NCBI RefSeq assembly: GCF_023115355.1
Contig: NZ_CP096021.1
Location: 248,001-312,000 of the forward strand
DNA from: Halocatena salina
GTDB taxonomy: Archaea > Halobacteriota > Halobacteria > Halobacteriales > Haloarculaceae
Direction: 5' to 3'
Length of the DNA stretch: 64,000 nt
Part shown: positions 1 to 64,000 of the stretch, piece by piece
Layout: every line of letters starts with the position of its first letter
How positions within the stretch are numbered: position 1 is the stretch's first letter
The notes under the pieces: generated by a model
The model's database searches: none
Told to the model about the DNA's origin: nothing
Seen by the model: the letters and a program-made list of their open reading frames with translations, nothing else
Translations under genes and position numbers: made by a program

Positions 1-1
1 C

Positions 2-724
2 GACATCCTCGGCGACTGGCGCGAGGAGGTCATCTGGCGACGCGACGACGACCAGGCGCTGCGCCTGTTCGTGACGCCCTTCGAGACGAACCACCGGCTG
101 TACACGCTGATGCACGACACGCAGTACCGGACGGCTGTTGCCTGGCAGAACGTGGCATACAACCAGCCGCCCCATCCCAGCTTCTTCGTCGGCGAGAACA
201 TGGACGCGCCGCCGACTCCGAACATCGTGGCCGTGGGTGACGGGAACGGTGGTGATGGGGGCGATGACGACGACAACGGTGGGTCGACCGGTCCCATCTC
301 GACAGGGACTTATCAGATCACGAACGTTAACAGCGGCAAGGCGTTGGACGTCGCGGACTCCTCGACCGATGACGGTGCCAACGTTCAGCAGTACGACTAC
401 TGGGGCGGCGAGAATCAGCAGTGGTACGTCGAGGAGACCAGCGACGGCTCCTACCGGATCGAGAACGTTAACAGCGGCAAAGTGATGGACGTCGATGCCG
501 CCTCGACCGACGACGGCGCCAACGTCCTCCAGTGGGCCGACAGCGGTAGCGCCAACCAGCGCTGGTGGATCTGGGAGGACGCCGCCGGCGAGTACGTCAT
601 CGAGAACGTCAACAGCGGCAAGATCGCCGACGTCGATGCCGCCTCGACCGACGACGGCGCCAACGTCCTCCAGTGGGCCGACAACGGTGGCGCCAACCAG
701 CGCTGGTACTTCGATTCCGTCTAG
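2..724 (+). CDS. C-terminal end of rhamnogalacturonan lyase (PL11-like) with ricin-type lectin domain; 5' end outside the window
   Basis: The frame is open from base 2, so only the last 240 residues are visible. The first 60 residues (ILGDWREEVI, then RLYTLMHDTQYR and NVAYNQPPHPSFFVGENM) match the C-terminal part of family PL11 rhamnogalacturonan lyases, secreted enzymes that cut the pectin backbone. A Gly/Asp-rich linker (about 55-75) leads to a ricin-type beta-trefoil carbohydrate-binding domain made of three repeats, each with an NVNSGK motif and a closing NQQW/NQRW (the QxW signature). Repeats two and three are almost identical at DNA level. The region is GC-rich, unlike most of the window to its right, and may mark the edge of a denser block. 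Family assignment is from recognised motifs; catalytic residues lie outside the window. Confidence 0.88.
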   Translation, partial: DILGDWREEVIWRRDDDQALRLFVTPFETNHRLYTLMHDTQYRTAVAWQNVAYNQPPHPSFFVGENMDAPPTPNIVAVGDGNGGDGGDDDDNGGSTGPISTGTYQITNVNSGKALDVADSSTDDGANVQQYDYWGGENQQWYVEETSDGSYRIENVNSGKVMDVDAASTDDGANVLQWADSGSANQRWWIWEDAAGEYVIENVNSGKIADVDAASTDDGANVLQWADNGGANQRWYFDSV

Positions 725-1707
725 GCATCGATCACGATTCGTCTCCGCGCGTCGACGGGCATTTCGATGGATCGAGTCGACGGGCGTCGAGCCGAGCGAT
801 TCCTCGTCGAAACGACTATCTGCCCGGAGAGAAGTCGTGGTATGGCCGTCGACGTCGACGACGAGTCCGCGATCGAGACCGGACGCACCGATCGAATCGT
901 ATCGGTTGATCGCCCCTGCCGTCGATGCGCTCCGATCGTCGTTCTCCCTGCAGTTGGCCAGCGACCGGAGCCGCGTTCATCATGGTTGGGTACGTGATCC
1001 ACACCGGCGTCTGGCCCGCGGTTCTGGCCGTCTGGGGAGTGGCGACCTTCCCATTACGATCAACACATCCGCATTCGGAACGATCTGGACCGCCGCGTCG
1101 GGGTTGCGTCGATCAGTTCTCCCATCGGAAAGGTCGACGTCACCGACGGATTACCTCCACTACAGGCCGAGCGTCGAGATGGGTTCCCACTCGGACACCA
1201 TGATGGCGGTCCCTAGAAACATCAGCGACGCCAATCATGTCTAACACTCATTATATGCAGCCAGTCCTATGTTGACGTGCACGAGTGAAACCATCACACG
1301 ACAGCACCAATGATCGCTTTCATCGAAGCAGTAGGATCCATCACCTGTCTGTGTTTCCATGTACAACTCGGAAATGGGGGATGACCTTGAGCCGGTTAGA
1401 GTGATTAAGCGTTGTGATAGAATCTTGGCAGCTTGGCCACCTACAAATTGTTCTTGGCCAGTTACTATTCCATGCTGTATACAGCACAACAGGGTGGTTA
1501 CCCTCAAGACAGAAGTGACGGTACCGGCGTCGGGGACCCCTGAGATGTGCCCGAACCAGTCTGTCACAGGCTTATGCCATATCGATAGTTGATATATCGA
1601 CAATACATTCCGGGTCGGAGAGACATACTGCCACAACGTCCGAGGCAAATCGATATGACCGTCAGTTCATTCCTGATCAGCTAGTGTAGAATAATATAGT
1701 ACTTTCG
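725..1707. other. Intergenic, no convincing gene; possible membrane-protein remnant at 925-1100
   Basis: GC-rich at first (to about 1230), AT-richer afterwards. A plus-strand stretch near 975-1060 reads as a hydrophobic segment (GYVIHTGVWPAVLAVWG) that looks like part of a small haloarchaeal membrane protein, but no intact frame surrounds it. The 135-codon minus-strand frame at 1241-1648 has an unprotein-like composition and is not called. Confidence 0.4.
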
Positions 1708-2002
1708 TTACAATTTCATGAGCTGTGCTGATAGCGTTCGTAGTTCGGTCTCCTCGTTGAGTGCTGCCAGCCAGCGGTCGAGTGCGCTAAAAATGGGTTC
1801 TCGTCGCCTGCTTTGGCTGTCAGGGCTTCAACAACGCAAAATTCGGAAGAAGCAAGGATATAGAAGATGTCCATAGTGGCGTTCGCTGACCCAAGATCGG
1901 GGTCGATAGTGGTGCCTGTTCGTAGTGCTCTTTCGCTTCCTCTACCGCGTTGTACTTATGTGCTAGGAGGTTCGCGTAGTTGTAGTGAACTTGGGTAAAC
2001 TC
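1708..2002 (-). pseudogene. Decayed TPR-repeat protein fragment
   Basis: On the minus strand, residues such as HYNYANLLAHKYNAVEEAKE followed by HYEQA read as a tetratricopeptide repeat (about 1895-2002). After at least one frameshift the reading continues as a C-terminal tail (FSALDRWLAALNEETELRTL) that stops at 1708. There is no start codon and no continuous frame, so this is a relic. TPR units mediate protein-protein contacts; the original role cannot be read. Another TPR protein lies at the right edge of the window. Confidence 0.6.
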
Positions 2003-2012
2003 CGAATCTTAC

Positions 2013-2505
2013 CTATTCGAGCGGTTCAATCTCATCCGGTCGAATACGCCCGATTTCGAGAATGTCTGCCCGATGCCCGCCTCGATGAGCCAGCGGCTCT
2101 AACACATCCTTCTTGATGAGGTCTTAGAGATACCCGCAGGGTTCACAGAGTCGGTCGTCTGGGCAGATGATGTCTCCGGAACGGAAGCGCTTTTCGACGA
2201 GATGGTTGAGTGCGGTGTCATGGGTGATGATATTTCGTCGGTGTTCGCCAGGAATGAGTTTTAACACCTGCCTCGCGCTCGTTGCCTTCGATGGCTTCTC
2301 TCGCTCGATGAACGTCAAATCATAGCCACTGGGGTGTTCCTCATCCGCCCCCTATGTGACGAAGGGTCCTGTTTCAATGTCGCTGAAATAGCGGTCGTCT
2401 CGAAGGCCACTGCCAGCGACGGTCTCAACAGCGCCCTGTTCGACCATCTCGACTTTGGCCTCCGGGACAGTGAAGATACGTTCGACAGTCCCAACACTGT
2501 TTGTA
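2013..2505 (-). pseudogene. Decayed MOSC-domain protein
   Basis: The minus strand reads VERIFTVPEAKVEMVEQGAV, then GSGLRDDRYFSDIETG, RRNIITHDTALNHLVEKRF and DRLCEPCGYL, ending RIRPDEIEPLE before a stop at 2013. This is the layout of the MOSC (molybdenum cofactor sulfurase C-terminal) domain, including its conserved cysteine in the LCEPC segment. Two in-frame stops interrupt it (TAG at 2352-2354, TAA at 2124-2126), and the frame is otherwise kept across both, which suggests fairly recent inactivation. MOSC proteins are thought to carry sulfur for metal-sulfur cofactors; this copy is unlikely to work unless the stops are sequencing errors. Confidence 0.8.
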
Positions 2506-2593
2506 CTGCAGAGTCGTATTTTACCGACAAATCCCTTTCGTGCGGTTCGCTCTCGGTCAGACGTTTTGTGGTTAGTACATCAACTGTACAGCT

Positions 2594-3319
2594 CTATTCG
2601 AGTTGCGTCAGGCCGTCTCTCCCCAATAAGACCGCTTCCACTTTGTGAAGGTGTTCGTGGAGCGTCGATGTAGTGATTCCTAATTCATCCGCCAATTCGC
2701 CGGCTGTCGTTTCCTTCGGGTACTCGTAGTACCCTTGCTCACGAGCGAGCTGGAATACTTCTGACTGGCGCTTCGTGAACTGATCCACCGGTAGTGTGGT
2801 CGTCGCAGTTCCTCCGGTCTGCTGCTTCATACTCCGTACATTAATCTCAGCGTTCATCTGTTCACGAACTTCGTCGAGTTTGACCCGAACCGTTTTTCGG
2901 TCGTGGTTCGTGGCGAGACTCCAATACTCCCTTCCACCTCGAATGTCGATCGGTCCTGTACACACGAACCCACGAGAGGTGAGTGGCTGGCTGATCTGCT
3001 TTCGCCCATCGTGAACGACCAGGAGTTCACGCGTTGCGTTTCCCGGCTTCGGAATCGAGGTCTGCCGGAAACCAGACGCCATCTCGGAGGCAGAATGAAC
3101 ATTCTCAGACGCGCGAATGGCCTCAATCCCCTCTGTAACCGATTCGTGATCGTCCGCGTGGATTGTGAAGAGTGTCGCAACCTCGCTGCCAGTCATATAG
3201 ATCCCGTAGCCGAGAATCCCAACATCGAGGCGCTCGGTAATCTCGATCTCCCAGCAATCAGGGTACCAGAGGTCGATAGATACATGAAGCGCTTCGCCAG
3301 ATCGCTCAGGAGATGGCAT
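2594..3319 (-). CDS. Bat-like (HTH_10) transcriptional regulator
   Basis: 241 residues. The C-terminus (about 180-235) is the bacterio-opsin-activator HTH (HTH_10): FTKRQSEVFQLAREQGYYEY, then a helix-turn-helix containing GELADELGITTSTLHEHL. The N-terminal 170 residues form an unnamed input domain typical of these haloarchaeal one-component regulators. The protein is clearly paralogous to the one at 21020-21733: both begin with an LDIW/DLWYPDCW-type segment and share the REYW/REQWS stretch. It lies 84 bases downstream of an acyl-CoA dehydrogenase on the same strand, so it may be co-transcribed with it. Its ligand and targets cannot be read from the sequence. Confidence 0.9.
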   Translation of the reverse strand: MPSPERSGEALHVSIDLWYPDCWEIEITERLDVGILGYGIYMTGSEVATLFTIHADDHESVTEGIEAIRASENVHSASEMASGFRQTSIPKPGNATRELLVVHDGRKQISQPLTSRGFVCTGPIDIRGGREYWSLATNHDRKTVRVKLDEVREQMNAEINVRSMKQQTGGTATTTLPVDQFTKRQSEVFQLAREQGYYEYPKETTAGELADELGITTSTLHEHLHKVEAVLLGRDGLTQLE

Positions 3320-3402
3320 CGTAACTGTTCGTAGTGTCGAATTCTCTCCACAACCAGATAACGGTTCGTGAACGGAGAGATACAGCTGGATACTCGACTG
3401 AA

Positions 3403-4542
3403 TCAGTCGTCGTGTCGCTCGAAGACTGCCTCAGCGAGCGTGTTCTTGTGACCTTCGTTCGGACCACCGGCAATCGTGAGGAGTTTCGCATCACGCAGAT
3501 ACCGCTCAACGTCGTGTTCCGTCGTGTAACCGATACCGCCTTGGAGTTGCATTGCCTCGTTAGCGTTGTCCACGGCAGCTTGTGTTGCATTAATTTTCGC
3601 CATGCTGAACTCGCGTGTGACGTCGTATCCGCGATCTGCACGGTCAGCTGCGCGGAGGGTGAGTAACCGGGCGGTATCGACGCGTTCGGCCATCTTGCCG
3701 ACTTCCCAGCTGACGCCTTGGAAGTCGCTGATGTGCTGGCCGTACTGCTCACGGCTGCTCGTGTAGGCCACCGTGTCTTCGAGGGCAGCGCGGGCGATAC
3801 CGACGCCGCGAGCGGGGACATTCACACCAGTATGTAGCTCTCCACGCTGGACGTAACCTTCGCTCTGTTCGCCGATGAGTCGATCCTCAGGCACACGAAC
3901 GTTCGAGAGGGAGACACGCGGGGACGTCACGCTGTTCGCGCCCAGCGTTTCCCACACTGTCACGACTTCGAAGTCGTCAGTCGGCACGAGAAACGCGCTG
4001 ATGTTGTGTGGCGCGTCCTCCTCGGGGCCAGTCTTCGCGTACGTGAGGACGTAGTCTGCATCGAGGAAGTTCGTCACCCACTGCTTGTGGCCGTTAAGGA
4101 CCCACTCGTCCCCGTCGCGTTCGGCGGTGGTCTCCATCTTTAGTTTATCACTCCCTGCGTTCGCCTCACTCAAGCCGAGAGCGCCGACTGTGTCGAAAGA
4201 GGCCATCTCGGGGAGGAATTCCTCGTGCTGCGCCTCGGTTCCGAAGCGCTCGACGACTTCCGCAACCCCGAGATGGAGTCCGACAGTGGCCGCCACGGAC
4301 ATTAGCCCCGCCGATAGCTCTTCGATCATCAGCGCGAGTTCAACGAGACCTTCGCCCCGTCCCCCGTACTCTTCTGGGAGCGTCACACCCATCAAACGGC
4401 GTTCGGCGAGTTCGTCGAAGATCGTTCTTGGATACTCCTCCTCTCGGTCAAGGTCTCTCGCCTTTGGTTCAATCTCCTTTTTTGTGAATTCTCGAACCTC
4501 CTCTCGAAGCGCCCGTTGATCCTCGGTCAGGTCAAATCTCAT
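3403..4542 (-). CDS. Acyl-CoA dehydrogenase
   Basis: 379 residues, the normal length for the family. It oxidises acyl-CoA thioesters to enoyl-CoA with FAD and feeds electrons to ETF in the cytoplasm. Signature 1 is seen as GLSEANAGSDK (about 133-143), and the C-terminal signature region as MQLQGGIGYTTEHDVERYLR. The segment that in MCAD-type enzymes carries the catalytic glutamate (YEGTS) reads IAGGPNEGHKN here, so the base is either displaced or replaced; I believe this variant occurs in other haloarchaeal copies. A frameshifted, truncated paralogue lies at 16192-17013. A perfect 14-base palindrome sits 38 bases upstream of the start codon. Confidence 0.95.
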   Translation of the reverse strand: MRFDLTEDQRALREEVREFTKKEIEPKARDLDREEEYPRTIFDELAERRLMGVTLPEEYGGRGEGLVELALMIEELSAGLMSVAATVGLHLGVAEVVERFGTEAQHEEFLPEMASFDTVGALGLSEANAGSDKLKMETTAERDGDEWVLNGHKQWVTNFLDADYVLTYAKTGPEEDAPHNISAFLVPTDDFEVVTVWETLGANSVTSPRVSLSNVRVPEDRLIGEQSEGYVQRGELHTGVNVPARGVGIARAALEDTVAYTSSREQYGQHISDFQGVSWEVGKMAERVDTARLLTLRAADRADRGYDVTREFSMAKINATQAAVDNANEAMQLQGGIGYTTEHDVERYLRDAKLLTIAGGPNEGHKNTLAEAVFERHDD

Positions 4543-4579
4543 GTGTCATGGGGGTGTCCCTCGTCTAGTAAACTTAGAA

Positions 4580-4593
4580 CCTGCTATAGCAGG
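4580..4593. promoter_or_regulatory. Perfect 14-bp palindrome upstream of the acyl-CoA dehydrogenase
   Basis: CCTGCTATAGCAGG is its own reverse complement and lies 38 bases upstream of the ATG at 4542. In haloarchaea, where promoters lie close to the start codon, this position suits a repressor site. It has no resemblance to the GTGAATATATTCAC motif found elsewhere in the window. Confidence 0.4.
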
Positions 4594-4754
4594 CTAGCTG
4601 GGATACATCCGTGTGGTGGCAATCTATATTTAACGGCAGTTTCAGCTCTCACACTGAATAATGAGATCGTATTAACGACTACTGTTATTGAGTCCACCCC
4701 CAGAATGCTTCTCGTGAATCATAGACCACATCGTGAGACAGCATGGTACCACCG

Positions 4755-5057
4755 TGGGTATCTAGATGACAGGCATGACAAAGGGCGGCCAGATTGTGTG
4801 GGTCATTCGAATCCTCATCCGAGACCGGGATGATGTGGTGACTTCAATTCAATCTCTTGGCTACTGCCACAACGGACACACTGGTTGTTATCTCGTTCTA
4901 GGATGGTTCGTCTCTCTTCATCAAGGGCTGTTCGTTTCCGAACGTACTGTTTGGGGATGATCGCTGATCCAGACTCGAAGTGTTTGAGAGCGAATTTGCT
5001 CGGGTATCCTGTCCCGCACCCGAATTCCCGGACGATGTTCCACCTGCATGGGCTCAC
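4755..5057 (-). pseudogene. Frameshifted HNH endonuclease with an HNH-associated repeat
   Basis: The minus strand reads FGCGTGYPSKFALKHFESGS, resembling the short helical repeat that accompanies many archaeal HNH nucleases, then ILERDNNQCVRCGSSQEIEL (zinc-binding CxxC). The frame then ends early. One base out of phase it continues as HHIIPVSDEDSNDPHNLAAL followed by CHACH, completing the HNH motif. A single-base deletion between the CxxC and the HH explains the break. HNH proteins cut DNA and are common in mobile elements. The N-terminal part runs directly on from the integrase-like remnant beside it. Confidence 0.75.
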
Positions 5058-5478
5058 TCAGTTCTTGGTCGAAGGCTGTTCAGACAGCATCCGTCACCTC
5101 ATACGCCGAGGATACCGCTGTCACGAGCAACCGGCGTGAGTAAATCACCAGTCCCGTTGACTCGATGGGAGGCACGGACATAGTGTGCGAGCCGATACCG
5201 GAGCGTATCGGTGGATGACTCACTCAGATCCCCACGCTCAGAACGACTCTTGAGGTACACGCCTCCAAGAGGTCGACCGTCGGGTCGTGCGTCATTCCCC
5301 AGTCGTAGCCATCGTCACGTTCGTTGGATCGAGATCGTTGGCTCAGAGCTCGCCGAAGGTCCGGCCGTGGTACTCCCGAAGCGCGTCGATCAGCCCCCGA
5401 AAGCGTGGGCCAAGAGCCATTCGTGGGTCGGGCGCTCGGTCTCGGGATCGAGTCTCTCTTCACGCATCGCAGGGGCAC
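5041..5478 (-). pseudogene. N-terminal part of a decayed site-specific integrase-like protein
   Basis: Reading the minus strand across at least three frameshifts gives a start near 5475 (MREERLDPETERPTHEWL), then GLIDALREYHGRTFGEL, DDGYDWGMTHDPTVDLLEA, YLKSRSERGDLSESSTDTLR, YRLAHYVRAS and AYEVTDAV, stop, TAFDQELSE. This resembles the core-binding (SAM-like) N-terminal domain of haloarchaeal tyrosine integrases, where a YLKSR..LS.ST..TLRYRL pattern is usual. The catalytic domain is missing, and sequence passes directly into the HNH remnant. Inference: debris of an integrated element. Assignment of the family is moderate because the diagnostic RHRY residues are absent. Confidence 0.5.
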
Positions 5479-6028
5479 TTACAACCGTTGCGATAGTCAG
5501 GACAGCACCTATTGAGAGCCGTGCGCTCGTCACGTCTGTGACGCGAAATTCGCTGGTGATCCCTCCACTGGCACTAGCGTTACCCTCGGGCTACGCCCTC
5601 ACGTCAGCGGTCGTCGTGACCCAGACACTCGTCGAACTGACCGGAATGTCCTCCTCACACGGATGGTCCCAATATGGCTTCTTCCTCACGCACCAACTCC
5701 AATTCCAGTGCGTACATAACGTGTACTTTGGGTAGAATAGATCATGAGCGGTCACCTCATCAATGATGTCGACGCTCCGCTTTCGCCGAGAACAAGCTCA
5801 TCACTAACGCTGGACAATTCGTTCGGATGATGACTGAGATGCAAGAGGAACAGAAGCCGAGTACGACGCTGTCCCGACGGTTCGTGCCTTGCCTTGTTCT
5901 GTCGCGAACTCGTTGGGTTTTCGTGGAACGGCCTGTATGAATATCTCTCGGCCGACGGACGAGCCCACCAGACAGGATACATCGGTTAGCTGCTGAATGG
6001 ATGGGGTCATCAATCGTTCTCTGATGCG
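5479..6028. other. Intergenic, no gene recognised
   Basis: 550 bases without a supportable coding frame. A 174-codon plus-strand frame crosses into it from the integrase remnant, but its left half is antisense to recognisable protein and its right half matches nothing I know. Confidence 0.4.
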
Positions 6029-6820
6029 CTACAGTATCGTGATCACAATGATGGCAAGCCCGGCGATACCAGCGAAGATGCCGACCGCATGGGCCAGCTG
6101 CCGGCCCCATGCTACGGTTCGTTCGAGCGACAGTACCACCGTGATGAGCGCCATCCAAACGATGTTCATCGACCCCACGACGACCATGAACGCGAATAGT
6201 ACCCAACAGCATCCGATGCAAAAGATGCTGTACTTCCAGCTCATCCGGATGGCACCCCAAATCCCCGGCCGGTGGTGAGACATAAGAAATCCGAGTGGTG
6301 ACCGGCAGTACCGCAGACAGCGGTATTTGTATGGAGACAGCTGATATCCCCCAAGGAGCACCAGCGTTCCGCCCCATAGGAACCCTCTGTGAGCGTTTGC
6401 GAGGGGTGCGACCGGCACCGCCGCGTTGACCAGGAGGGGAACGATCCCTGTGAGCGTCCACATGAGCGCGTACGTCGCTAAAACCGCCCCAATCCGCGCG
6501 GCTTTGCCCGCGGTCGACGTGCCTTCAAGCGTCTTGTAGTACAGCCGGATGAACGGCACTGACGACGGATACATCATTGCGACCATCATCACGCCCCACA
6601 TGAGCAGATAGAGACCGGCACCTGTCACTCCGTTCGAGAGCGCCATTGCCTCCGGCACCCCGGGATCGGACATCCGCCTACCCATTGTGCCTCCTGACAT
6701 CGGGATCCACCGGCCGACGATTGCCACCCACGCGAACAGCGCAATTACGTAGGTGACGAGTGCGACAGTTGGGAGGCGGTGGAGGTCAAATCGGTTCCGG
6801 AACGACTCGGGTGTGGACAT
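6029..6820 (-). CDS. DUF2182 integral membrane protein
   Basis: 263 residues with about seven hydrophobic segments. DUF2182 features are present: a Met-rich membrane stretch (MWGVMMVAMMYPSSVPFIRL, about 94-113), the LGGYQLSPYKYRCLRYCRSP segment (about 156-175), and a C-terminal IGCCWVLFAFMVVVG motif with adjacent cysteines. These Met/Cys/His residues have led to the family being described as predicted metal-binding membrane proteins; the biochemical role is not established. The gene starts 32 bases downstream of a DUF1326 gene on the same strand. The two families are commonly adjacent, so they probably act together. Confidence 0.88.
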   Translation of the reverse strand: MSTPESFRNRFDLHRLPTVALVTYVIALFAWVAIVGRWIPMSGGTMGRRMSDPGVPEAMALSNGVTGAGLYLLMWGVMMVAMMYPSSVPFIRLYYKTLEGTSTAGKAARIGAVLATYALMWTLTGIVPLLVNAAVPVAPLANAHRGFLWGGTLVLLGGYQLSPYKYRCLRYCRSPLGFLMSHHRPGIWGAIRMSWKYSIFCIGCCWVLFAFMVVVGSMNIVWMALITVVLSLERTVAWGRQLAHAVGIFAGIAGLAIIVITIL

Positions 6821-6852
6821 GATCGATCAACTGGAGAGTTGCCCCATCGACG

Positions 6853-7464
6853 TCAGGCGTTCGCCAGTTCGAAATCACAGAGGAACGCGTTGTTCTCGGA
6901 GACGTCCCACGTGAACTCGTCGTTGTAGGAGACCGTGGCGGTAGTGGACTTACCAGTCTTCATCTCCGTGCTCTTCGTGAACGGATGGGGTGCGATCGTC
7001 CCGAGTTTCTCGTTGAAGCCGCGTTTCCCAACCACATCCATGGAGACGCTATCACCGATTTCGACCGAGAGATCGGCATCATCCCGGGTGAACGAGAACG
7101 GGGCGGTCGCAACCGTGGCGCTTTCGACGTGCGTATCGGCGGCGACTGCAAAGATGCCGCCGGCTCGACCTAGGTAGATATCTTCAAGGGCGGCCTGTTG
7201 ATCGTCATCGGCCGTTTCGTCGATGAGGAGCACCGCATGCCATGCGGTGTCCGGATCTAACAGGACACCCTCCTCGCTACTGATGAGCAGCGCCGCGTGG
7301 AGTCCACTCAGATCGACGTCACCGTACTGGCCGTCCGTAATATGCCATACGATTGATACCATACAGTGGTTATCATCGGGGGGCTCCATCCAGAGACACT
7401 GACAGACAACATCACAGTTGCACGCTTCCACGTAATCGCCCGTGATGGTCCATTCTTCAGTCAT
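6853..7464 (-). CDS. DUF1326 protein
   Basis: 204 residues from the ATG at 7464, chosen over the upstream ATG at 7572 because GGGGAG precedes it by a normal ribosome-binding distance and because family members start with a short leader before the motif. The N-terminus reads WTITGDYVEACNCDVVCQCL, giving the family's hallmark cysteine cluster (CNC...CQC), probably a metal or redox site. The rest is a beta-rich domain. No signal peptide or membrane segment is evident, so it is likely cytoplasmic. It is the first gene of a two-gene unit with DUF2182. Function is unknown in the family; a metal-handling role is an inference. Confidence 0.88.
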   Translation of the reverse strand: MTEEWTITGDYVEACNCDVVCQCLWMEPPDDNHCMVSIVWHITDGQYGDVDLSGLHAALLISSEEGVLLDPDTAWHAVLLIDETADDDQQAALEDIYLGRAGGIFAVAADTHVESATVATAPFSFTRDDADLSVEIGDSVSMDVVGKRGFNEKLGTIAPHPFTKSTEMKTGKSTTATVSYNDEFTWDVSENNAFLCDFELANA

Positions 7465-8105
7465 GGTGTTCTCCCCAACCCACCCGTCTAACACTGCGTG
7501 AAGCAAACCGACCTCAGTGCGAGTTGGAGTATCAAATTTCGAGCGCATGTGTATATAGTTACCGATTGCCACACCAATCTGTGTTCATCGTGGCTGATTA
7601 TCCCTATCAACTTCTAAGAAAAGCAGATAGATCTCAATAACCACTCATACTGTATGTGATACCAAGGTCAGAAATCCGTGTAGCCAACACGAGCATTATA
7701 TTACATCACGCTGTCATTATCTTAGCATTTGGTACGTATTTCCAGAGATCGCTAAGAGAGTAATTAAAAGTTTTTTCATCAGTGAGATAGCTTTCCCAGA
7801 TCCGAGAGCCCATGTATCAAATGAATTCCTGAACAGGCTGGAGATCAAGCAGACTATTTCATAGATATTTGATATATAACTAGCTTGTTCCATTTCGTCA
7901 CTTCCCTCACAGAGCCGGTGGATATCCTTGCGTTGGAGATTCGATGAGAGAGCGACGAGTTTACAGTCTTGTTATTCGTCTTATCCTTCAACTGAAGTCG
8001 ACCATGATATTTGTTAATATAAATATATTAAATTTTTTAGAATAGATACCCTACCAGCCCCATGTGAGAAACCCACCACTGATTTCAGATAGGATGATAC
8101 TTGTT
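7465..8105. other. AT-rich intergenic region
   Basis: About 640 bases, strongly AT-rich between 7600 and 8050. No frame of recognisable protein. It carries the promoter of the DUF1326/DUF2182 unit at its left edge and the 3' end of the HTH_10 gene at its right. Confidence 0.5.
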
Positions 8106-8795
8106 TCATATAATTATCGATCGGATGATCTTTGCTTCTGCCCGCCGAAGATGGTCTCCAATCGTTCCCCGTGAAAGCCCAAGCTCGGTGGCTAAATCGC
8201 GTTGTGTCGCACGACGGGGGATCTCATAGTATCCTGCGGCAAGTGCTGTCCGGAGGACTTCTTTCTGCCGGTCGGTGAGTTTCCCCGCTGGGTCACTCAT
8301 GTCCGGCTGATACGCTCCTGTTCGTTCAAGAGTAACGTCTACTTCCTCAGGCAAGCCAGCGATCAGTTGCTGAAGGGCTGCATCCTCACCGAAGAGCGTG
8401 ACTCGCAGTCCATCATCAGTCTCTCTCATCGGCCAGTCGATACTGATTGCTTCGGTATCGATACGGTTGAGAAGAGTTGCTTCAAACTCGTCAGGCTCAT
8501 AGTGCATGTACGCCAGCCACGTCTTACCGCCTGTCACAGTGCAGGAGATGATCTCCGGGATCTCGTCTTCTATCGTTGCGAGCTGATCAGCATCGCCTCT
8601 GAATCGTGCGACCCCAACAACGGTTCCATCATTGAGAAGATTGACGTACTGTATCGCTTCCTGTGTCGCGACGAGCGTGCCATCGATCCAGATCTCTCTC
8701 GGATCATTGATGCCTCTCTGCATCTGTTGATCGTTCTCCGACGGAATGAATTCCTCCAAGGCTATGACAACGGTAACGTATCTCATTATCGTCAC
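8106..8795 (-). CDS. Bat-like (HTH_10) transcriptional regulator
   Basis: 229 residues; a start at the third Met-containing position (MRYVTVVIALEE, 8786) is equally plausible. The C-terminus (about 172-226) is HTH_10: LTDRQKEVLRTALAAGYYEI, then RDLATELGLSRGTIGDHLRR. The N-terminal 165 residues resemble the input domain of other haloarchaeal HTH_10 proteins (VNLLNDGTVVGVARFRGD; GGKTWLAYMHYEPDE), a type distinct from the pair at 2594 and 21020 and from the pair at 13037 and 14722. The gene is isolated, with long intergenic DNA downstream and a divergent small membrane-protein gene upstream (163 bases), which is its most obvious candidate target. Confidence 0.88.
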   Translation of the reverse strand: MTIMRYVTVVIALEEFIPSENDQQMQRGINDPREIWIDGTLVATQEAIQYVNLLNDGTVVGVARFRGDADQLATIEDEIPEIISCTVTGGKTWLAYMHYEPDEFEATLLNRIDTEAISIDWPMRETDDGLRVTLFGEDAALQQLIAGLPEEVDVTLERTGAYQPDMSDPAGKLTDRQKEVLRTALAAGYYEIPRRATQRDLATELGLSRGTIGDHLRRAEAKIIRSIII

Positions 8796-8957
8796 TGATC
8801 ACGTACTCGGTCGTACCGTTCGGTCCGTCTCGAATCGTGTCCCAGGATGAAGCGCTATCGCCACCATCATACGAGGATGTGATATCGTAATCAGTAATAA
8901 AGACAGGGTGCATGCTCGGCGTTAAATCCGAGGATAACCGGCACCTCTCCCTCTCTG

Positions 8958-9206
8958 ATGGAAAAGAGAAATACGCACATATGGAATACGAAAGCGGCTG
9001 TATTGACGATCCTCGGCGTCATCGTGGCACTTCTCGGGATGTTATGGGTAGTTCAGGGCCTTGGAATCATCCAGATAGGTCCTATTTTGTGCATCACAGA
9101 CTGCGAACCGATCACTGGTAGATCAGTACAATGGACAGCCATCGGTGCGATGGCTTTGTTCGGGGGAAGCGTCATTGTCCGGGCGGGACTGAGACGCGTG
9201 AATTGA
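8958..9206 (+). CDS. Small two-helix membrane protein
   Basis: 82 residues. Two transmembrane helices are clear: VLTILGVIVALLGMLWVVQG (about 15-34) and WTAIGAMALFGGSVIVRAGL (about 59-78), separated by a short loop with two cysteines (LCITDCEP). Small haloarchaeal membrane proteins of this layout are common and unnamed. The paired cysteines in the loop could form a disulfide if the loop faces outward. It is divergent from the HTH_10 gene at 8106-8795. Confidence 0.72.
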   Translation: MEKRNTHIWNTKAAVLTILGVIVALLGMLWVVQGLGIIQIGPILCITDCEPITGRSVQWTAIGAMALFGGSVIVRAGLRRVN

Positions 9207-9596
9207 TAATAATTCCTACCGGAGTCCTTACGAAAGTCAACCGTGTCCTGAAGCCAGATGGGTAGTTTCGATTTCTCGAACACGTCCAGTCGAACGGACG
9301 ATCTGGATCGCAGCAGGTCCCTTCGCTCTCGAAATCGAAACGCTGAGTATCAGTGTTAGCCCGTCTCGATCCTTCAGGCGCGAAACTCCCGCCGCTCTGA
9401 CCTCCCTAACCACAGTCATCGGGTCGCCAGATTCCGGAACTGTATGAATTTGTACGCAGTACCACTCTTCTCCAGCCCCGTTCTGAAGACCTAGGGTTTA
9501 CTAGCTGCTGATTTATAAGTTCTGAATCCAACCCATTCGCTACGGCGTGCCGTATGAGGCCAACGGACGATGGCGCCTGCCACGAGTCTTCAGGTA
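9207..9596. other. Intergenic, nothing recognised
   Basis: 390 bases between a small membrane-protein gene and the 3' end of the MFS gene. No supportable frame or RNA gene seen. Confidence 0.45.
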
Positions 9597-10835
9597 TCAC
9601 TTCGTGATTTGCTGGTCAGATCCGAGCGTAGACTCGGTCGGTGGCGTGACAAACACCGCTGCGAACGCGAATCCAATCGCCGCCATTCCCAACACCATCC
9701 CGACGCCGAGAAACATCACTCCGAGCCCGACCGTCTCATTCACCGGGCGAACCACGAGTGGGGACAGGAACTGTCCGAGAAAGAACGCGCTGGTCAGAAG
9801 ACTAAGTGCCCGCCCGCGAACGGATTCCGGGGTGACTGCCGCGATCCATGCATTGAGATTCGTCAGGAGAAACCCGCTTCCGGTCCCCGCGACCGCTAGA
9901 CCAGCGACAACGCCGAACACCGTCCCACTCACCCCAATCACGGCATATCCAATACTCATGAGCCCGAACGTGAGTGAAACAATACCGATCACACTCAAGG
10001 ACCGACGGATACGACCGTACAGCAGCGAAGCGATCCCACCGGCACCCGTCGATGCTGCTAACGCAGCACCGATCACCGTGCCACTTGCTCCAGTCCGCGT
10101 TTCGAGATAGAACGGAATCTGGACGGGAGTCATGTAGAAAATGATCTGACCGACCAGTCCGAGCGCGGCGATAAGCCCGAGCGTTCCGAGCGGGAACTCG
10201 GTGAGTGTCCGGCGGACGTCGTCGATACTCGTCGGACGGTCGCTCGTAGGTTCATGGCGGCTTGGTTCCGGTAACGCGAACGTCATCGCTGGCAGGAGCA
10301 CCAACGCCACCGTGTAGACGAGGAAGGGAACCCGCCAGCCGATATCTGCGAGCACGCCTGCGAGCGGCAACAGGACGACGCCGCCAATGGACATAAAGGC
10401 ACCCTGTCGCCCGAGGATCGTATCCCGGTGGTTCTCCTCGTAGTAGTCGGTAATCAGCGCAGTCACAGTCACCATCACGCCCGCAACGGCCAGCCCTAGC
10501 ACCGCTCGACCGACGAGAATCGCTATCAACGAATCCAGCACGAATCCAGAGCCACCAGCGAGTGCGTAGACGACCGTCGAAGCCAGGAGCAACCATCGGC
10601 GGCCGTATCGGTCAGCAAGCGCCCCGATGATGGGTGAACCGACTGCAATGAACAACCCGTGCATCGTGAGGACAAGCCCAACGAGGATTTCCGCGTTCGG
10701 CGCAGTCGCAAACTCCCGCTGAATCGCGGGCAGCGCCGGGGAGATCGTCGCTCCCGCCATGATCGTGAGCATGCTGGCAAGCAACAATGTTCCCTGGGCG
10801 AGCCGCGGATGCGGGAGTTCCATCTCGCCGCTCAT
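9597..10835 (-). CDS. MFS transporter
   Basis: 412 residues, about 12 transmembrane segments, the usual major facilitator length. The loop 2-3 signature is present as GALADRYGRRW (about 71-81), and the N-terminal half has the MSIGGVVLLPLAGVLADIGW stretch typical of DHA1-like drug exporters. It is predicted to be a proton- or sodium-driven efflux or uptake carrier in the cytoplasmic membrane; the substrate cannot be read. It is the last gene of a three-gene operon: its start overlaps the stop of the DUF5519 gene by 4 bases (ATGA), indicating translational coupling. Association with an FMN reductase suggests export of a redox-active or xenobiotic compound (inference). Confidence 0.92.
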   Translation of the reverse strand: MSGEMELPHPRLAQGTLLLASMLTIMAGATISPALPAIQREFATAPNAEILVGLVLTMHGLFIAVGSPIIGALADRYGRRWLLLASTVVYALAGGSGFVLDSLIAILVGRAVLGLAVAGVMVTVTALITDYYEENHRDTILGRQGAFMSIGGVVLLPLAGVLADIGWRVPFLVYTVALVLLPAMTFALPEPSRHEPTSDRPTSIDDVRRTLTEFPLGTLGLIAALGLVGQIIFYMTPVQIPFYLETRTGASGTVIGAALAASTGAGGIASLLYGRIRRSLSVIGIVSLTFGLMSIGYAVIGVSGTVFGVVAGLAVAGTGSGFLLTNLNAWIAAVTPESVRGRALSLLTSAFFLGQFLSPLVVRPVNETVGLGVMFLGVGMVLGMAAIGFAFAAVFVTPPTESTLGSDQQITK

Positions 10836-11248
10836 GTGACTCTCACCTCATTGAACACGTCTTCCAACGTGTCGCTCATGCTCAATTGGATGAGTGCTGC
10901 GTCGATATCGACTCCATCTTCCAGGGAGCGTTCCTCACGCTTTCGCATCGTGATCACGTGGTAAAGATACGCGACGCGGAGGAGCCAGAGTGCTCCCTCG
11001 ACGTCTTCTTCCGACTGAATCCGATAGGACACCCACCCGGAATCGGGCATGACGTGGTGTTTTTCGGCCCGTTCCTCTGCGATGAGGACGTCATGGACAC
11101 GTTTGGCGAACGGGATGTCAACGAGCCTGCCGCGGTGGACGTGGCTAATCTCCCGCCCATCGAGGACGAATTCACGGCCACCGCCACGGTCGTGCGAATT
11201 GACTTCGACTCCGGGCCACGCACTGACGGCGGATTCGACCGAATTCAT
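10832..11248 (-). CDS. DUF5519 (luciferase-like domain) family protein
   Basis: 138 residues. The run VSAWPGVEVNSHDRGGGREF, the LDGREISHVHRGRLVDIPF segment and the HHVMPDSGWVSYRI segment are typical of the small DUF5519 family, proteins with a helical C-terminus and no established activity. It overlaps the gene before it and the gene after it by 4 bases each, so it is the middle member of a tightly coupled operon between an FMN reductase and an MFS transporter. No signal peptide or membrane segments are seen, so it is likely cytoplasmic. Confidence 0.8.
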   Translation of the reverse strand: MNSVESAVSAWPGVEVNSHDRGGGREFVLDGREISHVHRGRLVDIPFAKRVHDVLIAEERAEKHHVMPDSGWVSYRIQSEEDVEGALWLLRVAYLYHVITMRKREERSLEDGVDIDAALIQLSMSDTLEDVFNEVRVT

Positions 11249-11832
11249 ACGTCAGCCTCCGGGGTAGTGCCGACAGCAGATAGGACAAACTGTTCGGCAT
11301 GGTCAACGACTGCTTCGACGAACGTCTCGAAGCGGTCCTCGTACGTCTCGTCGATGAGGGTGCCGTCCTCGTCGAAGACATCACGCACGTTCGAGACGGG
11401 CAGGTCAGGGCCGGGATGGGCGTTGAACTCCAGCGTGATATCGTGGAGATGACTGAGAGCTCTGACGCCGCCGAATCCACCCGCTGAAACGGTGACGTAC
11501 GAAAACGCTGTGTCCTCGTATTCAGGATACAGGTGATCGAGCAGGTTCTTCAGCGTGCCGGGAATTGAGTGGTTGTACTCCGGTACGACGACAACGAGTG
11601 CATCCGCCGCCTCGACTTCCTGGCCGAATGCGTCCACATTAGGGTGTGGGTCGCTAATCGCGTCCCGCCGATTCCTGAACAACGGAATCTCGTAGTCCTT
11701 CATATCGAAGAGTTCGACATCGTGGCCGTTCTCACGGAACCGATCGGTGACATACCGAGCAGGGTGGATCGAACTCCGTCCGTCTCGGATCGTTCCCTGC
11801 ACGACGAGGATTTGCAGCGAGGGAGCGGTCAT
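11245..11832 (-). CDS. NADPH-dependent FMN reductase family protein
   Basis: 195 residues, flavodoxin-like fold of the NADPH-dependent FMN reductase family. Visible marks are the N-terminal beta strand and phosphate loop (LVVQGTIRDGRSS, FMN phosphate binding), the PEYNHSIPGTLKNLLDHL motif (about 84-101) that is almost diagnostic, and SAGGFGGVRAL. It reduces FMN or quinone/azo/nitro compounds with NAD(P)H in the cytoplasm. It is the first gene of the operon continuing with DUF5519 and the MFS transporter. A perfect GTGAATATATTCAC palindrome lies 132 bases upstream; the same motif occurs near other redox and acyl-CoA genes in the window. Confidence 0.92.
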   Translation of the reverse strand: MTAPSLQILVVQGTIRDGRSSIHPARYVTDRFRENGHDVELFDMKDYEIPLFRNRRDAISDPHPNVDAFGQEVEAADALVVVVPEYNHSIPGTLKNLLDHLYPEYEDTAFSYVTVSAGGFGGVRALSHLHDITLEFNAHPGPDLPVSNVRDVFDEDGTLIDETYEDRFETFVEAVVDHAEQFVLSAVGTTPEADV

Positions 11833-12381
11833 CGTCCCTCAACTGTCCTTTGAATTTGCGTTCTGTCTTGGTAGATCTCGGGCTGTTCGTTGGGGCTACC
11901 GGTTCGATGGTAGCTTGATGGCACCATGAGTGAGAGAAGAGGAGAGCGCACTGTGGAAATTCGCGTGAATATATTCACCTCCGGAGGTGACGGTCATACC
12001 TGTACGTCTTTTTGAGAGTTCATCAGCGTCCGGTTTACCTCAGATTCAGTAGGGGAGCAATATAGTGCCGGACGTACGGTATGACAGGCCCGTCAGCGTG
12101 CACTCGACAGGGATGGATGGATCCCACGCGTCCACGAGTGCTCTCTTTCAACAGGTACATCCGACACTATAATAGGCCTCTTTCCGATCGCAATTCCTCT
12201 ATATCGTCCTCGACCTGTGGGTCGTGAGGAAGCCAAGCAGGGTTTGCTCAGATAGAGTTAGCACTAGATGACTAGTCTCTTCCGTTCACTGGCATCTACT
12301 TTTTCGAAGCTGAAAGGCGAATAAACGTGCGTGAGTGACTCCGAAACGACGACCGGCGAGTTTAGACGAGCGTAAGCATGT
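11833..12381. other. Intergenic region holding operator copy 1
   Basis: About 550 bases between the FMN reductase start and the 3' end of the thioredoxin-reductase-like gene. Apart from the palindrome at 11964 I see no gene or RNA. Confidence 0.45.
11964..11977. promoter_or_regulatory. Palindrome GTGAATATATTCAC, copy 1
   Basis: Perfect 14-bp palindrome preceded by CGC, upstream of the FMN reductase-DUF5519-MFS operon. The 17-base string CGCGTGAATATATTCAC is repeated exactly at 16025-16041. Probably a transcription-factor site. Confidence 0.55.
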
Positions 12382-12948
12382 TCACTCTGCGTCCGCGGGG
12401 GTGTCGAAGTCGTGGAAGTGCTCACCCTTTTCTTTCGTGAGGATGTTGAGCGCGGCGGCAGCGCCGTCTCCCGCAGAGATAATTGCCTCCCATTCCTCGG
12501 CACGCACCATCGCCCCCGTCGCGTAGGCGTTCGCAACGCTCGTCTCCATCGTCACATCCACGTCTACGATGTCTTCATCCGTGAACGCACAGCCGAGGGA
12601 TTCGGCAAGCCTACGCTTCGCCCCTGTTGCCAGCACGACATAATCGGCCACGTATCCGTTCTCGTCGGACGTGACGGTGAAACCGGATGTGCCGTTTTTG
12701 ACGTCCGTCACGAGCTCGCCCTGTTTTCTATCCACGTCGAACTCGTCCACCTGTGCGCGCGCCGTCTCCATGAATGCAGTGCCGTCCGCACTCTCGATAC
12801 CGAGGTAGTTGAAGAGATGGGCCTTGTGCAGCCAGGTTTCATCAACGTCGAATACAACGGTATCGAGATCGTTTTTCGCGGTGAACAGTGCGGCGCTCAG
12901 TCCTGCAGGACCGCCGCCAACGATGGCGACATCAGTCATTTCTGCCAT
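12382..12948 (-). CDS. Short thioredoxin-reductase-like FAD-dependent oxidoreductase
   Basis: 188 residues (185 from the alternative ATG three codons on). The N-terminus has the FAD-binding Rossmann motif VAIVGGGPAGLSAALF (about 7-22). A second conserved stretch reads DYVVLATGAKRR, and the C-terminal TSVANAYATGAM(V) segment is the FAD-contact motif of thioredoxin reductases. The protein is only about 60% of normal length and lacks both the NADPH-binding domain and the redox-active CxxC, so it is not a classical thioredoxin reductase. Such single-domain forms are known in haloarchaea, with unknown role. It is divergent from an HTH_10 gene across 88 bases carrying a near-palindrome. Confidence 0.85.
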   Translation of the reverse strand: MAEMTDVAIVGGGPAGLSAALFTAKNDLDTVVFDVDETWLHKAHLFNYLGIESADGTAFMETARAQVDEFDVDRKQGELVTDVKNGTSGFTVTSDENGYVADYVVLATGAKRRLAESLGCAFTDEDIVDVDVTMETSVANAYATGAMVRAEEWEAIISAGDGAAAALNILTKEKGEHFHDFDTPADAE

Positions 12949-12985
12949 GAGCGACTAGTGGATGAGCATCGTTGTGATTTTGAGC

Positions 12986-12999
12986 ATGAATATTTTCAC
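12986..12999. promoter_or_regulatory. Near-palindrome ATGAATATTTTCAC, copy 2 of the shared motif
   Basis: Matches 12 of 14 positions of GTGAATATATTCAC and lies midway in the 88-base gap between the divergent thioredoxin-reductase-like gene (start 12948) and HTH_10 gene (start 13037). A TATA-like TACTTAAG follows at about 13001-13008, around 30 bases before the HTH_10 start, fitting a leaderless transcript. Confidence 0.45.
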
Positions 13000-13036
13000 A
13001 TACTTAAGAGGGTCGTCATGCAACTACTAGGCGGTT

Positions 13037-13687
13037 ATGCCTCGCGTACAACTCACGTTCGACGCTGCAGCACGCGACGATCCACTGGCTGCGATTTCGA
13101 CCGAGCTGCCCGACGAAGAATTCAGCATACTATCGAGCCATCCCACGGACGATGGGATACTCGGGCTTGTAGAACTCGACACGCCTGATCCGGACACGGT
13201 CGCTCAACACTTCGAGGACGCCCCAGAGATGTCGTACGAGGTGCTGCACAACGATGGACAGACGCTGGTGATTCAGTATTTGATCCCGGAAACGGAATCG
13301 AATCGAGCACTTCGCGCCTCGGGAATCCTGCCGCGATTCCCCGCACACTTGCAAGATGGGTGGTTGACAGCCGAGCATACTGCCTCACACGAGCGGGTAT
13401 CCCAGTTCCCGACAGAGATGGATTCTGCAGGTATCCCGTATCAGATCCAGTCGATCACACAAGCGTACGACCCGACCGAATTGCTCACGGCCCGACAACA
13501 CGAATTCATCATCGAAGCGGTCGAGCGTGGATACTACGATAGTCCCCGTGAGTGTACCCTCACGGAACTGGCAGACGGGTTCGGTGTGAATCCATCGGCT
13601 GCAAGCGGCGTGCTCCACCGCGCGGAAGAAACGATTATCAAGGAAGCTGTCGGTGAGTCATCGGTCGAAGCAGACGAGAACCAATAG
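13037..13687 (+). CDS. Bat-like (HTH_10) transcriptional regulator
   Basis: 216 residues. N-terminal input domain (about 1-150) of the haloarchaeal type that begins with a beta strand (PRVQLTFDAAARD); C-terminal HTH_10 (about 153-205): LTARQHEFIIEAVERGYYDS, then LTELADGFGVNPSAASGVLH. A frameshifted paralogue sits 1 kb downstream (14722-15403). The gene is divergent from a thioredoxin-reductase-like flavoprotein, and the shared gap contains a variant of the window's repeated palindrome, so this protein is the best candidate for the factor that binds the motif (inference). Confidence 0.9.
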   Translation: MPRVQLTFDAAARDDPLAAISTELPDEEFSILSSHPTDDGILGLVELDTPDPDTVAQHFEDAPEMSYEVLHNDGQTLVIQYLIPETESNRALRASGILPRFPAHLQDGWLTAEHTASHERVSQFPTEMDSAGIPYQIQSITQAYDPTELLTARQHEFIIEAVERGYYDSPRECTLTELADGFGVNPSAASGVLHRAEETIIKEAVGESSVEADENQ

Positions 13688-13735
13688 CCGGGATAGAGAC
13701 TTTTCTATGAGTTGCCTGGTTCGGCATCAATCTCG

Positions 13736-14689
13736 TCAGCTCCTGGCGAACCTTTCGATAGCGCTGTGTTTGTATTCGGTCATCGTGTCACTGCCAGTGT
13801 GCCCGGAGTCATCGACAACGATTAGTTCGGCATCGGGCCAAGCGCGGTCTAACTCCCACGCAGTCTCAAGCGGTGCGGCCAAATCGAGACGACCGTGAAT
13901 GAGAACGCCTGGAATGTCGCTTAAGCGGTCGGCGTTGCGGAGGAGTTCCCCCTCCTCCAGCCACGCCCCGTTCGAAAAGTAGTGCGAGGCGATGCGCACG
14001 AACGAGAGCTTCTCATCGAGCGAGCGGCCAGCAAAGACGTTCGCCGTTCCGTTCGGTTCCTCAGAGATGATCGTGTCTTCCCATGCACACCACTCGTTCG
14101 CGGCTCGTTTCCGAACCTCTTGATCAGGGTCATCCATGAGGCGGGCATAGCCAGCGACAATATCGCTGTAGTGGGTATCGGGCACCGTTCGAAATCGCTC
14201 CCATTCCTCTGGGAAGAATCGAGACATGCCGTGGTAGAGCCAGTCGATCTCGGAACGCCGAGTGGTAGTAACGCCCGTGATGACGATTTCCGAGACTCGA
14301 TCCGGATGTCGCTCAGCGTAGGCGAGGAGTAGCGTCGAGCCCCACGAAGCACCGGACAACAGCCAGCGTTCGATACCGAGGTGTTCACGGAGCTGTTCCA
14401 TATCTGCGAGAAGATGCTCGGTTGTGTTCGAATTCATGTCCGTTTCGAGGTCGCTTGCGGGAGGTGTGCTACGTCCGCACCCGCGTTGGTCGAACAGAAC
14501 TACCTGGTAGCGCTCGGGATCGAAATCTTGGCGGTGGCGTGGTGAACATCCCAATCCCGGGCCACCGTGAACCACGAGAGCAGGCTTACCCTTAGGGTTG
14601 CCACAGACTTCCCAGTACACGTGATTCCCATCCCCAACATCGAGCATTCCGTTGTCGTATGGCTCGGTGGGTGGGTAGAGTTCAGTCAT
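13736..14689 (-). CDS. pip: Prolyl aminopeptidase (alpha/beta hydrolase)
   Basis: 317 residues from the ATG at 14689, chosen because family proteins start just before the YPPTEPYDNGMLDV segment; the upstream in-frame ATG at 14812 lies inside the divergent gene. It cleaves N-terminal proline from peptides in the cytoplasm. Diagnostic motifs are HGGPGLGCSP (oxyanion loop), FDQRGCGRSTP, the nucleophile elbow GASWGSTLLLAYAERHPDRV, the acidic residue in IHGRLDLAAP and the histidine in DDSGHTGSD. Length and motif order match bacterial Pip. It is divergent from a broken HTH_10 gene over only 32 bases, so the two probably shared a regulatory region. Confidence 0.93.
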   Translation of the reverse strand: MTELYPPTEPYDNGMLDVGDGNHVYWEVCGNPKGKPALVVHGGPGLGCSPRHRQDFDPERYQVVLFDQRGCGRSTPPASDLETDMNSNTTEHLLADMEQLREHLGIERWLLSGASWGSTLLLAYAERHPDRVSEIVITGVTTTRRSEIDWLYHGMSRFFPEEWERFRTVPDTHYSDIVAGYARLMDDPDQEVRKRAANEWCAWEDTIISEEPNGTANVFAGRSLDEKLSFVRIASHYFSNGAWLEEGELLRNADRLSDIPGVLIHGRLDLAAPLETAWELDRAWPDAELIVVDDSGHTGSDTMTEYKHSAIERFARS

Positions 14690-14721
14690 GTCTGAGACTC
14701 TGGAGAAGGTGGTGCTAAACC

Positions 14722-15403
14722 ATGCCAATTGTGGTTTGGGTTCGTGTCGAATTCGTTGGTGGAATTCTCGACCGAGCATCCGGACGATGTGTTTCGGATG
14801 CTTTCCTCTCATCGCATGGAAGATGGGCTACGGGTAGTCGTCAACGCTGAAACCCCCAACTCGGAGGATCTCTCCCGGACACTCGATGAAGCACCGGAGG
14901 TGCACTCGTATGAGGTGTTACGGACGAATCAGGACGGGAGGCTGCTCCAGTTAAAAGCCGCTGAACACGCACCGCGTGTCGCAGCGCGGACCGCGGGAAT
15001 GCTCCCGCAGTATCCGATGATTTTTGCGCGATGGATGGCAAACCATCGAAACGATCACCTCGTGGGAGCGGCTCTCGCAGCTCAAAGCCGAATTCGAGCA
15101 GGCCGATGTCGCGTTCGAAGTGCTCTTAGTCACCCGATCCGTCGAGATGACCGACCTTTTGACTGATCGACAATGGGAGGTACTTACTGAAGCCATCACA
15201 CGTGGCTACTACGATAGCCCGCGTGAGTGTTCTCTCACTGACCTCCGGACGCCCTCGATATTAACTCATCAGCGGTGAGTGGTATTCTCCACCGTGCTGA
15301 AGAGCAGATTATCAAAGCGTTCGCCGCCGAGGCCAAACATGTTGATGGCCTCGTCTTACAAGTAACGTCTGATCGCTGTATGGGAAGTCGGAAATTCACA
15401 TGA
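14722..15403 (+). pseudogene. Frameshifted HTH_10 regulator, paralogue of 13037-13687
   Basis: The gene starts MPIVVWVRVEF, then loses frame three times (frames 1, 2, 3 and back to 2). Pieces read in order: FRMLSSHRMEDGLRVVVNAE, VHSYEVLRTNQDGRLLQLKA, MLPQYPMI; then SWERLSQLKAEFEQADVAFE, LTDRQWEVLTEAITRGYYDS; then SSAVSGILHRAEEQIIKAF. Each piece aligns with the intact paralogue. The order and near-complete length show a once intact regulator inactivated by small indels. It is divergent from prolyl aminopeptidase. Confidence 0.85.
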
Positions 15404-15448
15404 CCGGTTAGGATATCTACCGGGTGTTTGGTCCGATCGATCGTGGGA

Positions 15449-15883
15449 TCATTCCTCTTCTTGCCAGTCCATTGTTGGTACTGCCCCAAGCTGCTGGAAC
15501 CAAGTCAGTGAGTCCATTACTGGCCACACTTCTTCTATCTGTCCGTCCGACACTCGGAGTATCATTGTCGTTTCTACCTCTACCTGCCGCCCTGTTGCTG
15601 CTATTCCGAGATACTCTCCCTGATGTGTGCCTCGTATTGTGGCTCGAACCCCAACCTTGTTCCCGTCTCCAAACATGTCTTCCACGTCGAACGTCAGGTC
15701 AGGAAACGCCTTGCGTAGCACCGTCGACTGAACTTCGATAAAGCTCTCCCTGCCTCGGAGCGTTTGCAACCCATGGATGACGAAGTCGGGTGCGAGTATC
15801 TCGTCAGCGACAGCGAAGTTATCGTCGCTCAAGATCTCTTCAACGTAGCGATCGACGATCTGTGTCTCAGAATCTGTCAACAT
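15449..15883 (-). CDS. SnoaL-like (polyketide cyclase-type) small protein
   Basis: 144 residues with the NTF2-like cone fold pattern of SnoaL/ester-cyclase proteins: an N-terminal helix (VDRYVEEILSDDNFAVADEI), FVIHG, then the family-typical VLRKAFPDLTFDVEDMFGDG, GTHQGEYLGIAATGRQVEV and DGQIEEVWPVMDSLTWFQQL. Haloarchaea carry many of these; some isomerise or cyclise small molecules, most are uncharacterised. No signal peptide. Its start lies 144 bases from operator copy 3 (16027-16042), which it shares divergently with a broken acyl-CoA dehydrogenase. Confidence 0.88.
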   Translation of the reverse strand: MLTDSETQIVDRYVEEILSDDNFAVADEILAPDFVIHGLQTLRGRESFIEVQSTVLRKAFPDLTFDVEDMFGDGNKVGVRATIRGTHQGEYLGIAATGRQVEVETTMILRVSDGQIEEVWPVMDSLTWFQQLGAVPTMDWQEEE

Positions 15884-16026
15884 CGTCTGGTTCTCCAGGT
15901 CGAGATTGGTACTCTATGCACCGCAGCTTCGAATCGATTCGCCCAGCCTGTCCTCGGTTTCTGTCGTGCGTTCAGTGGCATTGCGACCACGAGATCTACT
16001 ACGAAGTAAGGTAGTATGGAGACTCG

Positions 16027-16042
16027 CGTGAATATATTCACG
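16027..16042. promoter_or_regulatory. Palindrome CGTGAATATATTCACG, copy 3
   Basis: Perfect 16-bp palindrome in the 308-base gap between the divergent SnoaL-like gene (start 15883) and the decayed acyl-CoA dehydrogenase (start 16192). Its central 14 bases equal copy 1 at 11964-11977. Confidence 0.58.
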
Positions 16043-16191
16043 GACATTCGATCTCGGATGAGTGATTTGTTCTATGCAGTTGAGGGAATTTCAGCTGCTA
16101 AGAAAATCTTCGATACTGGTCGTGCGCGAGCAATCTATCCTCCTGACTTCAGTCCGAAAAACCATGTTACCTGTCTCCAATAGTGTCGCAT

Positions 16192-17013
16192 ATGCAGTTC
16201 GCGTATACGGTTCTCAACAAGCACTTCGCAACGAGGTTCGGGAATTTGCGCAGAACGAGATCCGTCCCGATGCTATCGAACTCGATCAAAACGAGGAATA
16301 CCCGGCAGCAATCCTGACGGAACTCGGCGACCGACGGCTCACAGGTATCACGCTTCCGGAGGAATATGGGGTCGAGACGAGGGATTCGTCGAATTAGCCA
16401 TCATGACCGAGGAATTCTCCGCTGGCCTCATGTCAGTCGCCAGTTCGCTCGCGCTTCATCTCGGTGTCGCCACTGTCATTGAGCGCTTCGGAACTGACGA
16501 GCAGAAAAACGAGTTTCTCCCCGAAATGGCTATGTACGACCGGGTAGGTGCGCTAGGATTGAGTGAGTCAAACGCCGGGGCGAACAAACTGGAGATGGAA
16601 ACGACCGCCGAACGTGATGGCGAGGAGTGGATCCTCAACGGTCACAAGGAGTGGGTGACAAACTTCCTTGATGCCGATACCGTGTTGACGTATGCGAAGA
16701 CCGAGCCGGAAGAGGATGCTCCACATAACATCAGCGCGTTTCTCGTGCCGACCGACGCGTTCGAGGTCGATACCGTGTGGGAGACGCTCGGAGCCTGGAG
16801 CGTGAAATCCCCACGGGTTGCCTTAGATGATGTTCGCGTGCCCGCAGACCGGCTAGTGACGAAAACGAGGCCTACGTCCAGCGGGGAGGGATCAACATCG
16901 GTGTGAACGTCCCCGCTCGGGGCGTTGGAATCGCGCGCGCAGCATTTAATGATACAGTCGCGTATACGGACTGGCCGAATCTCGTACGCGCTCGGTGCTC
17001 AGTGTCGGAATAA
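16192..17013 (+). pseudogene. Frameshifted and truncated acyl-CoA dehydrogenase
   Basis: Starts at ATG 16192 (MQFAYT), loses frame almost at once, then reads ALRNEVREFAQNEIRPDAIE, a one-base loss in the EEYGG(R)DEG loop, ELAIMTEEFSAGLMSVASSL, GALGLSESNAGANKLEMETT, and after another shift AYVQRGGINIGVNVPARGVG. Homology to the intact enzyme at 3403-4542 then stops at the DTVAYT position, and the C-terminal third of the enzyme, including the active-site region, is absent. The copies differ at many positions, so this is an older paralogue and not a recent duplicate. Confidence 0.9.
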
Positions 17014-17049
17014 ATATTCGTGGACCATTATGCCAGGAGTACAATAACC

Positions 17050-17390
17050 TCACTCGAGCGGTCCTCGCTGCCATTGCGAGAGATCCTCGTAGTGGGCGGC
17101 GATTTGCTCAGCGCACTTTGCAGGTGTTGCTCTTTCGGTGTTGACCTCCATGCCGTATTCGACACCAGCGTGGAACTCATCGAACTGCTGGCGAGAGAAA
17201 CCAACGTCGAGCAGGAGGTCTGGACCGCTCGCGTGCCTTGAGAACATTGAGGGGACACCTGACACCAACGAGAACGGTATCGTATCCACTCAGTAGCTCT
17301 GCGTCGAGATCTGCTCGAGGTGGTCGGTGATGACGTTGTTCCCGCACTCGCCGCTGCCGCGACTGCTCAATGGTACGGATGGATGATTCA
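17050..17390 (-). pseudogene. Relic of a chloramphenicol-phosphotransferase-like kinase
   Basis: Minus-strand pieces read AAASAGNNVITDHLEQIST, then (shifted) LLSGYDTVLVGVRCPLNVL, then (shifted) FSRQQFDEFHAGVEYGMEVN and TERATPAKCAEQIAAHYEDL. The order and motifs match the C-terminal two thirds of the CPT family (P-loop phosphotransferases related to chloramphenicol 3-O-phosphotransferase). The N-terminal P-loop half is missing; the piece abuts an intact, different P-loop kinase gene. Confidence 0.62.
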
Positions 17391-18050
17391 GGTGAGAGTC
17401 GTTTGTTCGGCCCAGTCGTACATCGCATCGAGAATGGTCAGTGAGTATCGATCCGTGCGATTATCGGACGCTGGGAGGTTGATCCGGATCGTAGAGCAGT
17501 TGGTCTCAATACTCTGTGTATGGACCAGCCGAACTCGTCGCGGGGACTGTGTTTGAAGCTGCTCGAAATAGTGTCTCTGTGGCGTGGCGAACTCCAGGTG
17601 GCTCTCGAAGTTCCGACGCGTCCGCGTCTCGTCACCATTCTTCCGTCGTCTCAGCGAGTCGGTGTCCGTGTGAAGGAAGAAATAGCGGTCCGGAAAACCA
17701 ACCGCCCGCTCCTGCAGTTTCTCACGGAAGAATTGATAAATCGAGTCCAGAGGTACAAATTCTTCGATATCAGCACGGTCGTCTGACAAGCCGTGAGCAA
17801 TCCAGTTGTACCAGAGCGGTTGAAGTACGTCCCCGTCTAAAATTACGAACTCGTGATCTCTCTCGCGGTTAACGGCGATTTCCCACCGGTCACACTGGCG
17901 TTCGAAGTACCATGTCGTTGAGTCCTCTTTGGACGTATCAAAGAGTGCGTTCACCTCTGGCACGCGGTACGCACTGAACTCGTCGCAAAGTGCCTCAGCG
18001 GTGGTCGTCTTTCCGACTGCACTCGCACCTTCGAGTGAAATAATCGTCAT
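17388..18050 (-). CDS. P-loop kinase-like ATP-binding protein
   Basis: 220 residues. A Walker A motif opens the protein: ISLEGASAVGKTTTAEALCD (GASAVGKTT). Further on, FVILDGDVLQPLWYNW fits a Walker B/substrate region, and FPDRYFFLHTDTDSLRRRKN plus the Arg-rich RTRRNFESH segment fit the lid of thymidylate-kinase-like or antibiotic-kinase-like enzymes. The substrate cannot be assigned. The start overlaps the stop of the upstream glycolipid-binding-domain gene by 4 bases (ATGA), so the two formed an operon. Confidence 0.78.
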   Translation of the reverse strand: MTIISLEGASAVGKTTTAEALCDEFSAYRVPEVNALFDTSKEDSTTWYFERQCDRWEIAVNRERDHEFVILDGDVLQPLWYNWIAHGLSDDRADIEEFVPLDSIYQFFREKLQERAVGFPDRYFFLHTDTDSLRRRKNGDETRTRRNFESHLEFATPQRHYFEQLQTQSPRRVRLVHTQSIETNCSTIRINLPASDNRTDRYSLTILDAMYDWAEQTTLT

Positions 18051-18628
18051 GATTCACTCGGGAGGGGAGGCTCGATAAAATAGATCTGGGTAGTCAGTGA
18101 CGATACCATCTGCACCGACCGGAATTCAGCCGTGAAGCCGCTGGGAACACTCTCGTAGCGATACCGCCCGCCCTCATCATCGAGAGAGTCGAGACAGGTA
18201 TACCGCTGGGTGGCTGTTTCGACCTGTAACTCGAGAACGGAAATGTAGACCGTCTCGATTTCAGTTGATTCATCTTGGTCAAGGTTTAGGCGACGAATCG
18301 GGAGCGTGTTCGTGAACGGTGTCACCGAGATGTCGACATCGGTGCAGCCATCCAGTGTTGCCATTGGCTCTCCGCAGCCGTCGGTCCAGTACCCTTTCCG
18401 GTCGGCTCGGAGTGAGATCGACGTCAAGTCCTAACCGAGGGTGGAGACCTCTACTCGTCGAGCACGATAGTGCCGGTCACATTCGATTTCGTACCGAATA
18501 CGGAACGACTCGCTGTCGGCAGACCCTACCACGATGCTCTCCACATCGACACCTGCCGAGTCTTCGACCAGGTGTAGCGATCCGAGTCCGACCCTGGTGG
18601 CCGGTGTCCAGTAGACGTCTCGGTTCAT
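18047..18628 (-). pseudogene. Putative glycolipid-binding-domain protein with an internal TAG stop
   Basis: From ATG 18628 (MNRDVYWTPATRVGLGSLHL) the frame runs through YEIECDRHYRARRVEV to a TAG at about 18431-18433, and continues without any shift as DLTSISLRADRKGYWTDG, CTDVDISVTPFTNTLPIRRL, to a stop at 18047. The VDIS.TPFTNTLPIRRL block is the signature of the putative glycolipid-binding family (PF06475-type). A single nonsense change splits the gene; a sequencing error, rare readthrough, or reinitiation at 18427 are alternatives. The downstream kinase overlaps its stop codon and is intact. Confidence 0.72.
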
Positions 18629-18842
18629 GCCATGATCGTCAGTGCGATTCGCGATAATGACTTCGCATCCGAATTGCCGACAGGTTCTGTGCATTACGAC
18701 AAACGCAAAACCATTGCAGAGCTTTGTTCTACACCACATCGTGGTGATTCAGTCGTAAGTCAGGAGCTGTGAGTCTAACAGACAGACCGTCACTATCGGT
18801 TCGTCTAGACAGTCTTTTTTCACTGCTTGCCCTTCCCCACCC

Positions 18843-19247
18843 ATGGACTATGAACTTCGGGAATCCGTGCCAACGCCAGAGTCGTTCGTTGCGCTTCGTG
18901 AGGCGGCCGAAATGGGAACTCGCTCAGTGGAGGCCGCCACCCAGGCACTTCCAAATACACTCTATGGCGTCTCACTACTCGAGAAAAAATCCGGCGAGAC
19001 CGTCGGAATGGCACGAGTCGTCGGCGACGGAGGATGCTATTTTCAAATCTGTGACGTTGTCGTAGATCCGGCCCATCAAGGCGGTGGCCTTGGGTCATGG
19101 ATGATGGACGCCGTCATGGAGTTTCTCACCGAAAACGCGCCAGAGACGGCATACGTCAACCTCATCGCAGACGTGGATGGATTCTATGAGCAATGGGGAT
19201 TCAAGCCCACAGCGCCAGAATCCCAAGCAATGTACCTCTTAATGTGA
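18843..19247 (+). CDS. GNAT family N-acetyltransferase
   Basis: 134 residues. Acetyl-CoA-dependent transferase fold: VGMARVVGDGGCYFQICDVV (beta 4), then the pyrophosphate-binding motif VVDPAHQGGGLGSWMMDAVM (Q/RxxGxG/A as QGGGLG), and the C-terminal FYEQWGFKPT characteristic of GNAT proteins. The substrate is unknown; the short length and the ADVDGFYEQWGF ending resemble small-molecule or protein N-acetyltransferases of the YhbS/ElaA kind. The gene stands alone; a poly-T run and AT-rich stretch before it may hold the promoter. Confidence 0.92.
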   Translation: MDYELRESVPTPESFVALREAAEMGTRSVEAATQALPNTLYGVSLLEKKSGETVGMARVVGDGGCYFQICDVVVDPAHQGGGLGSWMMDAVMEFLTENAPETAYVNLIADVDGFYEQWGFKPTAPESQAMYLLM

Positions 19248-19439
19248 TGAGTGCTTGATACACGCTTTCTGTCTAACAAAATCAGCAAGCGCCACACTGC
19301 ATCGTTTCACTGTCGATCGACGTGACGTAGCTGTTAGGTACGTGCCGCGAGTCTAACAGTGCGGGGAGCTATCGTTCTGGGATAGCATCCTCGAAACAGT
19401 CCGAGAGAACCGCGTACTGGTGATCGTTTGTGTCGGCCA

Positions 19440-19880
19440 CTGTCGCGCATCCCCACCGCGTCTTTCAACTCGGAGTAGGTCGCGGTCCATAGCGGGGCGG
19501 CCATAGTGCACGGAGAATCTCCAACCGCGTTTCGTTCGCCAGGAGCTGAAATGCGTCGTCGAGTGCAGCAATTTCCTGCGCTGATCGCTCATCATTGTCC
19601 ATTCCTTCTCGGAGCTACCAGCGTCCGATTCAAATAGCAACCGAGATGGGGAGGACGATACTTTCATCTCCCCTCTTGGAGCTGTGGCGGTACCCAGTAT
19701 ATTGAATCGGCGACGGTGAACCCGGTATATGTCACCGAGACCAGCGCAGCACCGAGCGCCAGTCCGTTCTGACGACCGAGCCGATCGTCTGTGTGGTTCA
19801 TCGAGCAGGAGATTGAGTACGAAGGCGAAACGCTCTGCCTCCAACTCAACGCTGAGATCAGACACAGGTCGTTGCGTGTT
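19440..19880 (-). pseudogene. Two decayed ORFs: membrane fragment and ArsR-type winged-helix regulator
   Basis: Upstream part (19640-19870, minus): LEAERFAFVLNLLLDEP, then in another frame LALGAALVSVTYTGFTVADS, looking like a two-helix membrane protein. Downstream part from ATG 19602: AALDDAFQLLANETRLEILR followed after a frameshift by TYSELKDAVGMRDSG, the start of an ArsR-like winged helix as found in many haloarchaeal regulators. The second half of the DNA-binding domain is lost. The two may have been a regulator-membrane protein unit. Confidence 0.6.
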
Positions 19881-19948
19881 CACTCAACGGGTTCTAATTG
19901 TGGTGAGTGGGGTTAATCCGGAGCGTGTCTCCAGCTATCCGGGGTCTC

Positions 19949-20479
19949 TCAGTCCACTTCTTCCCACTCGTCGTCGAGGATACTCATCTGGACCAAGCTC
20001 CAGTACTCTCCGTCGTGGTGACGAGCATCGCGGAGCGTCCCCTCGTGGGTGAACCCCACTCGTTCGTAACAAGCGAGTGCGGCATCGTTGAACGTGAACA
20101 CCCGAAGGCCAATTCGGTGGAGGTGGAGGTCATCGAATCCGAACGTCACGACGTGCCGGACCATCTCGGCACCGTAGCCTTCCCCTCGTGCGTCTGGTGC
20201 GACGATGACTCGTGAGACACTGGCGGTTCGATTCTCACTATCGATGCGGTCCAGTTCGAGATAGCCGACCACGAGGCCCGTCTCGTCGACGGCCGCGAAT
20301 GCCCGTCTAGTCGGCGAGGGCTGGCCAGTCCCCGCGAGGTGCGCACGGACCTGCGGCTCATCAAGTGGATAAGAGAACACGGGGCCGGCCCACTGGAGCA
20401 ACGCGGAGGGTGTGTCGATCCACTCGCGTACCCCGAGCAGGTCGGCGACCGTTGCTGATCGAAGTCGGAGAGAGTTCAT
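19949..20479 (-). CDS. GNAT acetyltransferase, RimJ/RimL-like
   Basis: 176 residues from ATG 20479 (MNSLRLRSATVADLLGVREW), preferred over the upstream ATG because family members begin with this LRLR motif. Acetyl-CoA-binding motif VIVAPDARGEGYGAEMVRHV (RGEGYG), followed by LHRIGLRVFTFNDAALACYE and RVGFTHEGTLRDARHHDGEY, the classic RimJ/RimL C-terminal pattern. It probably acetylates N-termini or small amines. It stands alone. Confidence 0.92.
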   Translation of the reverse strand: MNSLRLRSATVADLLGVREWIDTPSALLQWAGPVFSYPLDEPQVRAHLAGTGQPSPTRRAFAAVDETGLVVGYLELDRIDSENRTASVSRVIVAPDARGEGYGAEMVRHVVTFGFDDLHLHRIGLRVFTFNDAALACYERVGFTHEGTLRDARHHDGEYWSLVQMSILDDEWEEVD

Positions 20480-21019
20480 ACATAGCTCATAGACTGGAGT
20501 ACAATTACTGTTATAGAGCCGTGGTAGCACGGATTGCTCGTCATGAGTAGAATGGCATCCCGTCTGCGTGTTCGTAGAGGCTACTCCATCAAAATTAGTG
20601 GGTTAATTAATCCAAAACGGTGCGGTTACAGAAATCCACTTCGGAAGTTAGGAGAGATGGGCCATACGTAGAGTAGCGGATGGTACCTGTGTCTGAAGTG
20701 ATCGAAACAGTCCATAAATTCTCCAGAAATAATATGTCGTTGACTCCCCCTCCTCATTATACAAGATGACGACTCCTCTGATACCTCTACCATCTGGAGA
20801 AGATCCTCTGAACGCTATACATGATATGTTATAGAATTGTCGCTTGACGTAAAACAGCGGCCAACGTAGAGTGATTGACTCCCGCTCCATCTGTAGGATC
20901 TGAATCACAGCGACTGATGCTGAAAGAAAGGCACGCATCAAATTCATCCTCCAAGGTTGTGAGATCCCACAATTTCGGAGGATGGATTCATACCCCTCGG
21001 AATACTTTCCCTACTAAGA
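20480..21019. other. AT-rich intergenic region
   Basis: 540 bases. A 99-codon minus-strand frame (20648-20947) has no recognisable motif and is not called. The right edge carries the promoter of the HTH_10 gene at 21020. Confidence 0.45.
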
Positions 21020-21733
21020 ATGGCTGTGAGAAACGGAGAGGAAGGAAGTATTGAATTCACCCTTGATATTTGGCATCCGCAGTGTTGGACGCTCCACGTA
21101 ACAGAAGATACTAACGCGGATCTCCTTGGACACGGCCTCTATTCAACCAACGATACAGTTCACGGCCTCTTCACAGCCTCTTCACAGTCGATTTCTGAGG
21201 TTGACCAGACAATAACAGATATTCAAGAATCGGCACTCACAGACGATGTCTGGACGATGGGTAGTCAAGACGGGGTCGAAGTACCAGCTACTGCTGGGAC
21301 TGCGACACGGGGATTTCTCGTCGAATGGGGCGTTGATACAGGGGAGAACATCATCGATTCACTCGTTAATCACGGCTTCGTTCCACGACGAACCTACCAA
21401 ATGACGAGTGGTCGTGAGCAGTGGAGCGTGATTACCACAATGGATCGCCATGAAGCCCAAGAACAACTCAGCGATGTGAGCTCCAAAACTGATGCTGATA
21501 TCAATATCCAACGAGTCACGTCTAACGGTCGCCAGCCAAGTGGCCCGTCTCAATTGGATGTTCTTTCCCCTCGACAGCGGGAAGTGTTCGAATACGCTTG
21601 TCAGCAGGGGTACTATGACTGGCCTCGAAAGGTCTCCGCGACCGACCTTGCGGACGATCTCGGCATTACAAAGGCAACTGTAACTGAACACCTCCGGAAA
21701 GCGGAATCCCGTCTATTCACCCCTTTTCGGTAG
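21020..21733 (+). CDS. Bat-like (HTH_10) transcriptional regulator, paralogue of 2594-3319
   Basis: 237 residues. C-terminal HTH_10 (about 180-232): LSPRQREVFEYACQQGYYDW, then ATDLADDLGITKATVTEHLR. The N-terminal domain aligns with that of 2594-3319: LDIWHPQCWTLHVTEDTNAD, LLGHGLYSTNDTVHGLFTA, GTATRGFLVEWGVD and SGREQWSVITTMDR. It lies 73 bases upstream of a LysE-type exporter gene on the same strand, which is its most likely target or partner; exporters are often controlled by an adjacent regulator that senses the exported compound (inference). Confidence 0.9.
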   Translation: MAVRNGEEGSIEFTLDIWHPQCWTLHVTEDTNADLLGHGLYSTNDTVHGLFTASSQSISEVDQTITDIQESALTDDVWTMGSQDGVEVPATAGTATRGFLVEWGVDTGENIIDSLVNHGFVPRRTYQMTSGREQWSVITTMDRHEAQEQLSDVSSKTDADINIQRVTSNGRQPSGPSQLDVLSPRQREVFEYACQQGYYDWPRKVSATDLADDLGITKATVTEHLRKAESRLFTPFR

Positions 21734-21806
21734 TACCTCGCCCGGAGTAGCGAGCCATACATGTAGGGGACGGGTTCTCCCTTCTCTCGCCCAACAGTAG
21801 TTGCAT

Positions 21807-22439
21807 ATGCCTCTCGCTGCATTTACACATGGAATCGTTCTCGCAATCGGTCTCATCGTTGCACTCGGTCCCCAGAACGTTTTCATATTCCAGCAAGGCG
21901 CAGTTCAGCCCCGCCTCACCCGCGCTCTTCCGACTGTGCTTACTGCGGGTATCTCGGATACACTACTAATCCTTCTCGCAGTTCTCGGTGTTTCGGTCGT
22001 AGTTCTCCAGTTTGTGTGGTTGCAGACCGTGCTGTTCGGGGCTGGGTTCGTGTTCTTGCTCTACATCGGATGGGTGCTTTATTCCTCACCTGCGCTTGAT
22101 GTGGACCCACATACAGAGGAGTTTCTCGGAACACGCGAGCAGATCGGGTTTACAGCATCTGTCTCATTACTGAACCCACATGCAATTTTGGACACTATTG
22201 GTGTGATTGGGACTAACGCATTAGCCTATTCCGGGCTAAACCGCGGGATATTCACTGCAGGTTGCCTGTTCGTGTCGTGGGGATGGTTTAGTGGGCTCGC
22301 TGTCGCGGGATGGGTCCTAGGGGAGTCAGCAAATGCTGACCGTTGGATGCAGTATCTCAATACGGTCTCAGCAGCTGTCGTCTGGATTGTCGCGCTCTAT
22401 ATGGGCTGGCAGCTTATCGGATTATTAGAGATCATGTAG
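21807..22439 (+). CDS. LysE/ArgO family amino-acid exporter
   Basis: 210 residues from ATG 21807 (a TTG six bases upstream is the alternative). Six hydrophobic segments. Family marks: the N-terminal IGLIVALGPQNVFIFQQGAV (LysE signature around GPQN), a paired helix region ending FLLYIGWVLY, and ASVSLLNPHAILDTIGVIGT with the conserved NPHA. LysE proteins export basic amino acids across the cytoplasmic membrane. It probably forms a unit with the HTH_10 regulator just upstream. Confidence 0.92.
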   Translation: MPLAAFTHGIVLAIGLIVALGPQNVFIFQQGAVQPRLTRALPTVLTAGISDTLLILLAVLGVSVVVLQFVWLQTVLFGAGFVFLLYIGWVLYSSPALDVDPHTEEFLGTREQIGFTASVSLLNPHAILDTIGVIGTNALAYSGLNRGIFTAGCLFVSWGWFSGLAVAGWVLGESANADRWMQYLNTVSAAVVWIVALYMGWQLIGLLEIM

Positions 22440-22639
22440 CGAAGTGGGAGTACGTGATGAGTCTGAAATCTGGAAACTATCCGGTTAGCACGCTCGTACG
22501 CCTTCAATTCGATTCAAACAAACCGGGCACAGAATGCTAGCTATCCAGATTCCTGTATCTTCGAGATGCAGTCGTTTATGAGCCTCGTACGATGTGGGAC
22601 GGCACAGGGTGCTCATCGGTTCGCTCGATTCTCTAACAG

Positions 22640-23265
22640 AGAGCGAACCCATCACGGAGATACTCATCTTAGGGCGGTCAAACAATTCACTCCGGAGAAC
22701 TTGCTCGAGGGATTCGATAGTGCCACGGGCCGTGTACTCTCAGTTATCGAGTCTGAAGCGTCGTTTCGCCGGCCGTGACGGTTGCGATCGACATTACGAC
22801 CATCCCCTACTACGGGCAGACAGCTGAGATGCCGATGGTGAGCGGGACGAAAAACGGTGAGGGCCGAGCGTTCAAGTTCGCGACCCTCTCGGTTGTCGGG
22901 CGGAATATCCCGCTTGTACTGGCCGTTGAGCCAGTGCGTGAAAGTCCGCCGTGGGACGAGAATCCACCGAATTAGATTCATCGTGTCGTCGGCTGGCTCC
23001 TTCTGCGCGCAAAAAACCACGTCCCGATCGAGATGGTCCTGTGTGATCGGGAGTTCGACTCGATGCGCGTCTTCCAGACGCTCTCGAACCTCGACGTCAA
23101 CTACCTCATTCCGAAACGGATCACGAACTCAGAACGCGAGGTAATCGAGCGAATGGACGAAGACGACCAAGAGGTCGCTGTTGAGACGGCTTCCGTTCAT
23201 GTTGAGGCGGGCTCGCACCCGATGCGGTTCCTGTATGTTCCATCGACGGTGGTGAAGGGACGTAT
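22640..23265 (+). pseudogene. Relic of an ISH3-type transposase
   Basis: Pieces in order: VKQFTPENLLEGFDSATGRV, then VTVAIDITTIPYYGQTAEMP, MVSGTKNGEGRAFKFATLSV, a stop (IHRVV follows NPPN-stop), FDSMRVFQTLSNLDVNYLIP, VAVETASVHVEAGSHPMRFL, YVPST. The DIT and DREFDS segments belong to the DDE catalytic core of haloarchaeal ISH3-like transposases. At least two stops or shifts interrupt the gene and the C-terminal third is replaced by unrelated sequence after about 23265. A second relic of the same family is at 60641-61130. Confidence 0.8.
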
Positions 23266-23420
23266 TGCTCCTCGGAGAGGGTACAGGGCGGCCGGATCGC
23301 CCTCGCAGCCGCACTACCCATGTCGCTCGAGACGGAGTACCGCTGATGGATCACGGAAGGACAAACGCTTCGAGACGAGGTTGAAGATGACATTGCACAG
23401 CTCAACAACGTCCAATTAGG
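23266..23420 (+). pseudogene. Unidentified C-terminal gene fragment fused to the transposase relic
   Basis: After the transposase homology ends, one frame reads GGRIALAAALPMSLETEYR, a stop, then WITEGQTLRDEVEDDIAQLN and NVQLG before a stop. It looks like the acidic, helical tail of a real protein but I do not recognise it. Confidence 0.3.
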
Positions 23421-23546
23421 TTGATTGGATCGGTTGCGAGATGTCAGTCACTGCTTGGAAACTACTCGCTTTGTCCCTGCCTTTCACAATCTTACCAGGA
23501 GTCTGGGTTTCGGACTCGATATAACAGGTCCGGTCGTTTCGTCGGT

Positions 23547-24104
23547 ATGGACCGACACTATAAAGCTATCGAACAGGCTTTTCCTGAACTGGCAACAATC
23601 GAGAGTAATGATCTTCGTACAGGTGTCCGCGAGGCATGGGCTACTGCGATAGCTGACAACGACATCAACGATATAGAAACCGTCGCGTGGTTGCCGCCAG
23701 TCCAACGAGACCTCGGTCTAGCGGATGAGCTGCTGGTTCCGCACATTCGAGACGTGACTCAAGGAGCAATCACACTTGCAGAAATCCTCCAAGAGCGACG
23801 CTCCGTTGACCTCTCTGTCGATACTCTCGTGGCAGGTGCGTTGGTTCATGATGTGAGCAAACTCTATGAGTTCGACGGCATGGAACCGACCAGTGTTGGG
23901 GACTTGCTCGGTCACCCTTACTACGGCGTGTACGTCGTCGCGGCGGCTGGGCTGCCGGTTGAACTCGCACATATCGTGTTGTCACACACTCACCGAACGA
24001 GCGTTGAGCCAGCAACACTCGAAGCTGCGATTATCCGACAAGTCGACAATGCAGCGGCCATTGCCATCCGTTCGCAAGCCGTCGCCGATCTCAGAAAGGT
24101 GTAA
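23547..24104 (+). CDS. HD-domain hydrolase
   Basis: 185 residues from ATG 23547 (MDRHYKAIEQAFPEL), chosen over an upstream in-frame ATG that lies in the transposase debris. HD-superfamily metal-binding motifs: H at VPHIRDVTQGAITLAE, the HD pair in VAGALVHDVSKLYEFDG (about 91-107), and the later HIVLSHTHR and QVDNAA (final aspartate). HD proteins are metal-dependent phosphohydrolases acting on nucleotides and related substrates; the substrate is unknown. It sits alone between decayed sequences. Confidence 0.85.
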   Translation: MDRHYKAIEQAFPELATIESNDLRTGVREAWATAIADNDINDIETVAWLPPVQRDLGLADELLVPHIRDVTQGAITLAEILQERRSVDLSVDTLVAGALVHDVSKLYEFDGMEPTSVGDLLGHPYYGVYVVAAAGLPVELAHIVLSHTHRTSVEPATLEAAIIRQVDNAAAIAIRSQAVADLRKV

Positions 24105-24435
24105 ACTGGCCAACGACACGAAACTATTGCTGTTTACCCTTCAACGCTGCTTGCTGCGAAAAGCTCGTCATGTTGATAACAAATCGCTTGTGACTGTCTT
24201 GTCTGATGAGGACCATACCGTTACTGACCTCTCTATCGAATCTCAACCGTCTGCTGTCAATTCTGACGAGTTCGCCGATCAGTCTGCTTCACCGCGGGTG
24301 TCCGCTCTGCGGGTGTCTCCCAGCGGTGAATCGCACAAACGCTGTGTACACCGGGATCATCACTGCTTCTGGTCGCGCATCCCTCGGAGATCGGCACGGT
24401 CCTAAAGACTTTGGCGACGGACTTCAACTGTTTGT
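24105..24435. other. Intergenic, nothing recognised
   Basis: 330 bases after the HD hydrolase. It contains a GC-rich repeat-like pair (GCGGGTGTCCGCTCTGCGGG near 24295-24315) but no supportable gene. Confidence 0.4.
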
Positions 24436-25140
24436 GTGACCGACCGGGACGAGGCCCCCGAAACCGCACATGTGGAGGACGAGTACGAGGAGATGCAGGC
24501 CTGCCCACTCCCGCTAATGGAAGTACTTGACGTGCTTCACGGAGACAAGACGGTCATGTACGGCACGCTCCGCGTAGCGGCCGTGTCTACCCGGCGCGGG
24601 GAGATCACGCCAGCTTTCCATCACGCCACACCTGCGGGGATGTCCGTTCTGATGCCGAACGGGGATACAGAAACCGTGTCGATGCCTGGCGTTCAGTCCG
24701 CGGCCAACGGCGAACAGGATGGGCGAGTGGCCGTCAGACCCGATTGTCCGAGTACCGTTCTTCGTCCCTCATTACGAGGCGGTGCTTGCTCGCCAGCACT
24801 GCGGCTTCCCACGAGGCGCTTCCAAATCCTGCCGAAAATTAGAACGGCTACGATGACTTTGAGGTCTACGAGAGTTTAGGGCCTCTCGGATCACGACAGC
24901 GGAATCGTGAGGTTCGAAGTTCCGCGAGACTTTCGCTAATTCGGGAAACCGACGAAGATTTTCGCACGGCGACGAAGAGTACCTCTACGTCGTCGAACTC
25001 CCGACACAGAACCCATTCGATGAGCCGGGTGAGTGGACGGTCAGGGTGAGCGAGCACTCCGGGTTCCCGCGATGGGACGATCCGACCAATGAGGCCTTCG
25101 AGCGAGCAAGTCGGCAATCCCACAGACCTCGTTACCGGAT
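24436..25140 (+). pseudogene. Decayed conserved haloarchaeal protein of unknown function
   Basis: GTG 24436 opens a frame reading VEDEYEEMQACPLPLMEVLD and AAVSTRRGEITPAFHHATPA, then after shifts VRVPFFVPHYEAVLARQHCG and finally SHGDEEYLYVVELPTQNPFD, EPGEWTVRVSEHSGFPRWDD. The composition is that of a genuine haloarchaeal protein of roughly 230 residues broken by several indels. I do not recognise the family. Confidence 0.5.
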
Positions 25141-25203
25141 AGCTAGTTCGTCAACCCAAATCCAGAAACGTATTTATACGAGTGGGGCTTAGAGTATACA
25201 CAG

Positions 25204-26154
25204 ATGATTTCAAAGGCCGGATTCGCTGTGATCGACGCACTGAGTACCGGCCGCGAGGCGACGCCAGTAGCCCTCGCAACTGAAACCGGGTATTCACAGG
25301 CACACATCTACGAGGTGCTTGATAAATTGCTGGACGCGGGGCTCTTGGTCGAACGCCGTGGGCCCAACAACCAGCGGAAAGTCCGTGTCGCGGACCACCC
25401 AGTCATTGAAGCGTACCGGACGCTGCAGTCGGAACTCAGCCACGTTGAATGGACTGACCTCCTCTTGCCTGCTACCCTCCGAGTGTGCTGGTTTCTCGAT
25501 AGACCACGTCGTATCGCGGACATCGCAGAACGGCTGGATATCACTCGGCAGGGTGTCCACAAGGCGTTGTCACCACTCAAGCATCGGGCGATGCTGTCCC
25601 CGTCCGGCCCTGAGTATGCGGTGAGTGAGGACCTCGCGCCGCTCTTGTCGTTCGCTCGGGCCGTCGTGACCTACGAGCACCGAACGCGGGCCCGCGAAAT
25701 CGCACCGAGTGCGACTGTCGAGTGGTGCGACCCGAAACGCGCGCTCGTCCGCGTGCAGACCACCGAGGATGCGGACACGCTACTGGACGCACCTGATTGG
25801 CAGGTTACCGGACTCGGTCGATTCAAGGAGTACGGGTTACAGTTCTTTCTCGCGGGGGAACCCGCGTTCTGGTATGCACCCGACGGGGAACTCACGTCTG
25901 CCGACGTGGTATGTCACACACTCGTCCTCGATAGTGGATCCCGTCGCGTTAGCTATGCAATGCTGTTGATCGAGAAGTTGAACATCGACCAAGAGACGCT
26001 TACAGACACTGCAACGTGGTACGCTCTGGATTCCATGGTCGCTGCGATGTTCCGGGCACTGCAGGGAGGGTTCGATGACTCGGATGAGATGCCTGTTGTC
26101 CTTCCGAGTGAATCAGAATTTATGGCGCTCAAAGAGCAGTACGGAGTCGCATGA
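25204..26154 (+). CDS. Winged-helix regulator, probable antitoxin-like partner of the nucleotidyltransferase
   Basis: 316 residues. Two DNA-binding modules can be seen: an N-terminal winged helix (ALATETGYSQAHIYEVLDKL, about 21-65) and a second one (IADIAERLDITRQGVHKALS, about 103-140), followed by a C-terminal domain of about 170 residues with no known name. Its stop codon overlaps the start of the nucleotidyltransferase gene by 4 bases (ATGA). The order wHTH gene then nucleotidyltransferase gene is that of AbiE-type toxin-antitoxin pairs, where the first protein both represses the promoter and neutralises the second; applying this here is inference. A TATA-like TATTTATACG lies about 35 bases upstream. 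Confidence 0.82.
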   Translation: MISKAGFAVIDALSTGREATPVALATETGYSQAHIYEVLDKLLDAGLLVERRGPNNQRKVRVADHPVIEAYRTLQSELSHVEWTDLLLPATLRVCWFLDRPRRIADIAERLDITRQGVHKALSPLKHRAMLSPSGPEYAVSEDLAPLLSFARAVVTYEHRTRAREIAPSATVEWCDPKRALVRVQTTEDADTLLDAPDWQVTGLGRFKEYGLQFFLAGEPAFWYAPDGELTSADVVCHTLVLDSGSRRVSYAMLLIEKLNIDQETLTDTATWYALDSMVAAMFRALQGGFDDSDEMPVVLPSESEFMALKEQYGVA

Positions 26155-27020
26155 CTGTATTCAAGGGTGGCGAGGCGATCAAAGGGTTCCTCGAGGAGTT
26201 CGACAGCTGGCTGTCGGAGTCCGTGACGGTGTATCTCCTTGGCGGATCTGCGATGACAGTGCGGGGATTGAAAGACCAGACCGAAGATATCGATCTCGCA
26301 GTGGGTATTGTGTCCGAGTTTGAGCACGTCTACCAGACGCTCACGTCGGAAGGATTCACGGTTGTCGATGAACCAACGGAGTCGTTCGAAAGCGTCGGAA
26401 AAACCGTCGAATTGTATCACGACGGGCACGGGTTTCGGATAGATATCTTCGAACGGCAGATCGTCGGGAAAGTCTGGATCACCGATCGGATGCATGACCG
26501 GGCCGAAGAGTTCTGGACCGGGAGTTTCGTAACAGCGTTCATCCTCTCAGATGAGGATATGTTCCTGCTTAAATCGGTCTCCGGCGGTGATCTGGCGAGT
26601 GGCCGTCGACGCGACATCGAAGATATGCGGAAATACGCCCAGCGTGGGCTGGACTACGAGTCAATTCTTACCGAGATGGATGAGCAGCGACCGTTCAATA
26701 CCGGCACGACTGAGGCACGACAGATCCGTGATCGTTCGCATCCCCTGTTCACGGTCGAGATGGCAGTGAACTCACTATCCGGGCTTCCGGATACGTTCAC
26801 TGACCGTATCGCAGCATTCGCGACAGAGTTCGAGATCGAATACACCGTTCTGGGTGCTGTTGACGATGGGATCAACGACATCGAAGCAATCAGAGAGCGA
26901 GTCCTCGCAAATGTGCGAGCGCTGTCGGACGACCAAGCAAGCGCCGCCGACGAAGCGATTGACCGACTCATTGCAAAGCAAGTTCTTGAGCGCGACGGGG
27001 ATACGATTCGACTCCGGTAA
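26151..27020 (+). CDS. Nucleotidyltransferase-fold protein (DUF6036-like), candidate toxin
   Basis: 289 residues. Nucleotidyltransferase signature GGSAMTVRGLKDQTEDIDLA (about 27-46): GGS followed by the DID metal-binding pair. The segment HDGHGFRIDIFERQIVGKVW may supply the third acidic residue. LSDEDMFLLKSVSGG and RDIEDMRKYAQRGLDYESI follow, as in DUF6036 and AbiEii-like proteins. Such enzymes transfer nucleotides to tRNA or proteins, and several act as toxins. The C-terminal 90 residues form a small helical/winged-helix-like domain. The gene is translationally coupled to the upstream winged-helix gene. Confidence 0.85.
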   Translation: MTVFKGGEAIKGFLEEFDSWLSESVTVYLLGGSAMTVRGLKDQTEDIDLAVGIVSEFEHVYQTLTSEGFTVVDEPTESFESVGKTVELYHDGHGFRIDIFERQIVGKVWITDRMHDRAEEFWTGSFVTAFILSDEDMFLLKSVSGGDLASGRRRDIEDMRKYAQRGLDYESILTEMDEQRPFNTGTTEARQIRDRSHPLFTVEMAVNSLSGLPDTFTDRIAAFATEFEIEYTVLGAVDDGINDIEAIRERVLANVRALSDDQASAADEAIDRLIAKQVLERDGDTIRLR

Positions 27021-27094
27021 GAAAGCACTCCGCCTACGGGTGTTTTTCCTGTCCCGTAAGGGATGCGGGACGTCACGACCGTTCTGGGTTATCG

Positions 27095-27442
27095 ATGAGT
27101 TCTGCAAGCGACAGCGAAATCGTACCTGACCACTGGTGGCTGTATCGCCGAACAGACGACGATAACTTCGTCTTCGCGTACGAGTTCCCGAAGTCAGTCC
27201 TCTGTCATATCCAGCAACCCTCGGACTGGCTGGTCCGGGTCGACTGGGCTAATGGGACGATCCTCTTCAGTCAGCACGACTTCCGATCGCAAGCGGCGTT
27301 CGCCTTCGCCGAGAACGTCATGGAACTCTGTACGATGCTCATCGGGAGATCGTCACGGAGTGGAATCAAGCGTGAAAGCCGATGTACGTCGATCCCGACC
27401 AGCGGGGGCCGCAAACGCGAGGAATTGGGGGACCGGACATAG
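27095..27442 (+). CDS. Hypothetical protein, C-terminus possibly frameshifted
   Basis: 115 residues. Residues 1-85 look like a real acidic domain (DHWWLYRRTDDDNFVFAYEF; PSDWLVRVDWANGTILFSQH). The last 30 residues (SSRSGIKRESRCTSIPTSGG) are basic and of low quality, suggesting an indel near 27340. It follows the nucleotidyltransferase by 75 bases on the same strand. I do not recognise the family. Confidence 0.5.
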   Translation: MSSASDSEIVPDHWWLYRRTDDDNFVFAYEFPKSVLCHIQQPSDWLVRVDWANGTILFSQHDFRSQAAFAFAENVMELCTMLIGRSSRSGIKRESRCTSIPTSGGRKREELGDRT

Positions 27443-27532
27443 TCCAGATACTGCTCGTCGCCCGTCGGATTCCCGTTCACGACACTTACCGGGGCGACCG
27501 GAAGAATTCGGACGGCGACAGAGTGACTACCG

Positions 27533-27820
27533 ATGACTGCTGGCCGAGCATACCGGGGCGAGCACTGTATGGGCGGGCAGCTGGTGTACACGCCGGATGG
27601 CGACGTGCTGGACAAGTACCTCCACGTCCTGCGCCGCGCCTCTGGTGGGTTCGACTGGGGTCCGGAGGCCGATGAGGCCCGCATCGACCAGCTTGCGATC
27701 GCGCTACTCGCCGACTCCGCGACGAAGAACATCACGATTGACCGCTACAGGGAGTTCGCGCGGTACCTGCGTGAAGAGTTCGGGGGCAGCGAATGGCGGC
27801 TCCCGACCAGCGATATTTAG
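27533..27820 (+). CDS. DUF6166-like small protein
   Basis: 95 residues. The run YRGEHCMGGQLVYTPDGDVL, then a basic/aromatic segment and GGFDWGPEADEARIDQLAIA, LLAD matches what I recall of DUF6166: an R-x-Y-R/E-G opening, a phenylalanine-tryptophan-glycine core and a following QLALALL helix. Function unknown in the family; members are frequent on plasmids and prophages. It sits between a hypothetical gene and a decayed restriction-like gene. Confidence 0.62.
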   Translation: MTAGRAYRGEHCMGGQLVYTPDGDVLDKYLHVLRRASGGFDWGPEADEARIDQLAIALLADSATKNITIDRYREFARYLREEFGGSEWRLPTSDI

Positions 27821-28063
27821 GCTGGTACCTGGTCGTGAGACGTCGACATCGCTGATGAGACGTCGTCACCGGAGGACGTCGATATCACGGCGGTCGATTT
27901 TGACGAGATTACTTTTTCGGCCGGAGGAGGAGAGGTATCTCACCGGCAGGTGAAGAAATGTTTCCGTCAACTGTCTTCAAAGTGCCATTCTTTATATTAC
28001 CGGAGTACTTTCGATAATAGGTTGAAGCTTAACAATAGGGACTACAAATTATCGATAACATCT

Positions 28064-29022
28064 ATGACCGGAACGCCGACTGAAAAAGCCATCAAACACA
28101 TCGAAACAGGACATAGACTTGAACGCCTGACTGCCGATCTACTACAACGTGAAGGCTGTGAAGTCGATCCTACCGGTACAAGAGGCCCGGACGGTGGACG
28201 CGATTCTATACTACGCCGAGATGGGAAGACTGGTATTTTGCACTGTAGTATAAACCATCAATGGGAGAGTAAGTGTTGGGACGATGCAGAAAGCTCTGCT
28301 GACCGGCCAGAGTCTATTGACTTCTACATTTTCGCGACCACTATGAACCCCGCCGGTATCAAACGAGACCGTGTAGAAGAGGAATTCAGAGACGAATATA
28401 GTTGGAGAGTGGAGATATACGACTTTGAACGTCTTCGAAATCGATTGGTAGGGAACAACCAAAATCATGATTTGGCGAAGGAGCACCTGAACACAGATCC
28501 TGGTCGGGGCCACGTGGATACATCGGAGTTTGTTTTAGACAGCTTGCATCAGTAATACGAGGAAATACAGAACAAAAGCGACATTCAACAGATTAGGCCG
28601 CTTGTTGAGAATCTCGTTGAAGATTTATTTGAAAAGACGATTCCTGATGTTGGAATCCGAAAAAGTCGGTGTTTTGGCTCGACCGGGAACTACGAGTTTA
28701 TACTGACGAATAATTCGTCGCGATACCCATGGCGAGGAATGGGACCATTTGTATTTGCGGATTATAAATAGTTTTCAAAGCCTATTGGAGCTCAAGGTAT
28801 CCGTAATATGGCCTCAAAAGCGGATATGCTCCCCCCAGAATACTCGGGGACGGTAATATTTTCTCGGAAGGGTCTGAGCAATTCTGGTCACAACTTGTAC
28901 GTGAACTCTTTGTTCAGGGAACGTACGTAATCGTATTTGATCAAGACGATTTAGAGAAAATGTTGGAAAATGGACACACCGATGAAATCCTTGAAAGTGT
29001 TGCAGATTCTCTATGGCTCTAA
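28064..29022 (+). pseudogene. Decayed restriction-endonuclease-like (PD-(D/E)XK) protein
   Basis: From ATG 28064: KHIETGHRLERLTADLLQRE, then GTRGPDGGRDSILRRDGKTG and ILHCSINHQWESKCW. The spacing Glu-helix, GPDGGRD, then a strand resembles the Mrr-type PD-(D/E)XK core, although the usual Q/E-x-K is not obvious. An in-frame TAA at 28553-28555 is followed, in the same frame, by IQNKSDIQQIRPLVENLVED and FEKTIPDVGIR; a second stop (about 28768) and one frameshift precede the ending GTYVIVFDQDDLEKMLENGH, TDEILESVADSLWL (stop 29020-29022). The full product would have been about 318 residues. Confidence 0.65.
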
Positions 29023-29090
29023 GAGTGAAACCTGCAAGATGAGTTTGGCACAAGAACGCTCCTCGCTTCCCGCACTGGAATCGGACATCC

Positions 29091-29653
29091 GTGTTGTGGC
29101 CAAAACGTGGTTCAATCAAGACGAACACACTGCAGTTGGGCCGTTCATCCACTCACTTGCCGCTCGCATACGCCCGGTTCGTTGCTCACGATCGCTACAC
29201 CGACGCAACGAGCTACAAGATGGAGACACTGTTTCGCCTGTTCCTCTTGAAAGAATGCTACGGCTGGGACCACGAGACTGCGCTCGCAGCTTCATCCATG
29301 AGTCAACGCGGGAACGGACACCACTTGGACACGCTCATCGCGACCACATTCGTGATCTCTCTATCGAGCAGATTCAAAAGATGTACCGACAGACGATCCG
29401 GCAACTCATAGACGAAGTCGCAGAGACGGAGAAGTTCTTCCGAGTAGGGATCGTCGCCATCGACATTACTGAAGCCGACCCCTTCACGAGCGATAGGGCC
29501 ACGAGGACGAAAGAACAGACCGACGAGTACGCGTACCCGTGGGCAACAGTCCAGCTAGTCGGTAACACAGTCCCGCTCGTCCTTGATGCGCGGCCGGTAC
29601 GGAAAGGCGAGTCACGCTGTCACCTACTGACGACCTATACTACAGCAGCGTAG
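29091..29653 (+). pseudogene. Relic of a haloarchaeal IS4/ISH-type transposase
   Basis: Pieces: TSYKMETLFRLFLLKECYGW, DHETALA; after a deletion and shift, SFIHESTRERTPLGHAHRDH, IRDLSIEQIQKMYRQTIRQL and VGIVAIDITEADPFTSDRAT, YAYPWATVQLVGNTVPLVLD ARPVRKGES. The AIDITEADPF segment holds the first catalytic aspartate. The central insert and the C-terminal half with the remaining DDE residues are gone. It overlaps debris at both ends; no inverted repeats were found. Confidence 0.75.
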
Positions 29654-30020
29654 CGTACCTCTTTACTACCAACAAATAGTCGAACTGGTGAACCATCATG
29701 AACAGTTACCAACTCGCCAACTGCTACGAATCGTTCGGTCGTTTCACACCGAGAACTTGTCGAATCGTGTTCGTCCATATATATCCCCTGCTGTTACAAG
29801 CATACGTTTGTAATCCCCCATCCACTACAGTCACAGCGTTACTGTTCTGGGGCGAGTCTGTTCACCACATATTTATAAAATATTAATTGGGAAGTAAGTA
29901 GCGTCTGAGTGACGAAATGAGCGTCTTGTCCTTACGGTGCTGGTCCAGGGGTGAGTTCCGGACCGACAATGACGTTGACCGCACGGGGGCGAACATGCAG
30001 CGACAACTGCTGACGAGTAC
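29654..30020. other. Intergenic, nothing recognised
   Basis: About 370 bases between the transposase relic and the decayed lipid kinase; AT-rich around 29865-29895. Confidence 0.4.
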
Positions 30021-30815
30021 TCATTTCCCATCGAGACTGAACTCGACAGATCGGCCCTGCTGAGTCGTGATTTCGAGATGCTCGGAGGTGAAGTGCGTCA
30101 CATGTTCGGTATCGCCCTCAAAGAATCGCTGTATCGCAGCCTCCCTGAGAGTAGTTCGTTCGTTGGCATCTCTTCGACGATCGTGATGTTGAAGAGCTCA
30201 TCTTCCACGTTCGACTGTCCACCGCCCGGAAACTGACGGGCGTTGCCGATAAGAATGCACAGCGCCTCCGCCGTCCACGTTGAGTCTGCTGGGGCTGTAG
30301 ACGCGGGCGCGGTGTCGATCTCCACGTGGAGCAGATTGAATTCGGTCGCTTGTCGGAACCCCGTCATCACGTAAGCAAGCGTACCGAGCCGTTCTTTCAG
30401 ATCCGAATCGGTCTCCGAACTCGTTTGCGCTGTGAGGCCGGCGATACAAGAATTAGTGAACGGTTCACCGTCGGCCACCCCCAGATCGATGCATCGTCCC
30501 TTTCCGATTTCGAGGAGATCGAAGGCCTGTTCGATATTCGTCACACCGGTGTTCTGTGCGAAGTTGTTCCCGGTTCCGGTGGGAATAACGGCAACTGTGG
30601 TGTCAGCGAGCGCATCCGCCTGATCGAGTCCGGAGACGACCTGGTGTATCGTTCTGTCGCCACCACACGCTGCCAGCAGTTTGACATCGTCGGTGGCAGC
30701 ATCTTTCGCAAGTGTGATTGCATCGCCTGCTTCGTCCGTCTCCCTAACCGTGTATCTACAATCTGCAGCGCGGGTATGCACGTCGAAGCGTAGGCTCCCG
30801 TGCTGCCGTCGGGTT
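30021..30815 (-). pseudogene. Decayed diacylglycerol/lipid kinase family protein
   Basis: The main open piece (30098-30781) carries LLAACGGDRTIHQVVSGLDQ, TVAVIPTGTGNNFAQNTGV, CIDLGVADGEPFTNSCIAGL and AEALCILIGNARQFPGGGQS, the order of the DAGK catalytic domain. The nucleotide-binding GGDGT motif reads GGDRT, losing the glycine. Upstream, out of frame, IILNPTAARE is the expected NP.(S/A)G start; downstream, out of frame, GDTEHVTHFTSEHLEITTQQ completes the C-terminus with a stop at 30021. Two frameshifts plus the motif change argue for an inactive gene. Confidence 0.78.
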
Positions 30816-32141
30816 CAGTATGATTCGGCAGTGATCGCTCTCATCACATGAACCAATCGCGGACGTATCCTTCCCGTCATGAATCGGTCTGTCATCTGTT
30901 ATTGTTCAATTGAATAGTGACCGACAATATTTCCTCCAACCATTAAATCCTCGTATCCGTCTGTGACGATTATCCCAATCATATAGAGCCAGTATCGGAG
31001 TGCTTGCTTTCCTTAGCATCCGAGTTCACAAACAGATAAAGGGAAACAATCCATAAATAGATGCTGGATAGAATGTTCTCTTCATCTGCGGCGAGTAGCC
31101 GGTCACAGAAGTGTGCTGCTGCAGCGGTTCGCCTCGTAAGCGATAGACCGATGCAGTCGCTCCTCAGATGGGATTCTGGTCTGAGCGGTGCGAACACGGT
31201 GTTTATAGAGGCACTGGATTATCGAGAGATGGCCCGTCCCCGAAGCTTGCGTACCAGCTTCTTAAGAAGCTGAAGCGTTGTGATCACGCTCGATATCTTG
31301 TACGCCAATTTGAACAGTCGCTTTACTCGTGATGCCATACCTGATAGACGCGCTCTCGTCGTAAGAATATGTGGCTTTCACAATCACGCTTTTCTGGCCA
31401 TCCCACCGAAACAGTTCTGTAAGGCCTGTTGAGGTTCCCCGAAGTACTTTCCCCTCACTAACAGTTACCTATCAACCACCTTGGAGTCCAAGCCCGAGGC
31501 TTGTCCGTAGTTCCCGTTCTAACCGAAGCGTTTGGCATCGGCGGGCGTGTGCTCGGCGTTCACGTACATCGATCTGACTTGAAGACCTCGGGTCCTGCGA
31601 ACGTCATCGAACTACGTTCGGTTGACTCATCAGACCAATAGTCATAGACATCACTTTTGCAACTTCGTTTCGATGTACGTTACCGACTGTTTGAGGCGGT
31701 CACACTACGTCCGGTGTCTCCTACTGTTCAATGTCGAACGAGAGTAGGAACCCATGCAAGTCCCTAATGGTCTGATGAACGTCGCCAGAACGCACCCGTT
31801 CTGGCTGCCCGCAAGATATAACCTGACGACTGCGTCGCAATCCCGTTCACTACATACCTACACAACTGACATCGAATAATGTGTCGTCGTGATTGCCCTC
31901 TGGGTAAATCCACCGTACGAACATTGCTGAACTACGGATGGACACGCGAGTAATCTGTGGTGGCCACTGTACGACAGCCAGAATAGAACATCTTTATGTA
32001 CGGTTTGTGGCGATACATACAGTGCTCCCAGCGAGCGCCATTCTTTTGTCGCTGTCGGTTGAAGCGACTGATAGGGATCATTGGACTACTCACTTATGAT
32101 TCGGTATGCTGCTGAACACAGTGTGACAGGAGGTGAACACA
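30816..32141. other. Long intergenic region, no gene recognised
   Basis: About 1.3 kb of mixed composition. Several short frames exist (31061-31273, 31371-31577) but none reads like protein. On the minus strand near 31540-31590, YVNAEHTPADAKRF followed by a stop looks like a possible transposase tail but is too short to call. Confidence 0.4.
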
Positions 32142-33251
32142 ATGAGTAATCGTACTAACAAGCTGCGTTCGGCCCTCACACGTCCCGGCGAGCATTCTAT
32201 AGTGCGATGGATGTTGGTCACTGGGCCTCGAACCAAAGTTATGTTCTCACTTATGTCGGTTGTATTCATCTCTCTTCTAGGATTAGCTATAGTTAGACCA
32301 GTAGGGATGCGCGATTTACTCAACGAAACAAGCGCTGTAAAGACATTGTTTAGTAACCTCCTCAGTGGTGCCATCCTCCTCGTTTCGATCGTTGTTTCGA
32401 TCAATTCAGTGGTTCTCTCGCAGGAGATAACAGATCTTGAAAGCCAACAGGACCGTATTGCTGCCTCACTCGAATACCATAACTATATTGAAGATTTCAT
32501 TGAAGCAGATATTACACCAGCTCGGCCAGCAGATTTCTTGAACGCGGTTTTATACGCGGTTTCTCGTCATGTCCAATCGCTAGCTCAGTTCGCTACCGAC
32601 AACACAAATGACGAGTATCAGAAAGAGGTGGAAGCATTCGCCGATCAAGTGGCTGAAGACATCGAACAAGCACGATACACGCTCACTACCGCCCGATTCG
32701 GATCGATCCAAGTTCTTCTAGCTGGGCTGAATTACAATTACTCCGGACAACTCCACACAGCACGAGGTCTCAAGCGTACATACGAGTCCGAACTCCGTGA
32801 CGAAGAACAGGAAGCAATAGCCACAATCATAGATATTCTCACGTATATTGGTACCGGCCGTGAGTACTTCAAATCGCTATATTATAAGCAGGAACTTGCA
32901 CGTCTTTCGAGCCGGTTATTAATCATCTCATTACCCGTCATCGTGTTCACGTCATACGTGCTTTTAGCACTCGATGCAAGTCTGTTTCCCGATATTTCAG
33001 TATTCGGAGTATCCCCACTCCTGCTCTTCATCACATCCGCCTATACGATAGCTCTCGCTCCATATATCATCTTGACAGCGTACATCATGCGAGCGGCGAC
33101 AATTACTCTCCGGACTCTCGCTGCAGGACCATTTATTCTACAAGAAGGTGGTGACATCGGCTCTCTTGGCTGGAACTCACCTAGTTCATCATGCGAGTGG
33201 GAGAAACCATCCCGGGAATGGGAGCTAACAGAGCGTACTGATGACGATTGA
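32142..33251 (+). CDS. Membrane protein of an unrecognised family (copy A)
   Basis: 369 residues from ATG 32142, picked because CAGGAGGTGA lies 6-14 bases upstream, an unusually clear Shine-Dalgarno for this window; a GTG at 32133 would sit inside it. Two N-terminal transmembrane helices (FSLMSVVFISLLGLAIV; LLSGAILLVSIVVSINS), the motif INSVVLSQEI, a helical middle region of about 150 residues, then two C-terminal helices (LLIISLPVIVFTSYVLLA; LLFITSAYTIALAPYIILTA) and AATITLRTLAAGPFI before an acidic tail. Copy B at 59342-60334 has the same plan, motif order and ending; a fragment is at 47826-48050. No known domain is evident. Confidence 0.85.
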   Translation: MSNRTNKLRSALTRPGEHSIVRWMLVTGPRTKVMFSLMSVVFISLLGLAIVRPVGMRDLLNETSAVKTLFSNLLSGAILLVSIVVSINSVVLSQEITDLESQQDRIAASLEYHNYIEDFIEADITPARPADFLNAVLYAVSRHVQSLAQFATDNTNDEYQKEVEAFADQVAEDIEQARYTLTTARFGSIQVLLAGLNYNYSGQLHTARGLKRTYESELRDEEQEAIATIIDILTYIGTGREYFKSLYYKQELARLSSRLLIISLPVIVFTSYVLLALDASLFPDISVFGVSPLLLFITSAYTIALAPYIILTAYIMRAATITLRTLAAGPFILQEGGDIGSLGWNSPSSSCEWEKPSREWELTERTDDD

Positions 33252-33992
33252 TCCCTCGCAGCATCGATATTCGGCCCATGGAATAGTTGCATCCACTACT
33301 CCCAGTCAGCGCAGCTGGCTTGATTACTACCGTCAGCAGGAACGATCGAAAAAAACAGCGAATCAAGACGCGATGCCGAGAATGTTTCATCCTTGGCCCA
33401 ATTTTCGTATCACATTGTCATGATTCGTGATGGAAATTCCCTTAAGACGGTAGGCTCCACCAGGTGGAGTGGATCAATAGCGCAATAACTCGACTAGTCT
33501 CTCACTTTTTCTGGCGCTGTTTATGTCGTTTGTCAGCAATTCAACCGCTTGTTGTCGTCATATGCCGCTTCTGCTTCGTTCTCAGATGAAAGATACCTTC
33601 TCATGAACGACTTCGTTCCGGCGTGTCTGCTCGTTCCGAGCCTTGAACTCGTCGGCTTTTCAACGTCGAAGTAGAGTTTGAGTACTGTCTCCACTGCGAA
33701 CGTTGGAATCAGTTGATATAGCAGCCATCCCACAGATTATTAACTACTGATATAATTATATAAATATATAATAACATATATTAAGGATAATGGTTTTCTA
33801 CTGTTCACCTCTATCCCAGTTCCAGACGTACTCTAGCCGAGTTGAAGCACCTAGCAAACCCCTAGCTCGTAATAAACCACGTGGTGAATATATTATTCGT
33901 GACACTGCCATTACATCCGCACCGCTGTAAAAGCGAGGAGATATTAGTAAATGTGTTCCATAGTGTTATCCAGCTGGCGCTTGGCGATCAGG
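33252..33992. other. Intergenic region with a 7-bp inverted repeat
   Basis: About 740 bases, very AT-rich at 33740-33790. It holds the inverted repeat at 33455-33469. A short minus-strand frame (33533-33733) has no recognised motif. Confidence 0.45.
33455..33469. repeat. Inverted repeat CTCCACC-A-GGTGGAG
   Basis: Perfect 7-bp arms around one base, about 200 bases downstream of the membrane-protein gene. No T-run follows, so a terminator is not clear; it could be a protein-binding site or an element end. Confidence 0.35.
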
Positions 33993-34160
33993 TCATTTCG
34001 TAGGCAGCGTGTCAGTGCTTTCGACGAGGGAACCGACGTTGTCGGGGTCGTCATTGGCGGCTCGGTTGAGGAGTTGTCCGGTGATGATAGCGCACACAAG
34101 GATACCGTTGACTCCCCATATCTGAGTATCTTGACGACCGGTAGGGATTGTTTCGTCCAT
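33993..34160 (-). CDS. Possible 55-residue membrane peptide
   Basis: ATG 34160 to TGA 33993. One hydrophobic helix (WGVNGILVCAIITGQLL) is followed by an acidic tail (NRAANDDPDNVGSLVEST), giving a haloarchaeal-looking composition. On the same strand just upstream, another frame reads LYHLLSDNRDIVAYVIGRKL, which also looks coding, so the whole could be a broken larger gene. No family recognised. Confidence 0.35.
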   Translation of the reverse strand: MDETIPTGRQDTQIWGVNGILVCAIITGQLLNRAANDDPDNVGSLVESTDTLPTK

Positions 34161-34339
34161 GAGAGTCTAGTTGTCCGGTGGTTCGATCAATGGGGATGCT
34201 CAAAAACGGAAGGGATATTATCACTGACGAGCAGTTTCCGGCCGATGACATAGGCCACGATGTCTCGGTTGTCGGAGAGAAGGTGATACAGCGTTTCACG
34301 CAGCCGCGCGTTCTTCGTCGGTGAGCCGCGATTCGTTGT

Positions 34340-35022
34340 TTTGAACCCGAGACAGCCAGACCGGCTGGATGGCACCACGGCCGAGCCGACGCCGTATACG
34401 GTGGTGTACACGGAAAACAAGCTCCGGTTTCGCTACTACGAGGCGCGCGAGCGCCACGGGGAGCAGACCGCCCCAGTGTGTCCACCTACGCACTCATCGA
34501 CATGCCCGCTGTTCTCGACCTCTGTCGTGATCGGAGCGTGATCGGCCAGTTCCTTGATAAGGGATTCGATGTCTACCTCATCGGCTGGGGTTCACCCGGT
34601 GAGCCACTCCACTATGTCACCGTTGAGCGCGATGTACGTGGCTCTCTTCCCGGAGAAAGTGGTGGCGCTGGGGTTAAGTCCGCCGCTCCATTTCGCTGTT
34701 GAGAGCGGACTGTTCGACGTACGGGAGATCGCCGAGCGCCACGATCCCCAGCGTAGACGCCTTTGGCACTGTTCCAGCGGAGCTACTCGATCTCGGATTC
34801 TCCTTGCGCAAGCCGATCTCGAAACGTGACCATGCCGGTGACACTGGTTCTCAGCACGAATGACGCGCCCATCCCACACGCAACGAGCCGTCTCTTCCTT
34901 GATACTGTTCTGAGCGATGACACCACTATCTTCGAGTTCCCGACCGGCCATGTCGGCACACTGGTCGGTGCATCTGCCCACGCCGCGTGGCATCAGAGAG
35001 TCGACCCCACGTCCGCAAGCTG
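34340..35022 (+). pseudogene. Relic of a poly(3-hydroxyalkanoate) synthase (PhaC-type)
   Basis: Pieces in order: EPTPYTVVYTENKLRFRYYE, then (shifted) VSTYALIDMPAVLDLCRDRS, VIGQFLDKGFDVYLIGWGSP, a deletion that removes the region with the catalytic cysteine, (shifted) LSAMYVALFPEKVVALGLSP, and (shifted) VTLVLSTNDAPIPHATSRLF, DTTIFEFPTGHVG with the active-site histidine. This is the order of class III PhaC. At least four shifts and the internal loss make it nonfunctional. A second relic with different missing parts is at 51370-51785. Confidence 0.78.
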
Positions 35023-35440
35023 CGTCGGCACGCTACCGAACACGACTGGACGGTGATCCGCACCGAGCTGGCCACGATGTTGTTTTCGGACTGGCGGACG
35101 TTCACATACCCATCGATCATACGTACAGTCGGTCGATTCGTCCTTCCCCGACCAGCGGTCCCTTCTGATGTATGGATCGCGCTCGATATGGTCTGTAAGT
35201 ACGACGGACCGGCTCGGACTGATCGACCAGCCGACGTTCGTCTTCGATGGAACGCGCGACCCCTACTTCACGGAACTAATCCTCCGAGAAACCGCCGAGG
35301 AGATCCCAAACGCGACCCTTTCGCTCGCCCACGGGGCAAAACATGGCGCCTTTCACGAACGAAAGTGGTCGTTCGATGCGCAGGTGACCATCTTCTTGAA
35401 CGATCATAGCGTCACTCGCTTTCCACAACTGCGCGAGCGT
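35023..35440 (+). pseudogene. Relic of an alpha/beta hydrolase
   Basis: Two frames are needed: FSDWRTFTYPSIIRTVGRFV, VPSDVWIALDMV, then (shifted) LGLIDQPTFVFDGTRDPYFT and NATLSLAHGAKHGAFHERKW. The FDGTRDPYF and LAHGAKHGAF segments carry the usual acid and histidine of the alpha/beta hydrolase triad. The N-terminal half with the nucleophile is absent. It is a separate gene from the PhaC relic before it. Confidence 0.6.
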
Positions 35441-35496
35441 CACACGGAGCGATCGCAGCCCGGCCGCTTATTCACATCGCATTCTTTGCTCCGCCT

Positions 35497-36081
35497 ATGG
35501 TCGATGTCGATAAACGTGTGATCGGAGAGGTCACGGATCGCAGCCAAAATGTGCTGTTCAGGGAGCTCCTATCGATGATTGAGCGGTCACACCCTGAAAC
35601 GGCCGGTATCACCAGGCAAACGCTCGACGCCTACGCCCGCGAATTCGGCGAGGCAACAGCCGTCGCGTTCACCCCCCAAGAACTGCGCGACACGGTCGAT
35701 GAGCGACTCGCCGACACCGACGTGTGGATCGATACGAAAACGGTCTATTCCCTTAAGGACCGTATCAGCGTGTACCCCGCGCGCTGGCACGACGTACTCG
35801 GTGGCACCGTCGATATCCCCGCCTACATCCGGTTCATCGAAGACGAAGTGGACGGAAACGACACCGATCTCACGAGGGCAGATCCGGGCGATGGCATCCA
35901 CGAACAGGACCTTCTCGATCTCGTCGCTATCATCGGACGCACGGACAGAAAAACGGTAAAAACCCGGCTTGAACAGCTCCGCGACCAGGGCGACATCGCC
36001 GAAGGAGCCGACCAGCACCCCGATGCCCGCGTGTACCTACGCGAACGAACCGACCGACGCGATCCGGCGCTCGATACGTGA
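35497..36081 (+). CDS. Hypothetical acidic protein with a possible C-terminal winged helix
   Basis: 194 residues, no signal peptide or membrane segment. The N-terminal 60 residues are helical (RELLSMIERSHPETAGITRQ), the middle reads TVYSLKDRISVYPARWHDVL, and the C-terminus (EQDLLDLVAIIGRTDRKTVK, TRLEQLRDQGDIAEG) resembles a winged helix that joins a regulatory helix to a wing. The frame is clean, with haloarchaeal amino-acid bias, so I believe it is a real gene. No family recognised. It lies directly after the hydrolase relic on the same strand. Confidence 0.65.
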   Translation: MVDVDKRVIGEVTDRSQNVLFRELLSMIERSHPETAGITRQTLDAYAREFGEATAVAFTPQELRDTVDERLADTDVWIDTKTVYSLKDRISVYPARWHDVLGGTVDIPAYIRFIEDEVDGNDTDLTRADPGDGIHEQDLLDLVAIIGRTDRKTVKTRLEQLRDQGDIAEGADQHPDARVYLRERTDRRDPALDT

Positions 36082-36516
36082 AAACCGAAGACACGCATCG
36101 ATACCGGCTTAGATATAATCCAGACAGTTCCAAGCATCACCATTACAAACGTATCCTTATAGCAGGGACGAATCCCCCATATAAGTATCATCCTGCGTTC
36201 CTTGTACATCTACCTGTCAGAAGAAGCGACCGTTTGCGCCGAGCGTTGTGGGCGCTTCCGTTTAGTAGCAGGGGGTCACGAGATATCTGACAATGGAGAT
36301 CGGTTCCCTAGACGAATTCACATAGCGGGTCTCACAGCACACAGGCGGCCGTCCACTCCCCCCGTCGCTTCCTGAAGTCGTGAACGCAACGGTTGGTGAT
36401 GTTCACGACTGGGTCGAAGTCCCTCGTGGCCTCGCCTCGGTCCGTCCAATCTGCGGTTCTGCTGCAAGTACCACCGCTGCCAGGGTTTAATGACATCGAA
36501 ACGTGAATGCTAGGGT
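36082..36516. other. Intergenic, nothing recognised
   Basis: About 435 bases. A minus-strand frame ends TNRCVHDFRKRRGEWTAACV but has no recognisable beginning. Confidence 0.4.
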
Positions 36517-36612
36517 ATGGCAAACGAATACGAATGCGACGCCTGTGAAGTATCGGTCGATACCGAGGAGGAACTCAACGAACACACCCAAGCGGCACAC
36601 GACACGGACTGA
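36517..36612 (+). CDS. 31-residue C2H2 zinc-finger protein
   Basis: The product has one C2H2 finger filling most of the chain: YECDACEVSVDTEEELNEHT then QAAH, i.e. Cys-x2-Cys-x12-His-x4-His. The rest is acidic, as expected for a haloarchaeal protein. It ends in DTD and a TGA at 36610. Single-finger micro-proteins of this size are abundant in haloarchaea and some affect biofilm or stress traits; nothing shows the target of this one. It lies 192 bases from the 3' end of the aldehyde dehydrogenase gene. Confidence 0.75.
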   Translation: MANEYECDACEVSVDTEEELNEHTQAAHDTD

Positions 36613-36803
36613 TTACTGCTTTGTCCGCTTTCTCTTCAGATCCGTCATCTCGAACATCACAGCGCGTTCTTCGCGGCAACCATGGCTTGTGCTCAACCGT
36701 GCGATCGACATGCGCGTCGTGGCTAGCTCCGTTCGTGTGTTTATCCCCCTCCTTCCGTTCTCTTGATCCGCGTTCCTATCACAGAGGAGAGTGTAGCTAT
36801 AGC

Positions 36804-38219
36804 TTAGAGAATAATACTTTTCTGCTGAGTGAACTTTTCGATGCTCACCCCGAGTCCTTCGCGGCCAATGCCGGAAGCTTTCTTGCCCCCGAACGGGATA
36901 TCACCGATTCCGTGGCTCGGTTCGCCGTTGATTCGGACAGCCCCTGCGTCGAGACGCTCTGCAACGGACAGTGCTCTATCGTGATCAGCAGTGAATACGC
37001 TGCCATCGAGTGCGAGATCACTTTCGTTAGCGAGGGAAATAGCATCATCTTGATCGGATATCGTCGTTACTGGGATGACGGGACCGAACTGTTCCTCATG
37101 AATGATGCGTGCTTCGGGCGGCACGTCTGCAAGCAGCGTTGGCGTGTAGTACCGACCGTCACGCTCACCTCCACGGACGAGTGTTGCACCGTGGTCTACA
37201 GCGTCGGTGACGAGTGCCTCCACCCATTCTGCCTGCTCCTCGTCGATAAGGGGACCGAGATCGGTGTCCGTATCGAAGAGATCGTCGATAACCCAATTGG
37301 CCATTTCCTTCTCAATTCGCTCTACGAGGTCGTCATGAATCGATTCATGAGCGAGCACACGACTTACAGCTGAACAGCGCTGTCCGGCGTACTTCAATGC
37401 CCCCTTGGCGCAGGCAGCCGCTACCGTGTCGAGGTCTGCGTCGGGGAAAACGATCGCGGGCGCGTTTCCTCCGAGTTCCAAGTGGTATTCGACTAGCCCA
37501 CTCTCGCGGGCGATATGGTTGCCCGCGCCAGCGGAACCGGTCATCGTGATGGCGTTGATCCGATCGTCACTAACCAGCACGTCACCGATCTCGCTCCCAC
37601 GGCCCGGGACGTAGTTGAACCCCCCCTCGGGGAGTTCCGTCTCGTTGATGATGTCCGCAAGGATTCCTGTACTGACGGGCGTCTGGGTCGCGGATTTGAG
37701 AATGACGCTATTCCCGGCAGCGAGTGCAGGGGCAATATGGAGTGCGGGCGTCGAGAGTGGGTAGTTATAGGGTGTGATACACAACACAATCCCGATCGGT
37801 TCCGGTCTGGTAACCGCTCTCCAGCCCTTATGACTACTTGTCGTTCCTCGTCGATATTCGCCATCGAGGGCGCGAGCCTCCTCGATAGCTCGGCGAAAGC
37901 GCTCGGCGGCAGCATCCACCTCGCTTCGGGCCCCCGAAATCGGCTTCCCTGCTTCACGGACGATCGTCTCGGTGAAGTCCTCTTTTCGTTCTTCGATACC
38001 ATCTGCGATAGCAGAAAGCCATGCAACGCGTTCGGGAACGGTTGTCCTCGCCATTCGTCGTTTCACATCGTGAGCGGCTGCAAGTGCCTGCTCTGCCTGT
38101 TCTGTGCCTGCTGTACTAACCCGCGTAAGCGTTCCCCCATTTGTGAGATCCATCACCTCAATCTCTTCGTCGGTTTCTATTCGCTGTCCATCGATCAGCG
38201 GACGATCAGTGTGTCCCAT
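36804..38219 (-). CDS. NAD(P)-dependent aldehyde dehydrogenase
   Basis: 471 residues from ATG 38219 (MGHTDRPLIDGQRIETDEEI), the usual ALDH length; the upstream ATG at 38300 would add an atypical leader. It oxidises an aldehyde to the acid in the cytoplasm. Visible motifs: cofactor site ITPYNYPLSTPALHIAPALA, glycine motif TGSAGAG, catalytic glutamate in HLELGGNAPAIVFPDADLD, catalytic cysteine in KYAGQRCSAVSRVL, and EEQFGPVIPV near the C-terminus. The overall pattern is like lactaldehyde dehydrogenase or non-phosphorylating GAPDH-type enzymes; the substrate is not certain. No operon partner; flanking DNA is AT-rich. Confidence 0.95.
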   Translation of the reverse strand: MGHTDRPLIDGQRIETDEEIEVMDLTNGGTLTRVSTAGTEQAEQALAAAHDVKRRMARTTVPERVAWLSAIADGIEERKEDFTETIVREAGKPISGARSEVDAAAERFRRAIEEARALDGEYRRGTTSSHKGWRAVTRPEPIGIVLCITPYNYPLSTPALHIAPALAAGNSVILKSATQTPVSTGILADIINETELPEGGFNYVPGRGSEIGDVLVSDDRINAITMTGSAGAGNHIARESGLVEYHLELGGNAPAIVFPDADLDTVAAACAKGALKYAGQRCSAVSRVLAHESIHDDLVERIEKEMANWVIDDLFDTDTDLGPLIDEEQAEWVEALVTDAVDHGATLVRGGERDGRYYTPTLLADVPPEARIIHEEQFGPVIPVTTISDQDDAISLANESDLALDGSVFTADHDRALSVAERLDAGAVRINGEPSHGIGDIPFGGKKASGIGREGLGVSIEKFTQQKSIIL

Positions 38220-38513
38220 CGTTGCATCCCTCCATAATCTAATATACACACGAGATACAAGAGTGCGTTCGATAATCATCGCCCACTTATGTTTGAACAT
38301 ATATGTTTTATTTATAATTATGAATGTGAATTTTCTCCGGTACCAGAGACTTGTCTATTGTAGATGCCGTAGGAGGTGTAATATGATCAGCACACTACTA
38401 CACGGTGGCGCTGAGTATCCCGATCTTGGGATAGTACAACGAACGACTAATTACCCCTTAAGACGCCGCACCATTCCCATCAAGTCATAGTGATTTCCAC
38501 GTCGAAGAGATGA
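38220..38513. other. AT-rich intergenic region
   Basis: About 290 bases with a strong AT block at 38280-38335 likely holding the aldehyde dehydrogenase promoter. No gene seen. Confidence 0.4.
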
Positions 38514-38930
38514 TTACTGGCGATCCACCGGTACCGTGAACTGATAGGTTTCACCGTGGTCCACGTATGTAACTCGTTCTTCGAGACCTGCTTTCGCGAC
38601 TGCTTTCTTGGAGTCTGAGAGTGGTGATTGGAAGACTTCGTAATCGCTGTAATGAATCGGAATTGAGGTGTCCGCATCGAACAGTTCGACGGCCTCGACA
38701 CCCTGTTCCGCGTCCATCGTCAAGAGAATACCGAGAACTTTGGTCCCCCCAGATGGAGGAATGCGAGATCGATCTCCGGGTAGCGTTCTGGAATCTCTTT
38801 TGATTTATCATACATGAGTGTGTCCCCGGTGATATAGAACTGGAGGGCAGCGTTATTCCCTTCAGTGTTCTTCGCCATGCCGGGGAGGTCGCCTACGAGG
38901 CTGCTGCAGAACACGTGAAGGAGGAACACG
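38514..38930 (-). pseudogene. C-terminal relic of a metallo-beta-lactamase-fold hydrolase
   Basis: Minus-strand pieces: AALQFYITGDTLMYDKSKEI, PERYPEIDLAFLHLGG, then after a frameshift near 38745 MTMDAEQGVEAVELFDADTS, IPIHYSDYEVFQSPLSDSKK and YVDHGETYQFTVPVDRQ. The TGDT and IHYSDYEVF motifs are typical of the UlaG/RomA-like MBL branch. The N-terminal HxHxDH metal site is missing; the sequence changes to the Orc1 relic (opposite strand) at its 5' end. Confidence 0.72.
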
Positions 38931-39297
38931 TCCGCCAAGCTCAGCAACACGTAGAAAAGGGTCGGTTCAGAGAACTCGTAAACGGCGCGCCTACACAGGC
39001 AAAGACTGCGTTGCTCGCATTAACAGAACTGAGCGTCAACTCTAACGACGATTCCTTCCTGACAAGATACGTGTATGACCGGTATGAACAAATCTGTAAG
39101 CGCCCAAATATAGACATACTTTCTGTACGATACTTCCGTGACATCTTGAAAGAACAAGCGTTTCTCGGTGTGGTTACAATCGAGAAGATCAACAAGGGAA
39201 GCGCAGTCGGAATTCATCTTCAGATTGATTGAAGACCTTCAGATCGTTCGTGAAACGATTGTTGAGGACGACCGAATGCAGAATTGGGATCACAGGT
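38885..39297 (+). pseudogene. C-terminal relic of an Orc1/Cdc6 replication initiator
   Basis: Reads VRQAQQHVEKGRFRELVNGA, PTQAKTALLALTELSVNSND, YDRYEQICKRPNIDILSVRY, FRDILKEQAFLGVVTIEKIN and, after a frameshift near 39228, LIEDLQIVRETIVEDDRMQN. This is the winged-helix C-terminal domain that binds origin repeats in haloarchaeal Orc1/Cdc6 proteins. The AAA+ ATPase part is missing entirely. Its presence fits a plasmid-derived history. No origin repeats were recognised nearby. Confidence 0.8.
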
Positions 39298-39460
39298 AGA
39301 CCACTATTGAGTTGCGAGACAAGTTCGAAGAGTTAATCGGCGCAATGCGCGCCGGTCGCTACGACTACATCGTTATCTGGAAATTTTGAGATTAGCCCGC
39401 TTGGCTTCGACGCATTAGAAATTCTTCGAGGCTGCCGAAGCATTGGAGACAGTCATCGCC
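39298..39460 (+). pseudogene. Relic of a serine recombinase (resolvase)
   Basis: Reads ELRDKFEELIGAMRAGRYDY, IVIWKF, stop, then one base out of phase RLARLAST and FFEAAEALET. In resolvases this stretch (YD.VVVWK..RL.R) carries the conserved arginines of the catalytic domain. The N-terminal serine and the DNA-binding domain are absent. It joins the Orc1 relic directly to the truncated TrkH. Confidence 0.6.
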
Positions 39461-39465
39461 ATGCG

Positions 39466-40299
39466 ATGACGGGCGTTGCGACGGGCGGATTCGTCGTTAC
39501 GGCCGACGGAATCGCGGCGTACAACTCGATGCTGATCGAAGCTGTGGCCATCCCATTCATGCTGCTCGGCGCGATCTCGTTCGCGGTCCACTACTACCTT
39601 CTGCAGGGCGACGTCGACCTGCTCTGGGATGACGCCCAGACCCGATGGCTGTTCGCACTTACGGGTGTCGGAACCGTCATCGTCGGAGGAATTCTGCTAG
39701 CGACCTATCCGTCACTGGATGCCGCCCGATACGGCGCGTTTCAGTTGATCTCCGCACTGACCTGTACCGGTTTCCAGACAGATACGGGGCTCGGTGATCG
39801 ATGGCCGGTGGCGGGACAGATCGTCGTCATGTCGGCGATGGTAATCGGTGGTGCAGCTGGTTCGACTGCCGGAGGCATCAAGCTCATTCGCGCAATCTCA
39901 CTGACGAAGGGAACGCTATACTCGGTCACAGATTACTTTTATGAGGAAGATACTCGGGACTTCGCCATCGCAGATGAGGAGGCCGACGTGACCGCCGGAC
40001 AGACCTCCACAGAATTCGATCAGGCTGCTGTCATCGGATTCCTGTGGATCGTTCTGCTCGTGGTCGTTGTGCTCGTATCGCTTATTGGGCTACCAACCGG
40101 CCAGAAAGGGTACGCGCTCGGAGACGTCCTCTTCGAGGTCGCGAGCGCACAGGGGAACGTCGGCCTGTCGGCGGGAATTACGGATTCAGGTATGCCGTCA
40201 AGTGTCAAACTTGCATTCGTGGCAAGCATGTGGATCGGCCGTTTAGAGATCATACCCATACTGGTGATGATGCGGGTGCTCATCCTGGGGTTCGAATGA
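39466..40299 (+). pseudogene. 5'-truncated TrkH-type potassium transporter
   Basis: 277 residues in a clean frame. Homology begins abruptly at HAMTGVATGGFVVT, the second pore loop of TrkH, and continues to the normal C-terminus: third pore loop SALTCTGFQTDTGLGD, GGAAGSTAGGIKLIRAISLT, fourth loop ASAQGNVGLSAGIT, and IGRLEIIPILVMMRV. The first two to four helices and pore loop one are replaced by the resolvase relic, so no complete K+ pathway can form. No TrkA-like partner is nearby. The frame itself has not decayed, so truncation may be recent, or the segment may still be expressed from the ATG at 39466. Confidence 0.82.
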
Positions 40300-40577
40300 C
40301 TATGGATGTCGAGTCACTGCCGATCATCGGCCGAACCTATCAATTCGGCGCAAATCCTATCACGACCACGCTCGTTCTCCTCGGACCGGTCATGCTTGGT
40401 GTCATCATCGTCTCCGGGCGCTCGCCGGTAACGATCATTTTGGGTATCGGTATGTACTCTCGCTCCCCGGATCGGTGGCGTATTCTTGGTGGACGGGGAC
40501 CAGGGAGGTGGACACCAAGGATGAGAGGACAAAGAGGAACCGTGGGTAACATACCGGAGATGACTCGACCTGACTAA
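40296..40577 (+). CDS. Small membrane protein overlapping the TrkH 3' end
   Basis: 93 codons starting at an ATG that overlaps the TrkH stop by 4 bases (ATGACT). Residues 1-55 look genuine: SLPIIGRTYQFGANPITTTL, VLLGPVMLGVIIVSGRSPVT, a hydrophobic pair of segments. The last 35 residues (Arg/Gly-rich: WRILGGRGPGRWTPRMRGQR) look like out-of-frame reading, so the 3' end is probably frameshifted. No family name known to me; a coupled small subunit for the transporter is a guess from position alone. Confidence 0.5.
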   Translation: MTMDVESLPIIGRTYQFGANPITTTLVLLGPVMLGVIIVSGRSPVTIILGIGMYSRSPDRWRILGGRGPGRWTPRMRGQRGTVGNIPEMTRPD

Positions 40578-41017
40578 ACGAATCTTGCTCCACAGTATAC
40601 TTGAATTGTACATATCGAGTGGCTGCGAACTCGATATCCATCCGACCGACGACCAGTTCTTATACTGACCGACTATCATCGCACTCTGGCTGGACATTAC
40701 TCCGTCCAAAATATGCGCCCTGGAGTTAGTATGAATCTGTAAACATCATTTATACCCCCATAGAACGCTCACCGGTCAGTAAGCACGTGTAGTGCGCAGT
40801 GGATTCACGTGAATAAGGATCTAAAGAAGAGGATTTCAACAGAGCCGATTGTTATTACATCAGGATCCTAAAGTGAGCTGTATACTGTTCCAGTGTTGTT
40901 GCTAGTTGGACAGAGTAGGTCGACCGAAGAGACTTTCGTCGCCGCTTAGAAAGCTATTTGCCGTGAACACTGTCTGATGAGGGCGTTATTTCCCTCTCAT
41001 ACTATCTCTCCTATGCT
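40578..41017. other. Intergenic, nothing recognised
   Basis: 440 bases between the TrkH-linked ORF and the 3' end of the DUF892 gene. No gene, RNA or strong repeat seen. Confidence 0.4.
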
Positions 41018-41512
41018 CTACTCCGATGGAAGCTGTCCGTAGTCAAATTCCTCACCAATTGTAGAGAGTTTCTCGAGAGCGTCTTGTTCTTCTCTGAGAT
41101 TTTGTTCGAGCGTATCGGCAACGTCGTCCATCCCAAGTTGGTCGGCCAGGGGAATGAGATTACCGTACATTGCAATCTCGTAGTGCTCTGATTTCTGTCC
41201 GGCCGCGATATTGAATCGGTCAAGGACATTCTGGTCAGGGTCCTGACTGGCAAACTCGTCGTGGTCGTTGATGAGGCCCTCGACCGCGCTATCGGATTTG
41301 GTCTCAGGCGATTCACCGATTGCGTCGAAGACTGTTTCGATTCGGTTGACGTGGCCCTGGGTTTCATCGTGGTGTTCCGAGAAAGCCGAGGCGATTTCAC
41401 CCTCTGAGCTCTGATTCGCCAACTCTTCGGTCGCGTCGACCAGTTGCTGTTCCGTGTAATAGGCGTGTTTCAACCCATCCTTGAACAGGTCGTTGAGGCT
41501 GTTTGGACACAT
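41018..41512 (-). CDS. Ferritin-like DUF892 (YciE-type) protein
   Basis: 164 residues, four-helix bundle pattern of DUF892: NDLFKDGLKHAYYTEQQLVD, FSEHHDETQGHVNRIETVFD, FNIAAGQKSEHYEIAMYGNL and LEQNLREEQDALEKL. Conserved Glu/His pairs (EQQ, EHHDETQGH, KSEHYE, REEQ) fit the di-metal site of this ferritin-like group, which is induced by osmotic and oxidative stress in bacteria. Cytoplasmic; no signal peptide. An acidic unknown protein (41803-42141) on the same strand lies upstream with its own promoter region. Confidence 0.92.
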   Translation of the reverse strand: MCPNSLNDLFKDGLKHAYYTEQQLVDATEELANQSSEGEIASAFSEHHDETQGHVNRIETVFDAIGESPETKSDSAVEGLINDHDEFASQDPDQNVLDRFNIAAGQKSEHYEIAMYGNLIPLADQLGMDDVADTLEQNLREEQDALEKLSTIGEEFDYGQLPSE

Positions 41513-41802
41513 AGCGGTTCAGGCAGATTGTCGTCGTGCTGGTCCATAGGGAACGTCCCTGCAAATGAGCATATCGTTCTTCGATATATCAGTGGTAGCG
41601 GACGAATGCTAAACGTCTCTTCAACGAGTGGCCACAAAGAACGAGTAGGTGGATAGGTCGCGAGCGTCTGCTGGTGACCGGAAGACTTGTCATCGCATTT
41701 CTGGAGTGCTGCTCCATTCAGAACGGAGCGTCGCCCTCCCCGTAGTGTCTGCTAAGCGTTGGATAGTGCCCGTTGGTACCGAAAGCACGCAGTATAGAGG
41801 AT

Positions 41803-42141
41803 TCAATCACCGATATCCTCGTCGAACTCCTGCTGTGAGAGGTCTTCGAGGAGATTCTGCACGTCTTGTTTCGTATCGTCAGCAATATCGTCAATCGACT
41901 CAACACTATGAGCTCCGCCATGAGCGGCCTGAAGCGCATTCTCATTGAGATCGTCATTCGGATCAACAACCGGGAGTTTGAGATCAGTAAATTCATCTGG
42001 TGGAAATCCTGACGAGGAGAGAACAAAGTGACCACCGATCTCAGAGAGGTCGTCAGTATCGAAGTCTTTCTGTTGGGGCGAATTCCAATCAGCTGTGGTT
42101 GTCCCTGAGTAGTCTGGATCATGCATGTCGTAGTCAGCCAT
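41803..42141 (-). CDS. Acidic hypothetical protein
   Basis: 112 residues, strongly acidic and clearly haloarchaeal. Tyr/Asp-rich start (YDMHDPDYSGTTTADWNSP), a central FVLSSSGFPPDEFTDLKLPV and VVDPNDDLNENALQAAHGGA, and a helical tail with DVQNLLEDLSQQEFDEDIG. The middle block (P-V-V-D-P-x-x-x-L-N-x-x-A-L-x-A-A) resembles a segment seen in phage XkdF-like prohead proteins, but the match is weak. No family assigned. It lies upstream of the DUF892 gene. Confidence 0.72.
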   Translation of the reverse strand: MADYDMHDPDYSGTTTADWNSPQQKDFDTDDLSEIGGHFVLSSSGFPPDEFTDLKLPVVDPNDDLNENALQAAHGGAHSVESIDDIADDTKQDVQNLLEDLSQQEFDEDIGD

Positions 42142-42996
42142 GGCTCAGGTGATAGTAACGACTGCCATCAGTATAAACCCCAAGTCCAACACCCATTTAG
42201 TAACCTATCGAAGACGACTCATCACTGTTTATAGGGAGGGGTACCACGTAGAGAGAACGAACTCAGCCGAAGGCTAGCTATTGCCGTCCATAGTCGTTGT
42301 CTCTCCGATTCGTGTATTCTCTTACTTACGATTGGTGTTCGTCAATCTGGCGACGTTCAGAGAAGGATTGAATGGTGAAGAGTGACAGTTTCTGAGCATC
42401 TATGCCCGGAAGAGCATCCTCAGCGGAAGTCTGAGTCTTTTCGAGCAGTTCTGACGACTGTCGATATACCTCCTATTGTATAATAGTCTCTATGCTGTGA
42501 TCCCCAGTGAGAACCTTATCTGGCCCATTTTATGCCCCACATTTTATTGGATAATTAATATATTATGCATCTCATTTAAGGTATCGTAAAACATTAGACG
42601 GTTGGCCTAGGTACCGTTTATTACTCATATTCGATGTATTCCGCGAAAATGAGTGACTGAATGCAGGGGGTGGGCTCTCTATTACTCGGTATCTGAATCA
42701 TCCCCTAGACAAGATACCAGCCGGGAAGTCGCCGGACATTCACGCTAGCTCGCCTGCGAACTCAATACGCCGGGGGAGTGCGTGAGCAACTCCACGAGAT
42801 GATGTCCTACCGGGCAACCATCGAGGAGACCTTGATAGGGAGACGATGCCCATCACTCCAGTTGCATTTTTGAATGTCCTTCGCGATGGTATTCAACACA
42901 ATGCTCAAGAGTTAGCCGACGCCTGCACTAGGAATGTCGAGGAGGAATGACTTATCACATCAGATATATTAATGATACCTTGTTCACACAGACAGT
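42142..42996. other. AT-rich intergenic region
   Basis: About 850 bases. A 34-codon frame at 42846-42950 (MPITPVAFLNVLRDGIQHNA) looks protein-like but is too short to support. Otherwise AT-rich with no RNA gene seen. Confidence 0.4.
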
Positions 42997-43374
42997 GTGG
43001 CCAAGCTCTTGGATCGCTCCCAGGAGATAAATTATTCCTACCCACCCAACGAGTTGCATCGGCTTCAAACGGCGTATGAGATGACTTCTCCCCAGAGATC
43101 CAAAGACTGGTTAATGAGTTTCAAAAGTGTTAAAGCAGATAGATATCACTCTGAAATATTTCAAGTAGATGTATCTCCAATCAGTACTCGCCAGGTGTCA
43201 CGGCTCTTGCTCTACCTTGGCCTCCCCGCGATTGGGAGTACACTTCTCAATTCATAGGCTAACGGGCGCGGTCGAGACGTCAATCGGAGGGAACTTACTC
43301 GAAGCTGCCGTCGCTATCGCGGTAATAGGTGGGTTCATCCCACTAACCATTCTATTTAATTTGCTCTCCGACTA
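42997..43374 (+). pseudogene. Frameshifted small membrane protein
   Basis: Start at GTG 42997; first frame reads LHRLQTAYEMTSPQRSKDWL, FKSVKADRYHSEIFQVDVSP, ISTRQVSRLLLYLGLPAIGS. After a shift near 43240 the second frame reads GGNLLEAAVAIAVIGGFIPL, TILFNLLSD and stops at 43374. Together they give a protein with two transmembrane helices and a cytoplasmic N-terminus. I do not recognise the family, and it could be the end of a longer gene. Confidence 0.5.
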
Positions 43375-43516
43375 GCGGTGACCGCCCAACGGTCAGTGGC
43401 GATCACCCCGTTCACCACATCAGATTGGAAGTAGGATATCTATCCTCGATAATTATCCGATAAAAATAAATTCCTCCTCTGGGATGTACTACCTTTGGGT
43501 GTTGCCGACACAGAAT

Positions 43517-43543
43517 AATAATTATTAATTATTAATTATTAAT
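43517..43543. repeat. AT-only tandem repeat (ATTAATT units)
   Basis: Three to four copies of a 7-base ATTAATT unit sit at the 3' end of the small zinc-binding ORF (stop at 43539). The length suggests slippage-prone DNA, no known function. Confidence 0.5.
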
Positions 43544-43715
43544 CCAGGCGTGGACAGTCGTCGATGCCAAAGCTATCAGGAATCGTTTGAAACGGACCAT
43601 GCTCGTCATCAACGGTTTGGGCAATGTGTTGCCGCATGGCTTGTCCAACCGCGGGTGCGCCACAGTACACGCATTTGCGCAGGGCATTGGAATCGTTTGA
43701 GGTATTCGTACCCAT
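43539..43715 (-). CDS. 58-residue CxxC protein
   Basis: ATG 43715 to TAA 43539. The product reads LRKCVYCGAPAVGQAMRQHI, then AQTVDDEHGPFQTIPDSFGI and DDCPRLD. A CxxC, a histidine (RQHI) and a late Cys suggest a zinc ribbon or mixed Cys/His site; the acidic composition is haloarchaeal. The stop codon lies inside an AT tandem repeat, so length may vary between strains. No family name known. Isolated between intergenic stretches. Confidence 0.6.
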   Translation of the reverse strand: MGTNTSNDSNALRKCVYCGAPAVGQAMRQHIAQTVDDEHGPFQTIPDSFGIDDCPRLD

Positions 43716-44124
43716 AGATGATAATGAACGGGATGATCCAAGAATGTATGTGGGGACCTCAACAGTAGTTAGTTATCTCTCATGACATTGTCCCAGCTTC
43801 ATTGTCGTCAATATAGTATTATCTCATTGGCTACCGCCACTGTGCCATGGGTGGGAAACCATTCCCTGTGGTATTCCTACGCGGGTAGCTATCGACGACG
43901 ACATTAAGTATGAATCGGCATACTGGACTGCCAGTGAATGATCGCTCGAAAGCGAGCACTTTTCGTAACCTAGAGCTAGTCAGGGTAAGACAGTCACGCG
44001 TGGCATCCAGTGTCGATAGGCTCACATGGCTGCACTCTGCTCAATCCTGCTATAAAGCCATCCATTTCACTCGTTAAGGACTAGAATTCTAGGGTTGGAG
44101 TCGTGAAGTTTCAGAAATTCAGTG
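43716..44124. other. Intergenic, nothing recognised
   Basis: About 410 bases upstream of the CxxC gene. No supportable gene or RNA seen. Confidence 0.4.
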
Positions 44125-44250
44125 ACACATATGAGAAAGAACACTCGGTTTCCATGGCCAGTTGTGCTGGAAACATTGGTCTATCACGGTGATGCCGGTC
44201 ATGGCAGCGCCAGCAGTGACGAGAAAGTCTCGACGGGTAGCATGATGTGG
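44125..44250 (-). pseudogene. Isolated Tat-type signal-peptide remnant
   Basis: Just downstream of the manganese catalase gene the minus strand reads HHATRRDFLVTAGAAMTGIT, a typical twin-arginine leader (TRRDFLV plus a hydrophobic stretch), then runs into unrelated sequence and a stop. No mature protein follows, so this is probably the start of a deleted secreted-protein gene. Confidence 0.4.
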
Positions 44251-44274
44251 ATGGTGTGTCGGGGGGTGGCCGTA

Positions 44275-45090
44275 TCAGTTCACTTCATTGTGCATCTCTT
44301 CGATGACCGCTTCAAGGTCCGCCGTTCCACCTCTCGGCTGCTCGGACAGGAATGAGAACTCGCCTTTTCCGTCGGGAGATTCACCCTGCGTCCATGGCTG
44401 TTCTGGGTCCTCACTTTCCCCACAGAACGTAGACATAAATGCGTAGTTGTACTTCTGATTTTCTTCTTCTTGTGGGAAGCTGCCCGGGATCGGCATGGGT
44501 TCCTCGAAGCACTCTTCGAGGACGACGCGCCACTGGTTTTGGTGCATGGTATCCCGGGCAATGAGATACGAGAGCATATCTTTCATCCCGGGATCGTCAG
44601 TCATCTCCCACAGGCGGGTTGCCAAGAGGCGCCCCGTCGATTCGGCCATCACGTTCGCGTACATATCGGCGGCCATATTGCCGCTTGCGACGACGTAGTT
44701 GCCGCTGAATGGAACGCCGTTACTGTCGACCGGCATCGCATGGAGGCCCGCCGAAAGCGCCTGTCGGGGCTGCCCGCTGTCCATCATGGTGGCGATGATC
44801 GGATCTTCTCGCGCGCGATCGCGGTCTTTCTCGGAGGCACCCTCTAAGTTCTTCGCCACGGCGGTTGCGAGCATCTCGATATGTCCGAGCTCTTCGGCAG
44901 CAGTCTCCATCAACATCGTCCGGAATTGATGTTTCTTTTTGGGAACTGCAAACGCCTGAAACATGTACTGGAGGGCAACGCGCATCTCTCCCTCGACACC
45001 ACCGATCGCTTGCTGGAGCATCTTCGCAAACTCCGGATCCGGCTCTTCGACGCGTACCTCATACTGAAGCTCTTTACTGTGGTGGAACAT
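44275..45090 (-). CDS. Manganese catalase
   Basis: 271 residues, a di-manganese catalase that dismutates hydrogen peroxide in the cytoplasm. Family features: GGVEGEMRVALQYMFQAFAV (first Glu ligand region), METAAEELGHIEMLATAVAK (Glu/His ligands, EELGHIE), the ALSAGLHAMPVDSNGVPFSG loop, YANVMAESTGRLLATRLWEM, and ARDTMHQNQWRVVLEECFEE (Glu/His ligands). The GESPDGKGEFSFLSEQPRGG tail is also typical. Full length. It stands alone and adds to the stress theme of this part (DUF892, trehalose synthesis). Confidence 0.95.
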   Translation of the reverse strand: MFHHSKELQYEVRVEEPDPEFAKMLQQAIGGVEGEMRVALQYMFQAFAVPKKKHQFRTMLMETAAEELGHIEMLATAVAKNLEGASEKDRDRAREDPIIATMMDSGQPRQALSAGLHAMPVDSNGVPFSGNYVVASGNMAADMYANVMAESTGRLLATRLWEMTDDPGMKDMLSYLIARDTMHQNQWRVVLEECFEEPMPIPGSFPQEEENQKYNYAFMSTFCGESEDPEQPWTQGESPDGKGEFSFLSEQPRGGTADLEAVIEEMHNEVN

Positions 45091-46180
45091 CTGTATCCAA
45101 TTAATGGTCTCTTACCTACGTTGGTGTGTATTTTGCCTTCATATCCAAGTAATAATTTTATTTTTATATAATATATTGTATATTTATAAATATGATGTGC
45201 CTAGAGGCATTTTTGCTCATAGAAACGTCGGAGAAATCCAAACGGTAGTACCCACGGACGAGAGCGCTATGCACGCGGAGCGAGGGCTACTGATGCTCAG
45301 CTCGGTCGATATCTCGACAACACAGGACATCGAACCGGGGAGAACATGGCAATTTAACGTAGTCATTCTCGAGTCAGTCGTGGATATCGCTGATCACGAT
45401 ATCACTGTGCTTGGTATTCCAGGGTGAGTTATTGACCGGAAATGAGGAGTTCGAGAAAAGCTTGGTCGATACTAGTAGCCTGTACAATAAACAGTCAATA
45501 TAAAATCAATTGTGCATTCCACCCATGCATGGATAGTATACGGAACGCGCTACCGTAGTATAACGCAGACTCAATCACCGGGACGGAAGAGGAGATGAAT
45601 AATATGAATTCTGACGCAGAGTAGACTATCGGACCCGATAATATTTGGAATTGCCTGATGAGACTCAAGGCAGTGAGGGGGATGGCAAGCATCCAGTGTT
45701 GTTCGAAAGTATGTCTTTAACTATGTGATCTCGCGCAGATATTGGCCCCAATCACCATATGAATTGTATGTTGATAATCATATATTATATGATATTTGTA
45801 GGAGTTGGTACGCTGCAGCGGTGGCTGCACATATCGGCAAGCGAGCGTCACCAGAAGTATCTTTACTATGCACGGCGAATAATCCACCGTGTGGTTCTCA
45901 TATAAACTAACAGCTACTCTTAGAGGGGAGCGAAACGCTCGGTCCTCAGGTCTTAGAGTGTTTTGTTGGTCTCCAGTATGGTCATCTGATCGCGATTGTG
46001 CCGGACGATATCAGAACAAGGGTATCCATCCATTGTCTCGAATGTGGCATCCAGATGGTGCCTCATTGAGAGCGACTGAATTGTCATTAAGATCATCAGC
46101 TCGCTCGAATGTGTGGTCGATCGGGTCTGACAATACGGAACAGATATGACAATAAATACGCAGATATCCGAGGGTCAATC
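45091..46180. other. Long intergenic region with a possible gene remnant
   Basis: About 1.1 kb, AT-rich at 45140-45195 (catalase promoter side) and 45770-45800. On the plus strand near 45270-45425, LLMLSSVDISTTQDIEPGRT and WQFNVVI look like a piece of a secreted FxLYD-type domain, but no intact frame exists. No RNA gene seen. Confidence 0.4.
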
Positions 46181-47755
46181 ATGACTACCTCAAACAACGA
46201 TGGTCTCCCGGACGACACGGAGGACGATTACACGCTGTCGCTCGGAGAGAACCAGACACTCATCATCGTTTCGAACCGGCAACCGTACAGCCACCAGTAC
46301 GAAACAGGGGATGAGGGGAACAAGAAGATAACAGTCGATCGGCCTGCAGGTGGACTCACAGCGGGTCTCGACCCGGTGATGCAGCGTGTCAGCGGAACGT
46401 GGATCGCATGGGGCGACGGTGAGGCCGACCGCGACGTGACCGACAAGGACGGAACAGTGCAGATGCCACCCGAGGAGAATGCCTACACGCTCAGACGGAT
46501 TTGGCTCTCCGAGGATGAGGTCGAGGGCTACTATTATGGCTACAGCAACCGTGTGCTCTGGCCGCTCTGTCACGGTGGCATCTGGAAGACCGAGTTTGCC
46601 GAGCGGTACTGGCAGCGCTACCGGCAGGTGAACGAAACGTTTGCGAAGGTGATCGACGAGCAAACGACGCCGACCTCGCTGGTTTGGTTTCAAGACTACC
46701 ATTTCGCACTGGCGCCACGATTGGTTCAGGAGTCGGCTCCTGAATCAACCTTCTTACTGCACTTCTGGCACATCGTCTGGCCAGGCTGGGACACGTTCCG
46801 CGCGTGTCCACAGGCGAAGACATTGCTCGACGGACTGCTCGGCAACGATCTGCTTGGCTTCCACATCGACCGATACTGTGAGAATTTTCTTGACTGTGTC
46901 GATAAGGAACTGGAAGATGCATTCGTCGATTACGACGACAACCGCGTCAGGTATGACGGGCACACGACGCGTGTCGAGTCATTCCCGATGGGCATCGATG
47001 CCGCGACAATCGAGCGAACCGCCGACTCCGTTTCCCCATCGTTCTGGTCGGAGTTCGCCCGCGAGCACGGCTTCGACAGAGAAACGCAAGTCGCCATCGG
47101 GGTCGACCGCCTCGACTACACAAAGGGGATTGTCGAGCGTCTCGACGCACTCGAACGACTCTGGGAGATGAATCCGGAATGGCAAGGAGAGCTGACCTAT
47201 ATTCAGAAAGCCGATAAGAGCCGGTCGCGTATCCCCGAGTATCAGAATCTCCAGCAAAACGTCGAGACGGCGGTCGAACGAATCAACGACCGATTCGGAA
47301 CAGACGATTGGCAGCCAGTCGTCTACATCGACGACTGGCTCACCGACGAAGAACTCCGCGGGCTCTACCGCTACGGCGACGCGATGCTCGTCAGCGCCGT
47401 TCGCGACGGGATGAACCTTGTCGCAAAGGAGTACGTCGCGGCACAGGTCGATTGCGATGACCGGGATCAGAATCCAAATCTAGGCGAGGATTGTAGCGAG
47501 CAGTCCGGAAACGACATGGAGAGTGCGATCTGCGGCGTTCTCGTGCTCTCAGATCAGACCGGTGCGCACGAGGCACTTGGCGAGCACGCACTTACAGCCA
47601 ATCCATACGATACGGAGGCATTCGCCGAGACTATCGAACAGGCGGTGACAATGGATGATGCAGAGCGTCGCGAGCGAATGACGGCGTTGCGCGAGCACGT
47701 CGCGTCGAACGATATCTATGCGTGGATGGATGACATCTTTGAGGCTACTCAATGA
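46181..47755 (+). CDS. otsA: Trehalose-6-phosphate synthase (GT20)
   Basis: 524 residues from ATG 46181 (upstream in-frame ATG 46109 adds an implausible leader). It makes trehalose-6-phosphate from UDP-glucose (or other NDP-glucose) and glucose-6-phosphate; trehalose is a compatible solute. GT20 motifs: PAGGLTAGLDPVM (glycine loop), YSNRVLWPLCHG, VWFQDYHFALAPRLV, LHFWHIVWPGWDTFRACPQ, LGFHIDRY, GVDRLDYTKGIVERLDALER, and DGMNLVAKEYVAAQ near the C-terminus. A roughly 25-residue acidic insert (CDDRDQNPNLGEDCSEQ) follows. The next ORF, overlapping by 4 bases, looks like the first codons of the expected phosphatase gene but is cut short. Confidence 0.95.
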   Translation: MTTSNNDGLPDDTEDDYTLSLGENQTLIIVSNRQPYSHQYETGDEGNKKITVDRPAGGLTAGLDPVMQRVSGTWIAWGDGEADRDVTDKDGTVQMPPEENAYTLRRIWLSEDEVEGYYYGYSNRVLWPLCHGGIWKTEFAERYWQRYRQVNETFAKVIDEQTTPTSLVWFQDYHFALAPRLVQESAPESTFLLHFWHIVWPGWDTFRACPQAKTLLDGLLGNDLLGFHIDRYCENFLDCVDKELEDAFVDYDDNRVRYDGHTTRVESFPMGIDAATIERTADSVSPSFWSEFAREHGFDRETQVAIGVDRLDYTKGIVERLDALERLWEMNPEWQGELTYIQKADKSRSRIPEYQNLQQNVETAVERINDRFGTDDWQPVVYIDDWLTDEELRGLYRYGDAMLVSAVRDGMNLVAKEYVAAQVDCDDRDQNPNLGEDCSEQSGNDMESAICGVLVLSDQTGAHEALGEHALTANPYDTEAFAETIEQAVTMDDAERRERMTALREHVASNDIYAWMDDIFEATQ

Positions 47756-47818
47756 CCCAGACGCTTCCAACAGCTTCTCGATCGACTGCTCGAAGCCTGC
47801 GTGAATCCGTTCCCGCGT
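47752..47818 (+). pseudogene. Truncated start of a gene coupled to otsA, probably the phosphatase otsB
   Basis: ATG 47752 overlaps the otsA stop (ATGA) and the frame reads MTQTLPTASRSTARSLRESV before passing into sequence that encodes, on the other strand, a fragment of the window's unknown membrane family. In other haloarchaea the phosphatase gene follows otsA closely, hence the proposed identity; the remaining codons are too few to prove it. Confidence 0.35.
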
Positions 47819-47825
47819 GTATTAC

Positions 47826-48050
47826 TTACAACTTTCCTGTCGTGTTAAGCTCGCGTGTAAGCACGAGCTGGTTGATCGACAGAACGATCGTCAGAAGCGT
47901 AATATTACTGGCAGTGATCGCCTGAAACAGATAGAGCATCTCTGTTGTGTGATACACGGCGACTACGTCAGTACTTATGAGAAGCACCACAGCGAGACCG
48001 AAGATTCCGTAACGATACTGGCGAGGACGGGCGATCACCCTTGAGGACAA
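47826..48050 (-). pseudogene. N-terminal fragment of the unknown membrane family (copy C)
   Basis: Reads YGIFGLAVVLLISTDVVAVY, then LTIVLSINQLVLTRELNTTG and a stop. These are the two N-terminal helices and the INQLVLSQE-type motif of the family seen at 32142-33251 and 59342-60334. The middle and C-terminal helices are gone; the fragment ends where the otsB-like remnant begins. Confidence 0.65.
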
Positions 48051-48514
48051 CCCACTCGTAGGAACCTTTGTGGGCAGATTGCCATAGATCTTTATCAGGA
48101 ATCAAAAGGAAAAGTGTTGTCGATGAATATTCTAGCATTCGCCCTGAATGAGTTACGAATACGACTCTCTCTCTACCGAAGACGAAGAAATAGCATGAGA
48201 AAAGCTATAATGCCGAAGGGATACATCATCATTGTATAACAATAGCACGCAACAGCGATGATCGTTTTAGGCTATCTGTTGTCCCCGTGGTTTGAGGTGA
48301 CTGTCGCCCTATCTCTGTGCGATAGGCTTCAGCGTCGGGTCGTATCTATCAGGCAAGGGCGTACCGGATCGACTTGCCGGATGGAGTCCAACTGCTAACT
48401 GAAACTCTTCGGTTTTCAGTGATGTCGCCAGACTGCGTCTGGCTGACTTACGAGAGCCATGCTCTCGTGAATGTCGACAGAGGTATTACACCAGTCGCGC
48501 ACGAAACATCGACG
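48051..48514. other. Intergenic region upstream of the metallophosphoesterase
   Basis: About 460 bases. It holds two hairpins (48427-48467). The metallophosphoesterase frame extends into it as far as 48374, but that part reads poorly. Confidence 0.45.
48427..48467. repeat. Two consecutive perfect hairpins
   Basis: GCCAGA-CTGCG-TCTGGC (48427-48443) is followed after 7 bases by CGAGAGC-CAT-GCTCTCG (48451-48467). Both have perfect stems of 6 and 7 bp. They lie 48-88 bases upstream of the preferred metallophosphoesterase start, so they could be mRNA-leader or operator structures, or remnants of an IS200/IS605-type end, which uses such hairpins. Confidence 0.45.
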
Positions 48515-49144
48515 ATGTTGGTACTCGGAGATGCACACGCGGCTGACCCGGACAACCGAGCAGCTCTGCTAGACATATACGATGCCACGAACGCCGACGT
48601 CGCGCTCCAGGTTGGCGATCTTGAATGGTACGATCTCCCGGTCGAGACGTGGTTCATCGCCGGAAACAACGAGGACTTCGACGTCATCGACGCTCTCCGG
48701 GACGACGCGATGCCCGATGTGAACAACGTTCACCTGCTCGCCAGCACAGCGACCGACCTTCAGGGACTACGCGTCGCTGGTCTGTCTGGAAATTACGCGC
48801 CGACGAAGTACGACTTACCGCGTAGTGAACTTGAGGGTGACCGACGACGCCATTTCACCCGCGACGATGTCGAACGACTCGCCGCTATCGAGGACATCGA
48901 CGTGCTTGTGATACACGAAGCGCCGAAAGGCTTGCTGTACTACGGCTACGACCCAGGCTGTGAGCATGTCAATGATCTGCTCGACACGACCGATCCCGAA
49001 CTCTGTCTCATCGGACACTACCATCGTCACGAAGAAGCCGAAATCCTGGGTTGTCGTGTCGTGAGTCTCGCACCCGCCTGGGAGCGCTATTACACGCTCA
49101 ATTCAGCAGATCTGACGATTGACGTACACGAAACGCCTGGTTGA
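48515..49144 (+). CDS. Calcineurin-like metallophosphoesterase
   Basis: 209 residues from ATG 48515 (MLVLGDAHAADPDNRAALLD); the frame is open to an ATG at 48374, but the added 47 residues cross the hairpins and look non-coding. Metal-ligand motifs in order: GDAH (about 5-8), LQVGDLEWYD, IAGNNEDFD (GNNE), IHEAPKG, LIGHYHRHEE. This is the metallo-dependent phosphatase core, acting on phosphomonoesters or diesters in the cytoplasm; the substrate is unknown. The start is uncertain. Confidence 0.85.
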   Translation: MLVLGDAHAADPDNRAALLDIYDATNADVALQVGDLEWYDLPVETWFIAGNNEDFDVIDALRDDAMPDVNNVHLLASTATDLQGLRVAGLSGNYAPTKYDLPRSELEGDRRRHFTRDDVERLAAIEDIDVLVIHEAPKGLLYYGYDPGCEHVNDLLDTTDPELCLIGHYHRHEEAEILGCRVVSLAPAWERYYTLNSADLTIDVHETPG

Positions 49145-49293
49145 TACGTGCGAATCTCGATGCCGTCATTCGGTAGTGGTCGAGATGCAACCGGCATAGA
49201 GGAGAGTGATATACATACGAGACGATTCTGTAACCTGGCGTCGACGCACAGAACATCATACTGCGACCCAGCTGTCCCTATAGCATCGAACGT

Positions 49294-49590
49294 TCAGTCC
49301 TCACTGCTCACGAACTTATTGAAGTAGCTAGTATCGCCCTCGCTGGTTTCGTCTTGGTAGAGGAACGTGAGATCGTTCTCTTCGAACGTTTCAAAGAACT
49401 CGTCCCACGAGATATCGTCGGGGATCCCCTCATCATCGTCCTGATCGGGAAAATCAATACGGAGCAACCTGCTATCGCCGCTTTCGGTGCTCTCGACGTA
49501 CGCAGGCTGATCACCGCGCTCCTCGACCCACTGGCGTATCTCCTGGTGATCGGTCGTGGTCTGACTTTCGCCTGGATCTGAGTCTGACAT
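49294..49590 (-). CDS. Small acidic conserved protein (often mislabelled branching enzyme)
   Basis: 98 residues from ATG 49590, preferred because family members begin shortly before the DHQEIRQWVEERGDQPAYVE block. It continues SRLLRIDFPDQDDDEGIPDD, ISWDEFFETFEENDLTFLYQ and SYFNKFVSSED. The ISWDEFF.(K/T)FE...L.FLYQ segment occurs in a widespread small family that databases sometimes label 1,4-alpha-glucan branching enzyme without evidence. No catalytic motif, signal peptide or membrane segment is seen. Confidence 0.75.
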   Translation of the reverse strand: MSDSDPGESQTTTDHQEIRQWVEERGDQPAYVESTESGDSRLLRIDFPDQDDDEGIPDDISWDEFFETFEENDLTFLYQDETSEGDTSYFNKFVSSED

Positions 49591-50091
49591 GAATGCCACA
49601 CGATCGTTCGACCACAATTTTCTAGGTGTGCTGTCTTCTTTGGCCAGGTTCGGGCAGAGTGCATTACGTGATACGCAAGGTCAGATGGTGTGTCTACACA
49701 GTAGCCGAGTTGGTCTGAGACACCTCCATCTCAAGAGCGTAGTTGTGGGATCTGCCGTCGCGTCGGGTATCATCTCGACAAGTGGTTACCGATCTCGATA
49801 GCGACTATCTCGAAGTGGTTCTGAAAGTAACGGCTCGGAAACTCAAATTCGCTGTCTATCTCGGGGAACGGTGTCTCTCCGTTTCGAACGATCTCCCGGA
49901 TGAAGTTCAGGGATCCTAGTGCTGGTCGAATACAAACGACAGAGATGCTCATCGTTGGTGGAGACAAGCCGGGTCCGACTTTCGATCGTCACAGTATGAT
50001 GCAGGAACTGCAGCCACATGGAAAAACAGTGGATGGTCGCTACAGGGCATATCGCTTTGACGATCGAACAGGCACTGAACCATACGTGCTG
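49591..50091. other. Intergenic; possible minus-strand fragment at 49770-49915
   Basis: The minus strand reads LNFIREIVRNGETPFPEIDS and FQNHFEIVAIEIGNHL, protein-like but unrecognised and without a clear start. No RNA gene seen. Confidence 0.4.
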
Positions 50092-51069
50092 TTACGGTGC
50101 TTGAGTTTGTCCATCGGCGTCGAGCAGCTCTTGGTATCGGTTTCGGATGGTGACTTCACTGATGTCCGTTACCTCACTGACCTCGTTTTGGGTGATCTGC
50201 TCGTTGGTGAGCAGCGGTGCAGCATACACCGCAGCGGCCGCCAGTCCGACTGGACTCTTACCGATGTGGATGAGCTGCTCCTTACCGGTTTCGAGCAACT
50301 CGTGGGCGCGGCGCTCGGCCTCGTCCGAGAGATCGAGCTCCGAAGCGAACTGGGCAACGTAGCTCTCTGGATCCGCGGGCTCGATCTCGAGTTCGAGTTC
50401 GCGAACGATATAGCGGTAGGTCCGCTTGAACTCCATCTCGTCGATCCGGCTGACGTTCACGACCGTGTCGATACTGCGGGGCGTTCCTGCCTGTCTGGCC
50501 GCACCGTATATGGCAGACGAGGCGACACCTTCGATCGACCGGCCAGGCAGGAGATCCTCGTCGAGTGCACGGCGGTAGATCACCGACGCGGTCTCACGAA
50601 CGCTTTCTGAGAGTCCGAGCGCACTGCCCATACGCTCGATCTCACCGAGTGCCTGCTTGAGGTTGCGCTCTTGAGAGTCACGGGTGCGAAAGCGCTCGTT
50701 CCACGTGCGCAGGCGCTGCATCTTCTGGCGTTGGCTCGCGTTCAGCGAGTTGCCATAGGCGTCCTTATCCTGCCACCCGATGTTCGTCGACAGGCCCTTA
50801 TCGTGCATGAGATTCGTCGTCGGTGCGCCGACGCGACTCTTCTCGTCTTTTTCCTGGGGATTGAACGCACGCCACTCAGGACCATGATCGATGCTCTCCT
50901 CATCGACAACGAGTCCACACGCCTCACAGACGGTCTCACCGTGGACCTCATCAGTGACGAGTGACCCGCCACACTCAGGGCAGACGGTCTCTTCGTATTC
51001 GGCGTCCTCTGTTTCCGAAGTCGTTGCTTGGATCTGTTCGTCGTTGGTTCGGATGTGTGTTTCTGACAT
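50092..51069 (-). CDS. tfb: Transcription initiation factor IIB
   Basis: 325 residues, full length. It recruits RNA polymerase to TBP-bound promoters. An N-terminal zinc ribbon (CPECGGSLVTDEVHGETVCE, then ACG; about 30-52) is followed by the B-reader segment (GPEWRAFNPQEKDEKSRVGA, PTTNLMHDKGLSTNIGWQDK), then two cyclin-like repeats (from about QMQRLRTWNERFR to NVSRI, and from RYIVRELEL to NRYQELL), each with the expected helices (VASSAIYGAARQAGTPRSID; GLAAAAVYAAPLLTNEQITQ). Haloarchaea carry several TFBs, and accessory copies may direct subsets of promoters. It stands alone. Confidence 0.97.
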   Translation of the reverse strand: MSETHIRTNDEQIQATTSETEDAEYEETVCPECGGSLVTDEVHGETVCEACGLVVDEESIDHGPEWRAFNPQEKDEKSRVGAPTTNLMHDKGLSTNIGWQDKDAYGNSLNASQRQKMQRLRTWNERFRTRDSQERNLKQALGEIERMGSALGLSESVRETASVIYRRALDEDLLPGRSIEGVASSAIYGAARQAGTPRSIDTVVNVSRIDEMEFKRTYRYIVRELELEIEPADPESYVAQFASELDLSDEAERRAHELLETGKEQLIHIGKSPVGLAAAAVYAAPLLTNEQITQNEVSEVTDISEVTIRNRYQELLDADGQTQAP

Positions 51070-51369
51070 GGATATTTCACCTGCGGATGAGGGCAGAGTG
51101 GAGGGCTGAGGCTACCGGACGGAGATCACCCGAAGAAACCCGGAAGCCACGAACCTAACATTAGGTAAGGCTGAGAAGTATTTAAATGCTTCGCCCCCAT
51201 TGATGGTTTTATATTCACCGTCGTATCCGGGCAGACTACCGATTAGACGTATCGATCGTCGCAAATAAGACGCCGAACAACACGGTTTGGATCGTTCGGG
51301 AGCTGCCAAGTAATGGATTGGTTCATTAGAGGGTGTGAACGTGTGTGGTCGAAAGTTGCCAGCACCGAC

Positions 51370-51785
51370 TGAAGGGCCTACATAGATCAGTACATTGATA
51401 ACTGTGTCGACGTGGTTCGCGAGCGGACTGGTACGGACGATATCCACCTAGTCGGCTACTCCATGAATGCTCCACCCGTGTCATGTATGCTGCGCTCTAT
51501 CCGGAGAAGGTTGTGACATTGGAACTAAAAGAATCCGCCATCAACTTTGACGTTAAGAACGAGGGATTCGCCTTCCGGGAGGCGATCGAAGCACATGATC
51601 CAAAGGATCTCGTCGCTGTGTTCGGAAATATACCTGCTCTGGTGCTGGTAGGGTTTGTCGCGCGCACGCCGATCGAATACACCGTGATGAACCCACTGCG
51701 ACTTCGAAACAATCTAGAGAACGAGGAATTCGTCGAGCAAGCGGCGTTACGGACGTGGTGGTTCGTCAGTGGTCCTAGCATGGTT
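51370..51785 (+). pseudogene. Second relic of a PhaC-type PHA synthase
   Basis: Reads [31 protein letters not shown] (the active-site G-x-C-x-G box has become GYSMN), then (shifted) [20 protein letters not shown], then HDPKDLVAVFGNIPAL, TVMNPLRLRNNLENEEFVEQ and AALRTWW. The N-terminal third and the C-terminal histidine region are missing. The active-site cysteine is not present. It covers part of PhaC that the relic at 34340 has lost. Confidence 0.72.
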
Positions 51786-51793
51786 GGCAGTGT

Positions 51794-52507
51794 CTATTGT
51801 TCGGGGCGATCACCGACGAACCGCCATTCGTCATCTTGTGTCTCTACGTCCGACACCGCCTCTAGGCCAGGACTGATAACCTCCTGCCACCAGTCGTCAG
51901 GGTCCTCGTATGTAGCCGGGTACTCTGGAAACACGTCCGTTTCGAAATCGTCTCTTTTCGCGCTACTGCGCTTTTGAAGGTAGAGATACGCCGCCCGAAG
52001 CGCCTCCCGATTCCGTTCTCGATCGGTGGATGATCCCGGTGGGTCGAACGTTTCGATCTCTTCAATAGTGGGTTCGTCGGTAATCTCCGGTCCTCTCGGT
52101 TCCTCGGCGGGCGCTTGGAGGCTTTCTGTCGGATTCTCTTCTTGTCGCGGGGTCGTCTCGGATCCAGTCGCTGCCGTCGCCTGCGCTTCGACGTCAGTTT
52201 CGACTTCAGACTCCGAAATAAGGAGATCGTCCTCGACCTCGGATGCAAGTGTCCAGACAGTTCCGCGCGACCTCTCTTCGCTTGTGAGCAGGCCACGCTC
52301 GTAGAGATCGTCGAGACGGTCATTGAGAACAGTGTGATGGATTGGCAGCTCGTCTGCAACGTCTGTCACCAGCAGATTCCTATCGCCGCTCCGAGCGAAC
52401 ACCGAAAGGATCTCTTCGTCGCTCACCTGCGGTTCGCGGTTGGGATCTCCCATACTGTGCTCTATGAGTTCTGTCGTGTTGAACCCCCCGCTGTGTGGTG
52501 CGCTCAT
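51794..52507 (-). CDS. Winged-helix DNA-binding protein with acidic linker
   Basis: 237 residues (or 219 from the ATG at 52453). Residues about 27-90 form a winged helix: SDEEILSVFARSGDRNLLVT, DVADELPIHHTVLNDRLDDL, YERGLLTSEERSRGTVWTLA. A long acidic, Thr/Pro/Glu-rich linker (about 95-165) follows, then a C-terminal domain (REALRAAYLYLQKRSSAKRD; YEDPDDWWQEVISPGLEAVS). The layout occurs in plasmid- and virus-linked haloarchaeal proteins, but I know no function. It is the downstream member of a same-strand pair with the 98-residue gene and faces the PHA-synthase relic. Confidence 0.75.
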   Translation of the reverse strand: MSAPHSGGFNTTELIEHSMGDPNREPQVSDEEILSVFARSGDRNLLVTDVADELPIHHTVLNDRLDDLYERGLLTSEERSRGTVWTLASEVEDDLLISESEVETDVEAQATAATGSETTPRQEENPTESLQAPAEEPRGPEITDEPTIEEIETFDPPGSSTDRERNREALRAAYLYLQKRSSAKRDDFETDVFPEYPATYEDPDDWWQEVISPGLEAVSDVETQDDEWRFVGDRPEQ

Positions 52508-52537
52508 TCGTTCATGAGGCTCGGTGTCGGATAAGGA

Positions 52538-52834
52538 TCATTCGCCCATTTCAGGCCGTGGCGTAAACACGATCTTCGTTTCCTCGCCGATGCAGTCACC
52601 GCCTTCGATCGCCGCAACCCGAAGCACTACGTCAGTCGTGCTCCCACAGCCACCACTGACGAACTCCTCCCACTCCTCACCGACAGAGGTCGTCCCTGTC
52701 TTCGACATTCGGAGATATCTCCGATACGAGTCGGTTTCAAGGGGAGACCTGATGTGGCCACTAGCTGTTGCTGGATACGTCACTGTGATTCGGTCGGCAT
52801 CTCCGGTTGATGAGCGTTCCTGACTGTTCGCCAT
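52538..52834 (-). CDS. Small conserved haloarchaeal protein
   Basis: 98 residues from ATG 52834, chosen because the upstream in-frame extension (to 53065) is basic, Ser-rich and reads through the inverted repeat. Recognisable blocks are RITVTYPATASGHIRSPLET, YRRYLRMSKTGTTSVGEEWE, EFVSGGCGSTTDVVLRVAAI and EGGDCIGEETKIVFTPRP. The family is unnamed to me. No signal peptide or membrane segment. It is divergent from the 311-residue gene at 53064, and 30 bases separate it from the winged-helix gene. Confidence 0.7.
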   Translation of the reverse strand: MANSQERSSTGDADRITVTYPATASGHIRSPLETDSYRRYLRMSKTGTTSVGEEWEEFVSGGCGSTTDVVLRVAAIEGGDCIGEETKIVFTPRPEMGE

Positions 52835-53002
52835 ACTGAATGTGAGCGTTGCACGATAGTATGTGTGGCGATGACAGTCCTTACAGAAACGATTACTACT
52901 CGACCGAGTAGCCGTGGTGATGGTATAGCGGTACGATCCGGCCGACTTGCTCGACAGTCCTTTCGACGCAGACCGCGACGAAGCAACACACCTCTCGATC
53001 GT

Positions 53003-53025
53003 TTTACTCACTGTCGGTGAGTAAA
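53003..53025. promoter_or_regulatory. Inverted repeat TTTACTCAC-TGTCG-GTGAGTAAA
   Basis: Perfect 9-bp arms around TGTCG, 38 bases before the start of the 311-residue gene (53064) and 169 bases before the divergent 98-residue gene (52834). The position suits a control site for the divergent pair, perhaps bound by the winged-helix protein. Confidence 0.5.
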
Positions 53026-53063
53026 CCATACGGCGATCACATGGCTGGTGCTTTTCTGGAATC

Positions 53064-53999
53064 ATGACGAACAGTTACCCTATGAATGAATTCTGGCATC
53101 GCCTGCGCGAGGAGTGTGAGCGTCTTGCTCTCGGGACGGAACTGGTGACGCCTGTCTCAGAGCGCTCGTTCAAGATCGAAGCCACCTTTGAGGATCGAAT
53201 CGTCATCCAGTTCCAGGACAGTGGTGAGGAGCAGTCGCTCCGCCGCGAGCAATTCATTGTGCTCACCGATTCTCTCGAAGACGATCCGATCTCGTTAGAG
53301 AGCGTGCCGCCCGGCGTCGAGCCGTATACAGTCGTCCTGAGCCTTTCGTCCAAACACGTCTCTGAGGACGGAACGCTCTCACGAGCCCCCGATAAAGCAG
53401 TCGGTGGGGAGTCCCCCCACCTCGTTCCACCCGAGGAGGCACGGACGCGCCCCGAGCGTATTCACGATGACGCCGTACTGTGTGCCGACTTGCTCGATCG
53501 GCTGGACGCAGACGATCCAGCGTCGCTCGACACCGAAGCACTCGCCGACTTGTACGTTCTACTGTCGGACGTCCAGCGTGGTGCCGACCGGGTCAGGAAG
53601 ACCGTTAGAGAGCCCTTACTCGACCGGCTTGGGCCTGACCAACAGCTGCATGGTCGGTTTGGAACGGTCCAGCAAACCACGCGCGAGCGGCGTCGTCCGA
53701 AAGATGAGGAGACGGTGCTGGACGTACTCGACGAGCATGGCATCCCCCATGAGTGGGTGCTCGGCGTTGATTCCAACAAGCTGGATGTCGTACTCGCGGT
53801 AACGGATCTGTCCGAAGGAATGGTGTATGACGCCGACGAGCAGGTGTACGTCCAGAAGACGGGAGTCGATGAGAGCGCGAAGTTCGCGCGGCTCCAGGGC
53901 CTAGCAAACCGGCTCGACGAGATCGAAGGCGGTGGGGACATTCACGACGATCTCACCAACCTCGAACGACGCCTCAAGGAGGAACTTTCAGATGGATAA
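53064..53999 (+). CDS. Conserved accessory protein of unknown function
   Basis: 311 residues, acidic, full-length-looking frame. N-terminal beta-rich domain (VSERSFKIEATFEDRIVIQF; PYTVVLSLSSKHVSEDGTL), a helical middle (LYVLLSDVQRGADRVRKTVR, EPLLDRLGPDQQLHGRFGTV), a segment resembling a small alpha/beta fold (VLDVLDEHGIPHEWVLGVDS; LDVVLAVTDLSEGMVYDADE) and a C-terminal coiled-coil-like helix (LQGLANRLDEIEGGGD; LTNLERRLKEELSDG). I do not recognise the family; the middle resembles phage DUF2800-region proteins only vaguely. It is divergent from the 98-residue gene across the inverted repeat. Confidence 0.72.
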   Translation: MTNSYPMNEFWHRLREECERLALGTELVTPVSERSFKIEATFEDRIVIQFQDSGEEQSLRREQFIVLTDSLEDDPISLESVPPGVEPYTVVLSLSSKHVSEDGTLSRAPDKAVGGESPHLVPPEEARTRPERIHDDAVLCADLLDRLDADDPASLDTEALADLYVLLSDVQRGADRVRKTVREPLLDRLGPDQQLHGRFGTVQQTTRERRRPKDEETVLDVLDEHGIPHEWVLGVDSNKLDVVLAVTDLSEGMVYDADEQVYVQKTGVDESAKFARLQGLANRLDEIEGGGDIHDDLTNLERRLKEELSDG

Positions 54000-55807
54000 T
54001 GTGATATCGTCGCCAGTACGTTGATCCACAGCTTTCGGAGGATGAGTCGTGATGTTGTCGAACGAGACTACGCCGCTGTATGAGTGTGATCCACATCACG
54101 TGTGCTCTCAGCCCTTCGTCATTGCTAAAGAGACACCTCGTAGAGAGCGGTTCAGTCGTCCGTTTCCGTGGTGGTCCTCCGTGCCGCAGGTGAGCGGCTC
54201 CAGCCGGACACATTCCGTCCTCCACGTGGCCGCAGTGTCTGGGTGGATATCGATGCCGTACGCTTCCTCAAACGCTGTCGTATTCCATTGTTGATAACTT
54301 CTGGTAGCCAGCAAGCTCCCTGGCACCGCCAGATTGACTCCCTTAAAACACAGCAGCCGTTACAAACGTATGCTTGTAATAGAAAGGGTGGTCGTCGTGC
54401 CTAATGCAGCCAATACGTGGTACGGATCGACTGAAACACCTACCTGCACCGGTACGATGCTCAGAGGTTGGTTTTCCGGGGTTATAGCGATAGAAGCGAT
54501 CGTTCGCATTTGCTGTAGTGTGTCCACAGACCGAAGATTCGATTACTCGGTATGAGTGGTAGCCATCGCTTTCCTCATCGATAGACCAGTTTCGTGATAC
54601 ACTAACGATGTCTCTATAGCAAGAGTATCCCGGATCGTCCTGTGGCAACCGTCACGTTCTGTCCCGTCAACGTGGACCACTTCGTGACCCGTGATCGACG
54701 GCTGGGAGTGCCGATATCTCAGTCGGGAGATATCGATCGGTGTCCGTGAAAGAACAGTGAGATCGTGATCGCGCTACACAAGCATGGTGCACAGACGTTG
54801 CGACGAACCCATCACAGGTCACACAATCTATACGATCGTATCGTTTATCGAATAGTACGTTTCCGTCATAGCTATCGATAGCGTCGAAGTGCGATTCAGA
54901 ATGATTGGATCGGACGGTCAAGTTTTTCGTTTCGCTGGTCGCCACGGTCACTGTACTGCGGGCGTCCAACAGCGTCCCGCCTGACACCGTTAAGAATTGC
55001 TAACGCCAGTATATCCCGTGGTTTATAGGTCTCGTGCCTGACCGTTCGAGGATTGCTCGGAGGGGATCAGAACCACGGGGATACTCGATTTCAACATCGC
55101 CGAATTCTTCGAGGATGTCTTCGGTGGTCGTCGGGAACGTTGAGAATTCAAACCGTTTGCTGACCTCCATCACCCTGAGAGATCGTATTTCATCTGTGTC
55201 TTGGTCGATATGCTCTATACACCAATTACCGTGATAAATAAGAAAAACCTACAGCCTGTATTTCACTGCTGGTCGAAATTCATCGGACATACTCGGCATA
55301 TTTACGCTGCAGGTAGCTGTTACAGAGGGATAGTCACCAGCCGGCGCAGACAAACGAGTCTATCGAGAGAAGAACGAAAGGCGGGGTGTGGAGACGGACG
55401 CTCTTAGAACAGGAGAACATAAGCGAGGACAGCAGAGCATGACCATCACAACATATGAGAGTATTCAAGCTGTTCTGTGGTTTCCGCTTCCAACGCTCGG
55501 CACCGTCGACGGCAACTCCTGATCACTCAGCATCGTATTCGTCTAGCCACGCCGTTACCGACGACTGGAGCGCTGCAGTCGTACTCCCAAGATCCAATAG
55601 CTGATAACCGTTCGTGTGTCATACGCTTTCGTTCGTTGGGGTTCAATAAGACTACTGGGTGCAAGCATCTCCTCGAAAAACTATACAGTCTACTGATGAG
55701 TCGACGGTAGTGGTCCCGTCGTACGCTGATTCGGCTCTATTTCGTTTCGATCGCTGCTACTAGTGACGCACATTGTCGTACAGCATGATATATTTTCTCC
55801 GGCTCTC
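54000..55807. other. Long intergenic region with scattered gene debris
   Basis: About 1.8 kb with no intact gene. Minus-strand debris reads like protein in places: near 55025-55240 NWCIEHIDQDTDEIRSLRVM, EVSKRFEFSTFPTTTEDILE and EEFGDVEIEYPRGSDPLRAI (perhaps a WYL-like domain); near 55525-55600 LGSTTALQSSVTAWLDEYDA; near 54800-54900 SYDGNVLFDKRYDRIDCVTC. None has a start or full frame. No RNA gene seen. Confidence 0.45.
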
Positions 55808-58096
55808 TCACCTGTAAAAACCCCGGAGGTAACGGTAGATTGGGAATAGGATATCTTCGATTCTGCCAGGGACGCCAGTCGGACTCGTATAGACGATGAT
55901 CGGAAGATCGGTCTCCTCGGCTCGTCGGATCACGCGGTCGGGCGTCGTACCGAATATCCATCCCTTTAGGTATCGTGTTCGGGATGCGCCGATGATGAGG
56001 ATCCCACCGTTGTCTGCTGCCGTCGAAACGAGCCCCTCTGCGACGGTAGCAGCAGTCACACGATGGACATCGACTGCCGTCGTGTCGGTGAACACATCTA
56101 GAGTCGCTTCCGGTTTCTCCGCTGTTCCACCAGTTCCTATCGGCTCCACGGTGATAATATGTATCTTAGATCCCTGATTCGCTAACTCGTTAGCGAACGG
56201 TAAAAACGATCGATGATGGGGTCCGCTGCCGGTACCGACGTTAACCGTCGAGAGATCGATGTGGTCGGAAAACCCCTTGGCGAAGAATACGTCACACGGC
56301 GATTCATACTCGACCTTCTCGGTGATTGCTCTGTGTTCTTCCGGATATCCCATAACGATCATGTCGACACCGTCGTCGCGGGCTGTCTGGACGATATCGA
56401 ATCCGACATCGCGGCAGATGTGTCCCTCGACCGTATAGTCGACGGGAATCTCGCTGTCTGTGAGTGCATCTGTGAGCGCATCTGCTCGCTCTTCGGCGTG
56501 TTCGAGAAGCGACTCACTTGGCGTCTGTTCTGGCCGCCGTGTGACGTTGACGACCTGGAGGAGTGGCATATCACTACGGACGGTAGCGAGCTTGGCCGCC
56601 AGTCGAACGTACGGAACGGCATTGACTGGCCGTGCCACCGGAACCAGGACGCGGAATCGCTCCTCATCTGCAGGGATTTCGGAAGGCTGTTGCTGACCGT
56701 TTCCGTTCGATAGCGGGGAACGCGGTGCGACAGCCCGCTCGAACAACTCGTCAACTTCGGGCGCACCCCCCCAGCTGACGTATGCGAGAACGAGGATAGC
56801 TTCGACGATAATTCCGACGATGATACCCGCGGGTGGCAAGCTCGTGATCAGCGCCAGATTAGCGACGATACCGATGATCGGGACGATTGGCGAGAACGGC
56901 ACTTTGAGAGGGCGATCGAGGTCGGGGAACCGTCGTCGCGAGTAGATGAGTGCGACGTTGACTACCGAGAGCGGTGCAAGAAGATTCAGGGTCGCAAATC
57001 CAGTGAGCGCATTGAGTCCGAGATCGATTCCAAAGAGTCCACCCTCAGCAGGAAACACTGCGATGAAAATGAGAATTAGCGCGACAATCGTAAACGTAGT
57101 GGTAACGGCACTCCAGAAGGGGGTTCCATACGTGGGATGAATCCGAGAAAATCGTCGAGGGGCTTGCCCCTGTCGTCCCATAAGATTACTAATACCTATT
57201 GCGGCGAGAATGCTCGCGTTCGAGGCACTCACCATACTGAAAATCGCGCCAGCGACGATCAGGGTCCGTCCGATGTTTCCAAGGAAGTCCGCGGCGACCT
57301 TTCCCATTGCCGTCTCACCCTCTTGAGCGATGACTTCCGCTGGCGTCGGTGCGTTGATCATCGAGATGATGACGAACGTGTAGAGCACTGCAACCGTGAT
57401 AATGCTCGCAGCGATCGCCTTAGGGACCGTTTCGCGAGGATTGATGATTTCGCCTGCGCTCGCGGCGATCGCTGAGAAGCCGAAGAAGGTGATGAACGCC
57501 AACGACGCGATAGTGATAATTCCGACGGGGTCGGCCTCAAACTGAGTGGTAAACGTGCCCACAGTTTGGGCTGGGGGTTTGTATGCGAATGCTCCACCAA
57601 TGAACGCAAAGAGCACCGCGACCTTCGCGCCAGTAACGATCACTTGAAATGATCCACTCTCCTCGGTTCCACGCACGTTAAGTAGCCCGAGGAGGAGCGC
57701 CATGCCGACTGCAGCCGTTCCATGAGGAATTGCCCACGAATGAGGGAGTACGAACTCTTGTACCCACTCGGTCATCGTCGCCAGATAGAAGGCCGTCGTA
57801 CCGGTGTAGCCGAGAAACAACGAGACACCCTCCGCGTAGAGGAGATACTGGTTTTCGAACGTTCGGGAGGAGAAGAGATATCCGCCACCGTTTTCTGAGT
57901 AGATCGACGCGAATTCGGAGTACGATGCTGCGGTAATACCCGCAACAACAGCGGCGATGAGAAACGCGATGACTGCACTGCTGCCGATGGCCGCGATTGC
58001 CGTCCCCGAGAGGGAGAAGATACCCGCCGCGATCATCGTTCCTAGTCCCATCGCGAACGCGACGCGGAACCCGAGCGACCGGGTATGTTCTACCAT
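55808..58096 (-). CDS. APC-family amino-acid permease fused to UspA-like domains
   Basis: 762 residues. Residues 1-440 are an amino acid-polyamine-organocation transporter with about 12 helices: GLGTMIAAGIFSLSGTAIAA (substrate-binding unwound helix 1), YSEFASIYSENGGGYLFSSR, FITFFGFSAIAASAGEIINP, APRRFSRIHPTYGTPFWSAV. After a linker (NGNGQQQPSEIPADEE), the C-terminus carries two universal-stress-like domains (FRVLVPVARPVNAVPYVRLA... DDGVDMIVMGYPEE and about IHIITVEPIGTGG... GGILIIGASRTRYLKGW). The latter has the G-x2-G-x9-G-like IGASRTRYLKGWIFGTTPDR ATP-binding loop. Such fusions are common in haloarchaea; the cytosolic domains probably gate transport by nucleotide binding (inference). A single-gene unit. 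Confidence 0.93.
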   Translation of the reverse strand: MVEHTRSLGFRVAFAMGLGTMIAAGIFSLSGTAIAAIGSSAVIAFLIAAVVAGITAASYSEFASIYSENGGGYLFSSRTFENQYLLYAEGVSLFLGYTGTTAFYLATMTEWVQEFVLPHSWAIPHGTAAVGMALLLGLLNVRGTEESGSFQVIVTGAKVAVLFAFIGGAFAYKPPAQTVGTFTTQFEADPVGIITIASLAFITFFGFSAIAASAGEIINPRETVPKAIAASIITVAVLYTFVIISMINAPTPAEVIAQEGETAMGKVAADFLGNIGRTLIVAGAIFSMVSASNASILAAIGISNLMGRQGQAPRRFSRIHPTYGTPFWSAVTTTFTIVALILIFIAVFPAEGGLFGIDLGLNALTGFATLNLLAPLSVVNVALIYSRRRFPDLDRPLKVPFSPIVPIIGIVANLALITSLPPAGIIVGIIVEAILVLAYVSWGGAPEVDELFERAVAPRSPLSNGNGQQQPSEIPADEERFRVLVPVARPVNAVPYVRLAAKLATVRSDMPLLQVVNVTRRPEQTPSESLLEHAEERADALTDALTDSEIPVDYTVEGHICRDVGFDIVQTARDDGVDMIVMGYPEEHRAITEKVEYESPCDVFFAKGFSDHIDLSTVNVGTGSGPHHRSFLPFANELANQGSKIHIITVEPIGTGGTAEKPEATLDVFTDTTAVDVHRVTAATVAEGLVSTAADNGGILIIGASRTRYLKGWIFGTTPDRVIRRAEETDLPIIVYTSPTGVPGRIEDILFPIYRYLRGFYR

Positions 58097-58323
58097 TACC
58101 CACTACCATCCGCTCGTCGGGTATAATCGTGCTGCCTTAGTGTCCAAGTGCGAATAGTACGAGCGTCGACGGTACGGCCTGCTCGCGTTGGGCAGCTGCC
58201 AGACTCGTCAGCAGGCTGTTGGCGAGCGGTTACTATATGATGCTGATCCAAACGATACTAGTGCGCTTCTAATCTTCATGTGGCGCGTGGATTTATTCGG
58301 AAGAGCAGCTAAGCGAATAAGAA
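58097..58323. other. Intergenic
   Basis: About 230 bases between divergent genes, expected to hold two promoters. No gene seen. Confidence 0.4.
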
Positions 58324-59046
58324 ATGACGGTGAGCGTCATCATGTCGACGTACAACCGGTCGGCGGTCGTGAGAACCGCCATCGAGAGCATTCTCAGACA
58401 AACGTACGAAGACCTCAAATGTATCGTTATCGATGGGGGATCGACCGATGGAACACAACGGGTCGTCGACTCGTTCGACGATCCAATGTCTCCGTCTTTT
58501 CCATCGGGACGAATCGGTGGGCGTAGGTGCCGCTCGAAACTGGGGTATCACGGTAGCCGATGGTAGCCTTGTTGCATTCATCGACTCTGATGATCGATGG
58601 CATTCGGAGAAACTCGAACGACAGATAGCAGCGCTCCGTGATACTCCACCGTCTTATGGCGTGGCCTACTGCGCTATCGAAAAAGATAGCGGTGAACCGC
58701 TACCACGCGATGGAGCGTTGGGGACATGGTGAAGTCGATACGTCACCTCGATATGCCAACATACACGTCAACGCCCCTTGTGCGGCGAGAGACGGTAGCC
58801 AACTGTGGTGGCTTCGACGAAAATCTTCCCTGTTTCGAGGATTGGGAGCTGTGTCTCCGTCTAGCGGAGTCGTACAAGTTCATCTATCTCGACAGAGCGC
58901 TCGTTACAAAGGGGACCGGAACAGCGAATATTTCTGCGGAGCCGTCACGGCTAGTTGAGGCGATCGAGCGTCTCTGCAAGCAGTACACTCTCCCGCGTGA
59001 TACGAGGGCGCAGTTGCTGGCAGACGCCGGAGCAAACCCACTGTGA
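58324..59046 (+). pseudogene. Frameshifted family 2 glycosyltransferase
   Basis: Starts SVIMSTYNRSAVVRTAIESI, LRQTYEDLKCIVIDGGSTDG (nucleotide-sugar site with DGGSTDGT), then a shift near 58495 to LFHRDESVGVGAARNWGITV, ADGSLVAFIDSDDRWHSEKL (metal-binding DSDD), then a second shift near 58730 to LDMPTYTSTPLVRRETVANC, GGFDENLPCFEDWELCLRLA (ED-W base motif). The catalytic GT-A core is complete but split into three frames and the end is short. Such enzymes transfer sugars to surface glycans or glycoproteins. Confidence 0.85.
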
Positions 59047-59341
59047 AACGGAAACTGACCATTCCGCCTGCACTCCCTGCTAACAATTACTTCTCTAGGA
59101 GTTTCGTAGAGACTGTCAGTCAGACTCCGATCAGCAAGTGGCAGGAGACGCTTCTCGCCAGTCTTGACTGTACGTCGGGTCGTCACTGGTCGGTATCGGA
59201 TGGAATACCATGATTGGCGGCCACTCTGTTGAAGATACCTCACCTCCGCAACACTGAGATCGCGACGAATTCGACGGTCCTCGTTTCTCACCGCTCGAAT
59301 GCAGATGCTAGGAAACATCCATAAATGACTGATAGCTGAAT
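59047..59341. other. Intergenic
   Basis: About 295 bases upstream of the membrane-protein gene; nothing recognised. Confidence 0.35.
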
Positions 59342-60334
59342 ATGAGAACGATGGCCGATTCACGAGAGAGATTCGCGCAATGGGTATTGGTGACCGGAGA
59401 TCGCCACGTAGTAGCTGGCTTGTTCGTATTGATTACATTCTCTTCACTTCTATTACTCACCCATATGGGAATAATTCGCCTTGAAGATCAGGAGGCTGTA
59501 CGCGGGATCGCCAGTGGGTTCGTGCCGGGGTTGATCGCTTTCCTCTCTATCGTCTTAGCTATAAATCAGCTTGTACTCTCCCAAGAGTTCGGCTCTGCTG
59601 GGGAGATACGATCTCGAATTCAAGAAGTAAAGGGATATCGACGTGACGTCGAGCAGATAGCCAGTGCAAAGCCAAGTCCAGTGCTTCCAACCGGATTTCT
59701 TTCTCTAGTCGTGCGAATCATCAAAGTCAAAGCTGTAGCGCTCGAAGAGAGCGTCGGACCAGAAACGGATCCGGAGATTCGTGAAACGATCGAGACGTTC
59801 GCACGCTCCGTCATCGACGAAACCACTCAAGCGAACGAATCGATCGAACAAGCCCGTCCAGGTCGAATTAATGCGCTGCTTCCAGTCTTGGAGTATAACG
59901 ATTCCCGCCAATTATTCGAAGCTCGCCAGCTCCAACATGATTCAGACAAGGCACTTCAAACTGAGACACAACAAGCGCTTTCCAGTTTGATCGAAGCACT
60001 CGAACTGTTTAGCGTTGCCCGCATACAATTCCGAACGACCTATACCCAGCGCGTGCTTGCCCGTCTGTCCCGCCAGCTCCTCTACGTTGGTCTCCCCGCG
60101 CTCGTCGCTGTGATAGTTCTTGGACTATTGGATACATCACTCCCCTCATATATTTCTGGAGAACTTAGCGTGATCATTATAGTCACACTCCTCTCGATCG
60201 CGGTTACACCGCTTGCTGTGCTAGCCGTATATTTACTTCGAGTAGCAATTATTTCGGAACGAACTATTGCAGCCGGTCCATTCGTCTCTCGACCAACCAC
60301 TGTCCAGACCGACCGAAATTCGGACTTTGAATAA
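59342..60334 (+). CDS. Membrane protein of an unrecognised family (copy B)
   Basis: 330 residues (or 327 from the ATG at 59351). Same plan as copy A at 32142-33251: two N-terminal helices (VVAGLFVLITFSSLLLLTHM; FVPGLIAFLSIVLAINQLVL), the motif AINQLVLSQE, a helical middle (VEQIASAKPSPVLPTGFLSL; RINALLPVLEYNDSRQLFEA), and two C-terminal helices (LLYVGLPALVAVIVLGLLDT; IIVTLLSIAVTPLAVLAVYL) ending AIISERTIAAGPFVSR, matching the TLRTLAAGPFI of copy A. No signal peptide; both termini probably cytoplasmic. Very AT-rich DNA follows the stop. No known domain; a channel-like or immunity role can only be guessed. Confidence 0.85.
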   Translation: MRTMADSRERFAQWVLVTGDRHVVAGLFVLITFSSLLLLTHMGIIRLEDQEAVRGIASGFVPGLIAFLSIVLAINQLVLSQEFGSAGEIRSRIQEVKGYRRDVEQIASAKPSPVLPTGFLSLVVRIIKVKAVALEESVGPETDPEIRETIETFARSVIDETTQANESIEQARPGRINALLPVLEYNDSRQLFEARQLQHDSDKALQTETQQALSSLIEALELFSVARIQFRTTYTQRVLARLSRQLLYVGLPALVAVIVLGLLDTSLPSYISGELSVIIIVTLLSIAVTPLAVLAVYLLRVAIISERTIAAGPFVSRPTTVQTDRNSDFE

Positions 60335-60640
60335 TAATCTATTAATTTATTATTCAAGTATATTATTAATCTATTATTTTTAGATTAAATATAGATATAT
60401 TTTCTGGTTTGACTCCTCTAATCATTCTTCGACTGGTGGTACAACAGTCAGTAACCGAGATTTATTTGTCCCGATTGGGTTTGAAACGGAGCATTATACC
60501 ACTGAGTACCCATCGTTCGTCAGAAAATCCATTGATCGAGGTGACTCGCGAAAGCGTTGCCACTCACTCGGGACGAACCGAGTTGTACGTCAGGCACCCA
60601 GTCCTCTGGAATCAGCACTGACGACACTAATTCGACGCAC
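60335..60640. other. AT-rich intergenic region
   Basis: Alternating A/T tracts at 60338-60400 may act as a terminator for the membrane-protein gene. No gene seen. Confidence 0.4.
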
Positions 60641-61130
60641 TCACCAGCAGTCAGTATCGGGGCATAGTCCATATTGCCGTTGACGAGCTTTCAGCAGAAA
60701 ATCCATCACACGCCAGATATCGTAGCGGAGGACGGCAAACAGGAAACAGCACCATCTCGATCGGCACGTGCTCTTTTGTCCGAAGAACGGGGCGGCGGAC
60801 GACCCAGTGAATCCGATTCGGGGGATTGGCATCCCACGATGAGCCCTCGCGAACCGGTTCGATAACGAGCACCAACGGAATATTCCACTCGACGATCGAA
60901 GGCGTGCAAATTTGAACGCTCTTCGGTCTCCGTCTGGAGTTCCGCTCACCATCGGTACTACCTCAACATCGACGTAGTACGGCATCGTCGTGATATCGAT
61001 CGCTACGGTGACTGGCAACGAAAGGTGGTTCGGATCGGATAACCGAGAGCAGTCGCGCCGTGTCGTCGTCGATGCCGTCGATCAGCGTCGCAGGCTCGAA
61101 TTGTTTAACGGGGCGAAGGTGGATCGACGA
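60641..61130 (-). pseudogene. Second ISH3-type transposase relic with an internal deletion
   Basis: Minus strand: VKQFEPATLIDGIDDDTARL, LSVIRSEPPF, then VTVAIDITTMPYYVDVEVVP, MVSGTPDGDRRAFKFARL, shifted LVIEPVREGSSWDANPPNRI, HVPIEMVLF, then directly FAVLRYDIWRVMDFLLKARQ. In ISH3-type transposases these last two segments are separated by more than a hundred residues including DREFDS, so the catalytic core has been deleted. Paralogous to the relic at 22640-23265 but with different damage. Confidence 0.75.
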
Positions 61131-61175
61131 CGCGTCCAGCAAGGAGGTAAGAGAGAAACGACTCCTCGGTGGCGA

Positions 61176-61667
61176 CTAGTCTGCGATACTACATTGGAGT
61201 GATATCTCTTCCCCATACTGGCCTAGTCGATGCGCATCGATCTCGGTAGCAACGCTCGCTGTCGTGCGGCAGTCATCCAACGTCGGGTATTGTACGAGGA
61301 GATTCCACGCGTATCCCCACGGGTCGGCATAGGCATCGTAGACACATGGTGGCTTGATATTGACCTGAGGACCGACAGGCGGGGCAATGTACTCAACACA
61401 CCCGGATGCTATCGCTTCATTCACTGCTTTTGCTACCGCTGGATCGATCGATTCGTCCTTCTTCTCCGATGAGAACTGGGCCGTTGCAGTCTCCTCTGGG
61501 GTAGCTGATTCTGGAGTGGCGTCGCTTGCAGCTGCTGTACCTGTCAGTGCTCCTGCGCCAAAGGTGGCGACACTGGCAGTTCCAATGAGTTTCAAGATAT
61601 TTCGCCGTGAAGTTCCGTCTATTTTTTCGTTCTGCTCGTTCGCTTGTGCCGGTTCGTTGGTCGTCAT
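61176..61667 (-). CDS. Small Tat-exported protein with four cysteines, unknown function
   Basis: 163 residues. The N-terminus carries a twin-arginine leader: GTSRRNILKLIGTASVATFG, then AGALTGTAAAS with a cleavage-like AAA. A Ser/Thr/Glu-rich spacer follows (ATPESATPEETATAQFSSE), and the remaining 90 residues contain four cysteines (GCVEYIAPPVG, PPCVYDAYADPW, LDDCRTT, LQCSIAD), enough for two disulfides outside the cell. The size and layout (Tat leader, spacer, Cys-containing C-terminal peptide) recall the precursors of small halocins such as halocin C8, which has many more cysteines; no sequence match is claimed. Upstream DNA is homologous to that of the Tat-exported hydrolase at 62225. Confidence 0.8.
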   Translation of the reverse strand: MTTNEPAQANEQNEKIDGTSRRNILKLIGTASVATFGAGALTGTAAASDATPESATPEETATAQFSSEKKDESIDPAVAKAVNEAIASGCVEYIAPPVGPQVNIKPPCVYDAYADPWGYAWNLLVQYPTLDDCRTTASVATEIDAHRLGQYGEEISLQCSIAD

Positions 61668-61676
61668 GAATTGACA

Positions 61677-61790
61677 AGTGAGATTATAATCAGATGAATA
61701 ATAACCTCATCGGCGCGTCTGCAGACGATGGCTTGAATACTCATACATATAGCTTCCCATAACTCCACTTAGGATCGAGGAATGCCTCCT
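61677..61790 (-). promoter_or_regulatory. Upstream region shared by the two Tat-protein genes, copy 1
   Basis: Lies just before ATG 61667. Matching blocks with copy 2 are TCAGATGAATAAT (vs TCAGATGGATAAT), TTGAATACTCATACATATA (vs TTGAACACTCATACATATA, 18 of 19) and GGATCGAGGAATGCCTCCT (vs GGAATCGAGGTGTCTCCT), in the same order and spacing. An AT-rich TATA-like stretch lies 27-35 bases from the ATG. Confidence 0.65.
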
Positions 61791-62224
61791 CTATATCGAT
61801 TATTCCATAATGGCAGTAATAATGTGATTTCAGGTGCACGAAACTATCAATAAGACGTTTGATAAAGCTAGTCCGGCGTGATCACTCCGATCGGAACGTG
61901 ATGGTACCCACAGCGAAACGAGATGTTACCTCACACTCGAACTTCACATTGGAAACGATAGGATTTCTGTATATCTATCAGAACGAAATATTCAGTACCT
62001 CACGAAGCATCCTCGGCTACCTGATGCTGATGTTTAAGTTCTGTGTCGAAGCGGTCGCACTGACGGTCTGGGGAGAAAACCATGAAGAATCGACCGAGAG
62101 CCATCGTTGTTGGCGGCGCTCAGTTGCCGATGCGACAGCATCTTCTTCGCTCAGCGTAACCCAATCGCTAATAGCGACTCATCAAACAGAAGAATAGACT
62201 TAGATCGTGTTAGCTGGCGACGCT
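61791..62224. other. Intergenic between the two Tat-protein genes
   Basis: About 430 bases. A 25-codon plus-strand frame (MKNRPRAIVVGGAQLPMRQH, near 62082) hints at a flavoprotein start but is too short to call. Confidence 0.4.
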
Positions 62225-63139
62225 TTATCCGTTGCCGACAACACGTGCTACATCATTTATTACACCATATTCGTAATCCATATATTGACAGTGCTGCTTC
62301 ATGCCAGTCGGATAGCTAGTCATCTCTATGTTACCAGTGTGTGCTCTCAGTCCGATTGGTTGCGTCCTCTCCCAGGTTACGTAGTATTTTCTGAGAACGG
62401 GATCACTCTCACTGTACCAGTTGTGCGTCCAACCGCAGCCATGCTCCAGAGCGGTGTTGTACTCAAATGATACCTCTCCCACATCGACGGCACCGCCTAG
62501 AAAATGGATGGTGTCTATAGATTTTTGATACTTCTCGTGGAGTGTCTTAATACACTCTAACGCCACCCTAGCACCGAGAGAGTGACAGATAATGTTGATG
62601 TTTTTGCCGTCCTCGTCTGTCCAGCCGCGACCATTTATGAAGTCCCCAAGCCACCTCCCGGCCATGTAGGAGTTGTCCTTGGCACTCCCCCAATCAGTAA
62701 ACCCGTTACCAGCGGGCCAGACAAAGGAGAAACAAGCATGGTGTGGGTACCCTTCGTCACGTATTTTTCTCCACACTTCGTGTCCAGTATCAACCGCACC
62801 CTGTCTCGTACCCAGGAATCCATGAATGTAAATAGACAGTCCGTTGTTAGCATTCGGTAAGTTGTGTTCGGATTGTTCCCATGGTGAAAGATAGCCAAAC
62901 CAGCTGGGTGCACGGGGGGGGTTGTGATGACACTCTCCCCAATTCCCAGCAGCAGCTGTTCCACTAATCGTAGCTAGCCCGGTCATACCGACGGCTGCCG
63001 ATGCCGTCCCCTTCAGTAGTGTGCGCCGACTCAGTGACTGGCCAGTCGAGGGAGACGGTTCCGCAATGGAATCACTGTTTGCCGATTCGTCTGAAAGTAC
63101 TGTACTGTCGGTCACGTCAGCGGGGTCGTCCTGCATCAT
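62225..63139 (-). CDS. Tat-exported lipase-like alpha/beta hydrolase
   Basis: 304 residues (or 303 from the second Met). The leader reads SLSRRTLLKGTASAAVGMTG, LATISGTAAAG. The mature part has SIYIHGFLGTRQGAVDTGHE (oxyanion-loop HGF), the nucleophile elbow NIICHSLGARVALECIKTL (CHSLGA, a variant of GxSxG), an acidic region in FLGGAVDVGEVSF and a histidine in RAHTGNIEM. This is a secreted serine hydrolase, possibly a lipase or esterase of the DUF900-like group; the substrate is unknown. Its upstream region is homologous to that of the small Tat protein at 61176, so the two are probably co-regulated although each has its own promoter. Confidence 0.88.
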   Translation of the reverse strand: MMQDDPADVTDSTVLSDESANSDSIAEPSPSTGQSLSRRTLLKGTASAAVGMTGLATISGTAAAGNWGECHHNPPRAPSWFGYLSPWEQSEHNLPNANNGLSIYIHGFLGTRQGAVDTGHEVWRKIRDEGYPHHACFSFVWPAGNGFTDWGSAKDNSYMAGRWLGDFINGRGWTDEDGKNINIICHSLGARVALECIKTLHEKYQKSIDTIHFLGGAVDVGEVSFEYNTALEHGCGWTHNWYSESDPVLRKYYVTWERTQPIGLRAHTGNIEMTSYPTGMKQHCQYMDYEYGVINDVARVVGNG

Positions 63140-63146
63140 AGATCGA

Positions 63147-63260
63147 CAACTGAGATCAGGATCAGATGGATAATTATATCATCGATACATTATCAATGAA
63201 TATTTGAACACTCATACATATATTTTTTGGTTCATTTATGTTGGAATCGAGGTGTCTCCT
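63147..63260 (-). promoter_or_regulatory. Upstream region shared by the two Tat-protein genes, copy 2
   Basis: Counterpart of 61677-61790, directly upstream of ATG 63139. A TATA-like GATATAATTATCC (minus strand) lies about 35-45 bases from the start. See copy 1 for the matching blocks. Confidence 0.65.
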
Positions 63261-63563
63261 AAATTCGCAACGAGAACACGGTGGAACTGCCGTTCAGTAC
63301 TCTTCCGGGCCCGACGTGTACGAGAGACTCATGGAACGTATCCAGTTCCGAGGCGGGGGTGACTCACGACGAAGCAGCACTACCGAGGCGCTCGCCAGCA
63401 GATCTATTGCAACAGATTCGCTGACGCTTCGAGACGGATGTCGTGAGTGAAATGGTTCGTCGGGTAACACGAACGCGTCACCCTTGCCTGCTGTGACCTC
63501 AGCGAGCGCCGCAAACGATGTTCAGTCGAATTCGAGACATCCTAGAAAACGGCCAATCCGGTC
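63261..63563. other. Intergenic, nothing recognised
   Basis: About 300 bases. One plus-strand reading (THDEAALPRRSPADLLQQIR) looks weakly protein-like, unsupported by a start or family. Confidence 0.35.
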
Positions 63564-64000
63564 TCAGTCGTCACAATCATCTGTGTCGTCGACCGCCCGA
63601 TGCTCGCTGATCGACACGGATACATCGAATTCGGCCTCTTGAGCCAGGGTGACTGCCATTTCGTGGTGGGCGCGTATTGTCTCGGTCTCATTTTTGATCT
63701 CGGGGATCGCTGTGAGTCGTTCCACGCTCTCGATCGCATCGCGCACAGCACCCATCTCCCGGTATAACGCTATGGCAGTCTCGAAACGCTCACTGGCCCG
63801 TGCTACGTTTCCTTGCGCCCGGGCAGTCTCACCCAATTCGATCAGCGTCTTCGCCTCCCCGTAAGGGTGACCATCACGGCAAAGAGACAACGCCTCTGTG
63901 AGGTGGGTTGTAGCAGCAGCAAAATCACCGCGTTTGCGCATGATGACACCGAAAAAAAGACGTCCCATTGCCCTGTACTGAATGTTCTCTGTTTCGCTCC
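63564..64000 (-). CDS. C-terminal end of a TPR-repeat protein; 5' end outside the window
   Basis: The frame is open to the window edge (ENIQYRAMGRLFFGVIMRKR precedes). Three tetratricopeptide repeats can be seen: RGDFAAATTHLTEALSLCRD, EAKTLIELGETARAQGNVAR ASERFETAIALYRE and a third starting GAVRDAIESVERLT. The tail (HEMAVTLAQEAEFDVSVSIS, EHRAVDDTDDCDD) is acidic. The repeat pattern resembles the sensor half of large haloarchaeal or MalT-like TPR proteins. What precedes the repeats is outside the window, so the role cannot be read. Confidence 0.75.
   Translation of the reverse strand, partial: SETENIQYRAMGRLFFGVIMRKRGDFAAATTHLTEALSLCRDGHPYGEAKTLIELGETARAQGNVARASERFETAIALYREMGAVRDAIESVERLTAIPEIKNETETIRAHHEMAVTLAQEAEFDVSVSISEHRAVDDTDDCDD

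Follow-up and report, generated by a model that had tools for sequence, protein, structure and literature searches.

The window, by which we mean the whole 64,000-nucleotide stretch analyzed (G000:C3:248001-312000), lies on C3, a 415-kb plasmid-like contig, probably a secondary replicon, of a 4.0-Mb Halocatena genome. Between two full-length genes, encoding an aldehyde dehydrogenase (36804-38300) and a DUF892 ferritin-like protein (41018-41512), we found four gene remnants one after another at positions 38514-40299 of the window, those of an MBL hydrolase, a pNRC200-type Orc4, a serine resolvase, and TrkH. The debris reaches 40846, the position of an orphan IS5-type right end. In window coordinates, the features are as follows:

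38514-38865, minus strand: remnant of an MBL-fold hydrolase that keeps about residues 171-287 of 289, with one frameshift
38866-38867: joint 1, between MBL (to 38865) and Orc (from 38868); 2 nt fitting neither parent
38868-39299, plus strand: Orc1/Cdc6 remnant of the Orc4 type (Cdc6_C, E = 9e-15), residues 264-384 and 386-407 of 410
39300-39313: Orc 3' flank and joint 2, between this flank and the resolvase, at about 39311-39313
39314-39462, plus strand: remnant of a serine resolvase with a broken frame, about residues 56-106 of 244 being kept
39459-39462: joint 3, between the resolvase and TrkH; up to 4 nt (CCAT) common to both parents
39459-40299, plus strand: C-terminal half of TrkH (PF02386, E = 1e-39), covering positions 195-492 of the 502 in the profile
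40296-40577, plus strand: frameshifted copy of a small trkH partner gene, overlapping trkH by 4 nt, its frame lost near 40450
40770-40846, plus strand: orphan IS5-type right end, about 190 nt past the trkH partner gene, with the terminal repeat at 40831-40846

The first-pass annotation had described this region as a mosaic of four truncated genes, and the MBL, Orc, resolvase, and TrkH pieces were each confirmed against intact homologues, all of them well above chance level in homology searches. Each piece corresponds to part of an intact homologue and has sharp ends, as pseudogene debris would. Besides truncation, we found inactivating lesions in the MBL, Orc, and resolvase pieces and in the trkH partner gene; none was seen in TrkH itself.

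The MBL piece shares 83% DNA identity over 38521-38865 (minus strand) with the intact MBL gene (289 aa) of Haladaptatus halobius, which is annotated at full length there and in Natrinema zhouii, and a DNA search found four plasmid records matching the piece at 76-83%. The first 170 residues are gone, and what remains is split over two frames by a 1-nt gap relative to the intact genes. The earlier description of a hydrolase without its N-terminus is thus borne out, with residues 171-287 of 289 kept and a frame lesion in addition. Neither of the two MBL open reading frames matched Pfam, and one of them weakly matched a metal-dependent hydrolase in NCBIfam (3e-6, below the cutoff). The missing part was not found in the own assembly, where the sole other match at E ≤ 1e-5 was a different MBL with 30% identity.

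The Orc remnant keeps the winged-helix domain and part of the lid, while the AAA+ core is gone and a 5-nt gap after residue 384, near the 3' end, disrupts the reading frame. An Orc1 lacking its ATPase, as first described, is therefore what the piece is, with the C-terminal third (Cdc6_C) kept and the frame broken as well. Its top DNA match was in Natronococcus sp. AD-5 (80%). In its C-terminal part, it resembles the Orc4 of pNRC200-type haloarchaeal plasmids, with 76% DNA and 82% protein identity to orc4 of NRC-1 pNRC200, but unlike that protein it has no AAA+ ATPase part and no continuous frame. A complete gene of the Orc4 type is present in a relative (G005; 91% to NRC-1 Orc4). The alignments began at 38868-38870 in all 26 plasmid records with an Orc match and in 12 of the 18 non-own matches of the family search, the remaining six being the H. 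pleomorpha piece, one MBL match, and four shorter Orc matches. Within the own assembly, no other Orc exceeded 53% identity to the Orc4 type, and the parent replicon type was not seen there. Because no Orc in the assembly exceeds this value, it is plausible that the source replicon has been lost, and a lost plasmid, which had been invoked for the mosaic, may be kept in this role as the source of the Orc piece.

The resolvase fragment reported between Orc and TrkH is indeed there and amounts to about 50 residues of a serine resolvase. It is 84% identical in DNA (126/150) to a complete 244-aa serine resolvase gene in G148. The intact parent gene matches Pfam Resolvase at 5e-27, and the remnant alone, read as a single frame with X at stops, gave no Pfam match.

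TrkH is open for 277 codons from 39466, and the portion lost would, going by the architecture of TrkH, comprise its first pore repeat together with the beginning of the next one. Among the matches listed, the top family DNA matches start at 39459. The highest protein identity was 56% (G192), and 7 of 392 genomes, the own one included, passed E ≤ 1e-80 with the TrkH protein. In the listed part of an alignment with 14 intact TrkH proteins, the later motifs are retained in the window piece, and its codon-position differences resemble those among intact genes. An initial count found 7 of 87 conserved columns changed, compared with 0 to 2 in each of the 14 intact proteins. Excess decay was nevertheless dropped as an interpretation, as the count against lone lineages gave 31/120 for the window and 30/120 for the intact lone-lineage L064 (28/120 for L066; 0 to 7 changes on 87-99 columns for the other lone-lineage controls).

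The mosaic had been drawn as far as 40577. TrkH ends at 40299, and the rest is the frameshifted small partner gene at 40296-40577, whose intact counterpart, a gene of 67 aa in Halorussus limi, has the same 4-nt overlap with trkH. Of the claim that TrkH lacks its first helices and is otherwise undamaged, the open TrkH frame stands, but the partner gene is frameshifted. A fusion protein across joint 3 was considered and rejected; the TrkH frame is open for 43 codons upstream, but it is neither the resolvase frame nor the Orc frame. A second truncated TrkH, comprising about 105 N-terminal residues, lies on the same contig at C3:51349-51792 (minus strand), after a permease frame that looks full length and a TrkA-like frame interrupted by an in-frame stop, both named after similar annotated loci. 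In a search of contig C3 for the lost N-terminal half, this remnant (C3:51460-51834, minus strand) was rejected. It is closest to L034 (61%; L064, 41%) and so to another TrkH subfamily than the window piece, for which L064 (54-56%) is a nearer relative than L034 (49%); moreover, the two pieces together would leave a gap of about 110 residues.

The joints were positioned by aligning intact parents beside the window, and the breaks relative to relatives are sharp at all three. At joint 2, the Orc 3' flank extends to about 39310 (only NRC-1 records match that far) and the resolvase begins at 39314, which gives the parental overlap to within a few nucleotides; it is 0 nt at joint 1 and up to 4 nt at joint 3, and none exceeds about 4 nt. 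Some 445 nt separate joint 1 from joint 2 and some 148 nt joint 2 from joint 3, which does not agree with the proposal that recombination had recurred at one point. A search for the junctions in related plasmids, which had been suggested as a check, supported the sharp parental breaks but found joints 1 and 3 in none of 51 plasmid records with a match, and a plasmid DNA search with 39280-39480 gave no match. Joint 1 was also found nowhere else in 7 genus genomes or in 146 family genomes, a set that includes the own one and in which 3 candidates per genome were scored, nor was joint 3 in the same sets (own included, 2 to 3 candidates scored each, among the matches listed). Joint 2 occurs in 2 of 392 order genomes, the own one and that of H. 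pleomorpha (G004), and hence in 2 of the 7 genus genomes, own included. A 24-nt match to the joint-2 region in G362, considered as an IS end, was taken as chance; when 382 genomes were scanned with 2 mismatches allowed, 5 had a match, including the own genome and H. pleomorpha, against at least 6 matches with the reversed control, and no orc or resolvase was seen by eye in a six-frame translation of the G362 match.

The Orc-resolvase stretch in H. pleomorpha is identical to that of the window at 253 of 297 positions (85%), and its lesions differ, as it has stop codons of its own and is without the 5-nt gap. Its 5' side is occupied by a C-terminal remnant of Cas3 (PF22590, E = 3e-11):

L005:1192-1825 (H. 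pleomorpha): Cas3 C-terminal remnant and Orc-resolvase debris, head-on

Genes near this Cas3 remnant read by eye like ComEC-type MBL proteins. The part of Orc found at joint 1 of the window is missing from H. pleomorpha. Its resolvase extends about 9 nt past the position of joint 3 and is followed by 21 nt matching the 3' end of its own gene (19/21), an internal deletion. The resolvase breaks within about 10 nt in both species, not at the same base and with different far-side DNA, and this speaks in favor of a single point. As H. pleomorpha shares joint 2 and retains the 3' end of the resolvase, joint 2 is older than joint 3, in keeping with the earlier view that the recombination was successive; as it has lost the Orc part at joint 1, only joint 3 can be dated relative to joint 2. 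The absence of TrkH decay suggests that TrkH was perhaps joined last.

With 3 mismatches allowed, no left end to go with the orphan IS5-type end was found in the window. On C3, the repeat does not recur (2 mismatches allowed), and nothing matches the L008 transposase at E ≤ 1e-5. In 16 of the 51 plasmid records, the best place was a matching end, and one further record has the end joined with an MBL match. Among the six plasmid records inspected, L120 carries both terminal repeats exactly, with an annotated IS5 transposase between them, L119 has both repeats (one mismatch) and L118 a weak left one (three mismatches); L117, L121, and L122 have the right repeat only, within the stretch examined. 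L008, from a Halocatena genome, has both repeats (one mismatch) and a DDE transposase. The same IS5-type end is found on many haloarchaeal plasmids, mostly in unannotated places and sometimes as both ends with a transposase.

Elsewhere in the window, fragments at 34400-35500 and 51483-51977 are presumably more debris, reading, by their motifs, like PHA synthase or alpha-beta hydrolase, and the Pfam matches at 34.8-35.4 kb were below the cutoff. The stop-read-through frames of 42150-44272 gave one Pfam match, also below the cutoff. A short frame at 16403-16906 resembles by eye part of an acyl-CoA dehydrogenase-like frame at 3403-4542.

We consider it very likely that, in what is left of a decaying replicon, the pieces of the cluster were joined and cut back step by step, using hardly any homology or none. 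In the step shown by the sharing with H. pleomorpha, an Orc4-type initiator gene, probably from a replicon since lost, was joined just past its stop to an internal part of a serine resolvase gene. This took place ahead of the divergence of the two Halocatena copies, or ahead of the transfer of one to the other. In the lineage of the window, the Orc gene would have been cut after its ATPase part and joined to a truncated MBL gene, and in H. pleomorpha cut further and joined instead to a Cas3 gene, likewise truncated. The trkH fragment and the small partner gene were joined to the resolvase piece later than the first step, as the dating of joint 3 shows; in H. pleomorpha, the resolvase lost its middle instead. 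The IS5-type end shows that a mobile element was present here too, most of which has been deleted. Illegitimate or microhomology-mediated joining, together with deletion-coupled insertion, would account for the joints better than site-specific recombination.

A site-specific recombinase, perhaps the resolvase itself, building the mosaic through repeated reactions at one site is a very unlikely source of these joints, despite having been proposed in the first-pass annotation and despite the resolvase fragment among the pieces. The spacing of the joints and their short overlaps speak against it, and the resolvase is itself truncated, without its N-terminal part from joint 2 onward. A repeat search (9-nt seed, shorter cores judged by eye) found no core of at least 12 nt common to all three joints, as repeated site-specific recombination would leave. 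What can be said for a recombinase is the proximity of the resolvase breaks in the two Halocatena species and a 12-nt near-repeat, 11/12 identical and direct, at 38869-38880 (joint 1) and 39453-39464 (joint 3); when triples of points were drawn at random from the region, only 1 in 400 showed such a pair, skipped draws included. The near-repeat is, however, absent from joint 2, and since both copies are native to the parent genes, Orc and resolvase, no insertion created them. It may have had a role in the joining at joints 1 and 3, and together with the nearby break in H. pleomorpha it is the main loose end, noticed post hoc. It is conceivable, if improbable, that the Orc-resolvase fragment has been a long-lived hot spot of deletion-coupled insertion in Halocatena replicons, where pieces of genes were broken and joined again and again, with short near-repeats helping to define the spot, and the same low weight is given to its accounting for MBL and TrkH in one species and for Cas3 and the internal resolvase deletion in the other.

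Insertion sequences could have made the joints if insertions were followed by adjacent deletions that removed the missing halves. The orphan right end close to the trkH partner gene speaks for this, as do the copies elsewhere in haloarchaea that have kept both ends (L120, L119, and L008), but a scan for the terminal repeat of this element, and of this element only, at up to 3 mismatches found it at none of the three joints. We regard insertion sequences as a possible though unlikely cause, and one partly compatible with stepwise joining. An assembly error that joined unrelated contigs would explain why joints 1 and 3 appear in no other genome or plasmid record searched. For the middle joint, such an artefact is excluded by its presence in the independent H. 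pleomorpha assembly; moreover, the MBL, Orc, and resolvase pieces bear frame lesions of their own, like old debris, and their counterparts, the halves of matching identity, were not found elsewhere in the own assembly, all of which leaves an error extremely improbable. As to function, the C-terminal half of TrkH could in principle be a retained, expressed protein with a start supplied by the upstream mosaic. The long open frame with its later motifs and the near-equal counts of conserved-column deviations (31 and 30 of 120) agree with this, and given no excess decay the piece might still be in use. Yet the first part of the protein, before profile position 195 of 502, is missing and the partner gene is frameshifted, and we hold such retention to be very doubtful.

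Stepwise joining with little homology has precedents in haloarchaea. A study of Haloquadratum walsbyi (PMC3119063) describes deletion-coupled insertions, deletions at direct repeats of 4-20 bp, and cdc6 pseudogenes. The likeness to the window lies in exact joints between unrelated DNA that lack a target motif, in short repeats at deletions, and in many pseudogenes, including cdc6 homologues; there, however, two strains were compared base by base, whereas here the events are deduced from parents and no empty-site relative was found. Its authors think that their repeat-mediated deletions arise independently of double-strand breaks, so that more than one pathway may have made the joints here. Microhomology-mediated end joining has been reported in Haloferax volcanii, where deletions were likewise attributed to short homologies but were seen in mutants with enhanced CRISPR self-targeting (PMC7521656). 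The excerpts of PMC3528665 and PMC10544981 hold nothing decisive for this locus.

Judged from its sequence, the cluster is real but ordinary pseudogene debris, a case of common genome decay and no new system, produced by at least three separate breakages, one of them predating another. We assign the mosaic no protein function. Automatic annotation might report a replication initiator, a resolvase, and a potassium transporter at this place, all of them incomplete. Beyond annotation, the significance is small: the Orc-resolvase joint common to both species is a minor dated marker of how Halocatena replicons decay, and the remnants as a group illustrate that haloarchaeal DNA can be joined at near-zero homology.

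Follow-up and report, generated by a model that had tools for sequence, protein, structure and literature searches.

A small four-cysteine protein with a Tat-type leader, encoded beside a hydrolase and a STAND regulator in Halocatena salina

Introduction

STAND-type transcription regulators with TPR sensors, such as MalT and AfsR, combine a DNA-binding domain, a STAND NTPase and TPR in one large protein. To our knowledge, few archaeal STAND-type regulators have known targets, and we know of few secreted small archaeal proteins with a known job.

Halocins are the described proteins that come closest to the small protein considered here. All halocins described are hydrophobic (PMC11509114), and the active part of HalC8 and HalH4 is a C-terminal fragment freed by proteolysis (PMC12893001; PMC11509114). 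The halocin C8 precursor ProC8 is a Tat-exported haloarchaeal protein of 283 amino acids, in which a long N-terminal immunity part termed HalI is joined to a small C-terminal part (PMC11509114). Halocin H4 and HFX_0892 are likewise made as secreted haloarchaeal precursors, and cleavage by HlyR4 frees the C-terminal active fragment of HalH4 (PMC12893001).

The window analysed here, a stretch of 64,000 nucleotides, comprises positions 248001-312000 of contig C3 in the 4.0-Mb, 5-contig genome of Halocatena salina. Strains of H. marina are the closest named relatives of this genome. Judging from its size of 415 kb and from the plasmids of H. marina, contig C3 is probably a large plasmid. The locus of interest forms a compact and testable set: a regulator, two products with predicted export whose genes have homologous 5' regions, two strains that lost the set by a natural deletion, and a relative with intact copies.

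Layout of the Small Protein

The gene coding for the small four-cysteine protein extends over 61176..61667 on the minus strand, starts with ATG and encodes 163 amino acids with predicted Tat-type export; its assignment is based on the open reading frame, homologues and dN/dS values. The initial annotation had read the frame 61667..61176 as a Tat leader followed by a low-complexity spacer and a four-cysteine C-terminal part, and this layout was borne out. The leader (residues 1-47; 61527..61667, minus strand) consists of an n-region, the sequence SRRNILK, an h-region and a putative signal-peptidase site between AAA and SD. The twin-arginine motif TSRRNILKL covers residues 19-27 and is followed by a hydrophobic stretch ending in GTAAA. 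A match to the TAT-target family TIGR02811 is weak (E 4.7e-5) and lies under the family cut-off. From these sequence features we infer that the protein is exported. There is no lipobox cysteine after the cleavage site, and hence the protein is not a lipobox-type lipoprotein.

The spacer (residues 48-75; 61443..61526, minus strand) is rich in Ser, Thr and Glu, with 8 acidic and 2 basic residues among its 28, and is modelled with low AlphaFold confidence. Residues 76-163 (61176..61442, minus strand, stop codon included) form a predicted folded alpha/beta domain, as delimited by the model, the alignment and dN/dS. The four-cysteine C-terminal part amounts to 88-91 residues, and all four cysteines (Cys90, Cys108, Cys133 and Cys159) fall inside the domain. 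The mature protein has a computed pI of 4.1 and a GRAVY of -0.30, the domain a GRAVY of 0.0; the computed pI of mature part or domain is about 4.1-4.3.

It is this layout, and nothing else, that gave rise to the halocin idea of the initial annotation. An extracellular serine protease would cut the exported precursor, and the four-cysteine C-terminal domain would inhibit competing haloarchaea. The succession of Tat leader, spacer and cysteine domain does resemble that of HalC8 and HalH4, some recorded halocins have masses of 10-14 kDa, and nine subtilase (PF00082) matches on contigs C1 and C3 of the same genome represent possible extracellular processing proteases. However, the mature part is acidic and not hydrophobic, unlike the described halocins, and the family searches reported below revealed no similarity to described antimicrobials. 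Unlike ProC8 with its long immunity part, the protein has only the 28-residue acidic spacer between leader and domain, and its domain is acidic as well. HFX_0892 acts via N-terminal helices, whereas the N-terminal spacer of the small protein is predicted to be disordered. A halocin-like antagonist is thus improbable, and the claim goes unsupported. If the protein were nevertheless active on competitors, it would represent a new archaeocin family; if it is not, the locus still ties a STAND regulator to products with predicted secretion.

Relatives and Selection

Intact relatives of the small protein are found in three other Halocatena genomes. The homologue of H. marina DFN5 is 82% identical and encoded on a 388-kb contig, and the relatives in the Halocatena genomes G039 and G044 share about 35% identity and are encoded on the largest contigs of these assemblies. 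When the domain is aligned alone, the four cysteines, one tryptophan and the motif P-x-LDDCR are invariant. The dN/dS ratio of the gene is 0.21 for H. salina against DFN5 and also for G039 against G044; for the domain alone it drops to 0.12 and 0.05, respectively, and leader and spacer have higher values. The small gene is a real gene under purifying selection, and its domain is the most constrained part. Selection of this type, rather than diversifying selection, is a further point against a halocin.

When 391 genomes of the class were searched with a profile, no credible relative outside Halocatena emerged; three weak extra-genus matches (E 0.0016 to 0.006) were rejected, as they fall in frames that are unrelated or spurious. 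Phages and viral contigs yielded no relative either. Beyond the leader, searches of Pfam, NCBIfam, PHROGs and PADLOC matched the protein to no family, which also speaks against a halocin, and a comparison with PDB sequences by phmmer and profile search returned chance matches only. Among the genomes searched, the family is confined to Halocatena; this restriction and the accessory nature of the gene speak for the halocin reading. The initial annotation had called the product a secreted small protein without a recognised family; this part of its interpretation stands, with secretion judged by the leader, and the halocin-like character and the immunity link discussed below find no support.

Predicted Fold of the Domain

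AlphaFold2 models built from four sequences show high confidence over most of the domain and low confidence over the spacer. The domain modelled alone, again from four sequences, is a compact alpha/beta structure (mean pLDDT 86.8, pTM 0.78) with the predicted order helix, strand, strand, helices, helix, strand. Given the four conserved cysteines and the predicted export, the domain is probably held by two disulfides.

The mature protein was compared with the PDB and BFVD by Foldseek, and the domain alone with the PDB; neither these searches nor VIA-align gave a convincing structural match. The best scores (E 0.67, Z 3.2) belong to scattered, unrelated folds. Further down the hit lists are several OmpA-like periplasmic domains with a TM of about 0.3, which were not accepted as a match. 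Starting from a predicted model, these searches neither show a new fold nor name a known one. Homology searches and structure prediction, which the initial annotation had suggested as checks, accordingly returned no confident match to a known family or fold.

The Neighbouring Hydrolase and STAND Regulator

Upstream of the small gene, a 304-residue alpha/beta hydrolase with predicted Tat-type export is encoded on the same strand (62225..63139, minus strand). The hydrolase matches DUF900 (E 1.7e-8; 34.7 bits against a cut-off of 20.5) and contains a CHSLG nucleophile elbow. By these two features it is this neighbour, and not the small protein, that resembles the DUF900/Lipase_2-like alpha/beta hydrolases.

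Above the hydrolase gene, a regulator of 1227 amino acids is encoded on the minus strand, the C-terminal part of which falls in the window (63564..64000); the gene runs past the window to position 315247 of contig C3. Two HVO_A0261_N wHTH domains, FilR1_middle, nSTAND_NTPase5 and TPR were detected, all above the Pfam cut-offs. Like MalT and AfsR, the neighbouring regulator (again not the small protein) joins a DNA-binding domain to a STAND NTPase and TPR. Unlike these, it bears an archaeal wHTH (HVO_A0261_N, twice) and FilR1_middle at its N-terminus.

In H. salina, regulator, hydrolase and small gene lie inside 6.1 kb. DFN5 has the same three genes within about 9.3 kb, rearranged to the order hydrolase (plus strand), regulator (minus strand), small gene (minus strand). 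In G044 a related regulator and a hydrolase are adjacent, head to head, and the small gene is not with them. Contig C4 of H. salina carries a second hydrolase gene, preceded by a regulator remnant (83% identity) and again without a small gene. G043 has a close hydrolase and lacks the small gene, and the small genes of G039 and G044 have neither hydrolase nor regulator nearby; the pairing of small gene and hydrolase is therefore not obligatory. More distant relatives of the regulator within the family were seen to have no Tat protein beside them, and a widespread link between STAND regulators and Tat proteins was rejected on this ground.

The proximity of a TPR-containing regulator gene in two genomes raises the option of an extracellular signal: the STAND-TPR regulator would sense, directly or indirectly, the exported protein or one of its fragments, by analogy with peptide quorum sensing through TPR receptors. 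We consider this highly improbable. The regulator is predicted to reside in the cytoplasm, and no gene recognisable as a peptide importer lies beside it; a folded four-cysteine domain differs from short linear signal peptides, and the small gene is missing from the vicinity of close regulators in G043 and G044.

Homologous 5' Regions

The 5' region of the small gene (61662..61751, minus strand), which has a TATA-like AT stretch at its far end, is homologous to that of the hydrolase gene (63136..63225, minus strand). The homology extends over about 90 nt, with 72% identity in H. salina, and the 5' region of the H. salina hydrolase gene is 79% identical to that of the DFN5 small gene. This likeness of the 5' regions of small gene and hydrolase gene is seen in both genomes and extends to the region before the second hydrolase gene. 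An AT-rich, TATA-like stretch is common to these regions. That these regions are homologous copies shows their common descent and makes common regulation of the two genes likely. The small genes of G039 and G044 possess other 5' regions.

Within the homologous stretch, a 19-nt element precedes the small gene (GATGAGGTTATTATTCATC; 61693..61711, minus strand), forming the inverted repeat GATGA-N9-TCATC, and its counterpart before the hydrolase gene (GATGATATAATTATCCATC; 63165..63183, minus strand) is an imperfect inverted repeat. Seven Halocatena genomes contain five exact copies of the element in all, every copy before one of these genes, and it was thus rejected as the mark of a wider regulon as far as exact copies are concerned. 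Near matches with one or two mismatches are spread over all seven genomes. As it belongs to the homologous 5' region, the element does not prove regulation independently. As a side observation on the assemblies compared, several matches on contig C1 lie at identical coordinates in G040 and G041; the two assemblies may therefore share a chromosome, and would best not be counted as independent.

The small protein might also be a stand-alone surface or stress protein, i.e., a small exported structural or binding protein whose task has nothing to do with the hydrolase, and the likeness of its 5' region to that of the hydrolase would then stem only from a local plasmid duplication. The relatives in G039 and G044, which occur alone, on the largest contig and with other 5' regions, agree with this reading, and so do the hydrolases that exist without a small gene. 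Such a role fits less well with the fact that the three genes have stayed close together in two genomes although their order was changed, or with the homology of the 5' regions in both. We regard it as unlikely, yet as a serious contender.

A Natural Deletion in H. marina Plasmids

H. marina RDMS1 and QDMS1 carry plasmids on which truncated forms of the small gene and the hydrolase gene meet head to head. Comparison of RDMS1 with DFN5 reveals a single deletion of 8,656 bp flanked by 9-bp direct repeats (CCCCATGGG), which is the same in QDMS1; the junction lies in L028 5900-6700 (RDMS1 plasmid), compared with L069 6010-14674. Shuffling or phase variation at the truncated genes was rejected in view of this junction. 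The deletion also takes out the regulator. As regulator, hydrolase and small gene were lost in one event, the set is dispensable and accessory. The joint loss of three neighbours by a single deletion shows dispensability, not joint function.

Proposed Role of the Small Protein

The explanation we favour, tentatively and at not quite an even chance, is that the small protein is an exported accessory factor and that a plasmid-borne STAND regulator controls its expression jointly with that of a secreted hydrolase. The Tat pathway would export the preprotein in a folded state, and cleavage would follow AAA-47, leaving an acidic protein of 12.4 kDa that comprises the flexible 28-residue spacer and the alpha/beta domain with probably two disulfides. 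It would be expressed together with the neighbouring Tat-exported hydrolase, since the 5' regions of the two genes are homologous and the regulator is encoded beside them. The wHTH-STAND-TPR regulator probably switches on both genes upon some cytoplasmic signal. Outside the cell, the small protein would most likely be an accessory or binding partner in the task of the hydrolase, and not an enzyme; this is the weakest step.

The view of an accessory partner gains from the closeness of the three genes in H. salina and DFN5 despite their different order and from the pairing of regulator and hydrolase in G044 and, with a regulator remnant, on contig C4, and is weakened by the occurrence of the small gene alone in G039 and G044 and of the hydrolase without it in G043. 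In a more far-reaching version, a plasmid-borne STAND switch would turn on a disulfide-stapled, genus-restricted secreted domain of a new fold that acts with the secreted hydrolase, and the whole would amount to an undescribed archaeal module for competition or surface remodelling. This version we hold to be decidedly doubtful.

The Downstream Membrane Protein

On the other side of the small gene, the interval 60335-61175 holds no convincing gene; a 125-aa frame (60641-61018, minus strand) has no Pfam match and by eye resembles a decayed transposase. Beyond it lies a gene for a membrane protein (copy B, 59342-60334), which has no Pfam family above the cut-off. The initial annotation had correctly placed this gene some 0.8 kb from the small gene (841 bp). 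The protein has a diverged paralogue, with 34% identity, at 32205-33137. The initial annotation had also considered it, speculatively, as an immunity or target candidate. No gene for the membrane protein lies near the small genes of DFN5, G039 and G044, and the immunity link is therefore without comparative support and was rejected. No candidate immunity gene is conserved beside the small gene, which also counts against a halocin. As judged by gene order, the consistent partners of the small gene are the Tat hydrolase and the STAND regulator on its opposite flank, a connection that the initial annotation had not made. In G039 and G044, a gene for a DUF3267 membrane protease with a HELIH motif is convergent with the small gene (L073 8850-9749 and L074 9094-9993); among seven Halocatena genomes, this protease is present in these two only.
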